64,000 nucleotides of DNA from Akkermansiaceae bacterium. GTDB taxonomy: Bacteria; Verrucomicrobiota; Verrucomicrobiia; Verrucomicrobiales; Akkermansiaceae. The translations under genes and the position numbers were made by a program. This document shows positions 1 through 64,000 of the stretch, in pieces (the first letter of the stretch is position 1; the number at the start of each line of letters is the position of its first letter). The notes under the pieces are model-generated. The model had not been told where the DNA came from. It saw nothing but the letters and a program-made list of their open reading frames with translations, and ran no database searches. Location of the stretch: positions 24,703 through 88,702 of the forward strand of contig SUVK01000002.1 of NCBI GenBank assembly GCA_015062055.1, given 5' to 3'.

Positions 1-323
1 AAGACCCCGGCCATCAGGCGCATGCCGGTACCGGAGTTGCCGCAATCAATATCCGTTTGCGGTGCTTTGACCTGTAAGCCGGTACCAATAAGGGTAAAAC
101 AATCCGGAGAATCAGACGCAATGACCGTGGCTCCCAGCTGCTGCATGGCATTGAGTGTATTGAGACAATCTTCACTGCAAAGATAGTTGCTTACCTTCAT
201 GCTGCCGTGAGCCAGTGCGCCTAAAATGGCAACACGGTGAGATATGCTTTTATCCCCGGGAATGCGCAGGTCTCCTTTCAAACCATGAGTGGTTCGATGT
301 ACGGTGATGCTTTTATTTGACAT
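1..323 (-). CDS. aroA: 3-phosphoshikimate 1-carboxyvinyltransferase (EPSP synthase), N-terminal part, truncated by window edge
   Basis: Reverse-strand translation from ATG at 323: MSNKSITVHRTTHGLKGDLRIPGDKSISHRVAILGALAHGS...DCGNSGTGMRLMAG; PGDKSISHR and GNSGTGMR are EPSP synthase signatures. Confidence 0.93.
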   Translation of the reverse strand, partial: MSNKSITVHRTTHGLKGDLRIPGDKSISHRVAILGALAHGSMKVSNYLCSEDCLNTLNAMQQLGATVIASDSPDCFTLIGTGLQVKAPQTDIDCGNSGTGMRLMAGV

Positions 324-1365
324 GAGTCTGTATTTTGTTTTTCTTCTTTGCCTCATTGATATTGGCCTCCATCCACATATCAACAGCTTGTTCTGTCTTG
401 TGAGAAACGATGGCGCTGCGTATGCTGTCGTTGTACTCTTTGGTCGTTAAGGGCCGTGGTTCTTGTATTTCTCCGGCAAGCACAATGTGCCACCCCCATC
501 TGCTGCGTACCAGTACAGGTACCCCGGCCGGTATGGGGTCTATACCCAGAAGATTTATTTCTTTGAGCGGTGATGTGTGATGTGCATATACCGTACCTAA
601 GTTGCCGCCTACAGGGGCGGTGCGAGGGTCTTCGCTGTGTTGTTTGGCTAAATCGGCGAATGTCTCCGGTGCAGCTGTCAGTTGGCTCAGTATGTCTTCA
701 GCGCGAGCTTTGACCTCTTCTTCATCTTTATTGTTGGTTGATAAGAAAATGTGGCTGACTTGGCGATGTTCGGGCATTACCAAGTGTTCTCCCATTTGAG
801 AGGCAATGATTTGTGCTTCTTCATCTGACGCGGCTGTGCGTTCTTTGAGTGTGTCTTCCAGATAATGCTGCTGGCGCATGATAGAGGCCAATTTATGCTG
901 CAGGGTCTCGCGATTGTATCCTTGACTACTCAGCCATGTATCGGCTTGTTGTGTGTTTTTCGCTCTGGCAAGAATAGTTTCTGCCAGGGTGTGCGCTTCT
1001 GCTTGAAAATTGGGTATATTTCGGTCGTTATAACGAGCACGCATACGCAGTAAACTGTTGCCGATAATGTCTGTCGTTGTCTTGGCTGTCAGGTAATCTT
1101 CGGAAACGCCGAGCGTTTTCAGTTCTGCTACGCGCCTTGCCCATTGTTGCTCCGTTGTTTTTTCCCCGTATATATTGAGCACCGTCGGGGAGGGCGCTAG
1201 ATTATCCTCAGCTTTTTGCCTTTCGTACAAGATACCCCATAAGGGGCCTTGCCATATAAATAAATCTATTGCCATATAAAGTAAGCCCCCGGTATACAGA
1301 GCCAACTTCAATGCGTATATTTTCAGAGCACTCAACTTCACGCGCGCTATTATACGCGTTATCAT
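313..1365 (-). CDS. PpiC/SurA-type parvulin peptidyl-prolyl isomerase with N-terminal membrane/signal segment
   Basis: VSHIFLST...AEDILSQL...FADLAKQHSEDPRTAPVGGNLGTV...GWHIVLAGE rotamase pattern; start chosen at internal Met (1365); 3' end overlaps aroA start by 11 nt. Confidence 0.82.
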   Translation of the reverse strand: MITRIIARVKLSALKIYALKLALYTGGLLYMAIDLFIWQGPLWGILYERQKAEDNLAPSPTVLNIYGEKTTEQQWARRVAELKTLGVSEDYLTAKTTTDIIGNSLLRMRARYNDRNIPNFQAEAHTLAETILARAKNTQQADTWLSSQGYNRETLQHKLASIMRQQHYLEDTLKERTAASDEEAQIIASQMGEHLVMPEHRQVSHIFLSTNNKDEEEVKARAEDILSQLTAAPETFADLAKQHSEDPRTAPVGGNLGTVYAHHTSPLKEINLLGIDPIPAGVPVLVRSRWGWHIVLAGEIQEPRPLTTKEYNDSIRSAIVSHKTEQAVDMWMEANINEAKKKNKIQTHVK

Positions 1366-1476
1366 GCCGTTTGGCAAACAAAAAGAGCCTTGCGTACACG
1401 TTGCAGGGGCTTTTGTTGTTTTTGGCAATGCTTACAGATATTTTGCTTGCCTTTCTCAAGTGATGAGTGTTATCAT

Positions 1477-1695
1477 ATGCCTATGACTCCGGTAATCGCA
1501 AATTTGGGTTCGCCTATGCATTGGTTTATATTATTTGTTGTGGTGCTGATTGTTTTCGGCGCACGGCGCTTGCCGGATATTGCTCGCAACTTGGGTAAGG
1601 GCGTGGCTGAGTTCAAAAAGGCTCGCCGTGAGTTTGAAAAAGGGCTCAAGGGAGATGATGAATCCAAAGAAGCTGAGCAAGATAAAAAAGATTAA
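1477..1695 (+). CDS. tatA: Sec-independent protein translocase TatA/E family
   Basis: Short protein: TM helix then VFGARRLPDIARNLGKGVAEFKKARREFEKG, typical TatA amphipathic helix. Confidence 0.92.
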   Translation: MPMTPVIANLGSPMHWFILFVVVLIVFGARRLPDIARNLGKGVAEFKKARREFEKGLKGDDESKEAEQDKKD

Positions 1696-1708
1696 TGCCC
1701 TCTCATAC

Positions 1709-1738
1709 AAAAAAGGCGCACCTAAGTGCGTCTTTTTT
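1709..1738. terminator. Bidirectional intrinsic terminator between convergent tatA and Rrf2 gene
   Basis: AAAAAAGGCGCACctaaGTGCGTCTTTTTT. Confidence 0.8.
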
Positions 1739-1753
1739 GTACTGTTGCGTTGT

Positions 1754-2188
1754 TCAGCGCTCGCAAGCGTGAATCATATTATCACCTTGAACCAAGGTGT
1801 CGAGGGTGTACTTGCCTAAATAATTCATAACAAGTTCGTTGAGACCTTCCCACATAGGTAAGGTGGGGCAGGTGCCTTGTAACGGGCAGTCATTAACGGT
1901 CGTTGCCAAGCACTGCACCGGAGCCAAGTTGCCCTCTGCTGCATGTAAAATCTCATATACGCTGTAATCCTTGGGTTCTCTTGTTAATTTGTAGCCCCCT
2001 GATTTACCGCGCGAACTGACGACCAATTCTTCTCTTAATAATAGTGACATGATGCTTTCCATGTATTTGAGCGTCACTTGTTGGCGTTCGGCCACTGCGC
2101 GAAGGGAAACCGGTCCATCTTCTATGTGATGGGCTAGATCTATCATGATACGAAGCGCATATCGACCTTTTGTGGATATCTTTAACAT
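1754..2188 (-). CDS. Rrf2/IscR-like transcriptional regulator
   Basis: MLKISTKGRYALRIMIDLAHH...VSLRAVAERQQVTLKYMESIMSLLLREELVVSSRGKSGGYKL; Cys cluster QCLATTVNDCPLQGTC suggests Fe-S ligand set. Confidence 0.9.
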   Translation of the reverse strand: MLKISTKGRYALRIMIDLAHHIEDGPVSLRAVAERQQVTLKYMESIMSLLLREELVVSSRGKSGGYKLTREPKDYSVYEILHAAEGNLAPVQCLATTVNDCPLQGTCPTLPMWEGLNELVMNYLGKYTLDTLVQGDNMIHACER

Positions 2189-2200
2189 AGGCGTGCTCTC

Positions 2201-2229
2201 TATATAACATATACTTTGTATTCGGTCAA
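2201..2229 (-). promoter_or_regulatory. Predicted sigma70 promoter of Rrf2-like gene
   Basis: Minus strand TTGACC-17 nt-TATATA, -10 ends 12 nt before ATG. Confidence 0.6.
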
Positions 2230-2231
2230 GA

Positions 2232-2269
2232 GAAAAGACCACTTTTCAAGTAGGAAAAGTGGTCTTTTC
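2232..2269 (-). terminator. dnaA terminator / perfect inverted repeat
   Basis: GAAAAGACCACTTTTC-aagtag-GAAAAGTGGTCTTTTC, perfect 16-bp stem. Confidence 0.65.
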
Positions 2270-2298
2270 GTTCGAAATACGAACAAATTCGAGATGAA

Positions 2299-3705
2299 TT
2301 AGGCGAATTGTGCGGACAAGCGGTTGATAATCTCTGTAAGAGAGGCGTCGTAGCCCATTTTGTCTTCGATTGTTTTAGTTGCGTGAATAACGGTTCCGTG
2401 GTCTCTGCCGCCGAATGCTGCACCGATGTCCTGGAGCGAGCTTTGAGTGTGTTTGCGGGCTAAGTACATGGCGATTTGGCGGGGGTGCGCCACGTTGGCC
2501 GTGCGGCGGCGCCCATTGATGTCGGCAACTCTAATCTTGAACTCCTGAGCAACGAGGTTCTGAATGTCAGAAATAGAGATATCTGCCACATTTTTATCCT
2601 CTTGCAGCATATCGCGCAGTTGCAGGCGAGCCTCCATAACCGTCGGCTTTTTCTGGGCAAAAGAGGCGAAAGTAGCCAATCGAATAAGAGCACCTTCTAA
2701 ACGACGTACGGACTTGGTGATATTTTTAGCCAGATACTCGAGAACTTCATCGCTGATGAGGTTGCCCTTCCACATACGACGCTTTTGTCGAAGAATGGCA
2801 ATTCTGGTCTCCAAATCCGGTACGGTGAGAGCTACGGTTAATCCCTGTTCAAACCGGGAGGTCAGACGATCATCGAGGCGTGAAATGTCTGCTGCCGGGC
2901 AATCAGAGGCTAACACAATCTGCTTGCCACTGGCAAATAGAGCATTGAAAGTGTGGAAGAACTCCTCTTGCGTTTTGTCTTTTTGAGAAAGAAATTGTAT
3001 GTCGTCTATCAGAAGCACATCTGCCTTGCGGTATTTGCTGCGGAAATTGCTCAGCGCGTCACCTTTTCGAGAGATGGCATCAATATAGGTATTGGTAAAA
3101 TCTTCGCTGGTGACATATTGTACTCGTACATTCTCGTCTTTCTCACGCATGGCGTTGCCGATAGCGCACAGAAGGTGTGTTTTGCCTAACCCGGAGGCGC
3201 CGTGTATGAAAAGCGGGTTGTACATGGAGCTGGGGGCATTGACGACGGCTCGAGCTGCGGCTACGGCAAACTCGCTGTTTGAGCCAACGACAAAGTTGTC
3301 GAAGGTTAAATCAGGGTTGAGCCCACTGTCGTATTTGGCCTTGCCTTGTGTCTTCTTGCGACTTTGGGTCTTTTTACTTACAACGGGAGAGAATGTTGTT
3401 GGTGCTGCTTGAGGGGCAGGGGGGCTTTGAGGTGCTTCGTCTATAGCCGCTTGTACGAATTCAAGTTCTCGTGCTGCTTGTAGTACGCGCGATGCCGACA
3501 TCGTGATGTCTGCCGCATAGTATGATTCTACCCATTCCACTAACATGCCGGCCGGATATTCCAGTATGAGTTTCGTGCCGGTGTCTTTCTTAAGTGTAAG
3601 CTGAGAGATATAAGTCTCGAACCCGTACGCCGCCACGTTGCCCTGCACACGGAGATCCTCCATGATCTCCTCCCAAAGGGCCTTTTCCTTTTCCTGATGG
3701 TTCAT
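2299..3705 (-). CDS. dnaA: Chromosomal replication initiator DnaA
   Basis: NPLFIHGASGLGKTHLLCAIGN, LLIDDIQFLSQKDKTQEEFFHTFNAL, C-terminal HPRQIAMYLARKHTQSSLQDIGAAFGGRDHGTVIHA. Confidence 0.98.
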   Translation of the reverse strand: MNHQEKEKALWEEIMEDLRVQGNVAAYGFETYISQLTLKKDTGTKLILEYPAGMLVEWVESYYAADITMSASRVLQAARELEFVQAAIDEAPQSPPAPQAAPTTFSPVVSKKTQSRKKTQGKAKYDSGLNPDLTFDNFVVGSNSEFAVAAARAVVNAPSSMYNPLFIHGASGLGKTHLLCAIGNAMREKDENVRVQYVTSEDFTNTYIDAISRKGDALSNFRSKYRKADVLLIDDIQFLSQKDKTQEEFFHTFNALFASGKQIVLASDCPAADISRLDDRLTSRFEQGLTVALTVPDLETRIAILRQKRRMWKGNLISDEVLEYLAKNITKSVRRLEGALIRLATFASFAQKKPTVMEARLQLRDMLQEDKNVADISISDIQNLVAQEFKIRVADINGRRRTANVAHPRQIAMYLARKHTQSSLQDIGAAFGGRDHGTVIHATKTIEDKMGYDASLTEIINRLSAQFA

Positions 3706-4218
3706 TGCTTCGTATCTCGTTCGTTTGTTCTTTTGTTTCCCCGTTTTTGTGTCCGGGGGTTGTTGCGGACGGTAATATGCCACGCACCTGTGCTCAAAAA
3801 AAGTTTTTTTATTTTTTGCTCTCCCCTCAACCGTGCTTTTTCTTTTGTTCCATGGGCGTTCCACGCGTTAGATTTTTTTTTGTCATTTGAATCGGGAAAG
3901 TTAAGCAATCTTGATAATTATATTTAATTTCAATTATGCAAGGTTGCTGTGTGTGGAACAAATAACTAACGAGCTGTAAGAGATAGAAATACAACAAGTT
4001 AACTAAATTAAGAAATATAACAAGGCGGGCAAAAATGTTAGAAAGCGATAATGATAGATGCTTGAAAAAAAGCATGTTACGAGAGACCTTGAGAAAAGAG
4101 GTGAAAAGAGATGTTTCTCAAGAACTCTGCACGGCAAGCGCAGGAACGCGTCAAATCAGAAAACAAAAGTGCGCGGTTCCCTCAAGGTGGTCATCTGAAG
4201 GGGGGGATAAAAGGAGCG

Positions 4219-5103
4219 CTAGGCCTGAAAGTGTTGCCATCCTCCCTTAAGTTTGTGAAGAGGCGCAACGGTTAATTTGCCGATGGGGTAAAGTTTGGGG
4301 AGAGAGCGTTTCTGTAAGTCGGCTGATTCTGCCGGAGACAGGGTGAGTAGTAGTTCGTAATCTTCACCATCGTTGATGGCTTGCTCAACTGTGCACCCGG
4401 GTGTACAGGGAATAGCGGCCGGTGTAAGTTCAAACCCGCATGCAGAGGCAGATGCCAAACGCGGCAAATCTGCCCCCAGACCATCAGAGAGGTCCATCAT
4501 GGCTGTTGGCTTGAGCCCTGCTTGTAAGAGGGCCCTCGCCTCGTGTACGCGCGGTATAAAATCCAAATGATGCCCTGAGGGGAAACTCCCCCCCAAGGGG
4601 CCGGTTACATAAATGGTGTCGCCTGCGCGACCTCCGCTCCGTAATATGGCTTGCCCTCGCTCAACCCTGCCGGTTAATGCCACGTTGATGACGAGACCGT
4701 CAAAGGGGATGGCAGAGGTTTCTCCACCTGCGATAGATATGTCGAATAAGCCGGCCATTTCGTCTATACCTCGGTAAATGCCCTCCAAAAGCTCAACAGG
4801 GCGATTTTTATGAGTGAGTATAGTAATGAGAGCCTGCTCGGGGATGCCACCCATGGCGGCGATGTCAGACACTGCTCTGCCAAGAGCCTTGCGCCCGATG
4901 CGGTGAGGTGCTGTATTCGGTGTGAAATGCACATTCTCGACAACAACATCGGTTTTTAACAGGGTGTCCCACTCTTCATTGCGGGGTACCACGGCACAAT
5001 CGTCCCCCGGGCCGACGGGTGCATCCGGCAGGTTTTTGAGGGTACAGAGCAATCGTTTGAGGATTGCGTTTTCACCTAAATTCTTGAGGGGGGTATGAGA
5101 CAT
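4219..5103 (-). CDS. thiL: Thiamine-monophosphate kinase
   Basis: VGPGDDCAVV, GRKALGRAVSDIAAMGGIPEQALI, ISIAGGETS, MDLSDGLGADLPRLASAS. Confidence 0.93.
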   Translation of the reverse strand: MSHTPLKNLGENAILKRLLCTLKNLPDAPVGPGDDCAVVPRNEEWDTLLKTDVVVENVHFTPNTAPHRIGRKALGRAVSDIAAMGGIPEQALITILTHKNRPVELLEGIYRGIDEMAGLFDISIAGGETSAIPFDGLVINVALTGRVERGQAILRSGGRAGDTIYVTGPLGGSFPSGHHLDFIPRVHEARALLQAGLKPTAMMDLSDGLGADLPRLASASACGFELTPAAIPCTPGCTVEQAINDGEDYELLLTLSPAESADLQKRSLPKLYPIGKLTVAPLHKLKGGWQHFQA

Positions 5104-5110
5104 TGCTTGT

Positions 5111-5917
5111 TCATCTGTTGACAAAAACTGATACAACCCCGACACTATTAAAGAGCATGTGCAACAGCATAGGGTAGATGATGGAGCGGGTGGATGCATA
5201 AAGTGTGCACTGAACAAGACCAAATACAGTCAAAGTGATTGTTTGGGCAAGTGATAAGTGGACCGCGCCGAATAAGACTGATGAAATCAAGGCTGCAACG
5301 ATGACCCCGGCATGGCTGCTGAGAACTCTGAAGAAAAAGCCTCGAAAAACGATTTCTTCTACGATTGGTGCTATGATAATGGCAGTGATGGCCAGCACCA
5401 CAAAATCGATGAGCGAGGCTTCTTGCAGGGCTTTTATCGCCTGTTGCGTTTCGGGGGTCCCCGTCAGCTCGACAAGCCAATTAATTATTCCGCTTGCATG
5501 CAATATTATGATGAGAATGTATATGCTTGCCAGCGCTGCAAAAGTGATGAGGACGTTTCTGAGTTGAATCTTTGCCGGTGGGTACGAAATGAAAAAATAG
5601 CGAACAATCAGAGGCAAATAGAGGATAATCGGCAGTAGTAACGTGAATAGTATTTTTACGAGGTTGATTGTCTGCTCGTCAGACTCGGGCGCAGAATGGG
5701 CTGCAAAACACTCGCCGGTATAGAGCAATGTTGTGAATGCTACGAAAAATAGAGTAAGCAGTTTATCGGTTGTTGACGGTACCGGAAATGCCGGTTCTCC
5801 TCCGAGCATCACTCGCTTATAATCCGAAATAGGTAGACAACAGATAAAGAACAGAATCCCCCCGCTGCATAAAAGCAGCCAGAGGTTAATTTGCATGTAG
5901 AAGGGTAAATCTGTCAT
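5111..5917 (-). CDS. CPBP family intramembrane metalloprotease
   Basis: Polytopic protein with IVEEIVFRGFFFR, SVLFGAVHLS and HMLFNSVGV motifs. Confidence 0.85.
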   Translation of the reverse strand: MTDLPFYMQINLWLLLCSGGILFFICCLPISDYKRVMLGGEPAFPVPSTTDKLLTLFFVAFTTLLYTGECFAAHSAPESDEQTINLVKILFTLLLPIILYLPLIVRYFFISYPPAKIQLRNVLITFAALASIYILIIILHASGIINWLVELTGTPETQQAIKALQEASLIDFVVLAITAIIIAPIVEEIVFRGFFFRVLSSHAGVIVAALISSVLFGAVHLSLAQTITLTVFGLVQCTLYASTRSIIYPMLLHMLFNSVGVVSVFVNR

Positions 5918-5932
5918 TGTTGTGGTAAATGA

Positions 5933-6529
5933 TTATATGTTGGTTTTGAGCGGATGGCAAGTCGAAAGACGGTACGCGATGGCGCCGTAATAGCCCTGTT
6001 GTGGTTGAAATAGTTGCACCTCTATTTCGTTTTCGAAACTTAAGCTAACGCTTGTGCCATGTAATATAAAGGGATAATCTTTTGCATGCCAAATGGTAGA
6101 GCCGTGCAGTTTTACGAGAGCTTCTGCAATAGACCAACAATAATAGAAATCTCTCTCTCGGTCGGTGCTGTTGTTGAACCTCTGTAATTGCTCTTCGCTC
6201 ATCATGCGCGGTGCTAAGCGGTCTATGTTATATTTTTCGCATTTGTGTTGAATATCTACGCCGATGTCGGAGTGATGAAAGGCCAAACAAAGCAAATCTT
6301 GCGAATGACTGATGTTGAAATGGATGCCCTCTGTGTATGGTTTGCCGTGCTCGTTTGTTGAAAAGCGGATGTCGGCAGGGGCTTGGTGGGTTCTTCTTGC
6401 TATTTCTTGCCGGAGAAGCAGCCGTGCTTGTTTTCTCTTGAAGGTGAATAATTGTTCTTCTGCGGACAAGATGGAGAAATCCATCTCTGTGATGGGCAAT
6501 TCGGAAAATCTGTAGCAAAGGTAATCCAT
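5933..6529 (-). CDS. 4'-phosphopantetheinyl transferase superfamily protein
   Basis: HFNISHSQDLLCLAF...IGVDIQHKCEKYNIDRLAPRMMSEEQ...FYYCWSIAEALVKLHG. Confidence 0.85.
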   Translation of the reverse strand: MDYLCYRFSELPITEMDFSILSAEEQLFTFKRKQARLLLRQEIARRTHQAPADIRFSTNEHGKPYTEGIHFNISHSQDLLCLAFHHSDIGVDIQHKCEKYNIDRLAPRMMSEEQLQRFNNSTDRERDFYYCWSIAEALVKLHGSTIWHAKDYPFILHGTSVSLSFENEIEVQLFQPQQGYYGAIAYRLSTCHPLKTNI

Positions 6530-6530
6530 A

Positions 6531-7022
6531 TCAAAGCTTGCAAAAGGTAACGGAGTTGGTTTGTGTATCGTAGATTCCGAATTGAGGCGGGCGTCTTACA
6601 CCGCCGACTTCGCCGGGGTTTGCAATAAGGGTTCCTTGGTGAGAATATTGCTCTGCAACGTGCGTGTGACCATAGAATACGGCATCGTAGTTGAGGCTCT
6701 CGGCCTTGGCTGCAATTTGGTATGGCAGGTGAGTAAAGTAAACCTTGCGACCGTCAATGCAGAGCTCTGCCTCGTACCTGTGATGCCGTGCTTGAGGGTA
6801 CTGCCGCGTTAGCTGAAGGTGTGCTGCTTTATCATATTCATTGTTACCGAAAACGATATCTGCAGGCTGCCCCCACTCTTCCAAAAGAAGATTGAGAGTA
6901 GCGAGCTCAACGATATCGCCCATATAAAAGAGGTGTGTGCAGCCCGCCTCTTTTGCGCCCTGCAAGGCTGCTAAGAGGTTGTTGATGTTGTCATGCACAT
7001 CTGATAATAGTGCTATCTTCAT
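6531..7022 (-). CDS. YfcE/MJ0936-type metallophosphoesterase
   Basis: MKIALLSDVHDNINNLLAAL, FYMGDIVE, VFGNNEYD, VFYGHTHVAEQ, NPGEVGGVRRPPQF. Confidence 0.9.
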   Translation of the reverse strand: MKIALLSDVHDNINNLLAALQGAKEAGCTHLFYMGDIVELATLNLLLEEWGQPADIVFGNNEYDKAAHLQLTRQYPQARHHRYEAELCIDGRKVYFTHLPYQIAAKAESLNYDAVFYGHTHVAEQYSHQGTLIANPGEVGGVRRPPQFGIYDTQTNSVTFCKL

Positions 7023-7030
7023 CGTCTGCT

Positions 7031-9136
7031 TTATTCCATTGTAAATATGGGCGACAGGGGGAGCGCCTTTGTCCTCTCTGTTGTCAGTCCCTCGTCTGAT
7101 ATATAATAGAGCTGTGCTGCATCTTTTGCTTGGCGTATGAAAACAGGCTCTCCTTCTTCATTTATAAAACCACAATATACGGCTGTTGCCGAATAATCAT
7201 TTAGAAAGTTTTGCTTCATCTCTGCGGCATAGTCGTGCCCTTTATGTGTCTTAAACCATTCGTCAAAAGCCCTTTCTGCACGTTGTACGGCGGGGTCTGC
7301 GCTGAGCCAGCAGCCGGGTCGCAACGTAATCTTGTGCTGTTTTATCAGGGCGGTAAATGATTCGGCGTGCTTTTTGAGAGTAGGCGAGAATCTGATACCG
7401 GTGAGTATGGGGTGCGGGTGTGCATCCAACAATTGCAATAAGCTCAGATACACATAGGCTTGTGCCAACGCCGGGTGTTTTCCCGTGGGGTAATTTAATA
7501 CCTGAGTCAACAATCCGGGTATATTGTGACTGATAAAAAATGTGTTGCGCTCGATGTTTAAATCTTTTACAAGTTGCGTTGCATCAATTTCTGTCAGCTT
7601 GTAGGTGTCATCATTTTGAAATTCCATTAAATTGTGTTCCGGGGAGAAATTCGGGTCGATGGAGCTTCTGCGGAAGGTGATGAAGTTTGATTGATGCAAC
7701 TCCGGCTTTATTGTGCTGTACCATGTTTCTGTTTCAGATATTTTCAATGCGTACACTTTGTAATGGTACGATGGTGCAGTAAACAGGTCTTCCGGTATTG
7801 TTAAAATGGTAGTATTGGGTGGGAATTCGGTGGGGAATGTAGGCGCGCCATCCAGAATCGCTGCTTTTGTCGCAGAAAAGAGTGCAGGTGTACAGCCCGC
7901 TTTGTTTGCCGATATTTGGGTTGTTACCTGTTGTAAGGTGAGTAACTTCCCTTTGATAGCCATAAGATTTTTAGATTCGCTGTATTGCGTGGTAGGTATA
8001 CTGTGGATAACCGAACAGAAAGAATTGTAACCGGCGCATGAGTTTAATTGAGTCAATCGAGATTGCAGTTGCTTTGTTTCGTGTATCGTACGCGTAGCCC
8101 ATTCTATTTTGCCGGTCAGCGTTGTCACTATGTCAGACTGTATGTTGTAGAGCCTTAAAGTGCTTTGTGTTTCCGCCAAACGAGTCTTCAAGGTTTGCAG
8201 ATATCCTTCCAGCGATTGCAGGTATTGCGGTAAGGTGCTATTTAACAAAGGCTCAGGAGGTAAGGGGTGTTCTAGTCTGTTTCTGATTTGAGCTTGATTT
8301 GCCCGCATTTCCGAATAACTTTGCCTGCATAAGTCTTGCCAGCGAGATCGTAATTGCTCTTGGTTGATGCGACTTTGGGAAATCTGATTTTCTATATTCA
8401 GCAATTCGGACGGGCCGAGGTCTATGATTAGCTTTCGTCTGTTTTCAAGTTCAGTTAATAGCGTATCAATGTCTCTGTAGGTCTTTTCCTGTTGGGCTAT
8501 CCATTGTTCAGCCTCTAAGATAAGGAATGAAAGCTCCGGACAGAAATAGAGGTTTATCTTGCTGTTTGCTTGTTTTTTTGTCTCAAGAAGTTTTGAGTAT
8601 GAGGGAGTGGCTAAAGCCTCTTTTAAGTCGTGTAAATGTTCGTGTGCGCGGTTATTCATGGCGTACCAAGTACCCCCTACGATAGCGCATGCGCATGCTG
8701 TTATAATGATTTTTCCGATGTGTTTACGTATTACTCGCCCCGATAATTCTCTGGTTCGTTTTTTGAGTGTTTTTTTGTATAGAATGACTTTTTCCGGCAT
8801 CTGTTGCCCGGCGTTGAGAATAATTTTTTCATGCTGTTGCAGTTTGGTCAGAATTAGGCGCAAGGTTTCGTTATTACACAAACGCAGTTCGTCAATGGGG
8901 TGATCATCGATGAGCCATTCAATGGCTTTACGCGCATCGTCAACCATGGCTTTTTTTCGTTCGGCTGCCGGCAGCATCAGTCGTAACGGTTCACCGTTGT
9001 TGAGGCGTCTCAGTTCCTCTTGCGCTTCAATATCTTGAGGGTTTGCTGTTGCGTAGTCTTGCAGCAATAATCTCAGCTCATCCCGGCGCTCGGCAAGCGC
9101 AAGGCGTTTCAGATGTCGCTGTATAGTGGCATTCAT
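7031..9136 (-). CDS. Large coiled-coil protein with a central/N-proximal TM helix; third gene of GTPase/GAP1-like operon
   Basis: 701 aa; KIIITACACAIVGGTWYAM TM; long helical region; 21 nt after the preceding gene. Confidence 0.75.
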   Translation of the reverse strand: MNATIQRHLKRLALAERRDELRLLLQDYATANPQDIEAQEELRRLNNGEPLRLMLPAAERKKAMVDDARKAIEWLIDDHPIDELRLCNNETLRLILTKLQQHEKIILNAGQQMPEKVILYKKTLKKRTRELSGRVIRKHIGKIIITACACAIVGGTWYAMNNRAHEHLHDLKEALATPSYSKLLETKKQANSKINLYFCPELSFLILEAEQWIAQQEKTYRDIDTLLTELENRRKLIIDLGPSELLNIENQISQSRINQEQLRSRWQDLCRQSYSEMRANQAQIRNRLEHPLPPEPLLNSTLPQYLQSLEGYLQTLKTRLAETQSTLRLYNIQSDIVTTLTGKIEWATRTIHETKQLQSRLTQLNSCAGYNSFCSVIHSIPTTQYSESKNLMAIKGKLLTLQQVTTQISANKAGCTPALFSATKAAILDGAPTFPTEFPPNTTILTIPEDLFTAPSYHYKVYALKISETETWYSTIKPELHQSNFITFRRSSIDPNFSPEHNLMEFQNDDTYKLTEIDATQLVKDLNIERNTFFISHNIPGLLTQVLNYPTGKHPALAQAYVYLSLLQLLDAHPHPILTGIRFSPTLKKHAESFTALIKQHKITLRPGCWLSADPAVQRAERAFDEWFKTHKGHDYAAEMKQNFLNDYSATAVYCGFINEEGEPVFIRQAKDAAQLYYISDEGLTTERTKALPLSPIFTME

Positions 9137-9157
9137 TTTTCTGAGAACGTTTTAATG

Positions 9158-10096
9158 CTATATTGTCATGGCGACAATGACCGAAAGCATGAATACTACT
9201 ATTACCCCGAATATGAAGAAACTAATTTTGCTTGTTTTCTGGGGCATATCAAAGCAGTCATCATCCGGTGCTTCTGTGTATTTATACGGTGTGGGGGTGC
9301 TTTGTTGTGTTATTGTACTCGTTGGTGATGGTATCGGTTCGGGGTGTAGGGTGGCGGTCTCCGGCAGTGGAACTGTGTTTGAGATAGGGGCTAGTTTTCT
9401 TCTTAATGCCAGAGTGGGTACCGTTGGGCTTCTATCTGAGCTCCCCGGTAATAAGGTAATATCGTTCTCTTTGAAATCTATTTCCGGGTTAATGGAGAAA
9501 CTGCGAAACCCTTTAGACCAACCTCGGTCTGAGGTAAGCCACATGCTTTCATGTAAAAGTAATAAAAATTGCTCGTTGGTTATTGTGTTAAAAGCCTGTA
9601 TGTAGCAGTGTGTGTTGTATGGTGGGGCGAGCAAAAGTGTTGCATTGCTTTTGTGTCCGGTGAGTGTTTTCCAGGTTTGCTGAGTCGATGCATCCGGTAA
9701 GGCCGAAGCAGGCATATGCGGTGCTTCTCGAGGAATAATTATAGTGGAGTCGGCTTGTGTCTTCCAAAAATTCCGGCTTAATAAGGCATAAATAATTCCG
9801 GCGGGGGTGGGGCGTGCGCTGTTCTCTTTCAATGCTGATACCTCATCATGCGTTAATGCCAGGTGGTGTATGATTTTTTGCCCTTGGGGTACACCGTAAA
9901 TTGCGGTCAAAATATGGCAAGAGCCATTTGTGTGGTAGCAATAATGCGTGCTATTCGGAGGGTAAGGGAACTCGGCTATTATTTGGCTCAATACGTCAAG
10001 TGATAACGCCAAGTCTTGAGGAATATCGGGTGATTCAGCGTAGACAGCTACTGCCTTACTGTCCCTGTCTATACCTCTGACCGATTGATAAGACAT
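9158..10096 (-). CDS. GAP1-N2-like domain protein with C-terminal TM helix
   Basis: Pattern LSLDVLSQIIAEFPYP...YCYHTNGSCHILTAIYGVPQGQKIIHHLALTHDEVSAL...GIIYALLSRNFWKT...LLLHESMWLTSDRGWSKGFRSFSI resembles GAP1-N2 (AHHLvl..E / ES..L....RW..tF); TM: FFIFGVIVVFMLSVIVAMTI. Confidence 0.6.
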   Translation of the reverse strand: MSYQSVRGIDRDSKAVAVYAESPDIPQDLALSLDVLSQIIAEFPYPPNSTHYCYHTNGSCHILTAIYGVPQGQKIIHHLALTHDEVSALKENSARPTPAGIIYALLSRNFWKTQADSTIIIPREAPHMPASALPDASTQQTWKTLTGHKSNATLLLAPPYNTHCYIQAFNTITNEQFLLLLHESMWLTSDRGWSKGFRSFSINPEIDFKENDITLLPGSSDRSPTVPTLALRRKLAPISNTVPLPETATLHPEPIPSPTSTITQQSTPTPYKYTEAPDDDCFDMPQKTSKISFFIFGVIVVFMLSVIVAMTI

Positions 10097-10108
10097 AATA
10101 GCCGTCTT

Positions 10109-11824
10109 TTAATTGTCGGAAAGTAATGATTCATTACAATAATTCAATACCCAGAGTGCGCAATCCGTTACATGGGCAGGGGTTAATTTGCCTTCGGTCG
10201 GGGCAATATAGATTTGCCCGGTTAATTCATCTTCGATTTCCTCCGGCGTTGTGCCGAATGAGGAAACGGCAAAGTAACTTACGTTATCTGATATAGATTC
10301 AGCGCTCGTGCAAATCTCGGGAGTGAGTCTGAACAGGAAATCTCGTAAGCGGTCGGAGTTTTCTTGTATGTTTTGAAGTTTTAATGTGTTGTTGCGGACG
10401 GCAGGGTGCAGGGGCTCCGGCCCCAAGAGTTCTTGCCACAAATCGCTTTTGGTCATTATGATGGCCAGTGGTTTATCGATTTTTGTGCTTGGCGGTAAGT
10501 TAAGCGTTTTGCGAAGGTGAATTTCGATATCTGCTAACAAAAGTGATTGCTTACAACGGTTGCGTGAGCATAGGTTTGCAACATCCGGGTTTGCGCCTTT
10601 GATTATTTCGGCAAATGCAGGTTCTTGTGTTGGGTCGAAAAGATAAAAAATAGCATCGGCATGTCTCAGCACGTCTTTATCATCTTTCCCTTCACTGTGG
10701 ACGTTTGTGTGATAAAGTGCCAGTGTGTGCGATTCTGAGTCTCGGTTGAATGCGTAGATGAATGGCCTGGGCATATCAGCGTATGCACCATCGAGCCATA
10801 CTTTACTTCTCAGTCGTGCTGCGAGTAATCCATGCCCCTCTCTGAACTCTTGCGGCGTGTTAGAGTAAAAGATCTTTATCCTCATGTTGTTGAGCGCTGC
10901 GTTTTGTTCAGGGTCTGCATCTCTGAAGGGAATACCGAAGCTGCGTGGCAGTTCTCGCTCTAATTGCTGTACCAGAGCCGACATGTAATAGGTTTTGCCC
11001 ACTGATTCTGCGCCGACTATGGCGATACTGTGGTGTATGGCTCTTTCGTAGAATGGTGGTAATTTATGATGACATGCCGGGCATGCGTATTCGTGGCTTA
11101 CCGAGCCCATCTCATCAACCGGTTTGCCGTCATCCGTATACACGGTGGGGGTGTATCTCTTCATGCATCGTTCGCCCAGTATGGGGTCTCCTTGCAGTAA
11201 AGAATGGGTTGCTATTGCTTTGGCTTGCTCCGGGGTGAAGGTGTGATAACAAAAGGCGCAGCAGAAAGTAGAGCTTTTCAGCTTTGCTGAGGTTGAGCTC
11301 TTTAAGGTTTCTCCGTCATTTTTTATTAAAAAATCTGCGACTTCTGCTAAATCATGAAGCCTGAATGCGTTGCGGTCTATGCCGTAGAAGGTCGCCAGTA
11401 CATTTTCATCGTACTTTCTGCACTCTTTCAAAATAGAGCAAAAATCCATCTCTTCGCTCCATTCTTGAGTATTCGGGTTATAAATATACCAGCTGTCAGC
11501 ATCGAATGTTGCAAAGTCAGGGCGCGAATCTTCATTGCCATACCATGCGATAAAGCAGCCTCCGCTCAATACGAATATGTAAAATCGCTCCGGTTTGATG
11601 TGGGCTATTCCGTTCGTGCGGTTTCCGTTGACCGAATAATCTGTAATTTGATTGTGCGGAAAAAACTTGCAGATGCCGTTACGTTGCGCAAAGACGCCGG
11701 CATTTTCTGCTTCGGTCTTGATGCGAAAAGTATTTTGCTTGCCCGAGCCCACAGCCATGAAATCTCCGTTAGAGACTCGAAGTTTTCCGGTCAGACAATC
11801 ATAGACATAAAGTTGATCTTTCAT
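10109..11824 (-). CDS. P-loop GTPase-like protein with FHA-like N-terminus and zinc-ribbon cysteines (possible double-GTPase family)
   Basis: Walker A GAESVGKTYY, TKSDLW (TKxD); CCAFC...C...CPACHH; N-terminal LRVSNGDFMAVGSGKQNTFRIKTE...DYSVNGNR...FYIFVLSGGCF looks FHA-like; ORF-track start at 11833 is TTG, ATG at 11824. Confidence 0.7.
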   Translation of the reverse strand: MKDQLYVYDCLTGKLRVSNGDFMAVGSGKQNTFRIKTEAENAGVFAQRNGICKFFPHNQITDYSVNGNRTNGIAHIKPERFYIFVLSGGCFIAWYGNEDSRPDFATFDADSWYIYNPNTQEWSEEMDFCSILKECRKYDENVLATFYGIDRNAFRLHDLAEVADFLIKNDGETLKSSTSAKLKSSTFCCAFCYHTFTPEQAKAIATHSLLQGDPILGERCMKRYTPTVYTDDGKPVDEMGSVSHEYACPACHHKLPPFYERAIHHSIAIVGAESVGKTYYMSALVQQLERELPRSFGIPFRDADPEQNAALNNMRIKIFYSNTPQEFREGHGLLAARLRSKVWLDGAYADMPRPFIYAFNRDSESHTLALYHTNVHSEGKDDKDVLRHADAIFYLFDPTQEPAFAEIIKGANPDVANLCSRNRCKQSLLLADIEIHLRKTLNLPPSTKIDKPLAIIMTKSDLWQELLGPEPLHPAVRNNTLKLQNIQENSDRLRDFLFRLTPEICTSAESISDNVSYFAVSSFGTTPEEIEDELTGQIYIAPTEGKLTPAHVTDCALWVLNYCNESLLSDN

Positions 11825-11845
11825 AAACGGCAATATGCTTGGCTC

Positions 11846-11874
11846 CTTATATCATATGCATTGAGTCTCGTCAA
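11846..11874 (-). promoter_or_regulatory. Predicted sigma70 promoter of the GTPase operon
   Basis: Minus strand TTGACG-17 nt-TATAAG, 21 nt before ATG. Confidence 0.6.
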
Positions 11875-11890
11875 GTTAATAGGATGCCAT

Positions 11891-11924
11891 AAAAAGGCAT
11901 CTCCTCGTTTGCTGAGGAGATGCC
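11891..11924 (-). terminator. Intrinsic terminator of RND operon
   Basis: Minus strand GGCATCTCCTC-agcaaac-GAGGAGATGCC-TTTTT. Confidence 0.85.
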
Positions 11925-11955
11925 GATATGGGGATAATACTTAACCTGAAACTAT

Positions 11956-14900
11956 TTATGAATGCTCATCAGCCTCCAGTTTGGCATAGGCTGCTACTTC
12001 ATCCGGGTCTTCTCCGTGTTGTGCTTTTTCGATTTTGCTACGGAAGAGTTTCATCACAAAGACGAAGGAGCAGGGGATGAAGAATACGCCGATAATAGAC
12101 GCCACACTCATGCCGACAACCACTACCACACCGATAGCGTTACGGGCCAATGCTCCTGCGCCTTCTGCTGTAAGCAACGGTACGCAACCCAGAATGAAGG
12201 CGAAGGAGGTCATGAGAATGGGGCGTAAACGCATGCGTGCAGCTGTTACGGCGGCATCAATCAAGGTCATGCCTCGCTCCATTTGCAATACGGCGAACTC
12301 CACAATCAGAATTGCATTCTTGGCTGCAAGACCCACCAACATTACCAACCCGATCTGAGCATAGATGTCGAGGGTGAGCCCGAACATCCACAAGCCGACG
12401 AATGCTCCCAATACTGCAATGGGTACCGAAAGGAAAATGGCTATCGGGAGGGTCCACTTTTCATACAATGCCGCCATAATCAAGAAGGCAAATACGCCGG
12501 AAAGCGTGAAGATGGCACCCAGCCCCAGGCCGTCTTGTACCTTTTTCTCTTGGAAACTCATATCCACATAGCTCATGGAGAATTTGGTAACGTCCATACT
12601 TTGTGCGAATACTTCATCAATGGCGGCCATGGCTTGTGCAGAGGAGTAGCCATCTGCCGGTTTGACGCTGATTTTGCCTGCGTTGTAATTGTTGTTGTGC
12701 AGTACGAACTCAGTATCTGCCGTGTCAGATATTGTTACCAGTGTGTCCATGGGCACTTTCTCGCCTTTGTCGTTGGTAACGTAGAAGTTTGCAATCTGGT
12801 CCGTATTGACGCGGTGCTCGCCGTCTGCCTGCATGTATACCTGCCATTGCTGGCCGAACTGTGTATAGTAGTTCACGAATCTGGACCCGTTAAAGCACTG
12901 TAACAGAGAGTTTGCTGCAGCATAGTCTACACCCTGGGCCAAGCATTTTTCTTTGTCGATAACAATGCTCTTTTGCGGTACTGCCGGCAGCATCATGTCA
13001 GATGCCGATGCAATGGCCGGGTGGGCATTGAGCGCTGCTTCGAGCTTTTTGACTTGCTTGTAAAGCACGGCAACGCCTTGTCCTTCTTTATCTTCGAGCA
13101 CGAACGATATGTCATTGCCCGTGCCTACGCCGGGAATGGCCGGTGGGCTTACCATGAACACCATGCCGTCTACACCGGCGTTGGACAATGCCGGCATAAT
13201 GCTCTTGAGCAAATCATTTGCCGTGGGCTTTTTGCCATTTTCCATCTCAGGGCGGTCCTCAAAGTCTTTGAGTTTCACGAAGTAGGTCATGGCGTTGGTT
13301 GTTTGCACGCCGATGACCATGTTCATACCCACTACGGAAACGACATTGTCCACCCCCGGGGTGCTCAGCAGAACATTTTCAACAGTGGGGCTTTGTTCTA
13401 CGAGGCGTTGCAATGAGACACCCGGGGTCATGATTACGCCGGCAATCAAGAATCCCTGGTCTTCATCGGGTAAGAAACCGCCGGGAACTTGCTTGGCAGA
13501 AGGGATAATCAGTACGCCCAAACCGACTAGCGCGGCCATTGACATGGTTAGATTACGGCACATGAAAGCGCAGGCAGAAGCAAACTTCGAGGCAATGTAA
13601 TCGTACACTTTGTTAAAGCCGTTGTAGAAGGGGGTCAAGAATGACTTGTGGTCCTTCTTGGGCTTGAGCATCAAGGCTGATAACGCGGGTGAAAGCGTAA
13701 GTGCATTGAATGCAGAAATAAGCATCGAAATGGCGATAGTGACGGCAAATTGTTGGAACAAGGTGCCGGTAATGCCGGGCAGCAATACGGAGGGTAAGAA
13801 CACCGCAGCCAAAACCAAGGCAATAGCCACAACAGGGCCGCTTACCTCTTTCATGGCTGCAAATGTGGCTTGTCTTGCCGTCATGCCATTCTCCATATGC
13901 GATTCTACCGCTTCTACTACCACAATGGCATCGTCTACTACCAAGCCGATGGCCAGCACCATGCCCAGCAGGCAGATGGTGTTGAGCGAGAAGCCGAGAA
14001 TCGGGAAGAAGCAGAAAGAGGTAACCAATGATACCGGTACGGCGATAAGGGGAATTAAGGTTGCGCGCCAACCTTGCAGGAAGAGGAATACAACTATGGC
14101 TACCAATACGAGTGCTTCGAACAGTGTGTGGATAATCTCGTTGATAGAGTCGCTGACGGTGGTTGTGGTATCAAGTGCCACGAAACCACGCATGCCTTCC
14201 GGCATGACGGCTTCTTTCTCCTTGAATAATTTTTCCAGGTTGGCAACGGTTTCCAGTGCGTTGGCATCGGCAGCCTGATAGATGGCTAATACCGTTGCAG
14301 GGCGGCTGAATCCCAGCTCGCTTTGGCCTACTCGGCCTGCAAGGGAATAGCTTTGTGAGCCGAGCTCTATCTTGGCAATATCTTTAAGCCTTACAGATTG
14401 TGTGCCGTTTTGATGAACAATGATGTTTTCAAACTCTTCGATGCTTTCCATTCGGCCTTTATTGCGAATCGTGTAGGTAAACTCTTGGCCATCAGGCATG
14501 GGTTCTGCACCGACTGCACCGCCGGGGTTAATGGCATTCTGTGAGTTGACGGCGTTGTATACGCTGTTTACCGAGATGTTCTTTTGTGCCATTTTTTCGG
14601 TATCCAACCAAATACGAACGGCGAAACGGCCACCGAACACCATTACGTCGCCCACTCCTTTTACTCGTTTAATCGGGTCTACTAAGTTAATGTAGGCGTA
14701 GTTCGAAAGGTCAATCGGTTTAAAGAATCCTTGCGGGGAGTCTATGGCGTACAGCATCATGGGCAACCCGGAAGATTGCTTAATATTTACCCCCATTTGA
14801 GCTACAGTGTTAGGCAGCTGAGACGTTGCCTGACTGTATTTCATGTAGGTAAGCTGCTGATTGGTGTTAGCATCGGTCCCCGGTTCAAAGATAACGTTGA

Positions 14901-15168
14901 TAGAGCAACTGCCGTTGTTGGAGGAGGTGGACGTTACATAATCCATACCCTGCATGCCGGAGAGCTGCAGTTCTATGGGCGTAGCTACGGAGTCCGCTAC
15001 CTCTTGAGCGTTGGCGCCGGGATATGAAGCACTGAGGTTAATGGTGATGGGGGCGATGTCCGGATACTGAGAAATCGGTAATCCGAGCATGCAGATGACG
15101 CCCAGCATGGTTGTCACTATTGAAATGACGCCGGCGATAATCGGGTGTTTAATGAAAAAAGGAGACAT
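11956..15168 (-). CDS. RND (HAE1/AcrB-type) multidrug efflux permease
   Basis: 1070 aa; MSPFFIKHPIIAGVISIVTTMLGVICMLGLPISQYPDIAPITINLSASYPGANAQEVADSVATPIE; GLVVDDAIVVVEAVE; GLAAKNAILIVEFA. Confidence 0.96.
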   Translation of the reverse strand: MSPFFIKHPIIAGVISIVTTMLGVICMLGLPISQYPDIAPITINLSASYPGANAQEVADSVATPIELQLSGMQGMDYVTSTSSNNGSCSINVIFEPGTDANTNQQLTYMKYSQATSQLPNTVAQMGVNIKQSSGLPMMLYAIDSPQGFFKPIDLSNYAYINLVDPIKRVKGVGDVMVFGGRFAVRIWLDTEKMAQKNISVNSVYNAVNSQNAINPGGAVGAEPMPDGQEFTYTIRNKGRMESIEEFENIIVHQNGTQSVRLKDIAKIELGSQSYSLAGRVGQSELGFSRPATVLAIYQAADANALETVANLEKLFKEKEAVMPEGMRGFVALDTTTTVSDSINEIIHTLFEALVLVAIVVFLFLQGWRATLIPLIAVPVSLVTSFCFFPILGFSLNTICLLGMVLAIGLVVDDAIVVVEAVESHMENGMTARQATFAAMKEVSGPVVAIALVLAAVFLPSVLLPGITGTLFQQFAVTIAISMLISAFNALTLSPALSALMLKPKKDHKSFLTPFYNGFNKVYDYIASKFASACAFMCRNLTMSMAALVGLGVLIIPSAKQVPGGFLPDEDQGFLIAGVIMTPGVSLQRLVEQSPTVENVLLSTPGVDNVVSVVGMNMVIGVQTTNAMTYFVKLKDFEDRPEMENGKKPTANDLLKSIMPALSNAGVDGMVFMVSPPAIPGVGTGNDISFVLEDKEGQGVAVLYKQVKKLEAALNAHPAIASASDMMLPAVPQKSIVIDKEKCLAQGVDYAAANSLLQCFNGSRFVNYYTQFGQQWQVYMQADGEHRVNTDQIANFYVTNDKGEKVPMDTLVTISDTADTEFVLHNNNYNAGKISVKPADGYSSAQAMAAIDEVFAQSMDVTKFSMSYVDMSFQEKKVQDGLGLGAIFTLSGVFAFLIMAALYEKWTLPIAIFLSVPIAVLGAFVGLWMFGLTLDIYAQIGLVMLVGLAAKNAILIVEFAVLQMERGMTLIDAAVTAARMRLRPILMTSFAFILGCVPLLTAEGAGALARNAIGVVVVVGMSVASIIGVFFIPCSFVFVMKLFRSKIEKAQHGEDPDEVAAYAKLEADEHS

Positions 15169-15181
15169 AATAACTCAGATA

Positions 15182-17977
15182 TCAGAATTTTTTAAGATTA
15201 GACGTAGGTGTTTTATCTGCCGTTACAGAGGGTTCTACGGTTTTAGGCATGGTGTAGATAAATTCTCGTGGTGCCACTTTGTTGGCGCGTCCGTTTGCCT
15301 TCATGTTGGCCTGCATGGCCATGGCTGCAGGTATGGTCCCTTCGACGATTACTTTTATCTTATCGAGCGGGAGCAAGGCTCCTTTCTCGTCAACAAATCC
15401 CATGTGTACAAGAAGTTGCGGGTTAAGCTCGATAACCTGCATGGGTTGCTCTACTTCTTTACCATCGGGGCCTGCCACCGGTATGGTTACGATGGGTCCG
15501 CGCTTGATTGGTACCGCTGTGGGGGCGCCATCCGGTCCCACCAGCAATACGATATCATGACCTTCTGCATTCATGGGGGCTCGTGCCGGTACGATGTAGG
15601 CATTTTTGAAATCTCTGGCTACAATTCGCACCGTTACGGGCATACCGCTGCGCAGACCGTGAGTTACATTTTCAACCTCACCCACTATACCGAAGGTGCC
15701 GGTGCTTTTCTTAACAATGTTGTCAGGCGAAACGATTTTCCCTTCAACGGGGTATTCGCTACCATCTTCCAGTATAATTTTGAACGGCATGCCACCGTTG
15801 GGGTTGTTGATGCCTACTTGATTGGTGATTAAGAGAGTGTCTCGACCACTTACCTGAAAATCTACTCTCAGCGTGTCTACCGATGAGAGGGTGACCATGG
15901 CTTCGGGATCTGTTGAGGATACCAGTGTACCAATAGAGGGTTTGCTGATGCCGACTCGTCCCCGGAACGGTGCTTTAATGGTGGTGTAGCTCAGATTGAT
16001 CTCAGCCGTTTTAACGGCGGCCTTCATTTGAGCAACATTAGCTTCTGCAAACCGCAGGGCTGCCTCTTGGGCTTGTACTGCACTTTTTGCTTCGGTTATA
16101 TCTTTTTCCGAATACGTGTTGGGGGTTTCGATGTTGGCTTTTGTTTTACGGCTCAAGGTGTCTTGCGCTTTTGCCAGCTCGACTTCTGCCTGCGTTTTAC
16201 CTGCCTCGGCCGAGGCTAGATTTGCATTTGCCTGGTCTAACTGGGCTTGATAGGGACGCGGGTCAATCGTGTAGAGAATATCACCCTCATTTACGATGGT
16301 ACCGTTGCGGAAGTGCTGTTTGAGCAAGAACCCGTTGATGTGCGGGCGAATTTCTGTTTCTTCTTTACCGCGTAAGCTGCCGAACCAGTCGGAATAGACG
16401 CTGATGTCTTGTTGACGTAAAGCGGTAACTTTTACGGGAACGGGCGGTTGGGTTGCCTTGGCATTCGGGTCAATCTGAGGTTGCGCTTGTTGTTGGGCAA
16501 CTCGCGGGTCTGCCGGTTTGAAGGTGAGAATCTCGGGCTTAACGGTTGCCGGTACAATTGTATCAGGAGACGGTATTTCGTCTTCCATGCCCAATGCAAT
16601 GAGGAAGCTGCTCAGTGTGCTATCCTTTTGTTTCTTGTATGCTTCCTCTTGTTCTTTCTTTCGCTCGGGCAAACGCGAATTTGCAGACGAGATATTCATA
16701 GCCTGCACGCCATTGTCGGGGTCGGCTACGACACAGGCTTTTGTAACATCCGTTTCGCCTTTTGGGAGATAAGGTTTGATGGTTTCATCAAGAGGTGTGC
16801 CGGTGTAACTACCAATGGCCACGAATTGTTGTTTTGACGTATAGCCGGTTTCGGGCTCTGTGACTTCGATTTCGTATGTGCCTTCCTCGACAACCGGGAT
16901 GGCGTGTGGTACGTTTTGTGCATCAACGACAATGATGAAATTGTTGCGCAATACGGTGTAAATGGCACTCGGTGGCACTAATAATGCATCTCTTTTGCTT
17001 GCGGCAAGGGGAATTCGTACATTTACCTTCATGCCACTGCGCAATTTATGAGCGGGGTTTTCGATTGTTCCCACAATATCGACAAGTCCGGTTTTGTCTA
17101 TGCGACTGTTGATGGAGAGTAAGTCGCCTTTCACCGGGGCGTTATCGTGCGTGTAGATGGAGCCGTCTTCCAATATAAGCTCAAACTTGGGAGATTCAGC
17201 TTGAAGGTTCTCGTTGATTGTGGCCGATTCTACCTGTCCGAAGCGCTCGAATCCTTGTAACAGAGCGTCACTGTTAATTGAAAAATCAACACGCAAAGGG
17301 CCATCGGATACGATATTGCCAAGCTTGGTTGTCGGCCCGACTAAGGCGCCTGTAGATACGTTTGCCGTGCCGACAAAACCGGAGTAGGGGGCTCTGACGG
17401 AGGTGTAATCCAAATTAATCTGAGCCGTTTTGCAAGCTGCTTCTTTTTGCTTGATGTCAGCTTCACATGCTTTCACTTTGGCTTCTGCTGCTTGCAGGTT
17501 CAACCGAGCCTCGGTGTAAGTTTTCTCTGAAACGGCCGTAATGGTTTTGTGTTCTTTTTCCTCTTTTTCTTTTAAAGCCGTGTAGCGGTCGCAATCAGAC
17601 TGCCATTTATCGCGCTCTGCAATGGCTTGGGTGAGGGCTGCTTTTGCGGCCTGATGGTTTGCCTGGGCTCGCTCGAGTTCGGCTTGGAACGGTTCCGGGT
17701 CAATCTGAAAAATAACGTCGCCCTCTTTTACCTGTTGCCCTTCTTTGTAAGAAATGATGAATCCCGAAACACGAGGGTATAAGTCAGTATCCTGAACACC
17801 CCGTAAGTAGCCCATCCATACAGCGCTATCGGTAACGCTTACTTTGCGGATGTTGAATACTTTAACATTTGGGGCCGGGCTGGTTGCTTCTGCTTTTTCT
17901 GTCTCGGAACAGGAGGTCATGAGTACCCCTGCTGTACACAGACTGAAAGCTAAGGCTGTAATGGCTTTTTTAGTCAT
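15182..17977 (-). CDS. RND efflux periplasmic adaptor, tandem fusion of two MFP/HlyD modules (lipoprotein)
   Basis: Lipobox LMTSCSE. Module 1: GYLRGVQDTDLYPRVSGFIISYKEGQQVKEGDVIFQIDPEPFQAEL; module 2: GSLRGKEETEIRPHINGFLLKQHFRNGTIVNEGDILYTIDPRPYQAQL; each followed by hairpin and INLdYTsvrAPysGfVG / INLSYTTIKAPFRGRVG. Confidence 0.92.
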   Translation of the reverse strand: MTKKAITALAFSLCTAGVLMTSCSETEKAEATSPAPNVKVFNIRKVSVTDSAVWMGYLRGVQDTDLYPRVSGFIISYKEGQQVKEGDVIFQIDPEPFQAELERAQANHQAAKAALTQAIAERDKWQSDCDRYTALKEKEEKEHKTITAVSEKTYTEARLNLQAAEAKVKACEADIKQKEAACKTAQINLDYTSVRAPYSGFVGTANVSTGALVGPTTKLGNIVSDGPLRVDFSINSDALLQGFERFGQVESATINENLQAESPKFELILEDGSIYTHDNAPVKGDLLSINSRIDKTGLVDIVGTIENPAHKLRSGMKVNVRIPLAASKRDALLVPPSAIYTVLRNNFIIVVDAQNVPHAIPVVEEGTYEIEVTEPETGYTSKQQFVAIGSYTGTPLDETIKPYLPKGETDVTKACVVADPDNGVQAMNISSANSRLPERKKEQEEAYKKQKDSTLSSFLIALGMEDEIPSPDTIVPATVKPEILTFKPADPRVAQQQAQPQIDPNAKATQPPVPVKVTALRQQDISVYSDWFGSLRGKEETEIRPHINGFLLKQHFRNGTIVNEGDILYTIDPRPYQAQLDQANANLASAEAGKTQAEVELAKAQDTLSRKTKANIETPNTYSEKDITEAKSAVQAQEAALRFAEANVAQMKAAVKTAEINLSYTTIKAPFRGRVGISKPSIGTLVSSTDPEAMVTLSSVDTLRVDFQVSGRDTLLITNQVGINNPNGGMPFKIILEDGSEYPVEGKIVSPDNIVKKSTGTFGIVGEVENVTHGLRSGMPVTVRIVARDFKNAYIVPARAPMNAEGHDIVLLVGPDGAPTAVPIKRGPIVTIPVAGPDGKEVEQPMQVIELNPQLLVHMGFVDEKGALLPLDKIKVIVEGTIPAAMAMQANMKANGRANKVAPREFIYTMPKTVEPSVTADKTPTSNLKKF

Positions 17978-18010
17978 ATGAATATTGTGCAAGTAATATA
18001 AAATGAAAGA

Positions 18011-18481
18011 TTAAGAACAAGCTCTGGATAATATGGAGAAAGCTATCAATAGAATGACGATGACAGTCGTGGCGCTGACGCCTTCTTCTTCTTTATTTTG
18101 TTGTATAATGGTGGGTTGTTTTCGTTGAGAGGGGCGATTTGGTTTGTGCTGTGACTTGTGTGGCACGGGCTCTTGCCAAAAATCCATCTGAGGTGGCGTT
18201 ACCGGTGGCTGTATTGGTTGTGCCGGTTGTCTTTTCTGATAATTTGAAATGCAAGATTCAACTTTTGGTTGATGTTGAACGAAATTCGGTGTTTTTACCT
18301 GTTGGGGTTGCTGAACAGGCAGAGCAGAGAGCGAATGTTGTTGGTTGGCAAACTCTTGAGCTCGGGCGTTTTGTTCTGCCACCATCAAATTGAGCTTGCG
18401 CACCAATTCTTCAGACATAGCCTCAAGTGCTTGCCGTTGAGGTTCTGTCGTGACTTGGTCTTGCTCCGGTTGGTGTTTCAT
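18011..18481 (-). CDS. Hypothetical Pro/Gln-rich C-terminally membrane-anchored protein
   Basis: Low-complexity body, C-terminal ATTVIVILLIAFSILSRACS; 18 nt upstream of adaptor gene. Confidence 0.6.
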   Translation of the reverse strand: MKHQPEQDQVTTEPQRQALEAMSEELVRKLNLMVAEQNARAQEFANQQHSLSALPVQQPQQVKTPNFVQHQPKVESCISNYQKRQPAQPIQPPVTPPQMDFWQEPVPHKSQHKPNRPSQRKQPTIIQQNKEEEGVSATTVIVILLIAFSILSRACS

Positions 18482-18487
18482 AGGTAG

Positions 18488-19084
18488 TTATTCTAATGGA
18501 AGTTCTCGTTGTACTTCTTTGGGTACATTGGGTGTTTTACGAGTGGGATTTTTCTTTTTCGCTGCATTGATGGCGTTGATAACCGCCGTTATTATACGTT
18601 GGCGGTCCCCGTGAGATGCCCAAGTAAGATGCAGAAAATCTGCCGGATGTATATCCCCGTGTGTACGCAAAAACTCTCGGTCCTTTTCGCAGTAAAACAT
18701 TAAATCGTCACCCAATGTGCCATGCAATTTTGCCTCTGCCTTGCGCATAATGCGGGGTAGATAGCGAATCTCCTGAAAATCATCATCTTCTGCGGGTAAA
18801 TCTGCCTCTGTTATCGGTTTAGCATTGCCGAAGATTCCTCGCTGAGAGGTAATAAAAAAACAACGCCGGGTTGCGGCAATCAACAATATTGTCGAGGGGG
18901 ATGGTGTGCCACATGTAGCATAATCTCGCACGTAAGCAAACATCTCTGCCGGGGTGTAGCCTATCTCTGCTAAAAACTCGCATTCGTTCTGCAGGAAAAG
19001 CGATGCCGGCGTAGCGGAGCCCTGCTCGAGGAATCGAGCAACCGCGTCTTTCAGCAACGTCATAAATTTATTATCCCACTCCAT
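18488..19084 (-). CDS. DUF5069-like protein
   Basis: IRYLPRIMRKAEAKLHGTLGDDLMFYCEKDREFL...IHPADFLHLTW resembles DUF5069; start set at MEWDNKF (19084), supported by promoter directly upstream. Confidence 0.6.
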   Translation of the reverse strand: MEWDNKFMTLLKDAVARFLEQGSATPASLFLQNECEFLAEIGYTPAEMFAYVRDYATCGTPSPSTILLIAATRRCFFITSQRGIFGNAKPITEADLPAEDDDFQEIRYLPRIMRKAEAKLHGTLGDDLMFYCEKDREFLRTHGDIHPADFLHLTWASHGDRQRIITAVINAINAAKKKNPTRKTPNVPKEVQRELPLE

Positions 19085-19093
19085 GCGCGCACA

Positions 19094-19123
19094 ATTATAT
19101 AGTAAAGTCTCATGATAAGGCAA
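19094..19123 (-). promoter_or_regulatory. Predicted sigma70 promoter of DUF5069-like gene
   Basis: Minus strand TTGCCT-18 nt-TATAAT, -10 ends 9 nt before ATG at 19084. Confidence 0.6.
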
Positions 19124-19241
19124 GAAAAAATCGTGACTTGATAGTGTGTTATTTTCTTTGTTGAAAGCAACTCGCAGACAATTCTCGCAATGACGACTTA
19201 AACTCTTGCTTAGTAGTCGACTTGGTGGCATACTTGAGCCC

Positions 19242-20066
19242 GTGTCTGAGTACAAAACAGAAAATCGTTATTCGTGGTGGCAGTTAGGCTCTTTGTGGTC
19301 GCTTGATGTAGCAGTTGTTGCTGTCTGTTGGGGATGGCTGTTGGCAGTGATTTTCGGTATAAATCGACTTGCGACAGAGCCTATGTTGTTTGTGCTTTTT
19401 TCCGCTTGGGCTTGTGCTCTGTTTGCAAAGACTGCATCGGGCAGGGGGGCTAATTGCGCATATTATCGTGCGCATGCAAGGCTTATATCGCTGTTTGCGT
19501 TGTGTTGTCAGTTGGTGGCGTTGTGGCTTTTGCTATGGAGGGTAGGGCAATGTTACCTTCATTTTATTACAATACCATTGTTTTTTTTATTGATAGCTCA
19601 GGTGCCGTATTTAAGAAAACTGACCCTTTATCGAGTGTTTTGCATCTCTGCCGCATTTGTATTTAACTGTGCAATACCTGCTTATTATCACAGTTTTACA
19701 TATACTCCCCTCGGCATGATAACTGATGGTTGCCTGTGGAATATAATTTTTGTTTTCATCGTGTTTAACTTAGCGAGAAATGATTCGCAAAATAACGAGA
19801 ACCCGGATGTCGGTGAAGCGCCGGGGCAATTGTTATTTCTTCTTTTATTTTTACCGTGTGTACACTACTTGTTATCATCCGGTCCGACAATTGATTTCGA
19901 TTTCCGGTTTTACTCAGTAATCTGTTTAAGTGCTGCATTTTTATTCGTTTGCAATAAGCTGCGAGCAAGATGGTCGGGTGTGAACCGGTGCCATACTACA
20001 TGGTGGCTATTGCCTATACCGGCCATGTTGGGGGTGATTTTATACGCAGTTTCGGCTATGGTTTAA
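19242..20066 (+). CDS. Polytopic membrane protein of unknown function
   Basis: Multiple TM helices; start uncertain (TTG at 19206 or GTG at 19242); overlaps 3' end of menC by 4 nt. Confidence 0.65.
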   Translation: MSEYKTENRYSWWQLGSLWSLDVAVVAVCWGWLLAVIFGINRLATEPMLFVLFSAWACALFAKTASGRGANCAYYRAHARLISLFALCCQLVALWLLLWRVGQCYLHFITIPLFFLLIAQVPYLRKLTLYRVFCISAAFVFNCAIPAYYHSFTYTPLGMITDGCLWNIIFVFIVFNLARNDSQNNENPDVGEAPGQLLFLLLFLPCVHYLLSSGPTIDFDFRFYSVICLSAAFLFVCNKLRARWSGVNRCHTTWWLLPIPAMLGVILYAVSAMV

Positions 20067-21082
20067 TTAAACCGTAAGAACTCGCCCTCCAGGCAAAGTC
20101 GTTTGCTTGCATCGTTTACAAATAATTGGCCCGTACCAAGTCCATGCAAGGTGTGCGGGGCGACCAGTCCGCACCATTCTGCCAGAGTTTCTAAGCCGAC
20201 ATGGCTTTCGAGGGCAGAATTGACCCACCAACTGATTTTTTGCGATTCAGCTTGCTCGGCCAAGGCTTTGGCAGCCAGCAACCCGCCGTGTAAAGATGGT
20301 TTAATGACAACACCTTGAGGGCGTATCGTTTCGAGCATTTGTCGTATGTTTTGCGTATAAATCAGCTCTTCATCCAGAGCTATGGGGATGGGTGTATGGC
20401 GGCATAGCTCAGCCAAGGCTTGCCATTGTCCGGGTTTGATGGGTTGCTCTATAAAACTGATGCCGAGGCGAGCCAAAACTTCGAGGTTACGATGTGCCTC
20501 TCGTGGTTCCCAAGCGCCGTTGGCATCTAATCGTATTTCCGCATTCGGGAACGCTTGTCGCGCAGCTTGCAACATTTCTGTTTCATGCGTGAAGGGATGT
20601 GCCCCCACTTTCATCTTAAGACAAGTAAAGCCTTGAGCTATAGCTTTGTGCATGTGCTGCAACATGGTGGGTATGTCTGCCATCCAGATTAACCCGTGTA
20701 TTCTTATGCCTTCTTCTCCTCGCGAAAAGGGCGAGTCCCAGCGCTTGTCTCCCTTGGATTGTGCTGCAATGACCGCTGATTCCAGACCGAATCGGATGGG
20801 TGAGGGCATGCCCGGCAGCGTAAGGGTTTGGTGTTGCATGACTTCATCACACCAATATTGCATCTCTGCGGGGGTGATGTCTTTTAACAATCCGGGCATG
20901 ATACAGCATTCGCCCTCGCCGGTGCCTTGACTACACGCCGCGTGTACAATGTAGGTTTCTCTGCTTGTCAGCGCACCGCGAGAGGTGGTGGCCGGGCGCC
21001 GGAATTGCAGGGTACGATGCTCCCACCGCAGGGTGATGGCTTGCGGGAAGTGAGTTAACGTGGCTTGGTCCGGCTGCACCAT
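20063..21082 (-). CDS. menC: o-Succinylbenzoate synthase (enolase superfamily)
   Basis: FTCLKMKVGAHPF, AEIRLDANGAWEPREAHRN, FIEQPIKPGQW, IALDEELI; start inferred at TAATG junction with menB. Confidence 0.88.
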   Translation of the reverse strand: MVQPDQATLTHFPQAITLRWEHRTLQFRRPATTSRGALTSRETYIVHAACSQGTGEGECCIMPGLLKDITPAEMQYWCDEVMQHQTLTLPGMPSPIRFGLESAVIAAQSKGDKRWDSPFSRGEEGIRIHGLIWMADIPTMLQHMHKAIAQGFTCLKMKVGAHPFTHETEMLQAARQAFPNAEIRLDANGAWEPREAHRNLEVLARLGISFIEQPIKPGQWQALAELCRHTPIPIALDEELIYTQNIRQMLETIRPQGVVIKPSLHGGLLAAKALAEQAESQKISWWVNSALESHVGLETLAEWCGLVAPHTLHGLGTGQLFVNDASKRLCLEGEFLRFN

Positions 21083-21900
21083 TAAGGCATTTTGGGGAAT
21101 TGCGAGAAATCCGGTTTGCGTTTCTCCAAGAATGCCCGCGAGCCTTCGTGTGCTTCCTCGCACATGTAAAAGAGCATGGTGGCATCGCCGGCCAGCTCTT
21201 GTATGCCTGCCTGGCCGTCCAGCTCTGCATTCAATCCGGCCTTAATCATACGCAGGGCAATGGGTGAGTGCTGCATCATTTCTTCTGCCCATTGTACATA
21301 TTCATCCTCCAGACGGCTCAGGGGTACTACTTTGTTGACTAAGCCCATATCTAATGCTTCTTGCGCATTGTATTTGCGGCAAAGGAACCAGATTTCTCTC
21401 GTCTTTTTCTGTCCGATGCAGCGAGCCATGTATGAGGAGCCGAACCCGGCATCGAAGCTGCCTACTTTGGGCCCGGTTTGCCCGAATATCGCGTTCTCGG
21501 ATGCAATGGACACATCGCACACCACGTGCAGAACATGCCCGCCACCTATGGCGAACCCGTTAACTGCTGCAATAACCGGTTTGGGGAGGGAGCGTATTTG
21601 TTTTTGGACATCCAGCACGGACAGTCGGGGGATTCCTTGTTGGTCCACATATCCACCATACCCTTTCACGTTCATATCGCCACCGGCGCAAAAAGCGACG
21701 TCGCCGGCACCGGTGAGTACAACAACTGCCACATCTTGCATTTCTCTGCACAGGCTCAGTGCATTGCTCATTTCTGCCGTTGTGAGCGGGGTAAAGGCAT
21801 TGCGGTAGCGTTCTCGATTGATGGTGATACGGGCTATGCCGCCGTATTGTTCAAATAAGATTTCCTCGTACTGCTTGATGGTTTTCCACTCTCTTTTCAT
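21082..21900 (-). CDS. menB: 1,4-dihydroxy-2-naphthoyl-CoA synthase
   Basis: [74 protein letters not shown]. Confidence 0.96.
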
Positions 21901-21902
21901 GT

Positions 21903-23516
21903 TTAATGTTCTGAATAAAAGTTTTTCAAAATGGCTGCATCTCGTTGAGCATCGGTAAAGGCTTCTACAAGCACGGGGGATTCGGTGTTGTGGAGAAGCG
22001 CCGGTAGTGCTGTGCCCCAGTCGTCGGCATTAAAGACGCTGTGGTATTCAAAACCTCGTGCTTTTGCCCAAGCCTCTGCCGTTGCGCTGTGCGGGGCATT
22101 GATGCAATCCAGATTAGGGGCTCCGATGGTCGAAAAAATGCCCCCGCAGCTGTTGTTGAGCAATAAGATGCGTATATTGCCGGGGATGCCGTTCATCCAC
22201 AAAGCGTTCATGTCGTAGAAGAAGCTCAGGTCGCCGATGATGAGAAACTGAGGGCGGGAATCTCCGGCGGCATAGCCCAATGCTGTAGAGAGGGAGCCTT
22301 CTATCCCGTTGACCCCGCGATTGCATTCCACTTGAATGCCTGCCGGCAAGGGGAAAAGGCGCGCATATCTTACGGCAGAGCTGTTGCCCAAGTGCAAGAC
22401 AGCGGGTGAGGGCAGCGATTTCATGAGGTCGCCTACCAGGCTGATGCCGCAGTGTTGAGCCTCAAACTCAACGGGCGGGGTCTGCCATAAACGTCGGTAT
22501 GCGGCATCGCCTTCTTCCGCAAAGGCTCCCAGTAGCTCCAGTAATTCACTTTTATCGCCTTCTATGACTCGCGTTAAACAACAGAAGGTATCGCATACCT
22601 CGCCATTGCTGCATAAATGCCAGTGTTCTGCCGGTGGATTCTGTCGCAACATTCGCTTCAGTCGTTTCGAAATGGTATCACCGCCCATGGTAATCAAGAG
22701 GTCCGGTGAGGGAATGCAGGGGAAGTTGCTATCCGGGCCAATCAGAGTGTCCGGGCGTGTGCAGTCTGCAATGGGGCAATTGCTCAGGTGCTCGCCGACC
22801 AAGGCAAAGCTGTGGTCTTCCATCAACTCCGGGGGAAAATAGGGAGCTTCATCCATTTGCCCCATCAATATCATGCGGCGGGGTAAAAGTGCCGTAATCT
22901 CCAACAATTCTTGCTCTTCATCAGCTGTCATGCGTGCCAGCTCGGTGCGGCGTATGACGCGAGGGATGGGTAATGGTTCTTCCGTTTCTTCAAACAAGGG
23001 CTCGCATAAGGGCACATTGATGTGTACCGGGCCCCCACCACGGTGTCTGAGCTCGAGCAATGCTTCGTTTATGAGTCTATTGGTGTACCAGCCTTCCGGA
23101 TCATACTCGGGCAATGCGGCGCTCATACGGTTGAGTGCCCCGAAGACGTTAGGCTGAGGTATTGTTTGCCCGTCTTGTTGCCCTATCCACTCTGCGGGGC
23201 GGTCTGCCGAGATAATCAAGAGAGGTATCTTGCGGTAAGAAGCTTCTGCTACTGCCGGGTGCAAGTTTAATACTGCCGACCCGGATGTTACGCAAACTGC
23301 CACGGGGGCCTGTGCTTGGGCTGCCCAGCCCAGTGCGACAAATCCGGCACCTCGCTCATCTGTCACATGGCGGCACTCAAACTCATTGCAAGCGCTAAGA
23401 GTGGCACAGATGGGGGCGTTGCGGCTGCCGGGGCATAATACACAACGTGTTACGCCGTGTGCCAGCATGAGGGCTACCAGTTCTCGCACGACGTGTTTTT
23501 TGCTCGTTTTTGCCAT
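21903..23516 (-). CDS. menD: 2-succinyl-5-enolpyruvyl-6-hydroxy-3-cyclohexene-1-carboxylate synthase
   Basis: [82 protein letters not shown], ThDP motif. Confidence 0.96.
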
Positions 23517-23522
23517 GAATTG

Positions 23523-23551
23523 ATATTACCATACAAATCGTATGATGGCAA
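23523..23551 (-). promoter_or_regulatory. Predicted sigma70 promoter of menD (leaderless geometry)
   Basis: Minus strand TTGCCA-17 nt-TAATAT, -10 ends 6 nt before ATG. Confidence 0.65.
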
Positions 23552-23590
23552 GGTCGTAAGTTGACATTTAAGGCTGTTGTCGGTATTGAA

Positions 23591-23620
23591 ACACCCGATT
23601 TTCTTTTGAAAATCGGGCGT
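23591..23620 (-). terminator. Hairpin downstream of the 488-aa ORF (terminator-like, weak U-tract)
   Basis: CCCGATTTTC-tttt-GAAAATCGGG, extendable with A/T pairs. Confidence 0.5.
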
Positions 23621-23644
23621 TGAAACTTATCTCAGAGAGCAAGA

Positions 23645-25111
23645 TTATTCCGCATCCGGCGTTGCTTTGGGCTTAGCTGCTGCGGGAGTTTTTGCTTTTT
23701 TCTGCTTTTTGTGGCGTTTTGTCGGCTCCGGTTTGGTCGGAGCAGGGGCTGCTTCACCCTTGGGATACCAGATGGCGTTATCGTTCGTTACAACGACAAA
23801 ACCTTGCTCCAGCAACCAAATCATGTCCGCGGCAAAGGGCGCATAGGCTTCGGACGCTGCCTTTTTGCTTTCCTCATCGGTGCCTACGGGTACGCCGGAG
23901 AGCGCGGCAAACATGGCCTCCACCTTCTCGCCGGAGTGCTCTTTGCTCCAGTTGACAATGGCCATCATACGGTCTGCGAGTACGGTACCCTCGGGGATTG
24001 CCCTTACTCGACTGGGACCGGTGTAGTGGTTACCCTGCCATTTGTAGATGGGCATATGGTGGCGTGCCAAGCCGTGGCAGAGATTCGGTATCAGCATTTG
24101 CGGGGAGCGTCGCGTGCGGTCTGACAGAGTGGCTACGTGGGCTGCTATGCCGGGGCTAAGCACTTTGCGGGGGGTGGCTCCGTTGATGAATACTTTGTCT
24201 ACAACCTCGTACACTTGGCTGTAATGGTTAGCTACAAAGTCAGCCTCAACGGACTTAGCGTCCTCGAGTACTAGCTCACCGGCACCCTCACGAGTGGGTT
24301 TCCAGACTGTCTTTTTGCCGGCAGAGGCAATCCAAGCCTGCACAGCTTCCTCGTCTTTATTGAGTGTTACCTTGGCTTTGAAAGCATCAAGTGTCATGTT
24401 GGAGTACTTGGTGCGGTAAAGCCCCATGAGAGCTGCTTGGTAGCCATGCCAGTTTACCGGGCCAATGACTTCGCCACCCAAAGAGCATTGAGCAATAGCT
24501 GTGAAGTTGCCCTTGGGTGCCTCTACTTCTACCTCTTCCGTTGTGTACAGTTCACCGAGCCATGGTGCAGACCACATGTATGAAATGGCTTCTGCTTCGG
24601 TCAGCCAGCATGCACCATCGCTCTTGGTAGAGTGTACCAACATGCTGCCGGTGTCGAGTTTCATGAACACAAGGTCGTAGCGGTCCTTGCCGGCCATGAC
24701 GATGCGTGCCAAATCCAGAAGAGAAAGTGCACGTTTTTGTTTTTGAATTTCCTTGCTGAAAATCTCCAGGATGCTGTTGGTCGGGCGTAACTCTACGCGA
24801 TACCCTTCTGCCGGGGCGGGAAGCTCGCGACGCGGGCGCTCTTCGCGACTGTCTCGGCGGTTGCGACGGGGGCCGTCTTTGCGGAACGCGCCTCGGTTAT
24901 CGGCTGCACCCTCGGGGCGGGGCCCTCGGCGGTCACGGTCGCTGCCGGGACGACGTGCGTTACCTCGTCGCTCGGGGCGGTCGATAGAGTGCATTTTGGG
25001 TAGATTAGATGCAGTATCAGCTCCCGGCTTGGCCCATGCAGGCCCAAACTGGAAACCGGTCAGCTCGGTAAGGTCAAAGGGCGTATCGCCCCCCTGTTTG
25101 CTGTCTTCCAT
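23645..25111 (-). CDS. Conserved-looking hypothetical protein with Arg/Asp/Gly-rich N-terminal and Lys-rich C-terminal disordered tails
   Basis: RRGNARRPGSDRDRRGPRPEGAADNRGAFRKDGPRRNRRDSREERPRRE ... folded core ... KPEPTKRHKKQKKAKTPAAAKPKA. Confidence 0.75.
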   Translation of the reverse strand: MEDSKQGGDTPFDLTELTGFQFGPAWAKPGADTASNLPKMHSIDRPERRGNARRPGSDRDRRGPRPEGAADNRGAFRKDGPRRNRRDSREERPRRELPAPAEGYRVELRPTNSILEIFSKEIQKQKRALSLLDLARIVMAGKDRYDLVFMKLDTGSMLVHSTKSDGACWLTEAEAISYMWSAPWLGELYTTEEVEVEAPKGNFTAIAQCSLGGEVIGPVNWHGYQAALMGLYRTKYSNMTLDAFKAKVTLNKDEEAVQAWIASAGKKTVWKPTREGAGELVLEDAKSVEADFVANHYSQVYEVVDKVFINGATPRKVLSPGIAAHVATLSDRTRRSPQMLIPNLCHGLARHHMPIYKWQGNHYTGPSRVRAIPEGTVLADRMMAIVNWSKEHSGEKVEAMFAALSGVPVGTDEESKKAASEAYAPFAADMIWLLEQGFVVVTNDNAIWYPKGEAAPAPTKPEPTKRHKKQKKAKTPAAAKPKATPDAE

Positions 25112-25244
25112 ATATGTTAATCCTGGTAAAAGAGAGATTTTGTAACTGTGTCTAGACTACCGCGAAATCCGCGTGATTGCAATCTTTTTTTGCGCTTTGA
25201 GCTCAAAAAAAAGAATTTTTGAGAAAAAAGTGCAAGTAAACGGC

Positions 25245-26891
25245 TCAGTTGCTACGTTCTTCAATGAATTCGACGCCCAGCAGGCAAATATCATCATCTT
25301 GACGCGTAGACTCGGTAAAGCGGTGCATGCCCGCAAGAGAAATGTCTATCATCTCTTTGATGTTTTGCGGTGTATGCTGTTGCAGGTAGGAGATGATGCG
25401 TTGAACTCCCATTTCTTCGCCTTGCGGGTTGGTTGCTTCGTATAAACCATCGGTATAGAGCATGAGTTTCATGCCCGGCTCTAGCGCAATTTCGCTTTCT
25501 CGATACAGGGCGCTGTCTAACAACCCCAGTGCCGGCGATCTCGGTATGGGCGGTAATATGGCTCGGCCATCTTCCGACAAAACTATGGGGGCCGGGTGCC
25601 CCGCACCCGAAAGCGTGAGCCTGCGCTTGTCTAAATCCAGATACACATAACAGGCCGAGGCAAACATGGTGATGTTGGCTTGGCTGAAGATGCGGAAGAG
25701 TTGGCGATTCAGCGATGAGAGAAGCAAGCCCGGCGTGTCGGCCAAGGTTGAAACCTGCTCCATGAGGCCGCGAAGCATCGAGGCAATGAGTGCTGCTCTT
25801 ACGCCATGGCCCATGACATCGCATATCAACATACCCACCCCTGACTCCCTGACGGGGAATACTGCAAAACAATCTCCCGCCACGCCGGTGCAGGGCATGT
25901 AAACGTGGTGAAATCTGGCGGTGCGCTTAGTGCCGTTTTCTCCGTCTTTCCATACGCGGTCGGGTATGCGCAGCGGTTGCAAGGCATGCTGAATCTCACG
26001 TGCAAGGCTTATTTCTTTTTCGAGTGCGCGATTTCGCTCATCTAGCTGTTCGGCCATGCGGCGGTAGCGTTGCTGTGTCTCAACGAGTTCCGTTACATCG
26101 GAGGATATGCCGACTATGCCCTTAACGTTGCCCGCTGTATCATACCAGGGAAACTTAGACAGTTTGCACCATGAGTTTTCGCCATCTTTCCAACTTTCTC
26201 GGTGTATACGGTTGGTAATGGGCACCCCGGTACGCATGATTTCCAGCTCTTCCTCTCTGGCTACCAATGTGGTATCATCTGCAAAAAAATGTGTGTCCTT
26301 GCAGCCTATCAGGTCTGATGGGGTGGGTACGCCCATTTTGCGGGCCGTGGCTTCATTTGCCATAACAAAGCGAGACTCGCGGTTCTTGTAGTAGATGTTG
26401 TCGGGCAAAAAGTTAATGAGGTTGCGGAACAAGTCTCGGTCCTCCATGGCGTGCATATCTGCCATTTTGCGACGCGTAATATCGACCCAAACGCCGACCA
26501 GCTGGATATTTTTTTTGTTCTTATCGCGCTCCAAAAGGCCGTTAACACGCACCCATCGCCAACCTCGAGAATGCAGGTTCAGTAGGCGAATCTCTACTCG
26601 AAGAGGGGCCGTTGTGGGGCGTCCTAAATACTTTTGTACTTCGTTGGCAAAGAATTGTCTATCGTCTTCGTGGATGGTATGCTCCGGGTCTGTGAAAATG
26701 TTAGGTGCCCATTCATCAAAGGGCAATCCCATCATGCGCAGACACTGCTCCGTATAAAAAATCTCTCCACTCTCGATATTCCAACAGTAAACACCTTCTT
26801 CTGCCGCCCTTAATGCTTTACGTACCATTTTCCAGTTAAATACACCGGGTACGGTTTTGCCTGTGCTGTTGCTGTCAGAAGGTCGACTCAT
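25245..26891 (-). CDS. PAS/PAC sensor with PP2C-type (SpoIIE/RsbU) serine phosphatase domain
   Basis: Two PAS regions; FHHVYMPCTGVAGDCFAVFPVRESGVGMLICDVMGHGVRAALIASML... ; ELMLYTDGLYEATNPQGE-type motif. Confidence 0.93.
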   Translation of the reverse strand: MSRPSDSNSTGKTVPGVFNWKMVRKALRAAEEGVYCWNIESGEIFYTEQCLRMMGLPFDEWAPNIFTDPEHTIHEDDRQFFANEVQKYLGRPTTAPLRVEIRLLNLHSRGWRWVRVNGLLERDKNKKNIQLVGVWVDITRRKMADMHAMEDRDLFRNLINFLPDNIYYKNRESRFVMANEATARKMGVPTPSDLIGCKDTHFFADDTTLVAREEELEIMRTGVPITNRIHRESWKDGENSWCKLSKFPWYDTAGNVKGIVGISSDVTELVETQQRYRRMAEQLDERNRALEKEISLAREIQHALQPLRIPDRVWKDGENGTKRTARFHHVYMPCTGVAGDCFAVFPVRESGVGMLICDVMGHGVRAALIASMLRGLMEQVSTLADTPGLLLSSLNRQLFRIFSQANITMFASACYVYLDLDKRRLTLSGAGHPAPIVLSEDGRAILPPIPRSPALGLLDSALYRESEIALEPGMKLMLYTDGLYEATNPQGEEMGVQRIISYLQQHTPQNIKEMIDISLAGMHRFTESTRQDDDICLLGVEFIEERSN

Positions 26892-26900
26892 TAGTATATA

Positions 26901-26928
26901 CTTATACCTTGTTATGGACGAATTTCAA
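26901..26928 (-). promoter_or_regulatory. Predicted sigma70 promoter of PAS-PP2C gene (near-leaderless)
   Basis: Minus strand TTGAAA-16 nt-TATAAG, 9 nt before ATG. Confidence 0.6.
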
Positions 26929-26944
26929 GCTTTTTTATGCAGAT

Positions 26945-28156
26945 TTACTTCTTTTTGCTGCGTGCTATTTGCAGGAGCTTTCGAATGGGTTTAGCGTTGG
27001 TGCCACCAACACAGTCATCGACAGTGGCACCTTTGGCTGTTTTGGCTTCAAGGTCGGCACCGTGCGCGATAAGCCAACGTACGATTTCCGTATGGCTCAG
27101 GCCGCAGGCGTTATGTAAGGCAGTGGTGCCGTTCGCGTTCGGTATTATCATGTTGACATCTGCACCCTCTCGAATGGCTTGCAAGGCTGACAATAAACGG
27201 CGTTGGTATAGTTTCTCAACAGCTGTTGTGTACTGACTGCGGGATAATGCGTCAATTAAACCATCAAGCTCTGTATCCGCCTCTGCGGGGGGAGTCAAGT
27301 CCGGCAATTCGATATCTCCCGTTTGAGCGTTTGAAGGCAATATGGCAAAGACGGCCCCTTTAGCCTCCCAGCCATATCCCTCACGCAAATTGGCTTCCAC
27401 GTGCGCAAGCCCGGTTTCGGTGTCTGCAAAATCCAGTTCAATGATAAAGATAACCGGCCCCCGAATTTCGATGTAGGCAGCGGTGCCGATGGGCTCATAA
27501 CTGACCGTGTAGTTGGCGTATATCTCCGGTGGTAGGTTGCCGAGCTCTATGACGGCGGGTACTTGATACGAATCCTCTGTAGCCGGGAATTGTATGACGA
27601 TGGGGGACGATATGCTCGGCTGCCATGCCGGGTTTTCATTTTCCTGTGAAAAATGTTTCTCTATAGCCCCTTTAAAATCAATTACTACTTTTTTGCCTGC
27701 AAGAGTTCTGGGTACAACATCGCCTACCGGGTCATCCATCCGTTGCAAGGTTTTGTGGGTGGCGGTTGAATCTTGTATGCGGAACTTGAGGTGATAGTAG
27801 TCAATTTTATTCCATTTCATGTGCGCGGTGCCGACGGCGTCTCCCTCAAACTTTAAATCGATGGTCCCGGTGTCTTTCTTGCCGTTGACGATAAGTTTTG
27901 CCGTTTTCTTTTTCTCATCCGCTTGGTAACTGAGGGTGTATATGCCACGCTCTCCCTCGGCTGTGTAACTGCCGTTTACAGCCTTGCTGTCTTTCCCCAA
28001 ATCAATCAGCAGCGGTGTCATTTTGGACGCAGGAGAATAGCTGAAATGCAATTTCTTGCCGTTCAGTTCTGTGGGTATGCTGTAGGTTGCATCTGCATCA
28101 GCAAATACAAATTGACTCGCTAAAGCTAAGACTGTATAAAGGGGAAGCAGTTTCAT
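26945..28156 (-). CDS. Secreted protein with C-terminal ankyrin repeats
   Basis: Signal peptide MKLLPLYTVLALASQFVFADA; NANGTTALHNACGLSHTEIVRWLIAHGADLEAKTAKGAT. Confidence 0.78.
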   Translation of the reverse strand: MKLLPLYTVLALASQFVFADADATYSIPTELNGKKLHFSYSPASKMTPLLIDLGKDSKAVNGSYTAEGERGIYTLSYQADEKKKTAKLIVNGKKDTGTIDLKFEGDAVGTAHMKWNKIDYYHLKFRIQDSTATHKTLQRMDDPVGDVVPRTLAGKKVVIDFKGAIEKHFSQENENPAWQPSISSPIVIQFPATEDSYQVPAVIELGNLPPEIYANYTVSYEPIGTAAYIEIRGPVIFIIELDFADTETGLAHVEANLREGYGWEAKGAVFAILPSNAQTGDIELPDLTPPAEADTELDGLIDALSRSQYTTAVEKLYQRRLLSALQAIREGADVNMIIPNANGTTALHNACGLSHTEIVRWLIAHGADLEAKTAKGATVDDCVGGTNAKPIRKLLQIARSKKK

Positions 28157-28165
28157 TTCTATACT

Positions 28166-28194
28166 AATATGCCTTAACAGTAATTGCCTGTCAA
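28166..28194 (-). promoter_or_regulatory. Predicted sigma70 promoter of ankyrin gene (near-leaderless)
   Basis: Minus strand TTGACA-17 nt-CATATT, 9 nt before ATG. Confidence 0.6.
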
Positions 28195-28195
28195 T

Positions 28196-28229
28196 AAAAA
28201 AAAGGCGGGCTCATTGCGAACCCGCCTTT
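28196..28229 (-). terminator. pgk intrinsic terminator
   Basis: AAAGGCGGG-ctcattgcgaa-CCCGCCTTT with A8 run at 5' side (U-tract on minus strand). Confidence 0.88.
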
Positions 28230-28249
28230 GAAAATGTAATAATCGAGCT

Positions 28250-29449
28250 TTACTTATCGGTCAAAGAGCCGATGCCGGGCAGAATCTTGCCCTCAAGCAG
28301 CTCAAGAGAAGCACCACCACCGGTGGAGCAGAAGGAAAGCTTATCTGCCACCTTGAACTTCTTGGCAGCTGTTACGGAGTCACCACCACCCACGATGGAG
28401 ATGCAGTCGGACTCTGCCAAGCACTCGGCGATAGCTTTGGTACCCTTAGCGAAGGAATCGAGCTCGAACACGCCCAGCGGGCCGTTCCACAGCACAGTCT
28501 TGGCGCCACGGATGATGTTGCAGAACTCCTCGATGGCTTTGTCACCAATGTCGATACCCATACCACCCTCAGGAATCTCGCCACCCTCTGCCCAAGGAGC
28601 AGTGCAGCTGGTTTCGGCGCCTTCCTCGAACTTGTAAGAGTAGCGAGTGTCGGCGGGTAATACGAACTTAACGCCCTTGGCGGCAGCATCGGCAAGAATC
28701 TCGTTAGCAAGGTCAAGCTTGTCGGCCTCAATCTTGGAGTTGCCTACATTCTTGCCCTGAGCGGCAAGGAAGGTGTTGGCCATAGCACCACCGATGATGA
28801 AGGTCTGGCTCTTCTCCATGAGTTTGGAGAGCACTTGAATCTTGTCAGACACCTTGGCACCACCCATGATAACAACGAAGGGTTGGGCAGGGGTCTCAAG
28901 CTTGCCCTCAAGGTACTCGAGTTCGTGCTCGATGAGGAAGCCCATGGCGCTCTTCTCGGCGTAGTGTGTTACACCCTCCGTAGAAGCGTGTGCGCGGTGA
29001 GCTGAACCGAAGGCATCGTTTACATACAACTTAGCATCGCCAAGCAGAGCCTTGGCAAATTCGGGGTCATTCTTCTTCTCTTTCTTGTCGAAGCGAACGT
29101 TGTCAAGCAACAATACATCGCCGTTCTGAAGAGCGGCACGTGCAGCAGTGGCAGCTTCGCCGATAGTTTCGGGAACAAAGGCTACGGGCTTGCCCAAATG
29201 ACCGGCAAGACACTCTGCGGCAGCCTTAAGAGAGAACTCGGCCTGATAGCCCGTACCTTCCGGGCGGCCCAGGTGAGAGCAAAGAACAAGACGAGCACCA
29301 TTCTCAAGCAAATACTTGATGGTGGGCAGAGCGGCAACGATGCGGGCATCGTTGGTGATTACGCCGTCCTTCATGGGAACATTGAAGTCCACACGCATGA
29401 GAACTTCCTTACCGGCAACGTCGAGGTCGCGTACTGTCAGTTTAGCCAT
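28250..29449 (-). CDS. pgk: Phosphoglycerate kinase
   Basis: MAKLTVRDLDVAGKEVLMRVDFNVPMKDGVITND, LCSHLGRPEG, FVVIMGGAKVSDKIQVL, WNGPLGVFE, GGGDSVTA. Confidence 0.98.
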   Translation of the reverse strand: MAKLTVRDLDVAGKEVLMRVDFNVPMKDGVITNDARIVAALPTIKYLLENGARLVLCSHLGRPEGTGYQAEFSLKAAAECLAGHLGKPVAFVPETIGEAATAARAALQNGDVLLLDNVRFDKKEKKNDPEFAKALLGDAKLYVNDAFGSAHRAHASTEGVTHYAEKSAMGFLIEHELEYLEGKLETPAQPFVVIMGGAKVSDKIQVLSKLMEKSQTFIIGGAMANTFLAAQGKNVGNSKIEADKLDLANEILADAAAKGVKFVLPADTRYSYKFEEGAETSCTAPWAEGGEIPEGGMGIDIGDKAIEEFCNIIRGAKTVLWNGPLGVFELDSFAKGTKAIAECLAESDCISIVGGGDSVTAAKKFKVADKLSFCSTGGGASLELLEGKILPGIGSLTDK

Positions 29450-29623
29450 AATATTGATGTATGTTTGTGTTTGGAAAATGTTTTGCCACAAGTACTCACT
29501 CAGGCGGGGCTATTTTAGCTTGACGCAAGGCGTTTTTCAAGGCAAAATGCGCAGTAGGACGTTAAAACTTGGTTATATGGGGGGAATTATTGCAAATAAG
29601 TAGGGCTGCGTGGCAACCTTAGC

Positions 29624-29651
29624 TTGACAAATCTGCACTTTAAGTCATAAT
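29624..29651 (+). promoter_or_regulatory. Predicted sigma70 promoter of the 29658 ORF (leaderless geometry)
   Basis: TTGACA-16 nt-CATAAT, 6 nt before ATG 29658. Confidence 0.65.
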
Positions 29652-29657
29652 TATGGT

Positions 29658-30650
29658 ATGAAGAACCCCCTCGGTCTTGCCTTGCTCTCGTTTGCTGCTC
29701 CCGTTGTCCTGTCGGCTCAGGAGCAGAGCGCAGACACCGTATCGTTGACACCATTGCTGATGTATGTTGCTGATTACCACAGTGCAGAGGCTGTTGCCCC
29801 GCGTGTAGAGGCCCTACTGGCATCTACCCCTGCCGGCAAGATTGTTATAGACGAGTTCGACCGTTCTATCTTAGAGGCAACCGGTTGTTTCGGTTCACCG
29901 CAACTCAGTCGTGTATTAGCCCCGTATATTGAGCAATTACCTGCCGAGGATATGCCCGATATTGCTCAGCATATGGCATTGTTGCACGAGATGTGGAATG
30001 TGCTCGACCAATTAGCACTGGTGCTGGAGACTGTAAACTCTGATGAAACTGCAGAGCATGCTGCCGATATCCTTTTGCAATTCAAGCCGTTCATGTACTC
30101 TTGGTCGCAGGCTGTGGCGCAAGTGCAAGAACCGGAGGCCGATGCGGCAAAACGTCGCTTGAGAATGGCTTATTTGGTAGAGACTCGCCCACGTATCGGT
30201 CGGCTTTTGAATACTTGGGGAGATTTAGCCTTGCGAGACCCGGAGTATTATGGCTCCGAACGTTTGGTTGAGGGCTTGCAAGATGTGTGCGATGTTTTGG
30301 AGAATATGGGGATGGCTGCCGACCCGGATGTAATGCCCGCATTGGCCACGGCTACCAGAGAGCTTATACCCTTATTGAATCAATGGTTGGGGGTAATCAG
30401 TCTTGTGAGAGACAAAGACTCTGCCGATGTCGCGGCTGTTCATATCATGAGACTTCATCATCAGATGTCGGCAGTCATGCAAAAAGCGTCACTTTCTCGG
30501 GTGCATGAAAAAGATCTCTTCAATGTGTCGCCTCGGTTCGAAGTCTTGGCGCATGTGTGCGACCGTATTATGCATTACCTGCTTGAAGAGGTGAATCCCC
30601 CGTGCTATGGCTCTGAAAAACTCTTTAACGCATTACAACACGAAGATTAA
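29658..30650 (+). CDS. Hypothetical secreted helical protein
   Basis: Signal peptide MKNPLGLALLSFAAPVVLSAQEQ; 330 aa; followed 5 nt later by next CDS. Confidence 0.7.
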   Translation: MKNPLGLALLSFAAPVVLSAQEQSADTVSLTPLLMYVADYHSAEAVAPRVEALLASTPAGKIVIDEFDRSILEATGCFGSPQLSRVLAPYIEQLPAEDMPDIAQHMALLHEMWNVLDQLALVLETVNSDETAEHAADILLQFKPFMYSWSQAVAQVQEPEADAAKRRLRMAYLVETRPRIGRLLNTWGDLALRDPEYYGSERLVEGLQDVCDVLENMGMAADPDVMPALATATRELIPLLNQWLGVISLVRDKDSADVAAVHIMRLHHQMSAVMQKASLSRVHEKDLFNVSPRFEVLAHVCDRIMHYLLEEVNPPCYGSEKLFNALQHED

Positions 30651-30655
30651 TCCCT

Positions 30656-31813
30656 ATGAAGTTACCTGTATTCATCTCACTTGCCATGGCAATGTCTACT
30701 GTGGCACAAGAGGCTCCGAAAACTCTGCTGCCTTTGCCTCTCTTTCATGAAAGTTGGTCAGAGGAGGACAGGGAGATTGTGGTTAGGTTTACTGAGAATT
30801 TAGAGGAGCATTTGAAAACAATGAAGCTCCATGAGTCTGATATCCCCATTGTAGCCTCGTATTTACACGCCGTGGTGAGCAGTGGAGTATGCAAAGATAG
30901 CTTTGATGACGGAGACACCTTGGCTCGTTTGGCTGCTATGCTGGATGATGCGGAAGCCATGAGCTTATTTTTGAAAAAGGGCGAAAATGTCAACGCTGTT
31001 TTGAACGCATCTGATGATGAATTCCTCATTCCTGTTTCTCTGGCCTCTGAGGTCATATGGGCAAAGAATCTCATCAGCACAGAGCTATCGGCTGCGCAAC
31101 GAGTGGAGCAGATGCAAGCGTTACAATCCATGGGGTGGGACCCTCAATTGCATGTGCAATCCGTCATTTATGCTATGACTATATTGTGCGTGGAGCATCA
31201 GGATGTGAGCCCCTTGTTTGAATGGTTTTTCTCTTTAAATTATGAATTGACCCAGGAGCAAGAGGCTTCTCTGTATTGGGCTCTTCTGGTTGCAGATGGC
31301 TGTACTCCTATTGTGCGTAGATTTGTAGAAGAAGGTAAAATAGAGCTGAATCAACCGATAGGAGACAAAGGCTTGTTGCCGCTGCAAAGAGTTTGCTCGG
31401 AGCCGTTTTTCGAAAAACAAATCAATCTGGATACTCTTGAGTACCTTCTTTCTGCCGGCGCAGACCCCAATTTGATGCTTGCTGATGAGGACTCGACCGA
31501 TGGCAATGTTGAATACGACCCGGATGGTTATGAGGAAGATGATTTACCTCGGGATGATATGGCCGGGTATTCTACCCCTATTGAGTTGGTGTTCGACCAT
31601 TATCGTAGTGAATTAAGTGTGGGAAATCATGCTCGCGAAAAAAATTATCTGGCAGCTATCGACCTGCTTTTGATGTATGGTGCGGAGCTCGATATTGAAG
31701 AGGATGAATGCGGTGATGAAGAGGCAGAATCCTCTGCCTATGCTGAGGTGCGCAAACGCTTGGAGATGACACCTGAGCAGTTGAACGCCGATTTTGAAAA
31801 GTTGACGAATTAA
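30656..31813 (+). CDS. Secreted ankyrin-like hypothetical protein
   Basis: Signal peptide MKLPVFISLAMAMSTVAQ; NLDTLEYLLSAGADPNLML and LLLMYGAELDIEED ankyrin-like units. Confidence 0.7.
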   Translation: MKLPVFISLAMAMSTVAQEAPKTLLPLPLFHESWSEEDREIVVRFTENLEEHLKTMKLHESDIPIVASYLHAVVSSGVCKDSFDDGDTLARLAAMLDDAEAMSLFLKKGENVNAVLNASDDEFLIPVSLASEVIWAKNLISTELSAAQRVEQMQALQSMGWDPQLHVQSVIYAMTILCVEHQDVSPLFEWFFSLNYELTQEQEASLYWALLVADGCTPIVRRFVEEGKIELNQPIGDKGLLPLQRVCSEPFFEKQINLDTLEYLLSAGADPNLMLADEDSTDGNVEYDPDGYEEDDLPRDDMAGYSTPIELVFDHYRSELSVGNHAREKNYLAAIDLLLMYGAELDIEEDECGDEEAESSAYAEVRKRLEMTPEQLNADFEKLTN

Positions 31814-31850
31814 ACAGTGTACGCGTACATTGTTTCTTTCTGTCCCTTGC

Positions 31851-31882
31851 AAAAAAACGGAGCAGATGTTGAATCTGCTCCG
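31851..31882 (-). terminator. ATP synthase operon terminator
   Basis: A7 run then CGGAGCAGAT-gttga-ATCTGCTCCG (minus-strand U-tract). Confidence 0.85.
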
Positions 31883-31912
31883 GTGATAAATTGAAGTTGT
31901 CTGCCAGCTTTG

Positions 31913-32329
31913 TTACAGATGCTTTTTGCGCTTGTACTCGAGCATGGCAAGCTGGCGGGCGATGTTGGCCGCTAGGCGTGTGGATTCTTCGCGAGAGAGC
32001 ACGGATGCTTGGTTTCGGTATGCTTCTTGGGCTTTCGCAACAGCCGCCTCAATAGAGGAGGCGTCAATCTCGTGAGCCTCCAGTACAGTGTCTGTTACCA
32101 GCATAACATCCTCGCCGTCTACTTGTAAGAACCCTCCGCCCACAAATACACTCTTGGGTGCATCTGCTACCGGACGGTATGTAAGCTCCCCGTTATCCAT
32201 GGCTGCAATAATATCAGCATGGCCGGGTAACACCTCCATCTCGCCTTGTGCGGAGGGCACAAGCACGCTTGTCACATCGGTATCGACCGCTGTGCGCATG
32301 GGGGTAATGATTTTAAGATGCAAGGCCAT
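31913..32329 (-). CDS. atpC: F1 ATP synthase epsilon subunit
   Basis: MALHLKIITPMRTAVDTDVTSVLVPSAQGEMEVLPGHADIIAAMDNGEL; operon context. Confidence 0.95.
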   Translation of the reverse strand: MALHLKIITPMRTAVDTDVTSVLVPSAQGEMEVLPGHADIIAAMDNGELTYRPVADAPKSVFVGGGFLQVDGEDVMLVTDTVLEAHEIDASSIEAAVAKAQEAYRNQASVLSREESTRLAANIARQLAMLEYKRKKHL

Positions 32330-32335
32330 GGTTTA

Positions 32336-33757
<1,422 letters not shown>

Positions 33758-33790
33758 TTATATTTGAAAATTGTTGATATGAGAAGAGGG

Positions 33791-34660
33791 TTACTCCATG
33801 GCTTTCATGGCGGTGGTGATTTCAAGCAGCTCGTTGGTGATTTGGGTCTGACGGGCCTTGTTGTATTCGAGTGTAAGCTCTCCGATAAGCGTCTTGGCAT
33901 TTTCGGTTGCGGCCTTCATGGCGACCATGCGGGCAGATTGCTCACTGGCCTTGCCTTCCAGAATCATTTGTACGAGTTGATGCCCGAAGTAGAGGGGCAG
34001 TATTGCATTGAGCAGGGTCCGGGGATCGGGCTCCAATAGGAAGTTCGGGTTATCTTCATCCGCAATGTCATCTTGAGCTGCTACATTCAGCAAGTCTTCT
34101 GAAGAGAGCGGTAGCAGGGTCATTAACTCCGGGCGTTGTACCATAACGTTAATGAACTTCTGGTAAATAACCTCGACTCGGTTGTAGGTGCCATCCGTAA
34201 ACCCTTGCCGAATCATCTGGAAGATGGGCTTGAGCTCGGCTTCTTCTACGGTGTCGCCAATGGTGAATGTGGCAACCAAGTTGCGCCCACAGCGCGTTAA
34301 TTGTGCATTGAGCTTTACGCCCACGGTGATGTAGTCGGCATCTGCATCGCATTTAAGCAACACCTCTTTGAAGAGGTTGGAGTTTAAACCGCCACACAGG
34401 CCGCGGTCGGTACTCACCACGATGATGAGTTTTTTGCCCTTTTCTCGCTGCTCCATCAGGGGAGAAGAGGCACCGTCTGACAAAGTGTCTTGCAAGTGCT
34501 TGAGCACGTTGGCAAGTGCACTCATGTAGGTGCGTCCCTTGATGGCCAGCTCTTGAGCTCGTCGCATTTTTGCAGACGCAACCATTTGCATCGCTTTGGT
34601 GATTTGCGATGTGTTGCGTACCGATTTGATGCGGCGTTTAATGTCTCTGAGACTAGCCAT
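33791..34660 (-). CDS. atpG: F1 ATP synthase gamma subunit
   Basis: MASLRDIKRRIKSVRNTSQITKAMQMVASAKMRRAQ; C-terminal ATENAKTLIGELTLEYNKARQTQITNELLEI. Confidence 0.98.
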   Translation of the reverse strand: MASLRDIKRRIKSVRNTSQITKAMQMVASAKMRRAQELAIKGRTYMSALANVLKHLQDTLSDGASSPLMEQREKGKKLIIVVSTDRGLCGGLNSNLFKEVLLKCDADADYITVGVKLNAQLTRCGRNLVATFTIGDTVEEAELKPIFQMIRQGFTDGTYNRVEVIYQKFINVMVQRPELMTLLPLSSEDLLNVAAQDDIADEDNPNFLLEPDPRTLLNAILPLYFGHQLVQMILEGKASEQSARMVAMKAATENAKTLIGELTLEYNKARQTQITNELLEITTAMKAME

Positions 34661-34669
34661 GGTGCAGGT

Positions 34670-36211
34670 TTACTTCGTCATGCGTGATTTGAATGCAGTC
34701 ATGAACTGCTTGAGCTGCTCATCGATGCTGTCGGTGAGGGCTTTCTCTGCTTCAATGGCGGCCAAAAGCTCGGGCTTTGTCGTGCGGGCATCTTCTTCCA
34801 TCTCGCGTACCACTTTCTGTACCTTGTCAACGGGTACATCATCGAGGTAGCCTTTCTGGATGGCGTAGAGGTCTATGACTTCAATGCTCAGGCTCTTGGG
34901 GTCATATTGCCCCTGCTTGAACAGCTCTACGATGCGACGGCCACGCTCGAGCTTGGCTTTAGTGTTGGCATCAAGGTCTGAACCGAACTGCGCGAATGCT
35001 TGCAATTCTTCGAACTGAGCGAGGTCGAGCTTGACGGAGCCTGCCAGCTTCTTTACAATCTTGGTTTGAGCGGAGGAGCCTACACGGCTCACGGAGATAC
35101 CCACGTTGATGGCGGGGCGTACACCTTGGTAGAATAGGTCGGTATCCAAGAAAATCTGACCATCGGTGATGGAAATGACGTTGGTGGGAATGTAGGCGGA
35201 TACATCGCCTGCTTGCGTCTCAATGATGGGCAGGGCTGTGAGAGAACCACCCTTACGGCCACCTTCTGCGTTGATACGGGCGGCGCGCTCCAACAGGCGG
35301 CTATGCAGGTAGAATACGTCGCCGGGGTATGCTTCGCGGCCGGACGGGCGGCGCAAAATCAGGGAAACTTGGCGATAGGCCACGGCGTGTTTCGAGAGGT
35401 CATCGTATACGATAAGGGCGTCTTGACCTTGGTCCATGAAGTATTCACCCATGGCGCAACCTGCATACGGGGCGAGGTATTGCATAGCGGCACTGTCGGA
35501 GGCCGATGCTACCACGATGATGCTGTAAGGCATGGCACCGCTTTCCTCAAGCTTGGCAACCAAGCGGGAGATGGTGGCGCGTTTTTGGCCGATGGCTACG
35601 TAGATGCTGTAGAGCGGGCGATGCCCCGGCAGCTTGCCTTCCTCAGCCAGCTTGTTCTGGCGAGCTTGGGAAATCATGGTGTCGGTAGCAATGGCTGTTT
35701 TGCCCGTAGAGCGGTCGCCGATGATAAGCTCGCGCTGGCCTCGACCAATGGGAATCATGGCGTCAATGGGCAAAATACCTGTTTGCACAGGCTGGTTTAC
35801 ACCTTGTCGAGAGATAATGCCCGATGCAATCTTCTCAACGGGATAATAGGCTGCTGCGGTAATCGGCCCCTTGCCATCCAAGGGATTGCCGAGGGTGTCT
35901 ACCACACGGCCAAGCAAGCCCGGGCCAACAGGTACTTGCAACAGACGTCCTGTGGTTTTGCAAGTGTCGCCCTCTTTGAGGCCGTTGCCATTGCCGATGA
36001 GCACGGCGCCTACCTCATGCTCTTCCAAGTTCATGGCTAAGCCCATGACCCCGCCGGGGAACTCAATCATTTCATTGAGCATGGCGTTGCTGAGGCCTTC
36101 GATACGAGCCACGCCGTCGCCGATGGCTTTGATGGTGCCTACGTTTTCACTGACGGCAGCGGTGGAGGCGTTTCTGATTTGTGCTTCGAGTTCTTGTACG
36201 ATGTTACTCAT
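34670..36211 (-). CDS. atpA: F1 ATP synthase alpha subunit
   Basis: [41 protein letters not shown]-like [23 protein letters not shown]. Confidence 0.99.
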
Positions 36212-36253
36212 ATGCCGGATGGTGTGATTTTTGAAAATTGTTGGTTGAGAGAG

Positions 36254-36649
36254 TTAAACGGAGATTTTGGAGAGTCTGTCAATGCGGGAGCGGATGGAGG
36301 CATCGGTGACGTCATCGCCGACCTTTACGATAATGCCCCCGATAAGCTCAGGGTCAATTTGCCAGACGTAATTCAGCCCCGGGGTGCGGGCATTCAGCTT
36401 AGCTTGAATGGCTTGTTTTTCTTCATCGGTTAGGGGCAGGGCACTGGTAATGGTTGCAGTGTGGCGGGCTACCTCCAAACGCACTAACTCGGCGAGTGCG
36501 CTGAGTATGGCCAAGTAGTTACGTGGCTTTTCTTTCTCAATGTTTGTAGCCACATGGCGCACGGTGTCTTCTTGCAACAGACCATCGGGCCCTATGCAGA
36601 GCCTCATGAGGCGACGCGCCTGTGCCTGAGCTTCCTTAGTGATTTTCAT
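36254..36649 (-). CDS. atpH: F1 ATP synthase delta subunit
   Basis: NARTPGLNYVWQIDPELIGGIIVKVGDDVTDASIRSRIDRLSKI; position in atp operon; short (131 aa). Confidence 0.88.
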   Translation of the reverse strand: MKITKEAQAQARRLMRLCIGPDGLLQEDTVRHVATNIEKEKPRNYLAILSALAELVRLEVARHTATITSALPLTDEEKQAIQAKLNARTPGLNYVWQIDPELIGGIIVKVGDDVTDASIRSRIDRLSKISV

Positions 36650-36675
36650 AACGGTGGCGTAGTATGCGGCGTGGG

Positions 36676-37197
36676 TTACAGCTGCTTGATGGCCTCGGCA
36701 TTAATGGTGCGGTGGTCGCTTTCGCTGAGTACTTTACCTGTTACTTGCGCTGTAGCTTGGGCAACCAAGCGGGCAAACTCACCTTTAAGGGCTTCTTTTT
36801 CGCGCTGGGTGTCCATCTCTGCCTGTTGCTTGGCGTTTTCGATAATGGTACGGGCTTCGGTAGCTGCTTTGTCACTGAGTTCGGCCTGCAGCTTGGCTGC
36901 TGTTTCGCGAGCATGCTCAATTTGTTCTTTACCGGTGGCGTGGGCCTCTGCTAAAATCTTTTCCCCGGTAGCTTTTACCTCTGCCAATTCCTTTTCGCTG
37001 CGGGCATGCATGGCCTCGCCCTCCTCAATGCGTGCTCGGCGTTCTTCTAACTGCTGCATGATGGGCTTGAGCCCGAATTTTACCACCACGATGACCAAGA
37101 TGGTAAATGCAATGGTGTGTGCAATGAATACATCGGTATGCAGACCGAACTTGTCTGCTAATTCCGCTAATTTGTTTGCCAATACCGGAGTGTACAT
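36676..37197 (-). CDS. atpF: FO ATP synthase subunit b
   Basis: N-terminal TM and long charged helix; operon context. Confidence 0.92.
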   Translation of the reverse strand: MYTPVLANKLAELADKFGLHTDVFIAHTIAFTILVIVVVKFGLKPIMQQLEERRARIEEGEAMHARSEKELAEVKATGEKILAEAHATGKEQIEHARETAAKLQAELSDKAATEARTIIENAKQQAEMDTQREKEALKGEFARLVAQATAQVTGKVLSESDHRTINAEAIKQL

Positions 37198-37283
37198 AAT
37201 GATTTGTGTGTGTTGAAAGGGGACGGGAGAATATGGTGGGGTAATGGGCTGCGCCGTTCTCCGGCGGCGCAGCCCGTTGAATC

Positions 37284-37505
37284 TTACATGAAGATTGCTA
37301 CGAATGCTACACCTTCGATAAGTGCTGCAAGAAGAATGGAGATGGTCAGAACCTTACCAAAAGAGGCGGGGTTGCGGCCTGTGGATTCTGCGGCTTTCAT
37401 ACCGATGCAACCAATGCCGATACCGGCACCAATCACGGCGAGACCTGCCTTGAGGGCGCTCAGGTCTACGGAAGCTGCTGCGTCTGCGAGTGTGGTGATG
37501 TCCAT
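37284..37505 (-). CDS. atpE: FO ATP synthase subunit c
   Basis: Two TM hairpin: LKAGLAVIGAGIGIGCIGMKAAESTGRNP...ILLAALIEGVAFVAIFM. Confidence 0.96.
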   Translation of the reverse strand: MDITTLADAAASVDLSALKAGLAVIGAGIGIGCIGMKAAESTGRNPASFGKVLTISILLAALIEGVAFVAIFM

Positions 37506-37607
37506 ATTATTGTATTTGTGTTTATTGTTATTGTCTTCTGCCTGTCGTCACGACTTTACTGCATGATTCGACCGGGCGGGAAGGGGTGCTTGCTGTTTGT
37601 CTGTATA

Positions 37608-38465
37608 TCAGTGGGCTGTTTCGCCTTCTTCATCTTCATCGCCACCCAGCTGAGTCTTGAGGAAGATTGCCGTGAGCATCAGGAATACTAATGCCTGCAC
37701 GAAGCCTACGATAATTTCCAAGAACATGAATGGCAGCATGGCAAACCAGCCGATTGCCCCCATCTGTTCGAGGATAGATTCACCAGCAAAGATGTTACCG
37801 AACAAACGTGCAGCCAACGCTACCGGGCGCACGCAGATAGAAAGAATCTCGATTAATCCCACAAAGAAGAAGATGGGAAGAAGCGCATATTTTAAGAATC
37901 CGGTGAGCCCTCCTTTCGGCCCAAAGGTGTGGGTGAGGAAATGCCATGGCCCTTGGTCCTTCATTACCCAGATAAACCAAAGTATGGCGTATGAGAAACC
38001 TAAGAAAATAGTGACGTTAAAGTCAGCATTGGCACCGCGGAACAGCGGCTGGCCATCATAAGTAATGGAACCAACGCCGGGCAGCAACCCCAAATAGTTG
38101 CTTACCAAAATAAAGAGGAACACGGTAGCAAAGTACCAGAAATATTTTTTTGCCAGTTTTTTGCCGGTGAGCCCTTCTACGAAGTTATATAAAAGCTCAA
38201 ATATCCACTCAACAAAGTTCTGCACCCCGCCGGGTATGCGCTTCATGTTGCGTGAGGCCAATCTCAACAATAACGTAATTACCAAAATGGCAATTATAAA
38301 CATAATCATTGAGTTAGAAACCGGTATGGTATACCCCGGCCACACCGGCATATTCCAAATGATGGGGGCATCGCTTGTTAAACCTGCGTGTCCATGCTCG
38401 GATGCGCATGCCACCCCTCCCAACATCATTGCTGCTGCTGTAAGCTTTTGTACAAAAAGTTTCAT
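37608..38465 (-). CDS. atpB: FO ATP synthase subunit a
   Basis: ICVRPVALAARLFGNIFAGESIL conserved Arg helix; LFILVSNYLGLLPGV. Confidence 0.97.
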   Translation of the reverse strand: MKLFVQKLTAAAMMLGGVACASEHGHAGLTSDAPIIWNMPVWPGYTIPVSNSMIMFIIAILVITLLLRLASRNMKRIPGGVQNFVEWIFELLYNFVEGLTGKKLAKKYFWYFATVFLFILVSNYLGLLPGVGSITYDGQPLFRGANADFNVTIFLGFSYAILWFIWVMKDQGPWHFLTHTFGPKGGLTGFLKYALLPIFFFVGLIEILSICVRPVALAARLFGNIFAGESILEQMGAIGWFAMLPFMFLEIIVGFVQALVFLMLTAIFLKTQLGGDEDEEGETAH

Positions 38466-38477
38466 GTTGCACTTCTT

Positions 38478-38506
38478 AATCTACCACTCATTCTGCCGCG
38501 CGTCAA
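38478..38506 (-). promoter_or_regulatory. Predicted sigma70 promoter of atp operon (ultra-short leader)
   Basis: Minus strand TTGACG-17 nt-TAGATT, 12 nt before ATG. Confidence 0.6.
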
Positions 38507-38550
38507 GCATCAAATTGATGTTATAGTGCCTAAAAATTGTTTTTTCTTAG

Positions 38551-39261
38551 TTATCGTCCTTTTGATTCGAAGTTTACCGTTGTAACAACGGTGGACGACA
38601 CGGGGTGTTTATCGGCTCTAGCCGGTAAGAATTGCCATGCAGAGAGAATTTTTCGTTTTACCGCCTGAGAAAACGCGGGGTGGGTAGATGATAAGATGTC
38701 TACCGCGGTGGGAATTCCCTTTGTGTCAATGTGAATACGTACCTTGACCGAGCCTTTTATTCGTTTGCGAAGGAGTTCTTTGGGATAATCGGGCTGAGGA
38801 GTTGCGGCATATTGTGGGGGCGTGTAGGAGTCGATATTTGTAGGTGGATTGTGTTGTTTACCGGATTCCTTATTTTGCGCGGGCTTGGTTGTAGTTTCTA
38901 ATTCTTCTACCGAGGGGAAAAGAATGTAGGCAAGGTCCTCAGATAACTCGGTTGCATCTATTGTATACTCCGGTGCTGTACATGGTGTGAGCAGAGGTGG
39001 CGAATCGATTAACATGAGAGGTTCCGGAGAGGGAGGGATAAAATCAGTCAACTGTGGTTTATCTGCAGGTGTCTGTTGTGTTTTTTGTGGCGAGAGTATA
39101 GCCACAATTTGTTCGGCCATTTCTGACTTGCTGAGACTTTTTTGTATAGGGAGATAGGCCAATGACAGTACCATGCAACTACACAAAAATACCGCCAACA
39201 GACAGCAAATCAATCTGTAAGCAATGTTTTGAACAGCACGATGTCGTACGTGAATGGCCAT
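38551..39261 (-). CDS. TonB-family energy transducer
   Basis: N-terminal TM, Pro-rich linker, C-terminal PQPDYPKELLRKRIKGSVKVRIHIDTKGIPTAVDILSSTHPAFSQAVKRKILSAWQFLPA. Confidence 0.88.
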   Translation of the reverse strand: MAIHVRHRAVQNIAYRLICCLLAVFLCSCMVLSLAYLPIQKSLSKSEMAEQIVAILSPQKTQQTPADKPQLTDFIPPSPEPLMLIDSPPLLTPCTAPEYTIDATELSEDLAYILFPSVEELETTTKPAQNKESGKQHNPPTNIDSYTPPQYAATPQPDYPKELLRKRIKGSVKVRIHIDTKGIPTAVDILSSTHPAFSQAVKRKILSAWQFLPARADKHPVSSTVVTTVNFESKGR

Positions 39262-39265
39262 GGTA

Positions 39266-41050
39266 TCAATGGCTGAGCCAAAAAGTGTGAGACTCCGTTA
39301 AATCGTATGTAGAATAGGCTCCTTGAGGAAAGTGAACATGTGGCCAAGTTGCTATGTTTACTCTGTTTTCCATCCACCCCGGCAGCCAAACCGCTTGCTC
39401 GTAAATGAGTTTCTCGATTGTGGCTGCTGCCGTGTTGAGTTCATCTTGTGTCGTTGCTGATTCGAAGTATTCGATAGCAAGGTCAATTTCGTGACTGTGC
39501 AAGTTGAACGGGGCGTCGTCTCCTGTAGCAGAAGAATGGAAGCATTGTCTGTAGTTCGGCAATGGGTTCCCTGCAACGGTAGACCAAAAGAGCATGTGGT
39601 GTTGTTTTTGCCTGACGAGGTTTGAACAGCTTTGCCATGGTAGAGGTTCCGGTACGATTTCGGCACCGCATGTTTTTGCGCTTTGTGAAAGCAGGGCTAC
39701 CAAGGTGCTGACTTTTTCCGATGGTGTGTAGGCTAAGCGTATGCTCAGGCGTGTGCCATCCTCTTTCATTAAAATACCATCTGCTCCGCAATGGGTATAA
39801 CCGGCTGCATGAAAATAAGCTCTTGCGGATTCGGGATTATAGGAGTATGGGGAAGAAGTATGCTGTATTCTTGCATAACCGGAGGCAAATTGAGGTAAGC
39901 GTTCTACCTCGCCACGGAAAATGATTTGCATGGCATATTGCATATCCATGGAGTGCATCAATCCTTTGCGAAGATTGAGGTCGGGCAATGTTTGTGCATT
40001 CAGAGCAATACCGTAGGGAGGCATGGGGTAGTTGAGTGTAAAGCGCAGCTGTTTTATTTGGCTATCAGCATAGGTGATTTTTTCTTGCCACGCAACGATG
40101 TTGCGAGTTTGTAGTACATCTAAAGCACCACGCAAGAAGAGCTCCCACACCTGTGCTTCATCGGTCAGAAAGTGGTGCTCTATAGTATCCGCATTGCATG
40201 TGTGGCGAAAACCGGCAAGATTCTTTGCCCACCAAGCATCATTGCGCACCAGGGTGATAAGTCGCCCGCGCTGTACTTTGCCCACGGTGTATGCCCCGGT
40301 CGTGGGGGGGATACGGTGTTGATAGCGTTTTTGGTAATCACTGCCGAATTCGGCGTAGAAGCCGGGCTCGGCCGGGTGCAGCGCTTGGGCTGCGATTAAG
40401 TAGGGCTCAATACTCTTTCTTCGCAATTTTATCGCCAGCACAGAGTCTTCGTACACGTGCAACTCATCTATTATATTGCTGCACGTTGAGTCCCCTGTCT
40501 GTTCTCTCAATAGGGCCCCTAGTGCGAAATCTCCTGCGCGCACAGGGCGCCCGTTCGAGTAGCGAGCCTCCGGGTTAAGTCGAAACCACAATAGGCCTTG
40601 ATGCTCAGCCCAGGCTTCAGCTAATCCCGGTATTTGTTGTCCGGTTGTCGGGTGCTCTCTTACCAGTGGTACGTCTATGCGGGTAAACAAATTATAGTGA
40701 AAAAATTGGGGGGAAGGACTACCGAAAGCGAGAAAGTTGGCGGGGAACGGCCCAACATTACTCATGCGGAGGCAGCCCCCCTTGCGGGCAAGGGGGGAGC
40801 CGATTTCGGGAAACTCTGATGTAGTTTGCCACGGTATATGTGCAGCAGATTCAGTATGGCGCAAAACTTTCATCGAATGCATTTGCCCGAGTTGCCGATC
40901 AAAATCATCGGGATATGGGGCAGGGGGCATGTTTTGCACACTCGTTGCTGTCCGGGATGTTACATGGTCGGGTATTGCCAAATGTGCTAACACATACAGT
41001 ATTAAACAGAAAAGCAACAAACCAGCTGCTATGTATCGGTATTTTTTCAT
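39266..41050 (-). CDS. SBP_bac_5 (OppA-like) extracytoplasmic solute-binding protein, N-terminally membrane anchored
   Basis: GLAEAWAEHQGLLWFRLNPEARYSNGRPVRAGDFALGALLR...; TTGAYTVGKVQRGRLITLVRND; DLNLRKGLMHSMD. Confidence 0.85.
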   Translation of the reverse strand: MKKYRYIAAGLLLFCLILYVLAHLAIPDHVTSRTATSVQNMPPAPYPDDFDRQLGQMHSMKVLRHTESAAHIPWQTTSEFPEIGSPLARKGGCLRMSNVGPFPANFLAFGSPSPQFFHYNLFTRIDVPLVREHPTTGQQIPGLAEAWAEHQGLLWFRLNPEARYSNGRPVRAGDFALGALLREQTGDSTCSNIIDELHVYEDSVLAIKLRRKSIEPYLIAAQALHPAEPGFYAEFGSDYQKRYQHRIPPTTGAYTVGKVQRGRLITLVRNDAWWAKNLAGFRHTCNADTIEHHFLTDEAQVWELFLRGALDVLQTRNIVAWQEKITYADSQIKQLRFTLNYPMPPYGIALNAQTLPDLNLRKGLMHSMDMQYAMQIIFRGEVERLPQFASGYARIQHTSSPYSYNPESARAYFHAAGYTHCGADGILMKEDGTRLSIRLAYTPSEKVSTLVALLSQSAKTCGAEIVPEPLPWQSCSNLVRQKQHHMLFWSTVAGNPLPNYRQCFHSSATGDDAPFNLHSHEIDLAIEYFESATTQDELNTAAATIEKLIYEQAVWLPGWMENRVNIATWPHVHFPQGAYSTYDLTESHTFWLSH

Positions 41051-42996
41051 CAGAACGTAATGGTACAGCCTGCATGAATAGTAGTGCCTGCCGAAATAAA
41101 AGAGTAATTCGGGTCGGCATAGTGACCTTCCGTTACATATTTCTGGTTAGTAAGGTTTTCAATTGCAACATGCAAGCTTAAGTTTTCATTGACCTTATAT
41201 TGAGCATACCATCGCAAGTTGTAATAATTGTCCAGATGACTATATGGCGTTGCCGAGTAGTGGCTTCGCCCAACCGCTGCTGAAAAGCCAATCCCGGTTG
41301 TAAAATCCTCTATGGGTGACGTATGGATGTCCGCTTGCCATATTTGGCGTACGGAGGACGGAATTTGTTTGTCGTCAGATGTTTTTGGCCGGGTGTAGGT
41401 CCACGATAACTTATATTGCGTATTCCAATGGGGCTCAAGCGTGCCACTCAGCGCCATTTCCGCACCGAGGATAGTCCAGTACCCCTGCATGTTCTCGTAA
41501 CGGCTTGCGTAGGCCGCGTTATCCCAAACGGTGCCTATGGCGTTATCCCTTTGTTCCCAGAAGAAGGTAAGGCTGAATGTGTGATTATCGGATACTGATT
41601 GCTCGAACCCGATGTCGGCACTGATGCTGTTTTCGCAATCCAAGTCGGGATTGCCGATGTATTTGCCATAGGGCGCTACGAATTCTCCTGCGCTGCTTTG
41701 GAAGGATGAAGGTGCCCGATACCCGGTGCCGACAGAGGCAAATACTCGCGTTTTGTCGTCATTAAAACGGTATGACGATGCAGCGCGAATGCTTACGAGG
41801 GCATCGTGCACATTGCTGTAATCCAGACGAGCAGCCAATGTGCTATCCCAATTTTCGTTTGGGGTAATATGGTGCTCTGCTGCCAGCCCGAACACGTTTT
41901 CAAGATTCTTGTACTGATTATCTGTCGTGCCACCCGAGACACAATCGTAGTCATTGCGATTCCACGAAATGGCGGCCATAGTGGTTTGGTGCTTGCACCA
42001 CTCGTAGTTGTTACGCCATTCTACTTGTAAGTTGCGCATGTTTTGCAGGTAATCATCTGCTAATTTGGCATCAAAGGTATAGTAACCGGCCATAAGAGAA
42101 CTCTGCCATTGGTCGGTAAGCTGTGTTTGCCATTTTGCTGTCAGTAGATTACTGCGAAAACGGTAGGTATTGTAGGTGGGCCAAGCGGGGTCCATGGAGT
42201 CATATCCATACTCAGAATCCTCTCGTCGATAGGTGAGCGTGATTTTGTTCTCATCGTCAGGGCGATAATCCAAGCGCATTGCTTCGTTACGCGATTCTGA
42301 TTCAAAAGCATTGCGTTGAGCGGAGGTTTTGCCGTTGGCTGTTTGCACATCGTTATCGGTGCGTGAATAGCCGATGTTGAAAAACCAAGCCAGATTATCC
42401 ACACATCCTTGGGTGGATACGTTGCCGGTGTAGGCATTGTTGCTGCCTACCTCGTTAAATAGAGTGATGCCGGGCTCGCCTTCGCCCTCCGGGGTTTCCA
42501 TAAAAATGACACCGCCGATTGCTCCGCCTCCGAAAACTGCACCTTGGCTGCCCTTGAGCACCTCGAGATTACCCAATGAAAAAACATCCGTCCTGCCCAG
42601 CACGTTAGAGGTAATGAGGGTATCGCCGCCGTTTGAACTCAAGCGCATGCCGTCTATCATGGTGGATGTGTAGGCGTCAGAGCTCATGCCGCGTATCACG
42701 ATTTGTGAGGTGTTGCCCTTTTGGTTGGCACCACCACCGGGTAGTACGTATACGCCCGGTAACGTAGTAAGGGCCTCCGAAACAGTGTAGATGCCCTCTT
42801 CTTTCATTTGTTCCAGATCTACTACCTCCACCGATACTCCTGTTTGGTCATAAGGTATGGCGAATCCGCCGTGGGCTGATACTGTGATGGAGGGTAGCTC
42901 TGTTTCTTGCTGATCTGCAAAAACGCCGCCTGTCGCTATCAGCGCAGGCACTACTGCATATGCCACTATCTGAGTGGCGTTTTTTTTGTATTTCAT
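41050..42996 (-). CDS. TonB-dependent outer-membrane receptor, probable corrinoid (BtuB-like) transporter
   Basis: Plug: VSEALTTLPGVYVLPGGGANQKGNTSQIVIRGMSSDAYTSTMIDGMRL...; C-terminal beta-barrel signature; downstream of cobalamin riboswitch. Confidence 0.9.
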   Translation of the reverse strand: MKYKKNATQIVAYAVVPALIATGGVFADQQETELPSITVSAHGGFAIPYDQTGVSVEVVDLEQMKEEGIYTVSEALTTLPGVYVLPGGGANQKGNTSQIVIRGMSSDAYTSTMIDGMRLSSNGGDTLITSNVLGRTDVFSLGNLEVLKGSQGAVFGGGAIGGVIFMETPEGEGEPGITLFNEVGSNNAYTGNVSTQGCVDNLAWFFNIGYSRTDNDVQTANGKTSAQRNAFESESRNEAMRLDYRPDDENKITLTYRREDSEYGYDSMDPAWPTYNTYRFRSNLLTAKWQTQLTDQWQSSLMAGYYTFDAKLADDYLQNMRNLQVEWRNNYEWCKHQTTMAAISWNRNDYDCVSGGTTDNQYKNLENVFGLAAEHHITPNENWDSTLAARLDYSNVHDALVSIRAASSYRFNDDKTRVFASVGTGYRAPSSFQSSAGEFVAPYGKYIGNPDLDCENSISADIGFEQSVSDNHTFSLTFFWEQRDNAIGTVWDNAAYASRYENMQGYWTILGAEMALSGTLEPHWNTQYKLSWTYTRPKTSDDKQIPSSVRQIWQADIHTSPIEDFTTGIGFSAAVGRSHYSATPYSHLDNYYNLRWYAQYKVNENLSLHVAIENLTNQKYVTEGHYADPNYSFISAGTTIHAGCTITF

Positions 42997-43014
42997 TTGT
43001 ATGGTATTGTCTGT

Positions 43015-43180
43015 GCTCGGTGCAACGCCGAGCGATTTAGACTTGCTCCACGGCCGGTCTTCCGACTGAGTTCGCTTTGTGATATGCGAACAACACGGTT
43101 GCGGCACAGCGGCAGATTCTCACTGCCTTTCCCGTCTATTTCCTGCGGCTTCCTCGCCGCCTCCGGGAGCAAAGGTCCGT
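43015..43180 (-). promoter_or_regulatory. Cobalamin (B12) riboswitch
   Basis: Minus strand: ATAGACGGGAAAGGCAGTGAGAATCTGCCGCTGTGCCGCAACCGTG...AGTCGGAAGACCGGCCGTGG (B12-box); adjacent hairpin GCTCGG-cgttgca-CCGAGC before ATG of receptor; exact 5' limit uncertain. Confidence 0.9.
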
Positions 43181-43369
43181 TATTTTGTTGAACCTCGCAG
43201 GCATTTAATATCAAATTACGAATCAATGCAAGCTTAATTTCTTGTTGTCTGTGCATTTTCGACAGTCCGGTGCAGTAGACATTTTTGAGAGTGTAGGGCA
43301 TAAAACAGTGTCTCGTGGCCTTGCTAGCCTCCAAATCAGAAAGAAAAGCCACACGTTAGCAAATTTTGC

Positions 43370-43398
43370 TTGATTTTTAGGTCGTTTTGGTGCATAAC
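43370..43398 (+). promoter_or_regulatory. Predicted sigma70 promoter of lipA (ultra-short leader)
   Basis: TTGATT-17 nt-CATAAC, 11 nt before ATG 43410. Confidence 0.55.
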
Positions 43399-43409
43399 TT
43401 CCGCCCGTT

Positions 43410-44327
43410 ATGGCAGAAGAAACCGCTCGCAAACCTTCTTGGCTTAAAGTTAAGCTGCCCAAGGGGCAAGCTTTCAAACATGTAAATGAGCTCGTAAAGG
43501 GTAATTCCTTGGTAACCGTGTGCGAAGAAGCAATGTGCCCCAATCGTGGTGAGTGTTGGAGCCACGGTACGGCAACATTCATGGCTTGTGGCGATGTATG
43601 CACTCGTGCTTGCGGTTTTTGTGCCACTCGTACAGCTCGCCCGAAACCACTCGACCCTGAGGAGCCTGCTAAAATTGCAGATGCCGTGTGTCGCATGAAA
43701 CTTAACCACACGGTGGTGACGATGGTGACTCGTGACGACCTTAAAGACGGTGCGGCCAACCACATTGCTGCCATTATTCGAGAAATCCGCAAGACCAGTC
43801 CTCAAACGATTATCGAGGTGCTTACCTCCGACTTTAACGGCAAGGAAGAGTGTATTGCCGCAGTGATGGATGCCCGCCCCCACATTTTCAACCACAATTT
43901 GGAGACTGTGGAGCGCTTGTCTCCGCTGGTGCGTTTCCGCGCTAAATATCGTCAATCTCTTGCCGTGCTCAAGCGTGCTTTAGAGCTTGCCCCCGGCATG
44001 GTGGTGACCAAGAGTGGTATTATGCTTGGTCTCGGAGAGACTCGCGATGAAATTGAGCGCACCATGGACGACCTGCGCGAGCACGGTGTCACCGTGTTGA
44101 CGATGGGGCAGTACCTGCGTCCTTCTCCCAAGCATTTGCCGGTGATAGACTACATACACCCCGACATGTTCGATGAGCTGCGCGAGGTGGCTCTCGGTAA
44201 GGGGTTTCGTCATGTTGCAAGTGGCCCGCTCATTCGCTCCTCTCACCACGATGCCAATTTCCGCCCCGAGCTCGACATACTCGAGGCCATCAATGCAGAT
44301 TTACGCGCCCGTGGCGAAATTGTTTAA
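43410..44327 (+). CDS. lipA: Lipoyl synthase (radical SAM)
   Basis: CEEAMCPNRGECWSHGTATFMACGDVCTRACGFCATRTARP; HNLETVERLSPLVR; KSGIMLGLGET. Confidence 0.98.
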   Translation: MAEETARKPSWLKVKLPKGQAFKHVNELVKGNSLVTVCEEAMCPNRGECWSHGTATFMACGDVCTRACGFCATRTARPKPLDPEEPAKIADAVCRMKLNHTVVTMVTRDDLKDGAANHIAAIIREIRKTSPQTIIEVLTSDFNGKEECIAAVMDARPHIFNHNLETVERLSPLVRFRAKYRQSLAVLKRALELAPGMVVTKSGIMLGLGETRDEIERTMDDLREHGVTVLTMGQYLRPSPKHLPVIDYIHPDMFDELREVALGKGFRHVASGPLIRSSHHDANFRPELDILEAINADLRARGEIV

Positions 44328-44340
44328 TTGCCGATTTATC

Positions 44341-44369
44341 TTGGCAAAGCCGATTAAATAGTGTAGAAT
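44341..44369 (+). promoter_or_regulatory. Predicted sigma70 promoter of glgB (leaderless geometry)
   Basis: TTGGCA-17 nt-TAGAAT, 8 nt before ATG 44378. Confidence 0.6.
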
Positions 44370-44377
44370 AGGTGGCG

Positions 44378-46399
44378 ATGAGAAGATCACCTATTCCCGG
44401 TTTGGTGTTAGCAGACGGATGGCTGGCACCGTATGAGCGTGAAATTAAGGCCCGCATGCGTTTGTATGATGGGCAGTTGCAGCGTATATGCCGTCGCTAC
44501 GGTTCTTTGTTGGAGTGTGCTAACGGCTATACCCGAATGGGATTTAACCGCGATGCTGCTACCGGAGAGTGGGTATACCGAGAATGGGCACCCGGCGCCA
44601 GGGCTCTTTATCTCATAGGCGATTTTAATGGCTGGAACCGCAGCAGCCATGCCTTGACTTTCGGGAAAGACGGCGTATGGGAGATTCGCTTGCCGTCAGA
44701 TGCATTGGCACATGGCCAACATGTGAAGGTGCATGTTATCGGTGCGGATAATGTGGCAAAAGACCGTATGCCTGCGTGGATTCGCTATACCGAGCAAGAC
44801 ACTGCTACCTTTGACTACAGCGGTATCATCTGGGAGCCGCAAGAGCAATACAAATGGAAAAACACCCGCTGGAACCCCGCTAATATAAAAGTGCCGTTCA
44901 TATACGAAACGCATGTTGGTATGGCCGGGGAGGAGGAGCGTATTCACAGCTACCGCGAATTTGCTGATAATGTGTTGCCACGCATCAAAAAACTGGGGTA
45001 CAATGTGGTACAGATCATGGCTGTACAAGAGCACCCGTATTATGGCTCCTTCGGTTACCATGTATCCTCATTTTTTGCCCCGTGCAATCGATTCGGCACA
45101 CCCGAGGATTTGAAATATCTCATTGATACGGCTCATGGTATGGGGATTGCCGTATTGCTGGATGTGGTGCACTCTCATGCCGTGAAGAATGAGGCCGAAG
45201 GCTTGAATAACTTTGATGGCTCGGGCGGCCAATACTTTAACGCCGGTGAGCGCGATAGCCGTCACCCCGATTGGGACAGCTGCTTGTTTGATTATGGACG
45301 CTCCGAGGTGATAGAGTTCTTGCTTAGCAACTTACGTTGGTGGCTGGAGGAGTTCCGATTCGATGGCTTCCGTTTCGATGGTGTTACCAGTATGCTCTAT
45401 TTGCACCACGGGCACGAGCCCTTTACTGACCTTGGCTGCTACTTCAACACGATGGTTAATTTGGATGCCGTGACCTACCTGCAACTAGCGGCTACCTTGG
45501 TGCAACAAGTGCGCCCCGGGGCTTTTGCCATTGCCGAGGATATGTCGGGCATGCCGGGGCTGTGTCGCCCGGTAGATGAAGGTGGCTTCGGCTTTACGCA
45601 TCGCTTAGCCATGGGCCTGCCCGATTACTGGATTAAGCTTCTTAAAGAAAAGAAGGATGAAGAATGGAGTGTCGGCGATATTTGGTACACTCTTATCAAC
45701 CGCCGATACGGCGAGGCCAATATCGCTTATGCCGAGAGCCATGATCAAGCCTTAGTGGGCGACAAGACCATTGCTTTCCGTCTCATGGATGCTGAGATGT
45801 ACACTCACATGAGCTGCGACACCCCCAGCATGGTGATAGACCGTGGCATGGCCTTGCACAAGATGATACGCTTGGCCACCATGGCTGCCGGTGGTGAAGG
45901 GTGGCTCAACTTCATGGGCAATGAATTCGGACACCCGGAGTGGATAGATTTCCCCCGAGAAGGAAACAATAATTCATATAAGTATTGCCGGCGCCAATGG
46001 AGCTTGGTTGATAATGAGTTGTTGCGTTATCGTTATCTTAACGATTTTGATCGTGCCATGGTGAAGTTAGCTCAAGAAACCGACCTCTTGGCCATGCCTC
46101 CGGCTCGTCCCTTGAATATGGATGAGAAAAACCAAGTGATGGCATTTGAGCGAGCCGACTTGGTCTTTATCTTTAACTGGAGCGGTACGGCTGCTATACC
46201 TGATTATAAACTGCCGGCACCCAGCCACGGAGAATGGCGCGTTGTGCTCGATTCGGATGCTTTGAACTTCGGTGGATTCGGCCGTTTAGATAACAGCATA
46301 ACGCATTTTACGGATAAATTGCAAAATCTTTCTCTTTACCTGTTGCCTCGTACCGTATTAGTACTTGCTCGCGCCTATCGCGGAGGTCGAAGATTCTAA
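44378..46399 (+). CDS. glgB: 1,4-alpha-glucan branching enzyme, eukaryotic-type (GH13_8-like)
   Basis: LLDVVHSHAVKN, WWLEEFRFDGFRFDGVTSMLYLHHG, AIAEDMSGMPGLCRPVDEGGFGFTHRLAMGLPDYWIKLLKE, NEFGHPEWIDFPREGNNNSYKYCRRQW; track start 44372 is GTG, ATG at 44378. Confidence 0.93.
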   Translation: MRRSPIPGLVLADGWLAPYEREIKARMRLYDGQLQRICRRYGSLLECANGYTRMGFNRDAATGEWVYREWAPGARALYLIGDFNGWNRSSHALTFGKDGVWEIRLPSDALAHGQHVKVHVIGADNVAKDRMPAWIRYTEQDTATFDYSGIIWEPQEQYKWKNTRWNPANIKVPFIYETHVGMAGEEERIHSYREFADNVLPRIKKLGYNVVQIMAVQEHPYYGSFGYHVSSFFAPCNRFGTPEDLKYLIDTAHGMGIAVLLDVVHSHAVKNEAEGLNNFDGSGGQYFNAGERDSRHPDWDSCLFDYGRSEVIEFLLSNLRWWLEEFRFDGFRFDGVTSMLYLHHGHEPFTDLGCYFNTMVNLDAVTYLQLAATLVQQVRPGAFAIAEDMSGMPGLCRPVDEGGFGFTHRLAMGLPDYWIKLLKEKKDEEWSVGDIWYTLINRRYGEANIAYAESHDQALVGDKTIAFRLMDAEMYTHMSCDTPSMVIDRGMALHKMIRLATMAAGGEGWLNFMGNEFGHPEWIDFPREGNNNSYKYCRRQWSLVDNELLRYRYLNDFDRAMVKLAQETDLLAMPPARPLNMDEKNQVMAFERADLVFIFNWSGTAAIPDYKLPAPSHGEWRVVLDSDALNFGGFGRLDNSITHFTDKLQNLSLYLLPRTVLVLARAYRGGRRF

Positions 46400-46417
46400 T
46401 TACGTTATTCTTCTTTT

Positions 46418-47503
46418 ATGGCAAAATCAAAAAAAAGGGGCATAAGGCGTATATTGCGAGTTGATACGCTGTTGGTGGCTCTCGTATTGTCGTGCGTATA
46501 TCTGCTGACGGGAAAGTTCGGTGGTGAGGAGGCTCAAACGATATGGGAAGAAGTCGTCACCCCGCTCAATACTGCGGAATCTGCTCATGATTTTGGATCT
46601 ACTGATGAGTCCGCTCAATCTCAATTGAGTGATTCCGAGCTCAATGCCCTTTTGGGCGATATGCCAAAGGCGACGCAATGCAAGCCTATTCGTTTTTTGA
46701 TGATGAACGCGCATAATTACTTTGTGCGCGAAGATACACAACGAACGCATTATAAGTTAACGATAAAAAAAGAAGAAGCGAGGGATGCTGTTGCCGAGGT
46801 AATCGCTTCTGCTGCACCCGAGATTGTTGGTCTTGTCGAGATTGGAGGACCTCATGCCTTGGCTGATTTGCAAGAACGCTTGAGATTGAGAGGCCTTGAT
46901 TATCCTTATTCGAAAATTCTGTTGAGGTCCGGGGAAGACCGGGCTTTGGCTGTGCTGTCGATGCATCCTATCGTTCAAGACCATTCACGTGCTAATTGTA
47001 ACTTGTTGGGAAAAAAACGCCAAAAGATGTTGCGCGGCATATTGGATGTGACCATACAGGTAGGAGAGAACCGTTTTTACCGCATTATGGGGGCTCACCT
47101 CAAGTCTCGCGTATCGGATGACCCCGCAGCAGCAACGGCTCGGCGTACCCTAGAGGCTCGCACCTTAGCCTTTTATTTACAGCGGGAAATCAAGAAACAA
47201 CCCAACATGCCCATGCTTGTGTATGGTGACTGGAATGATGGCCCGGCAGATGCCTCGCTGAAAATTCTCAAGCAGGGCGTTTCTAAAGACTCAGCTCTTT
47301 CTCAAGTCAAAGCAAGCGATAGTGCAGGGCAAACGTGGACCATTTACTATAAGACAGGGCAAGAATACTCTGCTTTTGATTTGATATTCGTCAATTCCGT
47401 ATTACGTAGCAGGCGAGGCCGTAGCTGTGACAGTGGTATTGTTGATATACCGGCGGCGCAAGAGGCATCCGACCACCGCGCCGTTTGGTGTGAGTTGCGT
47501 TAA
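46418..47503 (+). CDS. Endonuclease/exonuclease/phosphatase superfamily protein with N-terminal TM
   Basis: PEIVGLVEIGGPHALADLQ, RIMGAHLKSR, MLVYGDWNDGPAD, ASDHRAVWCEL. Confidence 0.85.
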   Translation: MAKSKKRGIRRILRVDTLLVALVLSCVYLLTGKFGGEEAQTIWEEVVTPLNTAESAHDFGSTDESAQSQLSDSELNALLGDMPKATQCKPIRFLMMNAHNYFVREDTQRTHYKLTIKKEEARDAVAEVIASAAPEIVGLVEIGGPHALADLQERLRLRGLDYPYSKILLRSGEDRALAVLSMHPIVQDHSRANCNLLGKKRQKMLRGILDVTIQVGENRFYRIMGAHLKSRVSDDPAAATARRTLEARTLAFYLQREIKKQPNMPMLVYGDWNDGPADASLKILKQGVSKDSALSQVKASDSAGQTWTIYYKTGQEYSAFDLIFVNSVLRSRRGRSCDSGIVDIPAAQEASDHRAVWCELR

Positions 47504-49926
47504 TTTTTGCCCTTCTTTAACCACTTACTGGTGCTGTGAATCATCAAAGGCCATTTATCAAAGGACGCTTCTTCCAAGCAATGCTCCTTGCGTATTTGTT
47601 TTGCCCACTCCCTGAAAATGGCTGTATGCTCCGGGTATTTCATGGCAATGGGGTGACGATAAATCGTGGTGGCAATATCGGCTGCGGCCTCCCATTCTTG
47701 CATTTTCAGATGGCATGCAATCGCACCGGTGCCGGACAACGCTAATATATAGGCATGGTCGGGGCCACTTTGTTTGGCGGTGCTGGGCAGGTTCTTGATG
47801 ATGAGATTAAAATAATAGAGTGCTTTTTCGTTTTTGTTGATGCGGGAATAGAGTATGGCCTGCTGTAAATAGGCGCGGTTATACCACTCTGCGGTTAAGC
47901 CGGGCAGGGCAATGAGCCTTTCGTTAATGTTGATTGCCTCCATTAATGATTCTTCGGTGCCGGGAATGGCTGCTATATCGACCTTTACAGTGAGCGCAAA
48001 CGCATACTCGGTGGCAAGGTGGGTGTCGCCGGGTGTGTTAGCTCTTTCTTTTTCAATCTCTGCAATAATTCGATTGATGCGCAACTTCGCTTCTTCTATC
48101 TTATTGATGCGGAAGAGAATAGCTGTGTTTAGAATGGCTGCACGGAGTCGATACGGGCCTTCGATTTGGGAGGCTGCTTCAAAGAGGGCTGCGCCTTTTG
48201 TGACAGACTCGTATGTAAGGCATTGTGTAGACTCGCGCCCGGCAAGAAGCAAAGCTCGCGCCTTCATATCGCGGTCTTTGGAATTAGCGGCCAAGGCCTC
48301 CAGCATTAGCAATGCAATTTGATGATTGCCTTCCTCTGAGTAAATTTTGGACAACTTCAGCGTAATGGCAATGCGCACATCTTCTCGCTTGCTCAAATTC
48401 AAGGCATCGTGTAAGAATGTTTTGTGAGCAAGCGTAGCGCGGCCTGCCTGTTGCTCACTCTCAAGAGCATGCAAGAAAAGCCCATAGTAACGCATAACCT
48501 GCTCGTTGGGCCATGTGGAGCGTTCTTCATGGGTATAAGCGCTCAGTCTATTAAGTGCTATATCCGACTTCTGTTCATCAATATCGAGCTGGCTGAGTTG
48601 CAAATCTGCCTCAACTTTTTGAATCGGATTGGGTTGCATAGAGTGTACCGATTCTAATTCTTTTCTTGCGATTTTGGGCGTTTTACGTAAGTTAAGCCCG
48701 GCGTGAGTCAATAAAAGGGCTCGCTTTATGGCAAGCGGTCGGTCTGCATTCAAAATTTGCTCAATAATCTCTGTATTGTCGCTGACGTGCGCGCAATACA
48801 TGGCGTTGCACAGTGCAATTTCTTGTAATGGAGGTGGGGCTATTTCTGCACATTTCAGAAACAGCTCCATGGCAGTCGGGGCTGACGGGGGAAGTGTGCG
48901 GGCTCTGTAAAACAAGCAATAAGCATCTTGCTTGTTTGTCGGTACTCGTTCAAGATATTTGGACGCTTCTTGATTTTTGTTAATATCGATGAGATGTCGG
49001 GATAGCGTGTTGCTGATTTGTATGGTAATCGGCAGATAATCCGGGGCGATAGCCAGAGCTCTATTGGTGGCAATTTCGGCGAATTCTTCTTGTCCTTTTG
49101 TTCGCAATGCCTCCCTTTGAATGATTGCTGTTGCCAATAGCGAGCGATATACCTTACTGCCATCGGACGACCATTCTTCCAATTTACGTATCGCATATTT
49201 ACTGGAGGAGAAGGCTCCACGAACGTCCAGCCGTCGAAAGGCTTCCGGCAACAGCACAGAATCCGGTGAGGATGAAATAAACTTCAACAAAGTCTCTTCG
49301 CCTTTACCCTCGCTGTTACCACTGGCGGCTTCTTGGTCATAGTGAATTTCAGCCAGCAAGATTCGACTGTATTCTCGTTGCAACGGTAAAGCTTTTTCCT
49401 CTGCTTCTCGGCATTTTATTGTAGCCTCGTCGTAGCGTCCGGCGCGGCGTAACTGTTCTGCTTCAAGTAAAAGAAGAGCCCCGCTGATTTCGGCTGATGA
49501 TGATGCCGTGCTCACTAGCTCGGCAAGAGAAACATTGGCCCCACAACATATCATGTGCTCTGCCAACATTGCTTTTGCCAAGGTGGCAATCTCAGGGTTT
49601 GTAGATGTAGATAAGCGGACGAGGTGTTTTTCTGTATCCTTACTGCGGCGTGCACAGAAGATGAGAGTTTTCGCAGCATAGGGATACAGCGTGTGCTTCT
49701 CATCTACCATAGAAAGTTCTACAATGGCTTCTTCATATCTTTGTATTTGAGCTAAGGCTCGACCCCTCCAGTAGTGCGACTCGGAGCAGGGGACTACCCC
49801 TTGTAACGCCTCTAATGCTTGTGCCGGGTTTCCACTGCGCAGGGCAGCCTCTGCTTCTACTATATCGGCTTGTGTTGTTGCGGTTGCAGCTACGCTGCTC
49901 AGTAAAAAGAAAAGAGGATACTTCAT
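47500..49926 (-). CDS. Secreted TPR-repeat protein
   Basis: Signal peptide MKYPLFFLLSSVAATATTQA; multiple TPR-like units (AEAALRSGNPAQALEALQGVV..., YFNLIIKNLPSTA...). Confidence 0.8.
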   Translation of the reverse strand: MKYPLFFLLSSVAATATTQADIVEAEAALRSGNPAQALEALQGVVPCSESHYWRGRALAQIQRYEEAIVELSMVDEKHTLYPYAAKTLIFCARRSKDTEKHLVRLSTSTNPEIATLAKAMLAEHMICCGANVSLAELVSTASSSAEISGALLLLEAEQLRRAGRYDEATIKCREAEEKALPLQREYSRILLAEIHYDQEAASGNSEGKGEETLLKFISSSPDSVLLPEAFRRLDVRGAFSSSKYAIRKLEEWSSDGSKVYRSLLATAIIQREALRTKGQEEFAEIATNRALAIAPDYLPITIQISNTLSRHLIDINKNQEASKYLERVPTNKQDAYCLFYRARTLPPSAPTAMELFLKCAEIAPPPLQEIALCNAMYCAHVSDNTEIIEQILNADRPLAIKRALLLTHAGLNLRKTPKIARKELESVHSMQPNPIQKVEADLQLSQLDIDEQKSDIALNRLSAYTHEERSTWPNEQVMRYYGLFLHALESEQQAGRATLAHKTFLHDALNLSKREDVRIAITLKLSKIYSEEGNHQIALLMLEALAANSKDRDMKARALLLAGRESTQCLTYESVTKGAALFEAASQIEGPYRLRAAILNTAILFRINKIEEAKLRINRIIAEIEKERANTPGDTHLATEYAFALTVKVDIAAIPGTEESLMEAININERLIALPGLTAEWYNRAYLQQAILYSRINKNEKALYYFNLIIKNLPSTAKQSGPDHAYILALSGTGAIACHLKMQEWEAAADIATTIYRHPIAMKYPEHTAIFREWAKQIRKEHCLEEASFDKWPLMIHSTSKWLKKGKN

Positions 49927-49937
49927 ATCTGCGAATA

Positions 49938-50996
49938 TTATTGTTGGGGTGCAGAGTCGGTGGAGGGCGCCGGGAGCTCTCTCCACATAAAACGGTCGAT
50001 AAATACTTTGCCGGAGCTTGTCAGGTGCGCCGTGGTGCTTTTGCCGGCAAGTCGCTTGGCGGTGCATTCATTCTGATATACCGGCATCTTTTTACACGAG
50101 ATGACAACAGGGCTTTCAACCGCTGTGTCAGAGGGATAAACGGCTATGGGAATTCCCTCTGCCGTAAACGCAATATCTAAAGATGTATAATTCCTCCCCC
50201 ATTCTCCCTTAAATAAAAATGGGTATCTTTGCAAAAAATCAGGCATTTGCCCGGTATAGGGTACGCGCACTCTGTAGTGCTCCGCTAAGGTTAAAAAATA
50301 GCGAGAGAGAGAAAAAGTTTGGCCGTTTTGACAATGCAGTAAAACATCAGCGGCATTGAATCCAATAAGATTTTGTCCATTAAACAAGCCATGCTTGTTG
50401 CTGGCGGGACAAAACTTATGGTATTCTGAATGCACCATGAGGCATATTTCTAAATGGCAATGAGCTCGCACCCGATTAAGGCCATCTCCACTGTAGCCTA
50501 AAACGCCGATAGTGTCGTGGTAGCCCACTTGTTGGCCTTCTTCGCATGAAACTTTACGCAAGTGCGCGTAAAGGCTGTAAACCGTCCCCTCGGGGAGTTG
50601 ATGAGCAATGACAACATATCTGCCATAATTGCTGGCTCCGGGGGCGCTATTGGTGTATGCGACCACGCCGGGGGCGATTGGTCGCACTTCGTCCAGTGGT
50701 TCTCCGGCTGCATCTCGTCTTATGGGCTTAACATCTATCCCCTCATGCAGTTTGGTGCATATGATTTCTTTGGTGTAGATTCGCTTGGGGGTTCTGGTAA
50801 AACCATAGGTGCCGGCCTCCCATGGTTGCAGCTTTTTACCCTCGAATACACGGTCGCAGTACATGAAGTATCCCTCATTGTCGCCTCGATACAAGGCATC
50901 ATTGTCGGTCGGTAATTTGAATACCAAATCTTGTGCAGCCTGTGAGGTCAGGCTCATCACTATTGCCGGCAACAATGCTTGTATCGTGCGCTTCAT
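49938..50996 (-). CDS. M23-family (LytM-like) peptidase
   Basis: LHEGIDVKPI (HxxxD) ... YGRYVVIAHQ...VYSLYAHLRKV...HCHLEI; signal peptide. Confidence 0.85.
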   Translation of the reverse strand: MKRTIQALLPAIVMSLTSQAAQDLVFKLPTDNDALYRGDNEGYFMYCDRVFEGKKLQPWEAGTYGFTRTPKRIYTKEIICTKLHEGIDVKPIRRDAAGEPLDEVRPIAPGVVAYTNSAPGASNYGRYVVIAHQLPEGTVYSLYAHLRKVSCEEGQQVGYHDTIGVLGYSGDGLNRVRAHCHLEICLMVHSEYHKFCPASNKHGLFNGQNLIGFNAADVLLHCQNGQTFSLSRYFLTLAEHYRVRVPYTGQMPDFLQRYPFLFKGEWGRNYTSLDIAFTAEGIPIAVYPSDTAVESPVVISCKKMPVYQNECTAKRLAGKSTTAHLTSSGKVFIDRFMWRELPAPSTDSAPQQ

Positions 50997-51014
50997 GTAA
51001 AGGATTCTGCTCAA

Positions 51015-51590
51015 TTAGAAAATTTCACCTACGGTACGCCCGGTGAAGTCTCGCCTCTGTTGCACATTTTCAGGCATTTTGGGCAGAGGACGGGGGTTCT
51101 CGTCCAAGTAGCGTTTTTCTTCGATTTCGGGGTCCATAGGTTCGACCGTACGTGAGATTTGTTTGAGGTCGTAGCCATTCAAACCATTCCAGATTTTGAG
51201 GATGCCATCGCTTACCGGTGTAATTCGCATGGGTTCCATGGCCAAACCATTTACAACGGGTAACATAATCAACCCGTTTTTGTGCAGGGTTTGCGTGTAG
51301 AGGTGCATGCGCCACTCGGGCTTTGCATACAGGGTGACCCCATAGGAACCGTCGGTGGGGTCGAGCTCCGACCTGAACTTGGCAAAATGGTTCAGCGTCA
51401 TCACCGGTGTGCGTGTGTATGCCCTGCCATTGTAGTAAATAATGTGTTTGGCGCTGGTGTAAGCAGAGGGGTCTTGGTCGTCATGTCCTTCTTGTGCTAA
51501 AAAGAACACGGGATATGTCTTTTGCTGGCAGCTGCTTAACAGGGAACAAGCTGCAACTGCAATAACTGATGCGGTGCGAAAAATATTCAT
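51015..51590 (-). CDS. Hypothetical lipoprotein
   Basis: Lipobox ACSLLSSCQQ; ATG at 51590. Confidence 0.7.
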   Translation of the reverse strand: MNIFRTASVIAVAACSLLSSCQQKTYPVFFLAQEGHDDQDPSAYTSAKHIIYYNGRAYTRTPVMTLNHFAKFRSELDPTDGSYGVTLYAKPEWRMHLYTQTLHKNGLIMLPVVNGLAMEPMRITPVSDGILKIWNGLNGYDLKQISRTVEPMDPEIEEKRYLDENPRPLPKMPENVQQRRDFTGRTVGEIF

Positions 51591-51663
51591 ACGAGACGAA
51601 GATGTGATAATGACCGTGTAGTACTCTACCACATTTCTTCTCGCTTGGCGAGCTAAAAACGTA

Positions 51664-52317
51664 TCAGCCCTTCAGAAAACTTCGGCTCTGCACGCAGTAG
51701 TTAAGCCCGCTCCACAATGTGAGGACTACGCTGAGCCATAAGGTTATTTCCCGCAGCCAATAACCTCCGTCCCCTATGGAAAGAGAACGCAATGGCTCGG
51801 GCAAGTTGCCGGCATAACAAAGATGCACCAAGCAAGAGATACAATATGTCAGCTGCACGGCGGTTTTCCATTTGCCGCTGCGATCTGCTGCCATTACTTT
51901 TCCTTGCTCTACGGCTAATTGGCGTAAGCCGGTAACCAAAAATTCACGGAAAATAATAATAATGGTGACCCAGAACGGGCACATGCCGACATAGCTGAGA
52001 TAAACAAACGCTGCACATACCAGTATCTTGTCGGCAAGTGGGTCTATCAGTTTGCCGAAGTTGGTAACCAAATTATATTTACGTGCCAAATACCCATCCA
52101 AAAAATCACTCACGGCCCCTACTATAAATGCCCACAATGCAACGCAAATGCCCCAACTTAACGGTACAAACCAACCGCTGTATTCTACGTTATTGTTGGG
52201 AATTCGGCTGATTTCCGGGTTAACCACCGGGTCGAGACCTTTAACCGTAAGCGCCAGTGTAAAAACAATGACGAGTGCAATTCTTGTTAGTGTAATAGTG
52301 TTCGGAAGATTCAGCAT
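51664..52317 (-). CDS. pgsA: CDP-diacylglycerol--glycerol-3-phosphate 3-phosphatidyltransferase
   Basis: MLNLPNTITLTRI; SDFLDGYLARKYNLVTNFGKLIDPLADKIL CDP-alcohol phosphotransferase motif. Confidence 0.92.
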   Translation of the reverse strand: MLNLPNTITLTRIALVIVFTLALTVKGLDPVVNPEISRIPNNNVEYSGWFVPLSWGICVALWAFIVGAVSDFLDGYLARKYNLVTNFGKLIDPLADKILVCAAFVYLSYVGMCPFWVTIIIIFREFLVTGLRQLAVEQGKVMAADRSGKWKTAVQLTYCISCLVHLCYAGNLPEPLRSLSIGDGGYWLREITLWLSVVLTLWSGLNYCVQSRSFLKG

Positions 52318-52327
52318 GTGCGTGCAG

Positions 52328-52356
52328 ATTTTACCCCCATTTGAGCATTCTTGCAA
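52328..52356 (-). promoter_or_regulatory. Predicted sigma70 promoter of pgsA (ultra-short leader)
   Basis: Minus strand TTGCAA-17 nt-TAAAAT, 10 nt before ATG. Confidence 0.6.
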
Positions 52357-52409
52357 GCATAAATCACGTTAGTTTTAGAAAAGAACGTAATTTCTGACAT
52401 ATTCTGTAC

Positions 52410-52437
52410 TTGAAAGGTCATAAAAATATGCTATACT
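52410..52437 (+). promoter_or_regulatory. Predicted sigma70 promoter of 52445 ORF (leaderless geometry)
   Basis: TTGAAA-16 nt-TATACT, 7 nt before ATG. Confidence 0.65.
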
Positions 52438-52444
52438 GGCTGGC

Positions 52445-53119
52445 ATGAACGGATTCCGTATAGCGATTCTTACTTTGATGGTGTTTGTAGTGGCACTGTT
52501 GTTTTATTTTGTGGTCGAGATGTTGCCCAACCAACAACGAGCATATGAGGACTATGCCCGTACCAAGGCGGTGCAAAACCTTGCCCTCAGCACCACTGCT
52601 TCTCCTGAAGAATCCACTCAGCCTACTACCCCCGAAGAGCTCAATAAGCTGAGAGTAGAGGCCCAAGAAGCCGCTGAACGTGTTCAAAGTAACGAAGAAA
52701 TTCGCACTCTTGCCCAGGCCGAAGAACAACAGCGCCGTGCAGCAGAAGAGGAAATGGCAGCTCAGCTGGCTAAAGAATCTGCCGAAGCTGCCGCTATTGG
52801 CATGGTGACCGGTGTTGCCTTGGAGGAAGGTTTTCTCTCATTTAAGCCCTTGGGTGAGCAGCAAATCTCAGAAGGCCTCATTGTTGCCTTGCGCCGTGGT
52901 GACGATGATTACATCATCTGCGAGGCCACGGTTCAACGTTATCACGAGTCCGGCGAGTGGATTGCCGATATTCGCCAAGACTCATTTTCTTCTCAGCAAG
53001 ACGGCGCTGTCGATCGCCCCAAACCGGCCGAGGGCGACCTTGTGATTATCACCCCATTTGAGACCGGCGACGAGTTGAGACGGGAGTCACAAGACATACC
53101 TGCCGCCACTGGTGAGTAA
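52445..53119 (+). CDS. Hypothetical membrane-anchored coiled-coil protein
   Basis: N-terminal TM IAILTLMVFVVALLFYFVVEM, then E/A-rich coiled coil; upstream of metF. Confidence 0.7.
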   Translation: MNGFRIAILTLMVFVVALLFYFVVEMLPNQQRAYEDYARTKAVQNLALSTTASPEESTQPTTPEELNKLRVEAQEAAERVQSNEEIRTLAQAEEQQRRAAEEEMAAQLAKESAEAAAIGMVTGVALEEGFLSFKPLGEQQISEGLIVALRRGDDDYIICEATVQRYHESGEWIADIRQDSFSSQQDGAVDRPKPAEGDLVIITPFETGDELRRESQDIPAATGE

Positions 53120-53149
53120 TTCTGATTTTTGTTCAAAGCGTTTCTTATG

Positions 53150-54091
53150 ATGGCTGTTACTCACGGTTCTGTGCTATTTGATCGCACCCCCAGCTTTTCC
53201 TTTGAGTTTTTTCCGCCGAAAACTCAGGAGGGGGCAGAGGCTTTGCTTGATACCGTTGTCAAACTTCAAGAGTTTCACCCCAGTTTTGTGAGCGTTACTT
53301 ATGGCGCGGGTGGTGGGTCTCGGGAGCTCACACGCTCAGTTGTTCACGATATGGTGGCGCGTGGCATCCCTACGGTTCCTCATCTTACCTGCGTAGGCCA
53401 TACCGAAGCAGAAATCGAGCAAATTTTGGAGGGCTATACCAAGGCCGGGGCCCAGGCAATCTTAGCACTGAGAGGCGACCCTCCTCGAAATCGCCCTTAT
53501 GATGCATCGAAAGATGCCTTCAGGCATGCTGCCGAATTAGTCCGCTTTATACGAGCTTGGGAGTCTCGAAATCATCTGCCGAATCGTTTGACCATAGGCG
53601 TGGCCGGTTTCTGCGAAGGTCACCCCGATACACCCAACCGAATTCGCGAAATGGATTACCTCAAAGCAAAGATGGATGAAGGTGCCGACTATATCTGCAC
53701 TCAGCTTTTCTTTGACAACCATGCCTTTTTCGACTTTCGCGACCGCTGCCGTCTTGTAGGAATAGACGTGCCCATCATTGCAGGCATTATGCCGATTACC
53801 TCCATATCCGGCATGAACCGCATGGCTGAGCTGTCTGCCGGCACTAATTTCCCGGCAAGACTTTTCAAAGCTATGTTGAGAGCCGGTGGCGATCGCTCTG
53901 CCATCGAGCGCATCGGTATCAACTACGCCAGCAATCAGTGCGCAGAACTCCTTGATGCTGATGTAGATGGTATTCATTTTTACACGCTGAATCGCTCTCG
54001 CGCCACGCTTGAAATCTACCGTAATCTCGGAATCAACAATTATTTTGATGTAGATCGCATCCACATGCTCAGTAACCTTTACAAATCCTGA
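53150..54091 (+). CDS. metF: 5,10-methylenetetrahydrofolate reductase
   Basis: FSFEFFPPKTQEGAEALL, VSVTYGAGGGSRELT, PHLTCVGHTEAEI, ILALRGDPP, ADYICTQLFFDN, GIMPI; start at MMAV/MAV ~53147-53150. Confidence 0.95.
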   Translation: MAVTHGSVLFDRTPSFSFEFFPPKTQEGAEALLDTVVKLQEFHPSFVSVTYGAGGGSRELTRSVVHDMVARGIPTVPHLTCVGHTEAEIEQILEGYTKAGAQAILALRGDPPRNRPYDASKDAFRHAAELVRFIRAWESRNHLPNRLTIGVAGFCEGHPDTPNRIREMDYLKAKMDEGADYICTQLFFDNHAFFDFRDRCRLVGIDVPIIAGIMPITSISGMNRMAELSAGTNFPARLFKAMLRAGGDRSAIERIGINYASNQCAELLDADVDGIHFYTLNRSRATLEIYRNLGINNYFDVDRIHMLSNLYKS

Positions 54092-54095
54092 ATCC

Positions 54096-54977
54096 ATGGA
54101 CACAACGAATACAAAACAACAGCCGGAAGATATGCCCCTTACTCCCGATGAAATCAAAGCCATCGGTGAAATTGAACTCGGACCCGCCAAACACGAGGTG
54201 TTCTTGAACAAGCACTATAAAAAATTGATATATGGGGGTATAGCATTAGCCGTTTTAGCCTCTGCAGCAACGGCTTGGTATGCCTATGGAGAGCAGCAGG
54301 AGAGTGAGGCAGGTGCGCTTATTGTTCAATCCGTAACGAAACCCGGCTATGCGGTTCAGTCATTAGATACTGTTATTACAGAATATCCCGACACAGCCTC
54401 CAAAGAGACGGCAGCATATCTCAAAGCCGTTCAAGATATGGCAGACCCGGCTTTTGTCGATTTCTCCGTAATGAAAAATTTGGCAGACAATGCAGAGTCT
54501 GATATGGTACGCATTCTTGCTTGCCATGCTTTGGCTGCACGTTATACTCAAGACGGAGACGCCGAAAATGCCACCGCTTATTGGAAAAAAGTAATCAACT
54601 TCCCCCGCAATGTATACACGGCTCATGCCTATATAAACCTTTGCGATATAGCCTGGAACAAGGGTGACAAAGAGCAAGCAGTGGCCTACTTGCTTCAAGG
54701 TAAAGAAGCCTGCCCCGATAGCGTGTTGTTCAATGGCACTAACAGCCATTTTGTGAAAGTTCGTTTTGATTTGCTTGAAAGTGGTGTAGACGCACCCGTA
54801 GATGCGATTTTTACTCAATCCATGCAGCCTGCGGAACAACCGGCACCGGTAGATCCCGTGCAGCCGATTCTCCCGACTGCTGATACGGAGGCGGGTACAT
54901 TGACTGCTCCGGAGGTAGGGGCTCCTTCTATGCCTTCAACGTTAGATGGTATAACCCAACCCCCGGCTGCTAACTGA
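54096..54977 (+). CDS. Membrane-anchored TPR-like protein
   Basis: TM LIYGGIALAVLASAATAWYAYGEQQ followed by TPR-like helices; Pro-rich C-terminus. Confidence 0.75.
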   Translation: MDTTNTKQQPEDMPLTPDEIKAIGEIELGPAKHEVFLNKHYKKLIYGGIALAVLASAATAWYAYGEQQESEAGALIVQSVTKPGYAVQSLDTVITEYPDTASKETAAYLKAVQDMADPAFVDFSVMKNLADNAESDMVRILACHALAARYTQDGDAENATAYWKKVINFPRNVYTAHAYINLCDIAWNKGDKEQAVAYLLQGKEACPDSVLFNGTNSHFVKVRFDLLESGVDAPVDAIFTQSMQPAEQPAPVDPVQPILPTADTEAGTLTAPEVGAPSMPSTLDGITQPPAAN

Positions 54978-55008
54978 TACAATACACTAAACACGAGCAC
55001 AAACTGTT

Positions 55009-55833
55009 ATGGGGTTGTTTCAAGATAATTTTTCCATGCTCTCAGAGCTGGAACGCCTTGCAGCAATGGTGCAAGACCCTGTCCGCATTCATGAAATCGG
55101 TGTTGATGAGTGGCCTCTTGCCATCATTGCATGTGGCCTTGTCACCGGTAATGACCCATCCCGCTTGCAAGAGAATATACATGCCTACGAGATCTTTCAA
55201 CAGAAAGTGACACCGGCTTCTCGCGGCTCGGCCCTCAAGCAGCTTGTGCGATTTATTACACAACGTAAGGGGGAAGGCTGGCGGGCCTTCATCCCCTTTG
55301 CCGTCTGCGAGCAAGAAGCACTCATCAGCTCGGCTGCTGCCATTCAGTTAGCTACTCTTGCCCAACCTTCAGACTCTGAAAAGTTGGCCGGTATAGAGTC
55401 CTTAGTAGACTTGATTATAAGCTACCCGCAGACAAATCCGGCCGTGTTGAGTGGCTTGTTGGGATTGAGTGATATGCGTGCGTTGCCACTGTTGCAAAAG
55501 CTTTGTGCGCTCCCCGAAGACCGCTTGCAGAAGCTTCTTGCTGCCATTACCCCCCCGGGAAATCACCTGAGCTATCAATGGGTCTTAAGGGTCTTGGAAA
55601 ATCATCCATCCCTGGCTCAAGATGTAACTTCTCTTTTGGGACGCATGGCTTCCACTGCTTCCACTGTGCTTGATTTGGTGCTTCCCATCCCGACGTGGGC
55701 CTTCGAAAACCCCACCCCGCAGCCTCTTCATGGTTGGTCTCGCCCCGAGTACTTGGCCCGCATGCTTCCGGTGCTGAAACTGCACCTTACCGAGGCTCAG
55801 CTTTCCGGGCTCTCCGCAGTATTCGTTGCTTGA
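55009..55833 (+). CDS. Hypothetical helical-repeat protein
   Basis: 274 aa, Leu/Ala-rich helical units; no recognised family. Confidence 0.65.
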   Translation: MGLFQDNFSMLSELERLAAMVQDPVRIHEIGVDEWPLAIIACGLVTGNDPSRLQENIHAYEIFQQKVTPASRGSALKQLVRFITQRKGEGWRAFIPFAVCEQEALISSAAAIQLATLAQPSDSEKLAGIESLVDLIISYPQTNPAVLSGLLGLSDMRALPLLQKLCALPEDRLQKLLAAITPPGNHLSYQWVLRVLENHPSLAQDVTSLLGRMASTASTVLDLVLPIPTWAFENPTPQPLHGWSRPEYLARMLPVLKLHLTEAQLSGLSAVFVA

Positions 55834-55891
55834 ATACATACTTTAGACTTGAAATTATGCAAGATTTCAGGTCTAATACTTCTCGCCTCAC

Positions 55892-55963
55892 GGCCCCGTA
55901 GTTCAATGGATAGAACGGCCCTCTCCTAAAGGGCAAATGTGGGTTCGATTCCCGCCGGGGCTG
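55892..55963 (+). tRNA. tRNA-Arg (anticodon CCT)
   Basis: GGCCCCG acceptor, D-arm GTTC..GAAC, anticodon stem-loop GCCCT-CTCCTAA-AGGGC, T-arm GTGGG-TTCGATT-CCCGC, CGGGGCT. Confidence 0.92.
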
Positions 55964-55989
55964 TTTTCTTGTTGGATTGAGTTGAGGTA

Positions 55990-56691
55990 TTATTTTCCTC
56001 TGTCTTCTGGGAAGTTGCGGTAGCCGATGGTAAGTGGGGCGTGTTGATTGAGCATGTCGCGGTCGTAGCGACGCGTGGGCGGGGCCATGTTGCCCAATGT
56101 AGTGCCGGCGTTAAAGAAATATTGCAGGTAGTAAGTACCGATGTAACCGAGAGCATGAGCCTCTCGAATCATGCGGATGATGTCGGCTTCATCCAATAAA
56201 CCGGGATGAACGGTAGTGCGCACCTCAAAAGGAAGCCCGCTTTCTTTGAGAACACCAAGGGTTTCTGCGAAGCGATCAAAGAGCATGGTCCCACCCGGGA
56301 GACGCCACGTTCTCTCTGACGGCATTTTATTGTCCATCGCCACATAATCTATGAGATGATGCTCTACGAGTTCTCGAACAACTTGAGGGTTGGAGCCGTT
56401 GGTGTCTATTTTGATGAGATACCCCAAGGCCTTGATATCTTCGCAAATATCTTTGAGCTGAGGTGTGAGGGTAATTTCTCCCCCCGAGAGCACAACGGCA
56501 TCCAGGAAGCCGCGACGCTCTTTAAGAAACGCCAATTCATCCATCTCTGATTTAACACGCCCCAGTACGAGTTCCGGGTTGTAACAATAGGGACAGCGAA
56601 GATTACAGCCCGTGTACCAAAATATACAGGCTGCCTTTTTCGGGTAATCCAAAAAAGTGAGAGGGGTAATATCTACGGGGTGGCGTCTCAT
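55990..56691 (-). CDS. nrdG: Anaerobic ribonucleoside-triphosphate reductase activating protein (radical SAM)
   Basis: FLDYPKKAACIFWYTGCNLRCPYCYNPELV (CxxxCxxC); VVLSGGEITL; adjacent to nrdD. Confidence 0.9.
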   Translation of the reverse strand: MRRHPVDITPLTFLDYPKKAACIFWYTGCNLRCPYCYNPELVLGRVKSEMDELAFLKERRGFLDAVVLSGGEITLTPQLKDICEDIKALGYLIKIDTNGSNPQVVRELVEHHLIDYVAMDNKMPSERTWRLPGGTMLFDRFAETLGVLKESGLPFEVRTTVHPGLLDEADIIRMIREAHALGYIGTYYLQYFFNAGTTLGNMAPPTRRYDRDMLNQHAPLTIGYRNFPEDRGK

Positions 56692-56807
56692 GAGAAATGG
56701 AGCGATAAAACTCCCGCAACGGTTCAGATGATAAGTTGATGGTTACTGTTACCGTTGCGGGGGAATTTTGAGGCTGATGACAGCCTCACGAGCGCGGTGA
56801 ACGCGGA

Positions 56808-57023
56808 TTACTTGAGGATGGCATCGCAGCCACAGCCGCAGCCGGGTTCGTCGAAGTGTGCACGTTCTTCGAACTCGCCTTGCTTGCCGGCGTTGAAAGT
56901 CTCTACCGGGCGGTGGTAGCCCATCACGCGCGTGTAGACGGTGCACTTGGTGCGCTCAGACTCGTGCTCGGCAAGTATTTGCTCGTCGCTCTTGACTACG
57001 GGTTTGATTTCGGTGTCGCTCAT
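56808..57023 (-). CDS. Separate glycyl-radical domain of class III RNR with Cys-rich tail
   Basis: KCTVYTRVMGYHRPVETFNAGKQGEFEER matches the C-terminal glycyl-radical segment of NrdD; tail EPGCGCGCDAILK. Confidence 0.8.
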   Translation of the reverse strand: MSDTEIKPVVKSDEQILAEHESERTKCTVYTRVMGYHRPVETFNAGKQGEFEERAHFDEPGCGCGCDAILK

Positions 57024-57062
57024 GGTTTTGATATGTGGAGGTTTGGGGTTCTAGGCGTTCAA

Positions 57063-59180
57063 TCAGAACAGAGGAAGCTCGGGTTGCTCTTCTGCGCGGG
57101 CCTTAGCGATGAGCTCTTCATCGCAAAGCGGGCAGTAGTCGTGACGCCCCTTGAGGTAACCGTGCTTGTCGCAAACAGAGAAGAGGGGTGTGACGGTGAT
57201 GTAGGGCATCTTGAAGTTGGTAAGCACCTTGCGTACGATGTCGCGGCATGCCTCGGGGGAGGAGATGGCCTCGCTCATGTACATGTGGAATACGGTGCCA
57301 CCCGTGTAGCAGCACTGCAACTTGTCCTGCATCTTGAGAGCCTGGAAGAGGTCGTGCGTGTAGCCGGCCGGCAGCTGCGAGCTGTTGGTGTAATAGCGGT
57401 GGCCGGGCGTGCCGGATTGGATGATGTCCGGGTAACGCTTGAGGTCTTCACGGGCAAAGCGGTGAGTGGTACCTTCTGCGGGTGTGGCCTCCAGGTTGTA
57501 GAGGTTGCCGGTCTCCTCCTGGTAGCCACGGATGCGCTCTCGCATGTAGTGCAGCACTTCTTCTGCAAAGGCAATGCCGTCGGGGGTGGCGGTGTTCATG
57601 GTGTCGCCGGAGAAGTTGCGGAGCATTTCGTTGATGCCGTTGAGACCGATGGTGGAGAAGTGGTTGCGCAGGTGCGGCAGGTAGCGCTTGGTGTAGGGGT
57701 ACAGCCCACGCTGGTAGAGCTGGTTAATGAACACGCGCTTCTTCTCCAGCGTGTCTTTGGCAAGATCCATCAGCTCACCGAGCTTGGTGTACATCAGGTT
57801 CTTGTTACCCTTGTACAGGTAGCCGAGGCGGGCCATGTTGATGGTTACCACACCGATGGAACCGGTCATTTCTGCAGAACCGAAGAGACCGCCACCGCGC
57901 TTGAGCAGCTCGCGGAGGTCCAGCTGCAAACGGCAGCACATGGAACGTACGGCATCGGGCTTGTAGGCTTCCTCGTCTATCACGCGGTTGCCGTTCTCGT
58001 CAAACTTATACTGGGAGCCGATGAAGTTCTGGAAGTAAGAGGAACCAATCTTGGCTGCGTTCTCAAAGAGCAGGGGTACGTTCTCGCCATCCCAGTCGAA
58101 GTCTTCGGTGATGTTTACGGTCGGAATCGGGAAGGTGAAGGGCTGGCCGGTGCTGTCACCCTCGGTAAGCACCTCGTAGAAGGCCTTCTGAATGATGGTC
58201 ATCTCGGGCTGGAAGTGCTTGTAGGTAAGTGCAGTGAGCGAGTCTACGCCACGCTCTTTTGCAATGGCCAGCAGCTTCTCATCTTGCACGTTCTCAAAGA
58301 TATGTGCGCCGCCGGAGAAGGGGGGCTGCTCGCGCAGGTCTCGGGGTACCGTCCAGTCGATGGTAACGTTAGTGAACGGGCTTTGCCCCCAGCGAGACGG
58401 CACGTTCAGGTTGTACACAAAGTTGCGCAGGGCCTTCTTAACGGCTGTGTAGGGCAACTGGTCGCGGAACAGGTAGGGGGAGAGGTAGGTGTCGAACGAG
58501 CTGAAAGCTTGAGCACCGGCCCATTCGCTCTGCAGAATGCCGAGGAAGTTTGCCATCTGGCCGAGAGCCTCGCGGAAGTGGCGCGGCGGGCGGCTGTTTA
58601 CGCGGCTGCGTACACCGTTGAAGCCTTCGTTGAGCAGGTTGCGGAGGCTCCAGCCGGCGCAGTAACCGGTGAGGCAGTCCAAGTCGTGAATATGGTAGTC
58701 GCCATTGCGGTGGGCGGCACCTTCTTCGGGTGTATACACTTGGTCGAGCCAGTAGTTGGCGATAACCTTGCCGGCGGTGTTGTTCACCAAGCCTGCATTA
58801 GAATATGTGGTGTTAGAGTTGGCCTTAATGCGCCAGTCTGTGTTGCCGATGTATTCTTCGATGGTTTGCTTACAATCAACCCACGTATTGCCTTGGTATA
58901 CGCCGGCAATTTGCTCGCGTTGCAACTTGTGCAGGAAACGGTATTTGATGAAGTTGCGGGCTGTCTCAAAAGCGCCGGCCTTCATTAACTCGCGCTCAAT
59001 CAGGTCCTGCACCTTTTCTACGGGCAGGTATTCCTCTTTCTTGAGGGCATCTAACACGTTGGCGTACACCAGCGGGTTATAGTCTTCCTGAGAGGCATGG
59101 TAAGCCTTTTCGATGGCCTGTTGTACTTTGTAGGCCTCGAATCGTTCGCGTTTTCCGTTTCGTTTGATAATCTGCGGCAT
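57063..59180 (-). CDS. nrdD: Anaerobic ribonucleoside-triphosphate reductase, catalytic body lacking the glycyl-radical motif
   Basis: N-terminal ATP-cone (MPQIIKRNGKRERFEAYKVQQAIEKAY); NrdD core; ends FSVCDKHGYLKGRHDYCPLCDEELIAKARAEEQPELPLF*. Confidence 0.95.
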   Translation of the reverse strand: MPQIIKRNGKRERFEAYKVQQAIEKAYHASQEDYNPLVYANVLDALKKEEYLPVEKVQDLIERELMKAGAFETARNFIKYRFLHKLQREQIAGVYQGNTWVDCKQTIEEYIGNTDWRIKANSNTTYSNAGLVNNTAGKVIANYWLDQVYTPEEGAAHRNGDYHIHDLDCLTGYCAGWSLRNLLNEGFNGVRSRVNSRPPRHFREALGQMANFLGILQSEWAGAQAFSSFDTYLSPYLFRDQLPYTAVKKALRNFVYNLNVPSRWGQSPFTNVTIDWTVPRDLREQPPFSGGAHIFENVQDEKLLAIAKERGVDSLTALTYKHFQPEMTIIQKAFYEVLTEGDSTGQPFTFPIPTVNITEDFDWDGENVPLLFENAAKIGSSYFQNFIGSQYKFDENGNRVIDEEAYKPDAVRSMCCRLQLDLRELLKRGGGLFGSAEMTGSIGVVTINMARLGYLYKGNKNLMYTKLGELMDLAKDTLEKKRVFINQLYQRGLYPYTKRYLPHLRNHFSTIGLNGINEMLRNFSGDTMNTATPDGIAFAEEVLHYMRERIRGYQEETGNLYNLEATPAEGTTHRFAREDLKRYPDIIQSGTPGHRYYTNSSQLPAGYTHDLFQALKMQDKLQCCYTGGTVFHMYMSEAISSPEACRDIVRKVLTNFKMPYITVTPLFSVCDKHGYLKGRHDYCPLCDEELIAKARAEEQPELPLF

Positions 59181-59602
59181 GACTGGAGAGTAAAGCTGTG
59201 ATGTCTGTATGAGGATACTGCAACCTCGAGTGAGGTAATCTGTGCAGTCACCCCCCTTCTGAGTTTCAGGTTATGTCGGCCCGTTCGGTTTATTGTGCGG
59301 GAACATCCGAAATGTAGCATTTTTTATAGGCCGATGCAAGCAGAAATTGTGCTTTCGCTGTCACTTTTTGTAAAATTATTTTTCAATAAAAAATCCACAT
59401 ATGGGGCAAAGTGTAATTTTGTACCACAATATATTGTATGTAAAGAAAAGATGCCGACATTCGGCCTCTTTTGTGAATAAGTATCGAAAGTCCTTGATGT
59501 TACAAAGGGTTTGTTGTGAATAAAAGCAGAGTTGAGTCGGGGAGATAGTTATATAAACAAACACCCTCTTAGCACAAGATGTAGCGTCATGAAAAGAGCT
59601 GC

Positions 59603-59634
59603 AAAAAAAATGACCACGTGTTCTTGTGGTCATT
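59603..59634 (-). terminator. Minus-strand intrinsic terminator with no obvious upstream gene
   Basis: A8 run then AATGACCAC-gtgttctt-GTGGTCATT. Confidence 0.65.
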
Positions 59635-60082
59635 GTAAAAAGGTATCATTCATACATCATAGCTTCAATAGCGCCGAATATCGCGCATGCGCGCGCAATA
59701 TTCGTTAATCAGACGTGTAGGAGGCGCTGAAACGTAGTCTTACATAAAAAGCTTGTGCCGCTTCGGTTTTTGTGTTTTGAAGTGAGATTAGTTCACCATT
59801 CGAATGATTTTTGTAACGTATTTTATGTTTTTTACACAAAATGAATACAAATTGATAGTTTTTATTTATTTTTGACTCTACTTATATGTAGCGATTGCAA
59901 TAGTGTGAGCCTAAAAAGCATTGTTGTTGCAATTTCTTGTAATGCATCTCGATAGCATATAAGTACTATTGGGGTACGATAAAAATGATTCACCGGGAGT
60001 AGCAGCCTAACCATGCAGTCATGCATTTAGCTTGATTACTCAGGTGGTTCGAATGTAACATAATCTCAAACACAAAACAGAT

Positions 60083-60604
60083 ATGACTCAAAGAAATATA
60101 ACAACATTGGGACAAGCTTTGGAGCAAGCTGTGCCTATTATCGATATCAGCTCCAGAATACATGAAAACAAAAACCCCGAGTTTGCTTTATTAAGCAATT
60201 TGGGCCATAAACCTTTCCGTATCGATGGCCTCTCTTTTGAGTGCTTGGAAGGATTTTTGCAGTGTATTAAGACAGATGATGAAGCCAGACAAATGGATTT
60301 TTGTGCTATGTTGGGGCGGCAAGCAAAAAAGGAGGGTTCTAAAATAGCGTGGAAGCACAAGCAAACCTTATATTGGAAGGGGCGGGCTTATGGCCGCCAC
60401 ACAGAGGAGTACCAGCAATTAATTTCACGAGCCTTTCAAGAATGCTATCAACAATGCGAGGAGTTCCGGACCGTGTTGGCTGCTACGGGGAATGCCATTT
60501 TAGACCATACTATTGGTAAAGTAGACCCGACAGACACTATTTTAACGATAGAAGAGTTTGTGAGTCGACTGACGCGTTTGCGCGAGTATGGTTCGTTATT
60601 ATAG
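60083..60604 (+). CDS. Divergent NADAR/YbiA-like protein
   Basis: LSNLGHKPFRIDGLSFECLEGFLQCIKT ... ISRAFQECYQQCEEFRTVLAATGNAILDHTIG parallels YbiA SNF..P..VDGK.WPTSEHYFQAQK ... AKFEQHAELRALLLAT...LVEHT. Confidence 0.5.
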   Translation: MTQRNITTLGQALEQAVPIIDISSRIHENKNPEFALLSNLGHKPFRIDGLSFECLEGFLQCIKTDDEARQMDFCAMLGRQAKKEGSKIAWKHKQTLYWKGRAYGRHTEEYQQLISRAFQECYQQCEEFRTVLAATGNAILDHTIGKVDPTDTILTIEEFVSRLTRLREYGSLL

Positions 60605-60675
60605 GATGCTTCAGAAAGAAAACCTGACGAAGACAGGGTATTTCAGTTATATCAAAACGTTAGAAAAACCCGTTA

Positions 60676-61557
60676 TTATTTTTGCACCCAAATGGTTTTG
60701 AGGTATTGTTCGCCGTCAAAATCAAACGTCATGGGGGAGGTGGAGAGTTGCGCATTGGGCGCACCGGAGGCCACGAGTTTACGGAAATCTGCCGTGGAAA
60801 CTTTACGGCAGTTGGTGGTGCAGAGCATCCAGCCACCGGGGGCAAGGCAGGCCAAGGCTTTGGCAACAAGTTTGCCGTAGTCTTTTTCGACTCTCCAGAT
60901 GTGCCCTTTAGCATCTCTGGAAAAGGTAGGCGGGTCGAGCACAATGGCATCGAAAACGCGACCTTGGCGGGCAAAGCGGTCGAGCCAGTGCAGGGTGTCT
61001 CCCTTGCAGAAGAAATGTTGAGTGGGGTCTATGCCGTTGAGCTCCATGTTCTCTCTGCACCAGGTTAAGCAGGGTTGTGCCAAATCCAGCGTGGTGGTAG
61101 TGGCACCGGCAAGGGCTGCGCACACCGAGAATGCGCCTGTGTATGAAAACGTATTAAGGAGTCTCATGCCTTTGTGGCAGCGACTGTGTACCGTGGCACG
61201 GTTGTCTCGCTGGTCCAAAAAGATACCTTGCGAATAACCGGCATCCATATCCATGATGTAGCGTACGCCGTTTTCCTGAATAATAAAGCGAGGTTCGACC
61301 AACGGCCCGCAGATGTGCTTGGGGGCTTCTTTTACGTCGTTATCCAAGCGTTTGAGGTATACCGGGCGATTGGTGGCGGTCAATAAGTCCTTAAGTCCGC
61401 GAGGAAGTGTAGTGTTGCGTAACGATACCAACAATCTGTCCGACAATGAATCAATGAAGATATCCGGCCAAGGCGAGCCATCTGCTACCCGATAAGCATT
61501 GGTTTGCGGCGGGAGCTGGGCGGCGCGTTGCTGAATCCGCTCTTCAAGAATATTCAT
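60676..61557 (-). CDS. Class I SAM-dependent (RlmI-like) methyltransferase
   Basis: MDMDAGYSQGIFLDQRDNR, LLNTFSYTGAFSVCAALAGA, FDAIVLDPPTFSRDAKG. Confidence 0.88.
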   Translation of the reverse strand: MNILEERIQQRAAQLPPQTNAYRVADGSPWPDIFIDSLSDRLLVSLRNTTLPRGLKDLLTATNRPVYLKRLDNDVKEAPKHICGPLVEPRFIIQENGVRYIMDMDAGYSQGIFLDQRDNRATVHSRCHKGMRLLNTFSYTGAFSVCAALAGATTTTLDLAQPCLTWCRENMELNGIDPTQHFFCKGDTLHWLDRFARQGRVFDAIVLDPPTFSRDAKGHIWRVEKDYGKLVAKALACLAPGGWMLCTTNCRKVSTADFRKLVASGAPNAQLSTSPMTFDFDGEQYLKTIWVQK

Positions 61558-61574
61558 ATGCCGTGGAGGAGAAA

Positions 61575-61985
61575 TCAAGCATTGGCGGCGGCCTCTCTTT
61601 GAATCGTAGCGGCCATAGTGGAAAGTGCGTTGGCGCGGGTAGAGGCTAAATGCTCTTTGAGTCCGCATTCATCAAGTCGCTTCATGTCGGCAGCCTGAAT
61701 TTCGGCAGGTGTTAATCCCGAGAATAAGCGCACGAACAATGCGATAAGCCCTTTGGTAATGAGGGAGTCACTGTCGGCCATAATTTGCATCTTGCCATCC
61801 TGCACCTCGGTGCCTACCCATACTCTGCTTTGGCAACCCTTAATCAGGTATGCCGGTTTGCGATATTTGTCGGGCATGGCCGGCAGCTTGCGACCCAAGG
61901 AAATGATAAATTCGTACTTTTCTGTCCAATCCTCAAAAACGGACATATCATCCAGCAGAGACTCTATGCGTTGAGTGTAGTTCAT
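61575..61985 (-). CDS. sufE: SufE family cysteine desulfurase accessory protein
   Basis: WTEKYEFIISLGRKLPAMPDKYRKPAYLIKGCQSRVWV; ADSDSLITKGLIALFVRLFSG. Confidence 0.93.
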   Translation of the reverse strand: MNYTQRIESLLDDMSVFEDWTEKYEFIISLGRKLPAMPDKYRKPAYLIKGCQSRVWVGTEVQDGKMQIMADSDSLITKGLIALFVRLFSGLTPAEIQAADMKRLDECGLKEHLASTRANALSTMAATIQREAAANA

Positions 61986-61994
61986 GGTGTAAAA

Positions 61995-62906
61995 TCAGCG
62001 AGAAGTTGCTAAAGTGTAAAGTACGGCCTTTTGGGCGTGGAGTCGATTCTCGGCTTCAGAGAAAATGACGGGAGCATGGTTTTCCAGTACGTCGTCTGTG
62101 ATTTCGTAGCCGCGATATGCGGGCAGGCAGTGGAATACGCTGTGCCCGGCAGCAGCATGCTTCAACAGCTCGGCGTTGACTTGATAGGGGAAGAATGCTT
62201 GCTCCTTGGTTCCTTTTTCCGCTTCTTGCCCCATGGAAATCCAAGTGTCGGTGTTGATGATAACGGCATCTCGCACAGCTTCCACGGCATCGGTGGTGCA
62301 AATGATGCCTTCGTAGTTGAGTGCAGTCAAAGTGTCTGCTTTAGGCAGGGCCTGCTCGGGCCCGGCGAGAGCCAAGGTAAAGCCCAAGTGCTTAGCTGCC
62401 CACATCCACGAACGGCCCATATTGTTGTCGACATCGCCTAAGAAGGCGATTTTCATGTCTTTCCAAGCCCCAACCCCGTATTTTTCCTCCAGTGTGAGCA
62501 AATCTGCCAAAATTTGGCAGGGGTGTTCTTGGTCTGTCAGGGCATTGATGGTAGGCAAGTTGGAGTATTTGGCAAAATCTACAACTTCATCCTGTCCGTA
62601 GGTGCGAATAACAGCACCATGAATCATGCGCCCCAAGACACGAGCCGTGTCTTTAATCGGCTCACCACGCCCCAGCTGAATGTCTCTTGTAGAAAGGAAC
62701 ATGGGGCGTCCTCCCAACTCGGCAATACCAACCTCGAACGAAACACGTGTGCGTGTAGAAGATTTGGAAAAGATTAGAGCCCAAGTTTGGCCTGCTAGGG
62801 GTTGCGTCGTGTGGTGACCACGCTCTGCCTTAAGTTTGTGCCCCAAGGCAAGTAGCTCGCGTATTTGGTCGCCCGTCAATTCTTCTATGGAAAGCAACTG
62901 GTTCAT
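61995..62906 (-). CDS. argF: Ornithine carbamoyltransferase
   Basis: FSKSSTRTRVSFEVGIAELGG, GAVIRTYGQDEVVDFAKYSNLPTINALTDQEHPCQILADLLT, FHCLPAYRG. Confidence 0.95.
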   Translation of the reverse strand: MNQLLSIEELTGDQIRELLALGHKLKAERGHHTTQPLAGQTWALIFSKSSTRTRVSFEVGIAELGGRPMFLSTRDIQLGRGEPIKDTARVLGRMIHGAVIRTYGQDEVVDFAKYSNLPTINALTDQEHPCQILADLLTLEEKYGVGAWKDMKIAFLGDVDNNMGRSWMWAAKHLGFTLALAGPEQALPKADTLTALNYEGIICTTDAVEAVRDAVIINTDTWISMGQEAEKGTKEQAFFPYQVNAELLKHAAAGHSVFHCLPAYRGYEITDDVLENHAPVIFSEAENRLHAQKAVLYTLATSR

Positions 62907-62979
62907 GATGTTTTCTGCCGGTGAAAGCAGGAAACTATCATATTTGCCCCTGTTTGTAAAGGTCAGATTAAGTCAGTTT

Positions 62980-63831
62980 TTACTTATCTGCATGGCGCAT
63001 GTTGTGCAATATGGCATCTGCCATGTTGCGCACCGTTTCTTCCAATATGTTGGAGAGGTGGCTGCCTTGCCGATAATCGGCCGGGGCAAAAAAGTCTACA
63101 CGGTGTTGCCCGGATTTGAGATTGTAGCACTTACGGAAACTCTTGCGGGAGTCATCGCAGGGGTTATAGACGGCAACACTGGTGCCCCCCAGTTGTCTCA
63201 TCACGGTAAAGCAGGGGACGTCTGTGGGACCATCGCCCAGATAAATCATATGGCGGAAAGGGATGGGGCGCAAGTCACTATCCATGTGGTCGTTTACGTC
63301 CTCCGTATAGTCGAGCATACCTTTGTTAATACGGAAGAGGTATTGAGTTTTGGTAGTGTGCGAGATGACGCGTTTGGGGAAGTTGATGCAGCCGTTACAT
63401 TCGCTGAACTCGCAAGCGAAAACCTCTCGCATGTAAGGGCGAATGATGGAGCCATCGATAATGGATTTGATGCCACTGGAGATAATGTAGTACTCAACGT
63501 GAATTCCGGCGAAGCGGTGTTCGGGGGTAAGGGCGCGCTGCTCAAATGTTTCAAAGAAATCGGGGATGCCTTTGAAAAAGGTTAGTTTTTTACCCAGTTC
63601 GCGCAGGGCCTCATTGCTTACACCGTCAATACTGAGGGTATCGAGCAACTCCTTCAGGTAGCTTAATTCTCCGTCCCACCCCTCGTCTCGACTGCGATCG
63701 TTGCATTTTTTCCAAAACAAATCAGCATTGATACCGAACTCGGGGAAGATGGTATCTTCTTGCATATTGTGAGGGCTGAGTGTTTGATCAAAATCAAAGA
63801 TGAGAGCAATGGTATTCTGCGGTACGGCCAT
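62980..63831 (-). CDS. HAD-superfamily hydrolase
   Basis: [25 protein letters not shown]; start chosen at MAVPQ (63831) from promoter geometry (alternative MSMAV at 63837). Confidence 0.85.
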
Positions 63832-63837
63832 GCTCAT

Positions 63838-63866
63838 CTTATAGCACCGAATGCTCGCTCTTTCAA
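63838..63866 (-). promoter_or_regulatory. Predicted sigma70 promoter of HAD gene (leaderless geometry)
   Basis: Minus strand TTGAAA-17 nt-TATAAG, 6 nt before ATG 63831. Confidence 0.65.
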
Positions 63867-63952
63867 GTAAAAACGGCACTGCGTCAAAAAAGTCGCGGAA
63901 TGACGGACTGAGGCGCGCCAACCATCAAGAGTTGTGGTAATATGTGGTTGGA

Positions 63953-64000
63953 ATGAACATTATACCAGCTCTTGAAATGAAAGGCTGGCGCACCTCTGCG
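63953..64000 (+). CDS. Possible start of a CDS cut by window edge
   Basis: ATG AAC ATT ATA CCA GCT CTT GAA ATG AAA GGC TGG CGC ACC TCT GCG: MNIIPALEMKGWRTSA, divergent from HAD gene. Confidence 0.35.
   Translation, partial: MNIIPALEMKGWRTSA

Follow-up and report, generated by a model that had tools for sequence, protein, structure and literature searches.

We take the three-gene operon described here to be a reduced, vertically inherited member of the GAP1-N2-type DO-GTPase systems, in which a disarmed GTPase has been kept as a membrane-tethered pseudo-GTPase scaffold; we put the probability of this reading at roughly 55%. The operon lies in a 64-kb stretch of DNA that was analysed as a whole and is referred to below as ‘the window’. 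The 2.42-Mb assembly from which the window comes has same-genus relatives that are Akkermansia, mostly herbivore-gut MAGs, and the source genome is an Akkermansia of this herbivore-gut group. The locus comprises the following elements, given from the promoter side:

11896–11924, minus strand: intrinsic terminator of the upstream RND gene (terminator scan; kept in relatives)
11846–11874, minus strand: sigma70-like promoter TTGACG-17-TATAAG, the sole exact match in the 64-kb window
10109–11833, minus strand: GTPase-fold gene, open reading frame of 574 aa
9158–10096, minus strand: GAP1 middle gene, open reading frame of 312 aa
7031–9136, minus strand: third-component gene, open reading frame of 701 aa

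The open reading frame coordinates agree with the tight spacing of three minus-strand genes reported in the preliminary description, the gaps being 12 nt and then 21 nt. The promoter reported there is likewise present, and its core (a −35 TTGAC plus TG-n-TATAA) is kept in the related loci L081, L080 and L063, and more weakly in L064, where the −10 element is only weakly kept. The spacer sequence is not conserved among related genomes. The terminator of the upstream gene marks the operon boundary, and the promoter follows directly after it. The TTG start of the GTPase gene (11833) is not conserved; relatives start at an ATG at 11824, so the window's protein is probably 571 aa long.

The first protein is built from an all-beta N-terminus, a zinc ribbon and a GTPase fold, in which these features were placed:

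11537–11815, minus strand: FHA-like beta sandwich, residues 7–99 (AlphaFold secondary structure)
11072–11263, minus strand: zinc ribbon, residues 191–254 (C192, C195, C251 and C254 invariant in 31 orthologues)
10991–11014, minus strand: G1/P-loop (Walker A) GAESVGKT, residues 274–281, intact (alignment, motif positions)
10709–10711, minus strand: His375, at the position of the G3/Walker-B Asp (alignment; end of beta strand 367–376 in the model)
10442–10453, minus strand: G4 TKSD, residues 461–464, intact (alignment, motif positions)

The DO-GTPase2 model of Pfam matches 27 of the 31 orthologues; the window protein alone scores 0.023, under the Pfam cut-off. Its AlphaFold model (pLDDT 85.6) finds EF1A, Rac, Ras and Rab among PDB structures, with E-values of about 1e-6 to 1e-4. 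Orthology and fold match thus support kinship with the TRAFAC/Ras-like GTPases. To this extent the earlier assignment, which listed the Walker A and TKSD motifs, is sound, and both motifs were located; it overlooked the loss of G3, with which the protein ceases to be an intact GTPase. Two separate Cys clusters had also been reported. The Cys pairs exist (residues 191–195 and 251–254), but they are the two halves of a single zinc ribbon.

The N-terminus had been read as an FHA-like sensor. Ten strands occupy residues 7–99 of the model, and they form an all-beta sandwich. Phosphothreonine-binding FHA domains use GR and SxxH residues, a generally known pattern. These canonical residues are absent from the window's N-terminal sequence, which reads AVGSGKQNTF...ENAGVFAQ in the FHA-like region, and so ‘FHA sensor’ can describe at most a probable fold. 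Likeness to FHA and YscD cytoplasmic domains (PF00498, PF16697) extends to an orthologue that matches both models: L059, the only one with a Pfam FHA match (5.5e-4).

The middle protein comprises, in order, an N2 region, a middle region, a Pro/Thr linker and a TM helix:

9719–10096, minus strand: GAP1-N2 region, residues 1–126 (aligned to the Pfam GAP1-N2 match of L056)
9410–9664, minus strand: probable GAP1-M region, residues 145–229 (aligned to the Pfam GAP1-M match of L056)
9170–9226, minus strand: TM helix, residues 291–309 (hydropathy 2.93; the family's usual TM position)

Its likeness to GAP1-N2, proposed earlier from sequence pattern, is borne out by its kin. GAP1-N2 (PF20013) is matched in 20 of 30 middle-gene orthologues (best 1.5e-22), and the proteins of the window's subclade align with non-Akkermansia GAP1 proteins at 7e-17 in hhalign; the 312-aa protein itself has no direct Pfam GAP1-N2 match. 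GAP1-M (PF20014) is matched only in L056, from A. glycaniphila (3.5e-7), and the matched stretch aligns to window residues 145–229. GAP1-C matches none of the 30 orthologues, and the window protein has no sequence after its TM helix. Middle proteins are normally about 800–970 aa long, with the TM helix at about 290–390 in most full-length relatives; shorter forms of roughly 500, 380, 312 and 266–301 aa occur in several lineages. The window's copy stops just after the TM helix and lacks the part of some 600 residues that follows it in relatives. The helix does not stand in place of other GAP1 domains, as had been supposed: it is the family's usual one, and what is missing comes after it.

The model of the third protein shows long helical arms besides a TPR-like head, and ends in an alpha/beta domain:

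8678–8734, minus strand: TM segment, residues 135–153 (Kyte-Doolittle maximum 1.54)
7034–7813, minus strand: C-terminal alpha/beta domain, residues 442–701 (conserved; also in the solitary paralogue on G000:C15)
G000:C15:67160–67630 (L157), reverse strand: solitary third-protein paralogue of the window's own genome (counterparts in other genomes: L158–L169, L171 and L172)

The long helices of the preliminary description are there; the TM segment it named is weak in the window's copy, but clear in most relatives (hydropathy about 1.7–3.2 where detected). Across the Verrucomicrobiota the third protein forms a single family (hhalign 2.7e-27 against non-Akkermansia homologues), whose orthologues match no Pfam family beyond weak TPR matches. 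A known fold was sought and rejected: the best E-value in a PDB structure search was 0.31, and sequence gives coiled-coil-like matches only. In 15 genomes, the window's included, a second, solitary copy of 880–910 aa occurs without GTPase or GAP1. An intact second GTPase at that locus was considered and rejected, as only the third-protein paralogue is present. At two of these loci (L163 and L171) a Ser/Thr protein kinase gene, the N-terminus of whose product has zinc-ribbon-like Cys pairs, precedes the paralogue.

Of 77 Akkermansia genomes, 53 have the GTPase gene; in a sample of 243 genomes from the order it turns up in 59, Prosthecobacter-type and other Verrucomicrobiota among them. A number of near-complete Akkermansia genomes of 2.7–3.5 Mb lack it (e.g. 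G004, G014, G059 and G064). The cultured A. glycaniphila has an intact cassette, and L071 exemplifies the G3-intact type. The usual order in relatives is GTPase, GAP1-N2 gene and long helical membrane protein, and the three co-occur in this order in most, as the preliminary description would have it. GTPase and third gene are found together in 48 of the 77 genomes, neither in 18 and one alone in 11 (Fisher p 1e-8, uncorrected for ancestry). Within the genus, single components can go missing. At the site in G022, G008, G027 and G006 the third gene is lacking, with GTPase and GAP1 present; L174 and L178 have GAP1 and third gene without the GTPase, and, while both are bounded by contig ends, a full GTPase gene would still be partly visible upstream. 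The third gene stands alone in L175–L177, and beside a 58-residue GTPase remnant in L173. Since there are relatives in which the third gene, with or without GAP1, is retained in the absence of the GTPase gene, the GTPase-fold protein is no obligate hub. A downstream phosphodiesterase was rejected as specific evidence of membership: 74 of the 77 genomes carry it, whereas 53 carry the GTPase.

Among the neighbours of relatives, a protein kinase gene lies directly upstream of the GTPase gene at L051:5518–7119, and GYF_2-domain proteins adjoin the cassette at L060:3933–7087 and L057:2876–3523 (one of each was scanned).

The central observation concerns the GTPase switch. Aligned to its relatives, most of which have YDNAGE at G3/Walker B, the window protein has YHTNVH; the conserved Glu of DO-GTPases is missing. 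With the motif lost, we file the protein as a derived variant, and not as an active DO-GTPase. Of the 81 GTPases in the alignment, 11 have lost G3. When the tree is computed with the P-loop and G3 columns left out, this represents about three to four events, all within a single clade of 15 genomes (SH-aLRT 98). P-loop defects accompany five of the 11 G3-lost proteins and none of the 70 G3-intact ones, some sister copies having also lost the P-loop Lys or Ser/Thr; the defective rows are related by descent, and amount to about four events on the tree. No second DO-GTPase was found in the G3-lost genomes. Coupling of G3 loss to GAP1 truncation was rejected, the sign test on the tree (3–4 independent pairs) not being significant; GAP1-N2 scores are lower in G3-lost genomes, a difference confounded by ancestry.

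Might the operon be simply a decaying remnant heading for loss, its constraint relaxed and its genes residual? Akkermansia offers a graded series of the expected kind: full cassette, G3 loss, GAP1 truncations, the remnant in L173, third gene alone in L175–L177, and nothing. Against decay, long open frames persist in the G3-lost members, the promoter is conserved, and selection is strongly purifying. In the G3-lost pair L080/L081, omega is 0.062 for the whole GTPase gene, 0.11 for GAP1 and 0.15 for the third gene. For the G domain it is 0.063 in that pair and 0.118 in L067/L073, the more distant of the two G3-lost pairs compared. Switch II identity in L067/L073 is 30%, as against 83–100% in three G3-intact pairs. 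In G3-lost relatives, then, the GTPase-fold protein is under purifying selection with switch II drifting; between the window and its nearest relative dS is saturated, so that dN/dS of the window's own copy is not computable. We regard decay as unlikely.

Systems of this kind are not new, and here the earlier suggestion of an undescribed system falls: gene content and order match the GAP1-N2-type DO-GTPase (‘GTPase-centric’) systems, a prediction of Kaur et al. 2020 (eLife, PMC7159879). Measured against the main text of that paper, the window's operon shares the zinc-ribbon TRAFAC GTPase, the GAP1 protein encoded next to it, with an N2 region (and probably an M region), the TM segments, the presence in Verrucomicrobia and, near some relatives, GYF proteins, which Kaur et al. 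noted beside planctomycete systems. It differs in having neither an FNIII component (no match in the three window proteins or in third-component orthologues) nor a recognised effector; in a GTPase with one zinc ribbon, where two are usual, and an FHA-like N-terminus; in the loss of the G3/Walker-B Glu; in a GAP1 TM helix placed between GAP1-M and the rest, with the post-TM part deleted; and in the helical third protein, which the paper's main text does not describe. In the openly accessible literature, represented by that main text, we found no description of the pseudo-GTPase state, the form combining TM helix with truncation, or the third family; nor did we find, in the literature, an experimental study of any DO-GTPase/GAP1 system.

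Kaur et al. predicted the family to be a conflict system (PMC7159879, main text), and the window's operon could accordingly be an active, membrane-tethered anti-phage system of new configuration, its GTPase switching on infection and its truncated GAP1 serving as membrane effector. TM segments in two components fit this picture, and the kinase and GYF neighbours of some relatives resemble themes of that paper. The window's GTPase has nevertheless lost G3, and the site in Akkermansia is fixed, beside housekeeping genes. When the three window proteins were scanned with Pfam, NCBIfam and PADLOC, nothing exceeded the cut-offs; no PADLOC match was of note, and no effector module was recognised in the operon. 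No phage homologue was found, and plasmid carriage came to two weak Rhodococcus matches. The conflict role proposed in the preliminary description thus finds no direct support, and we consider it quite unlikely. More improbable still is a non-canonical but working GTPase with another residue substituting for the G3 Asp. In its favour, the window's copy retains an intact P-loop GKT and TKSD, and some GTPases do function with altered motifs; against it, switch II diverges along the whole loop, and the P-loop Lys or Ser/Thr has been lost in sister copies as well.

Under the favoured reading, a retained pseudo-GTPase scaffold, the cytoplasmic FHA-like/zinc-ribbon/GTPase-fold protein would dock on GAP1 at its N2 and middle regions, both in the cytoplasm, and GAP1 would be anchored at the inner membrane through its one TM helix. 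Gene order, homology, loss of the motif, truncation and purifying selection in G3-lost relatives are observed; the complex, its topology (from hydropathy and charges only) and the scaffold role are what we infer. The third protein would be the other membrane partner, its TPR-like head cytoplasmic and its long helical portion, past a TM segment, extracytoplasmic. Complete relatives would use GTP switching to relay to the cytoplasm what the third protein and the post-TM part of GAP1 sense. The window's lineage would have that switch disarmed, the G3 motif being gone and the post-TM part deleted, and the protein retained as a pseudo-GTPase scaffold, in which nucleotide binding may persist. The p190RhoGAP pseudoGTPase domains (PMC5593906) are alike in keeping a GTPase fold after loss of catalytic motifs, with a scaffold role proposed. 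Those domains are eukaryotic; the present setting is a bacterial operon, known from sequence, and the losses recurred independently within one genus.

What might have taken over the switching? Matched by handle and locus correspondence, the 15 genomes that bear the solitary third-protein paralogue appear to be the clade that holds all the G3 losses. Because a 15-row clade counts as one event for the paralogue trait, this overlap is a lead and not a test. It is possible, if somewhat doubtful, that in Akkermansia a working DO-GTPase switch has given way to a pseudo-GTPase on several independent occasions, each time in the clade with the solitary second copy (adjoined in some genomes by a Ser/Thr kinase), the fold staying as a scaffold and switching passing to another module.

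Elsewhere in the window, a 936-aa protein (15182–17992), apparently a head-to-tail fusion of two HlyD-type membrane-fusion adaptors, adjoins an RND pump gene. A PAS-PAS-SpoIIE phosphatase protein is encoded at 25245–26891. A cobalamin riboswitch (RF00174, 33.2 bits) at 43035–43182 overlaps the mechanical start of a TonB-receptor ORF (41050–43107); the real start probably lies farther inside the frame. A 173-aa protein at 60083–60604 matches Pfam Phage_30_3 (bacteriophage gp30.3; E 2.8e-40) in a stretch that is otherwise chromosomal.

DO-GTPase/GAP1 systems have been predicted from sequence only. Akkermansia, with intact, G3-lost, truncated and gene-less cassettes in one genus, provides a comparison set for the role of each part, and a bacterial example of a GTPase fold that is still under selection after loss of its switch motif.
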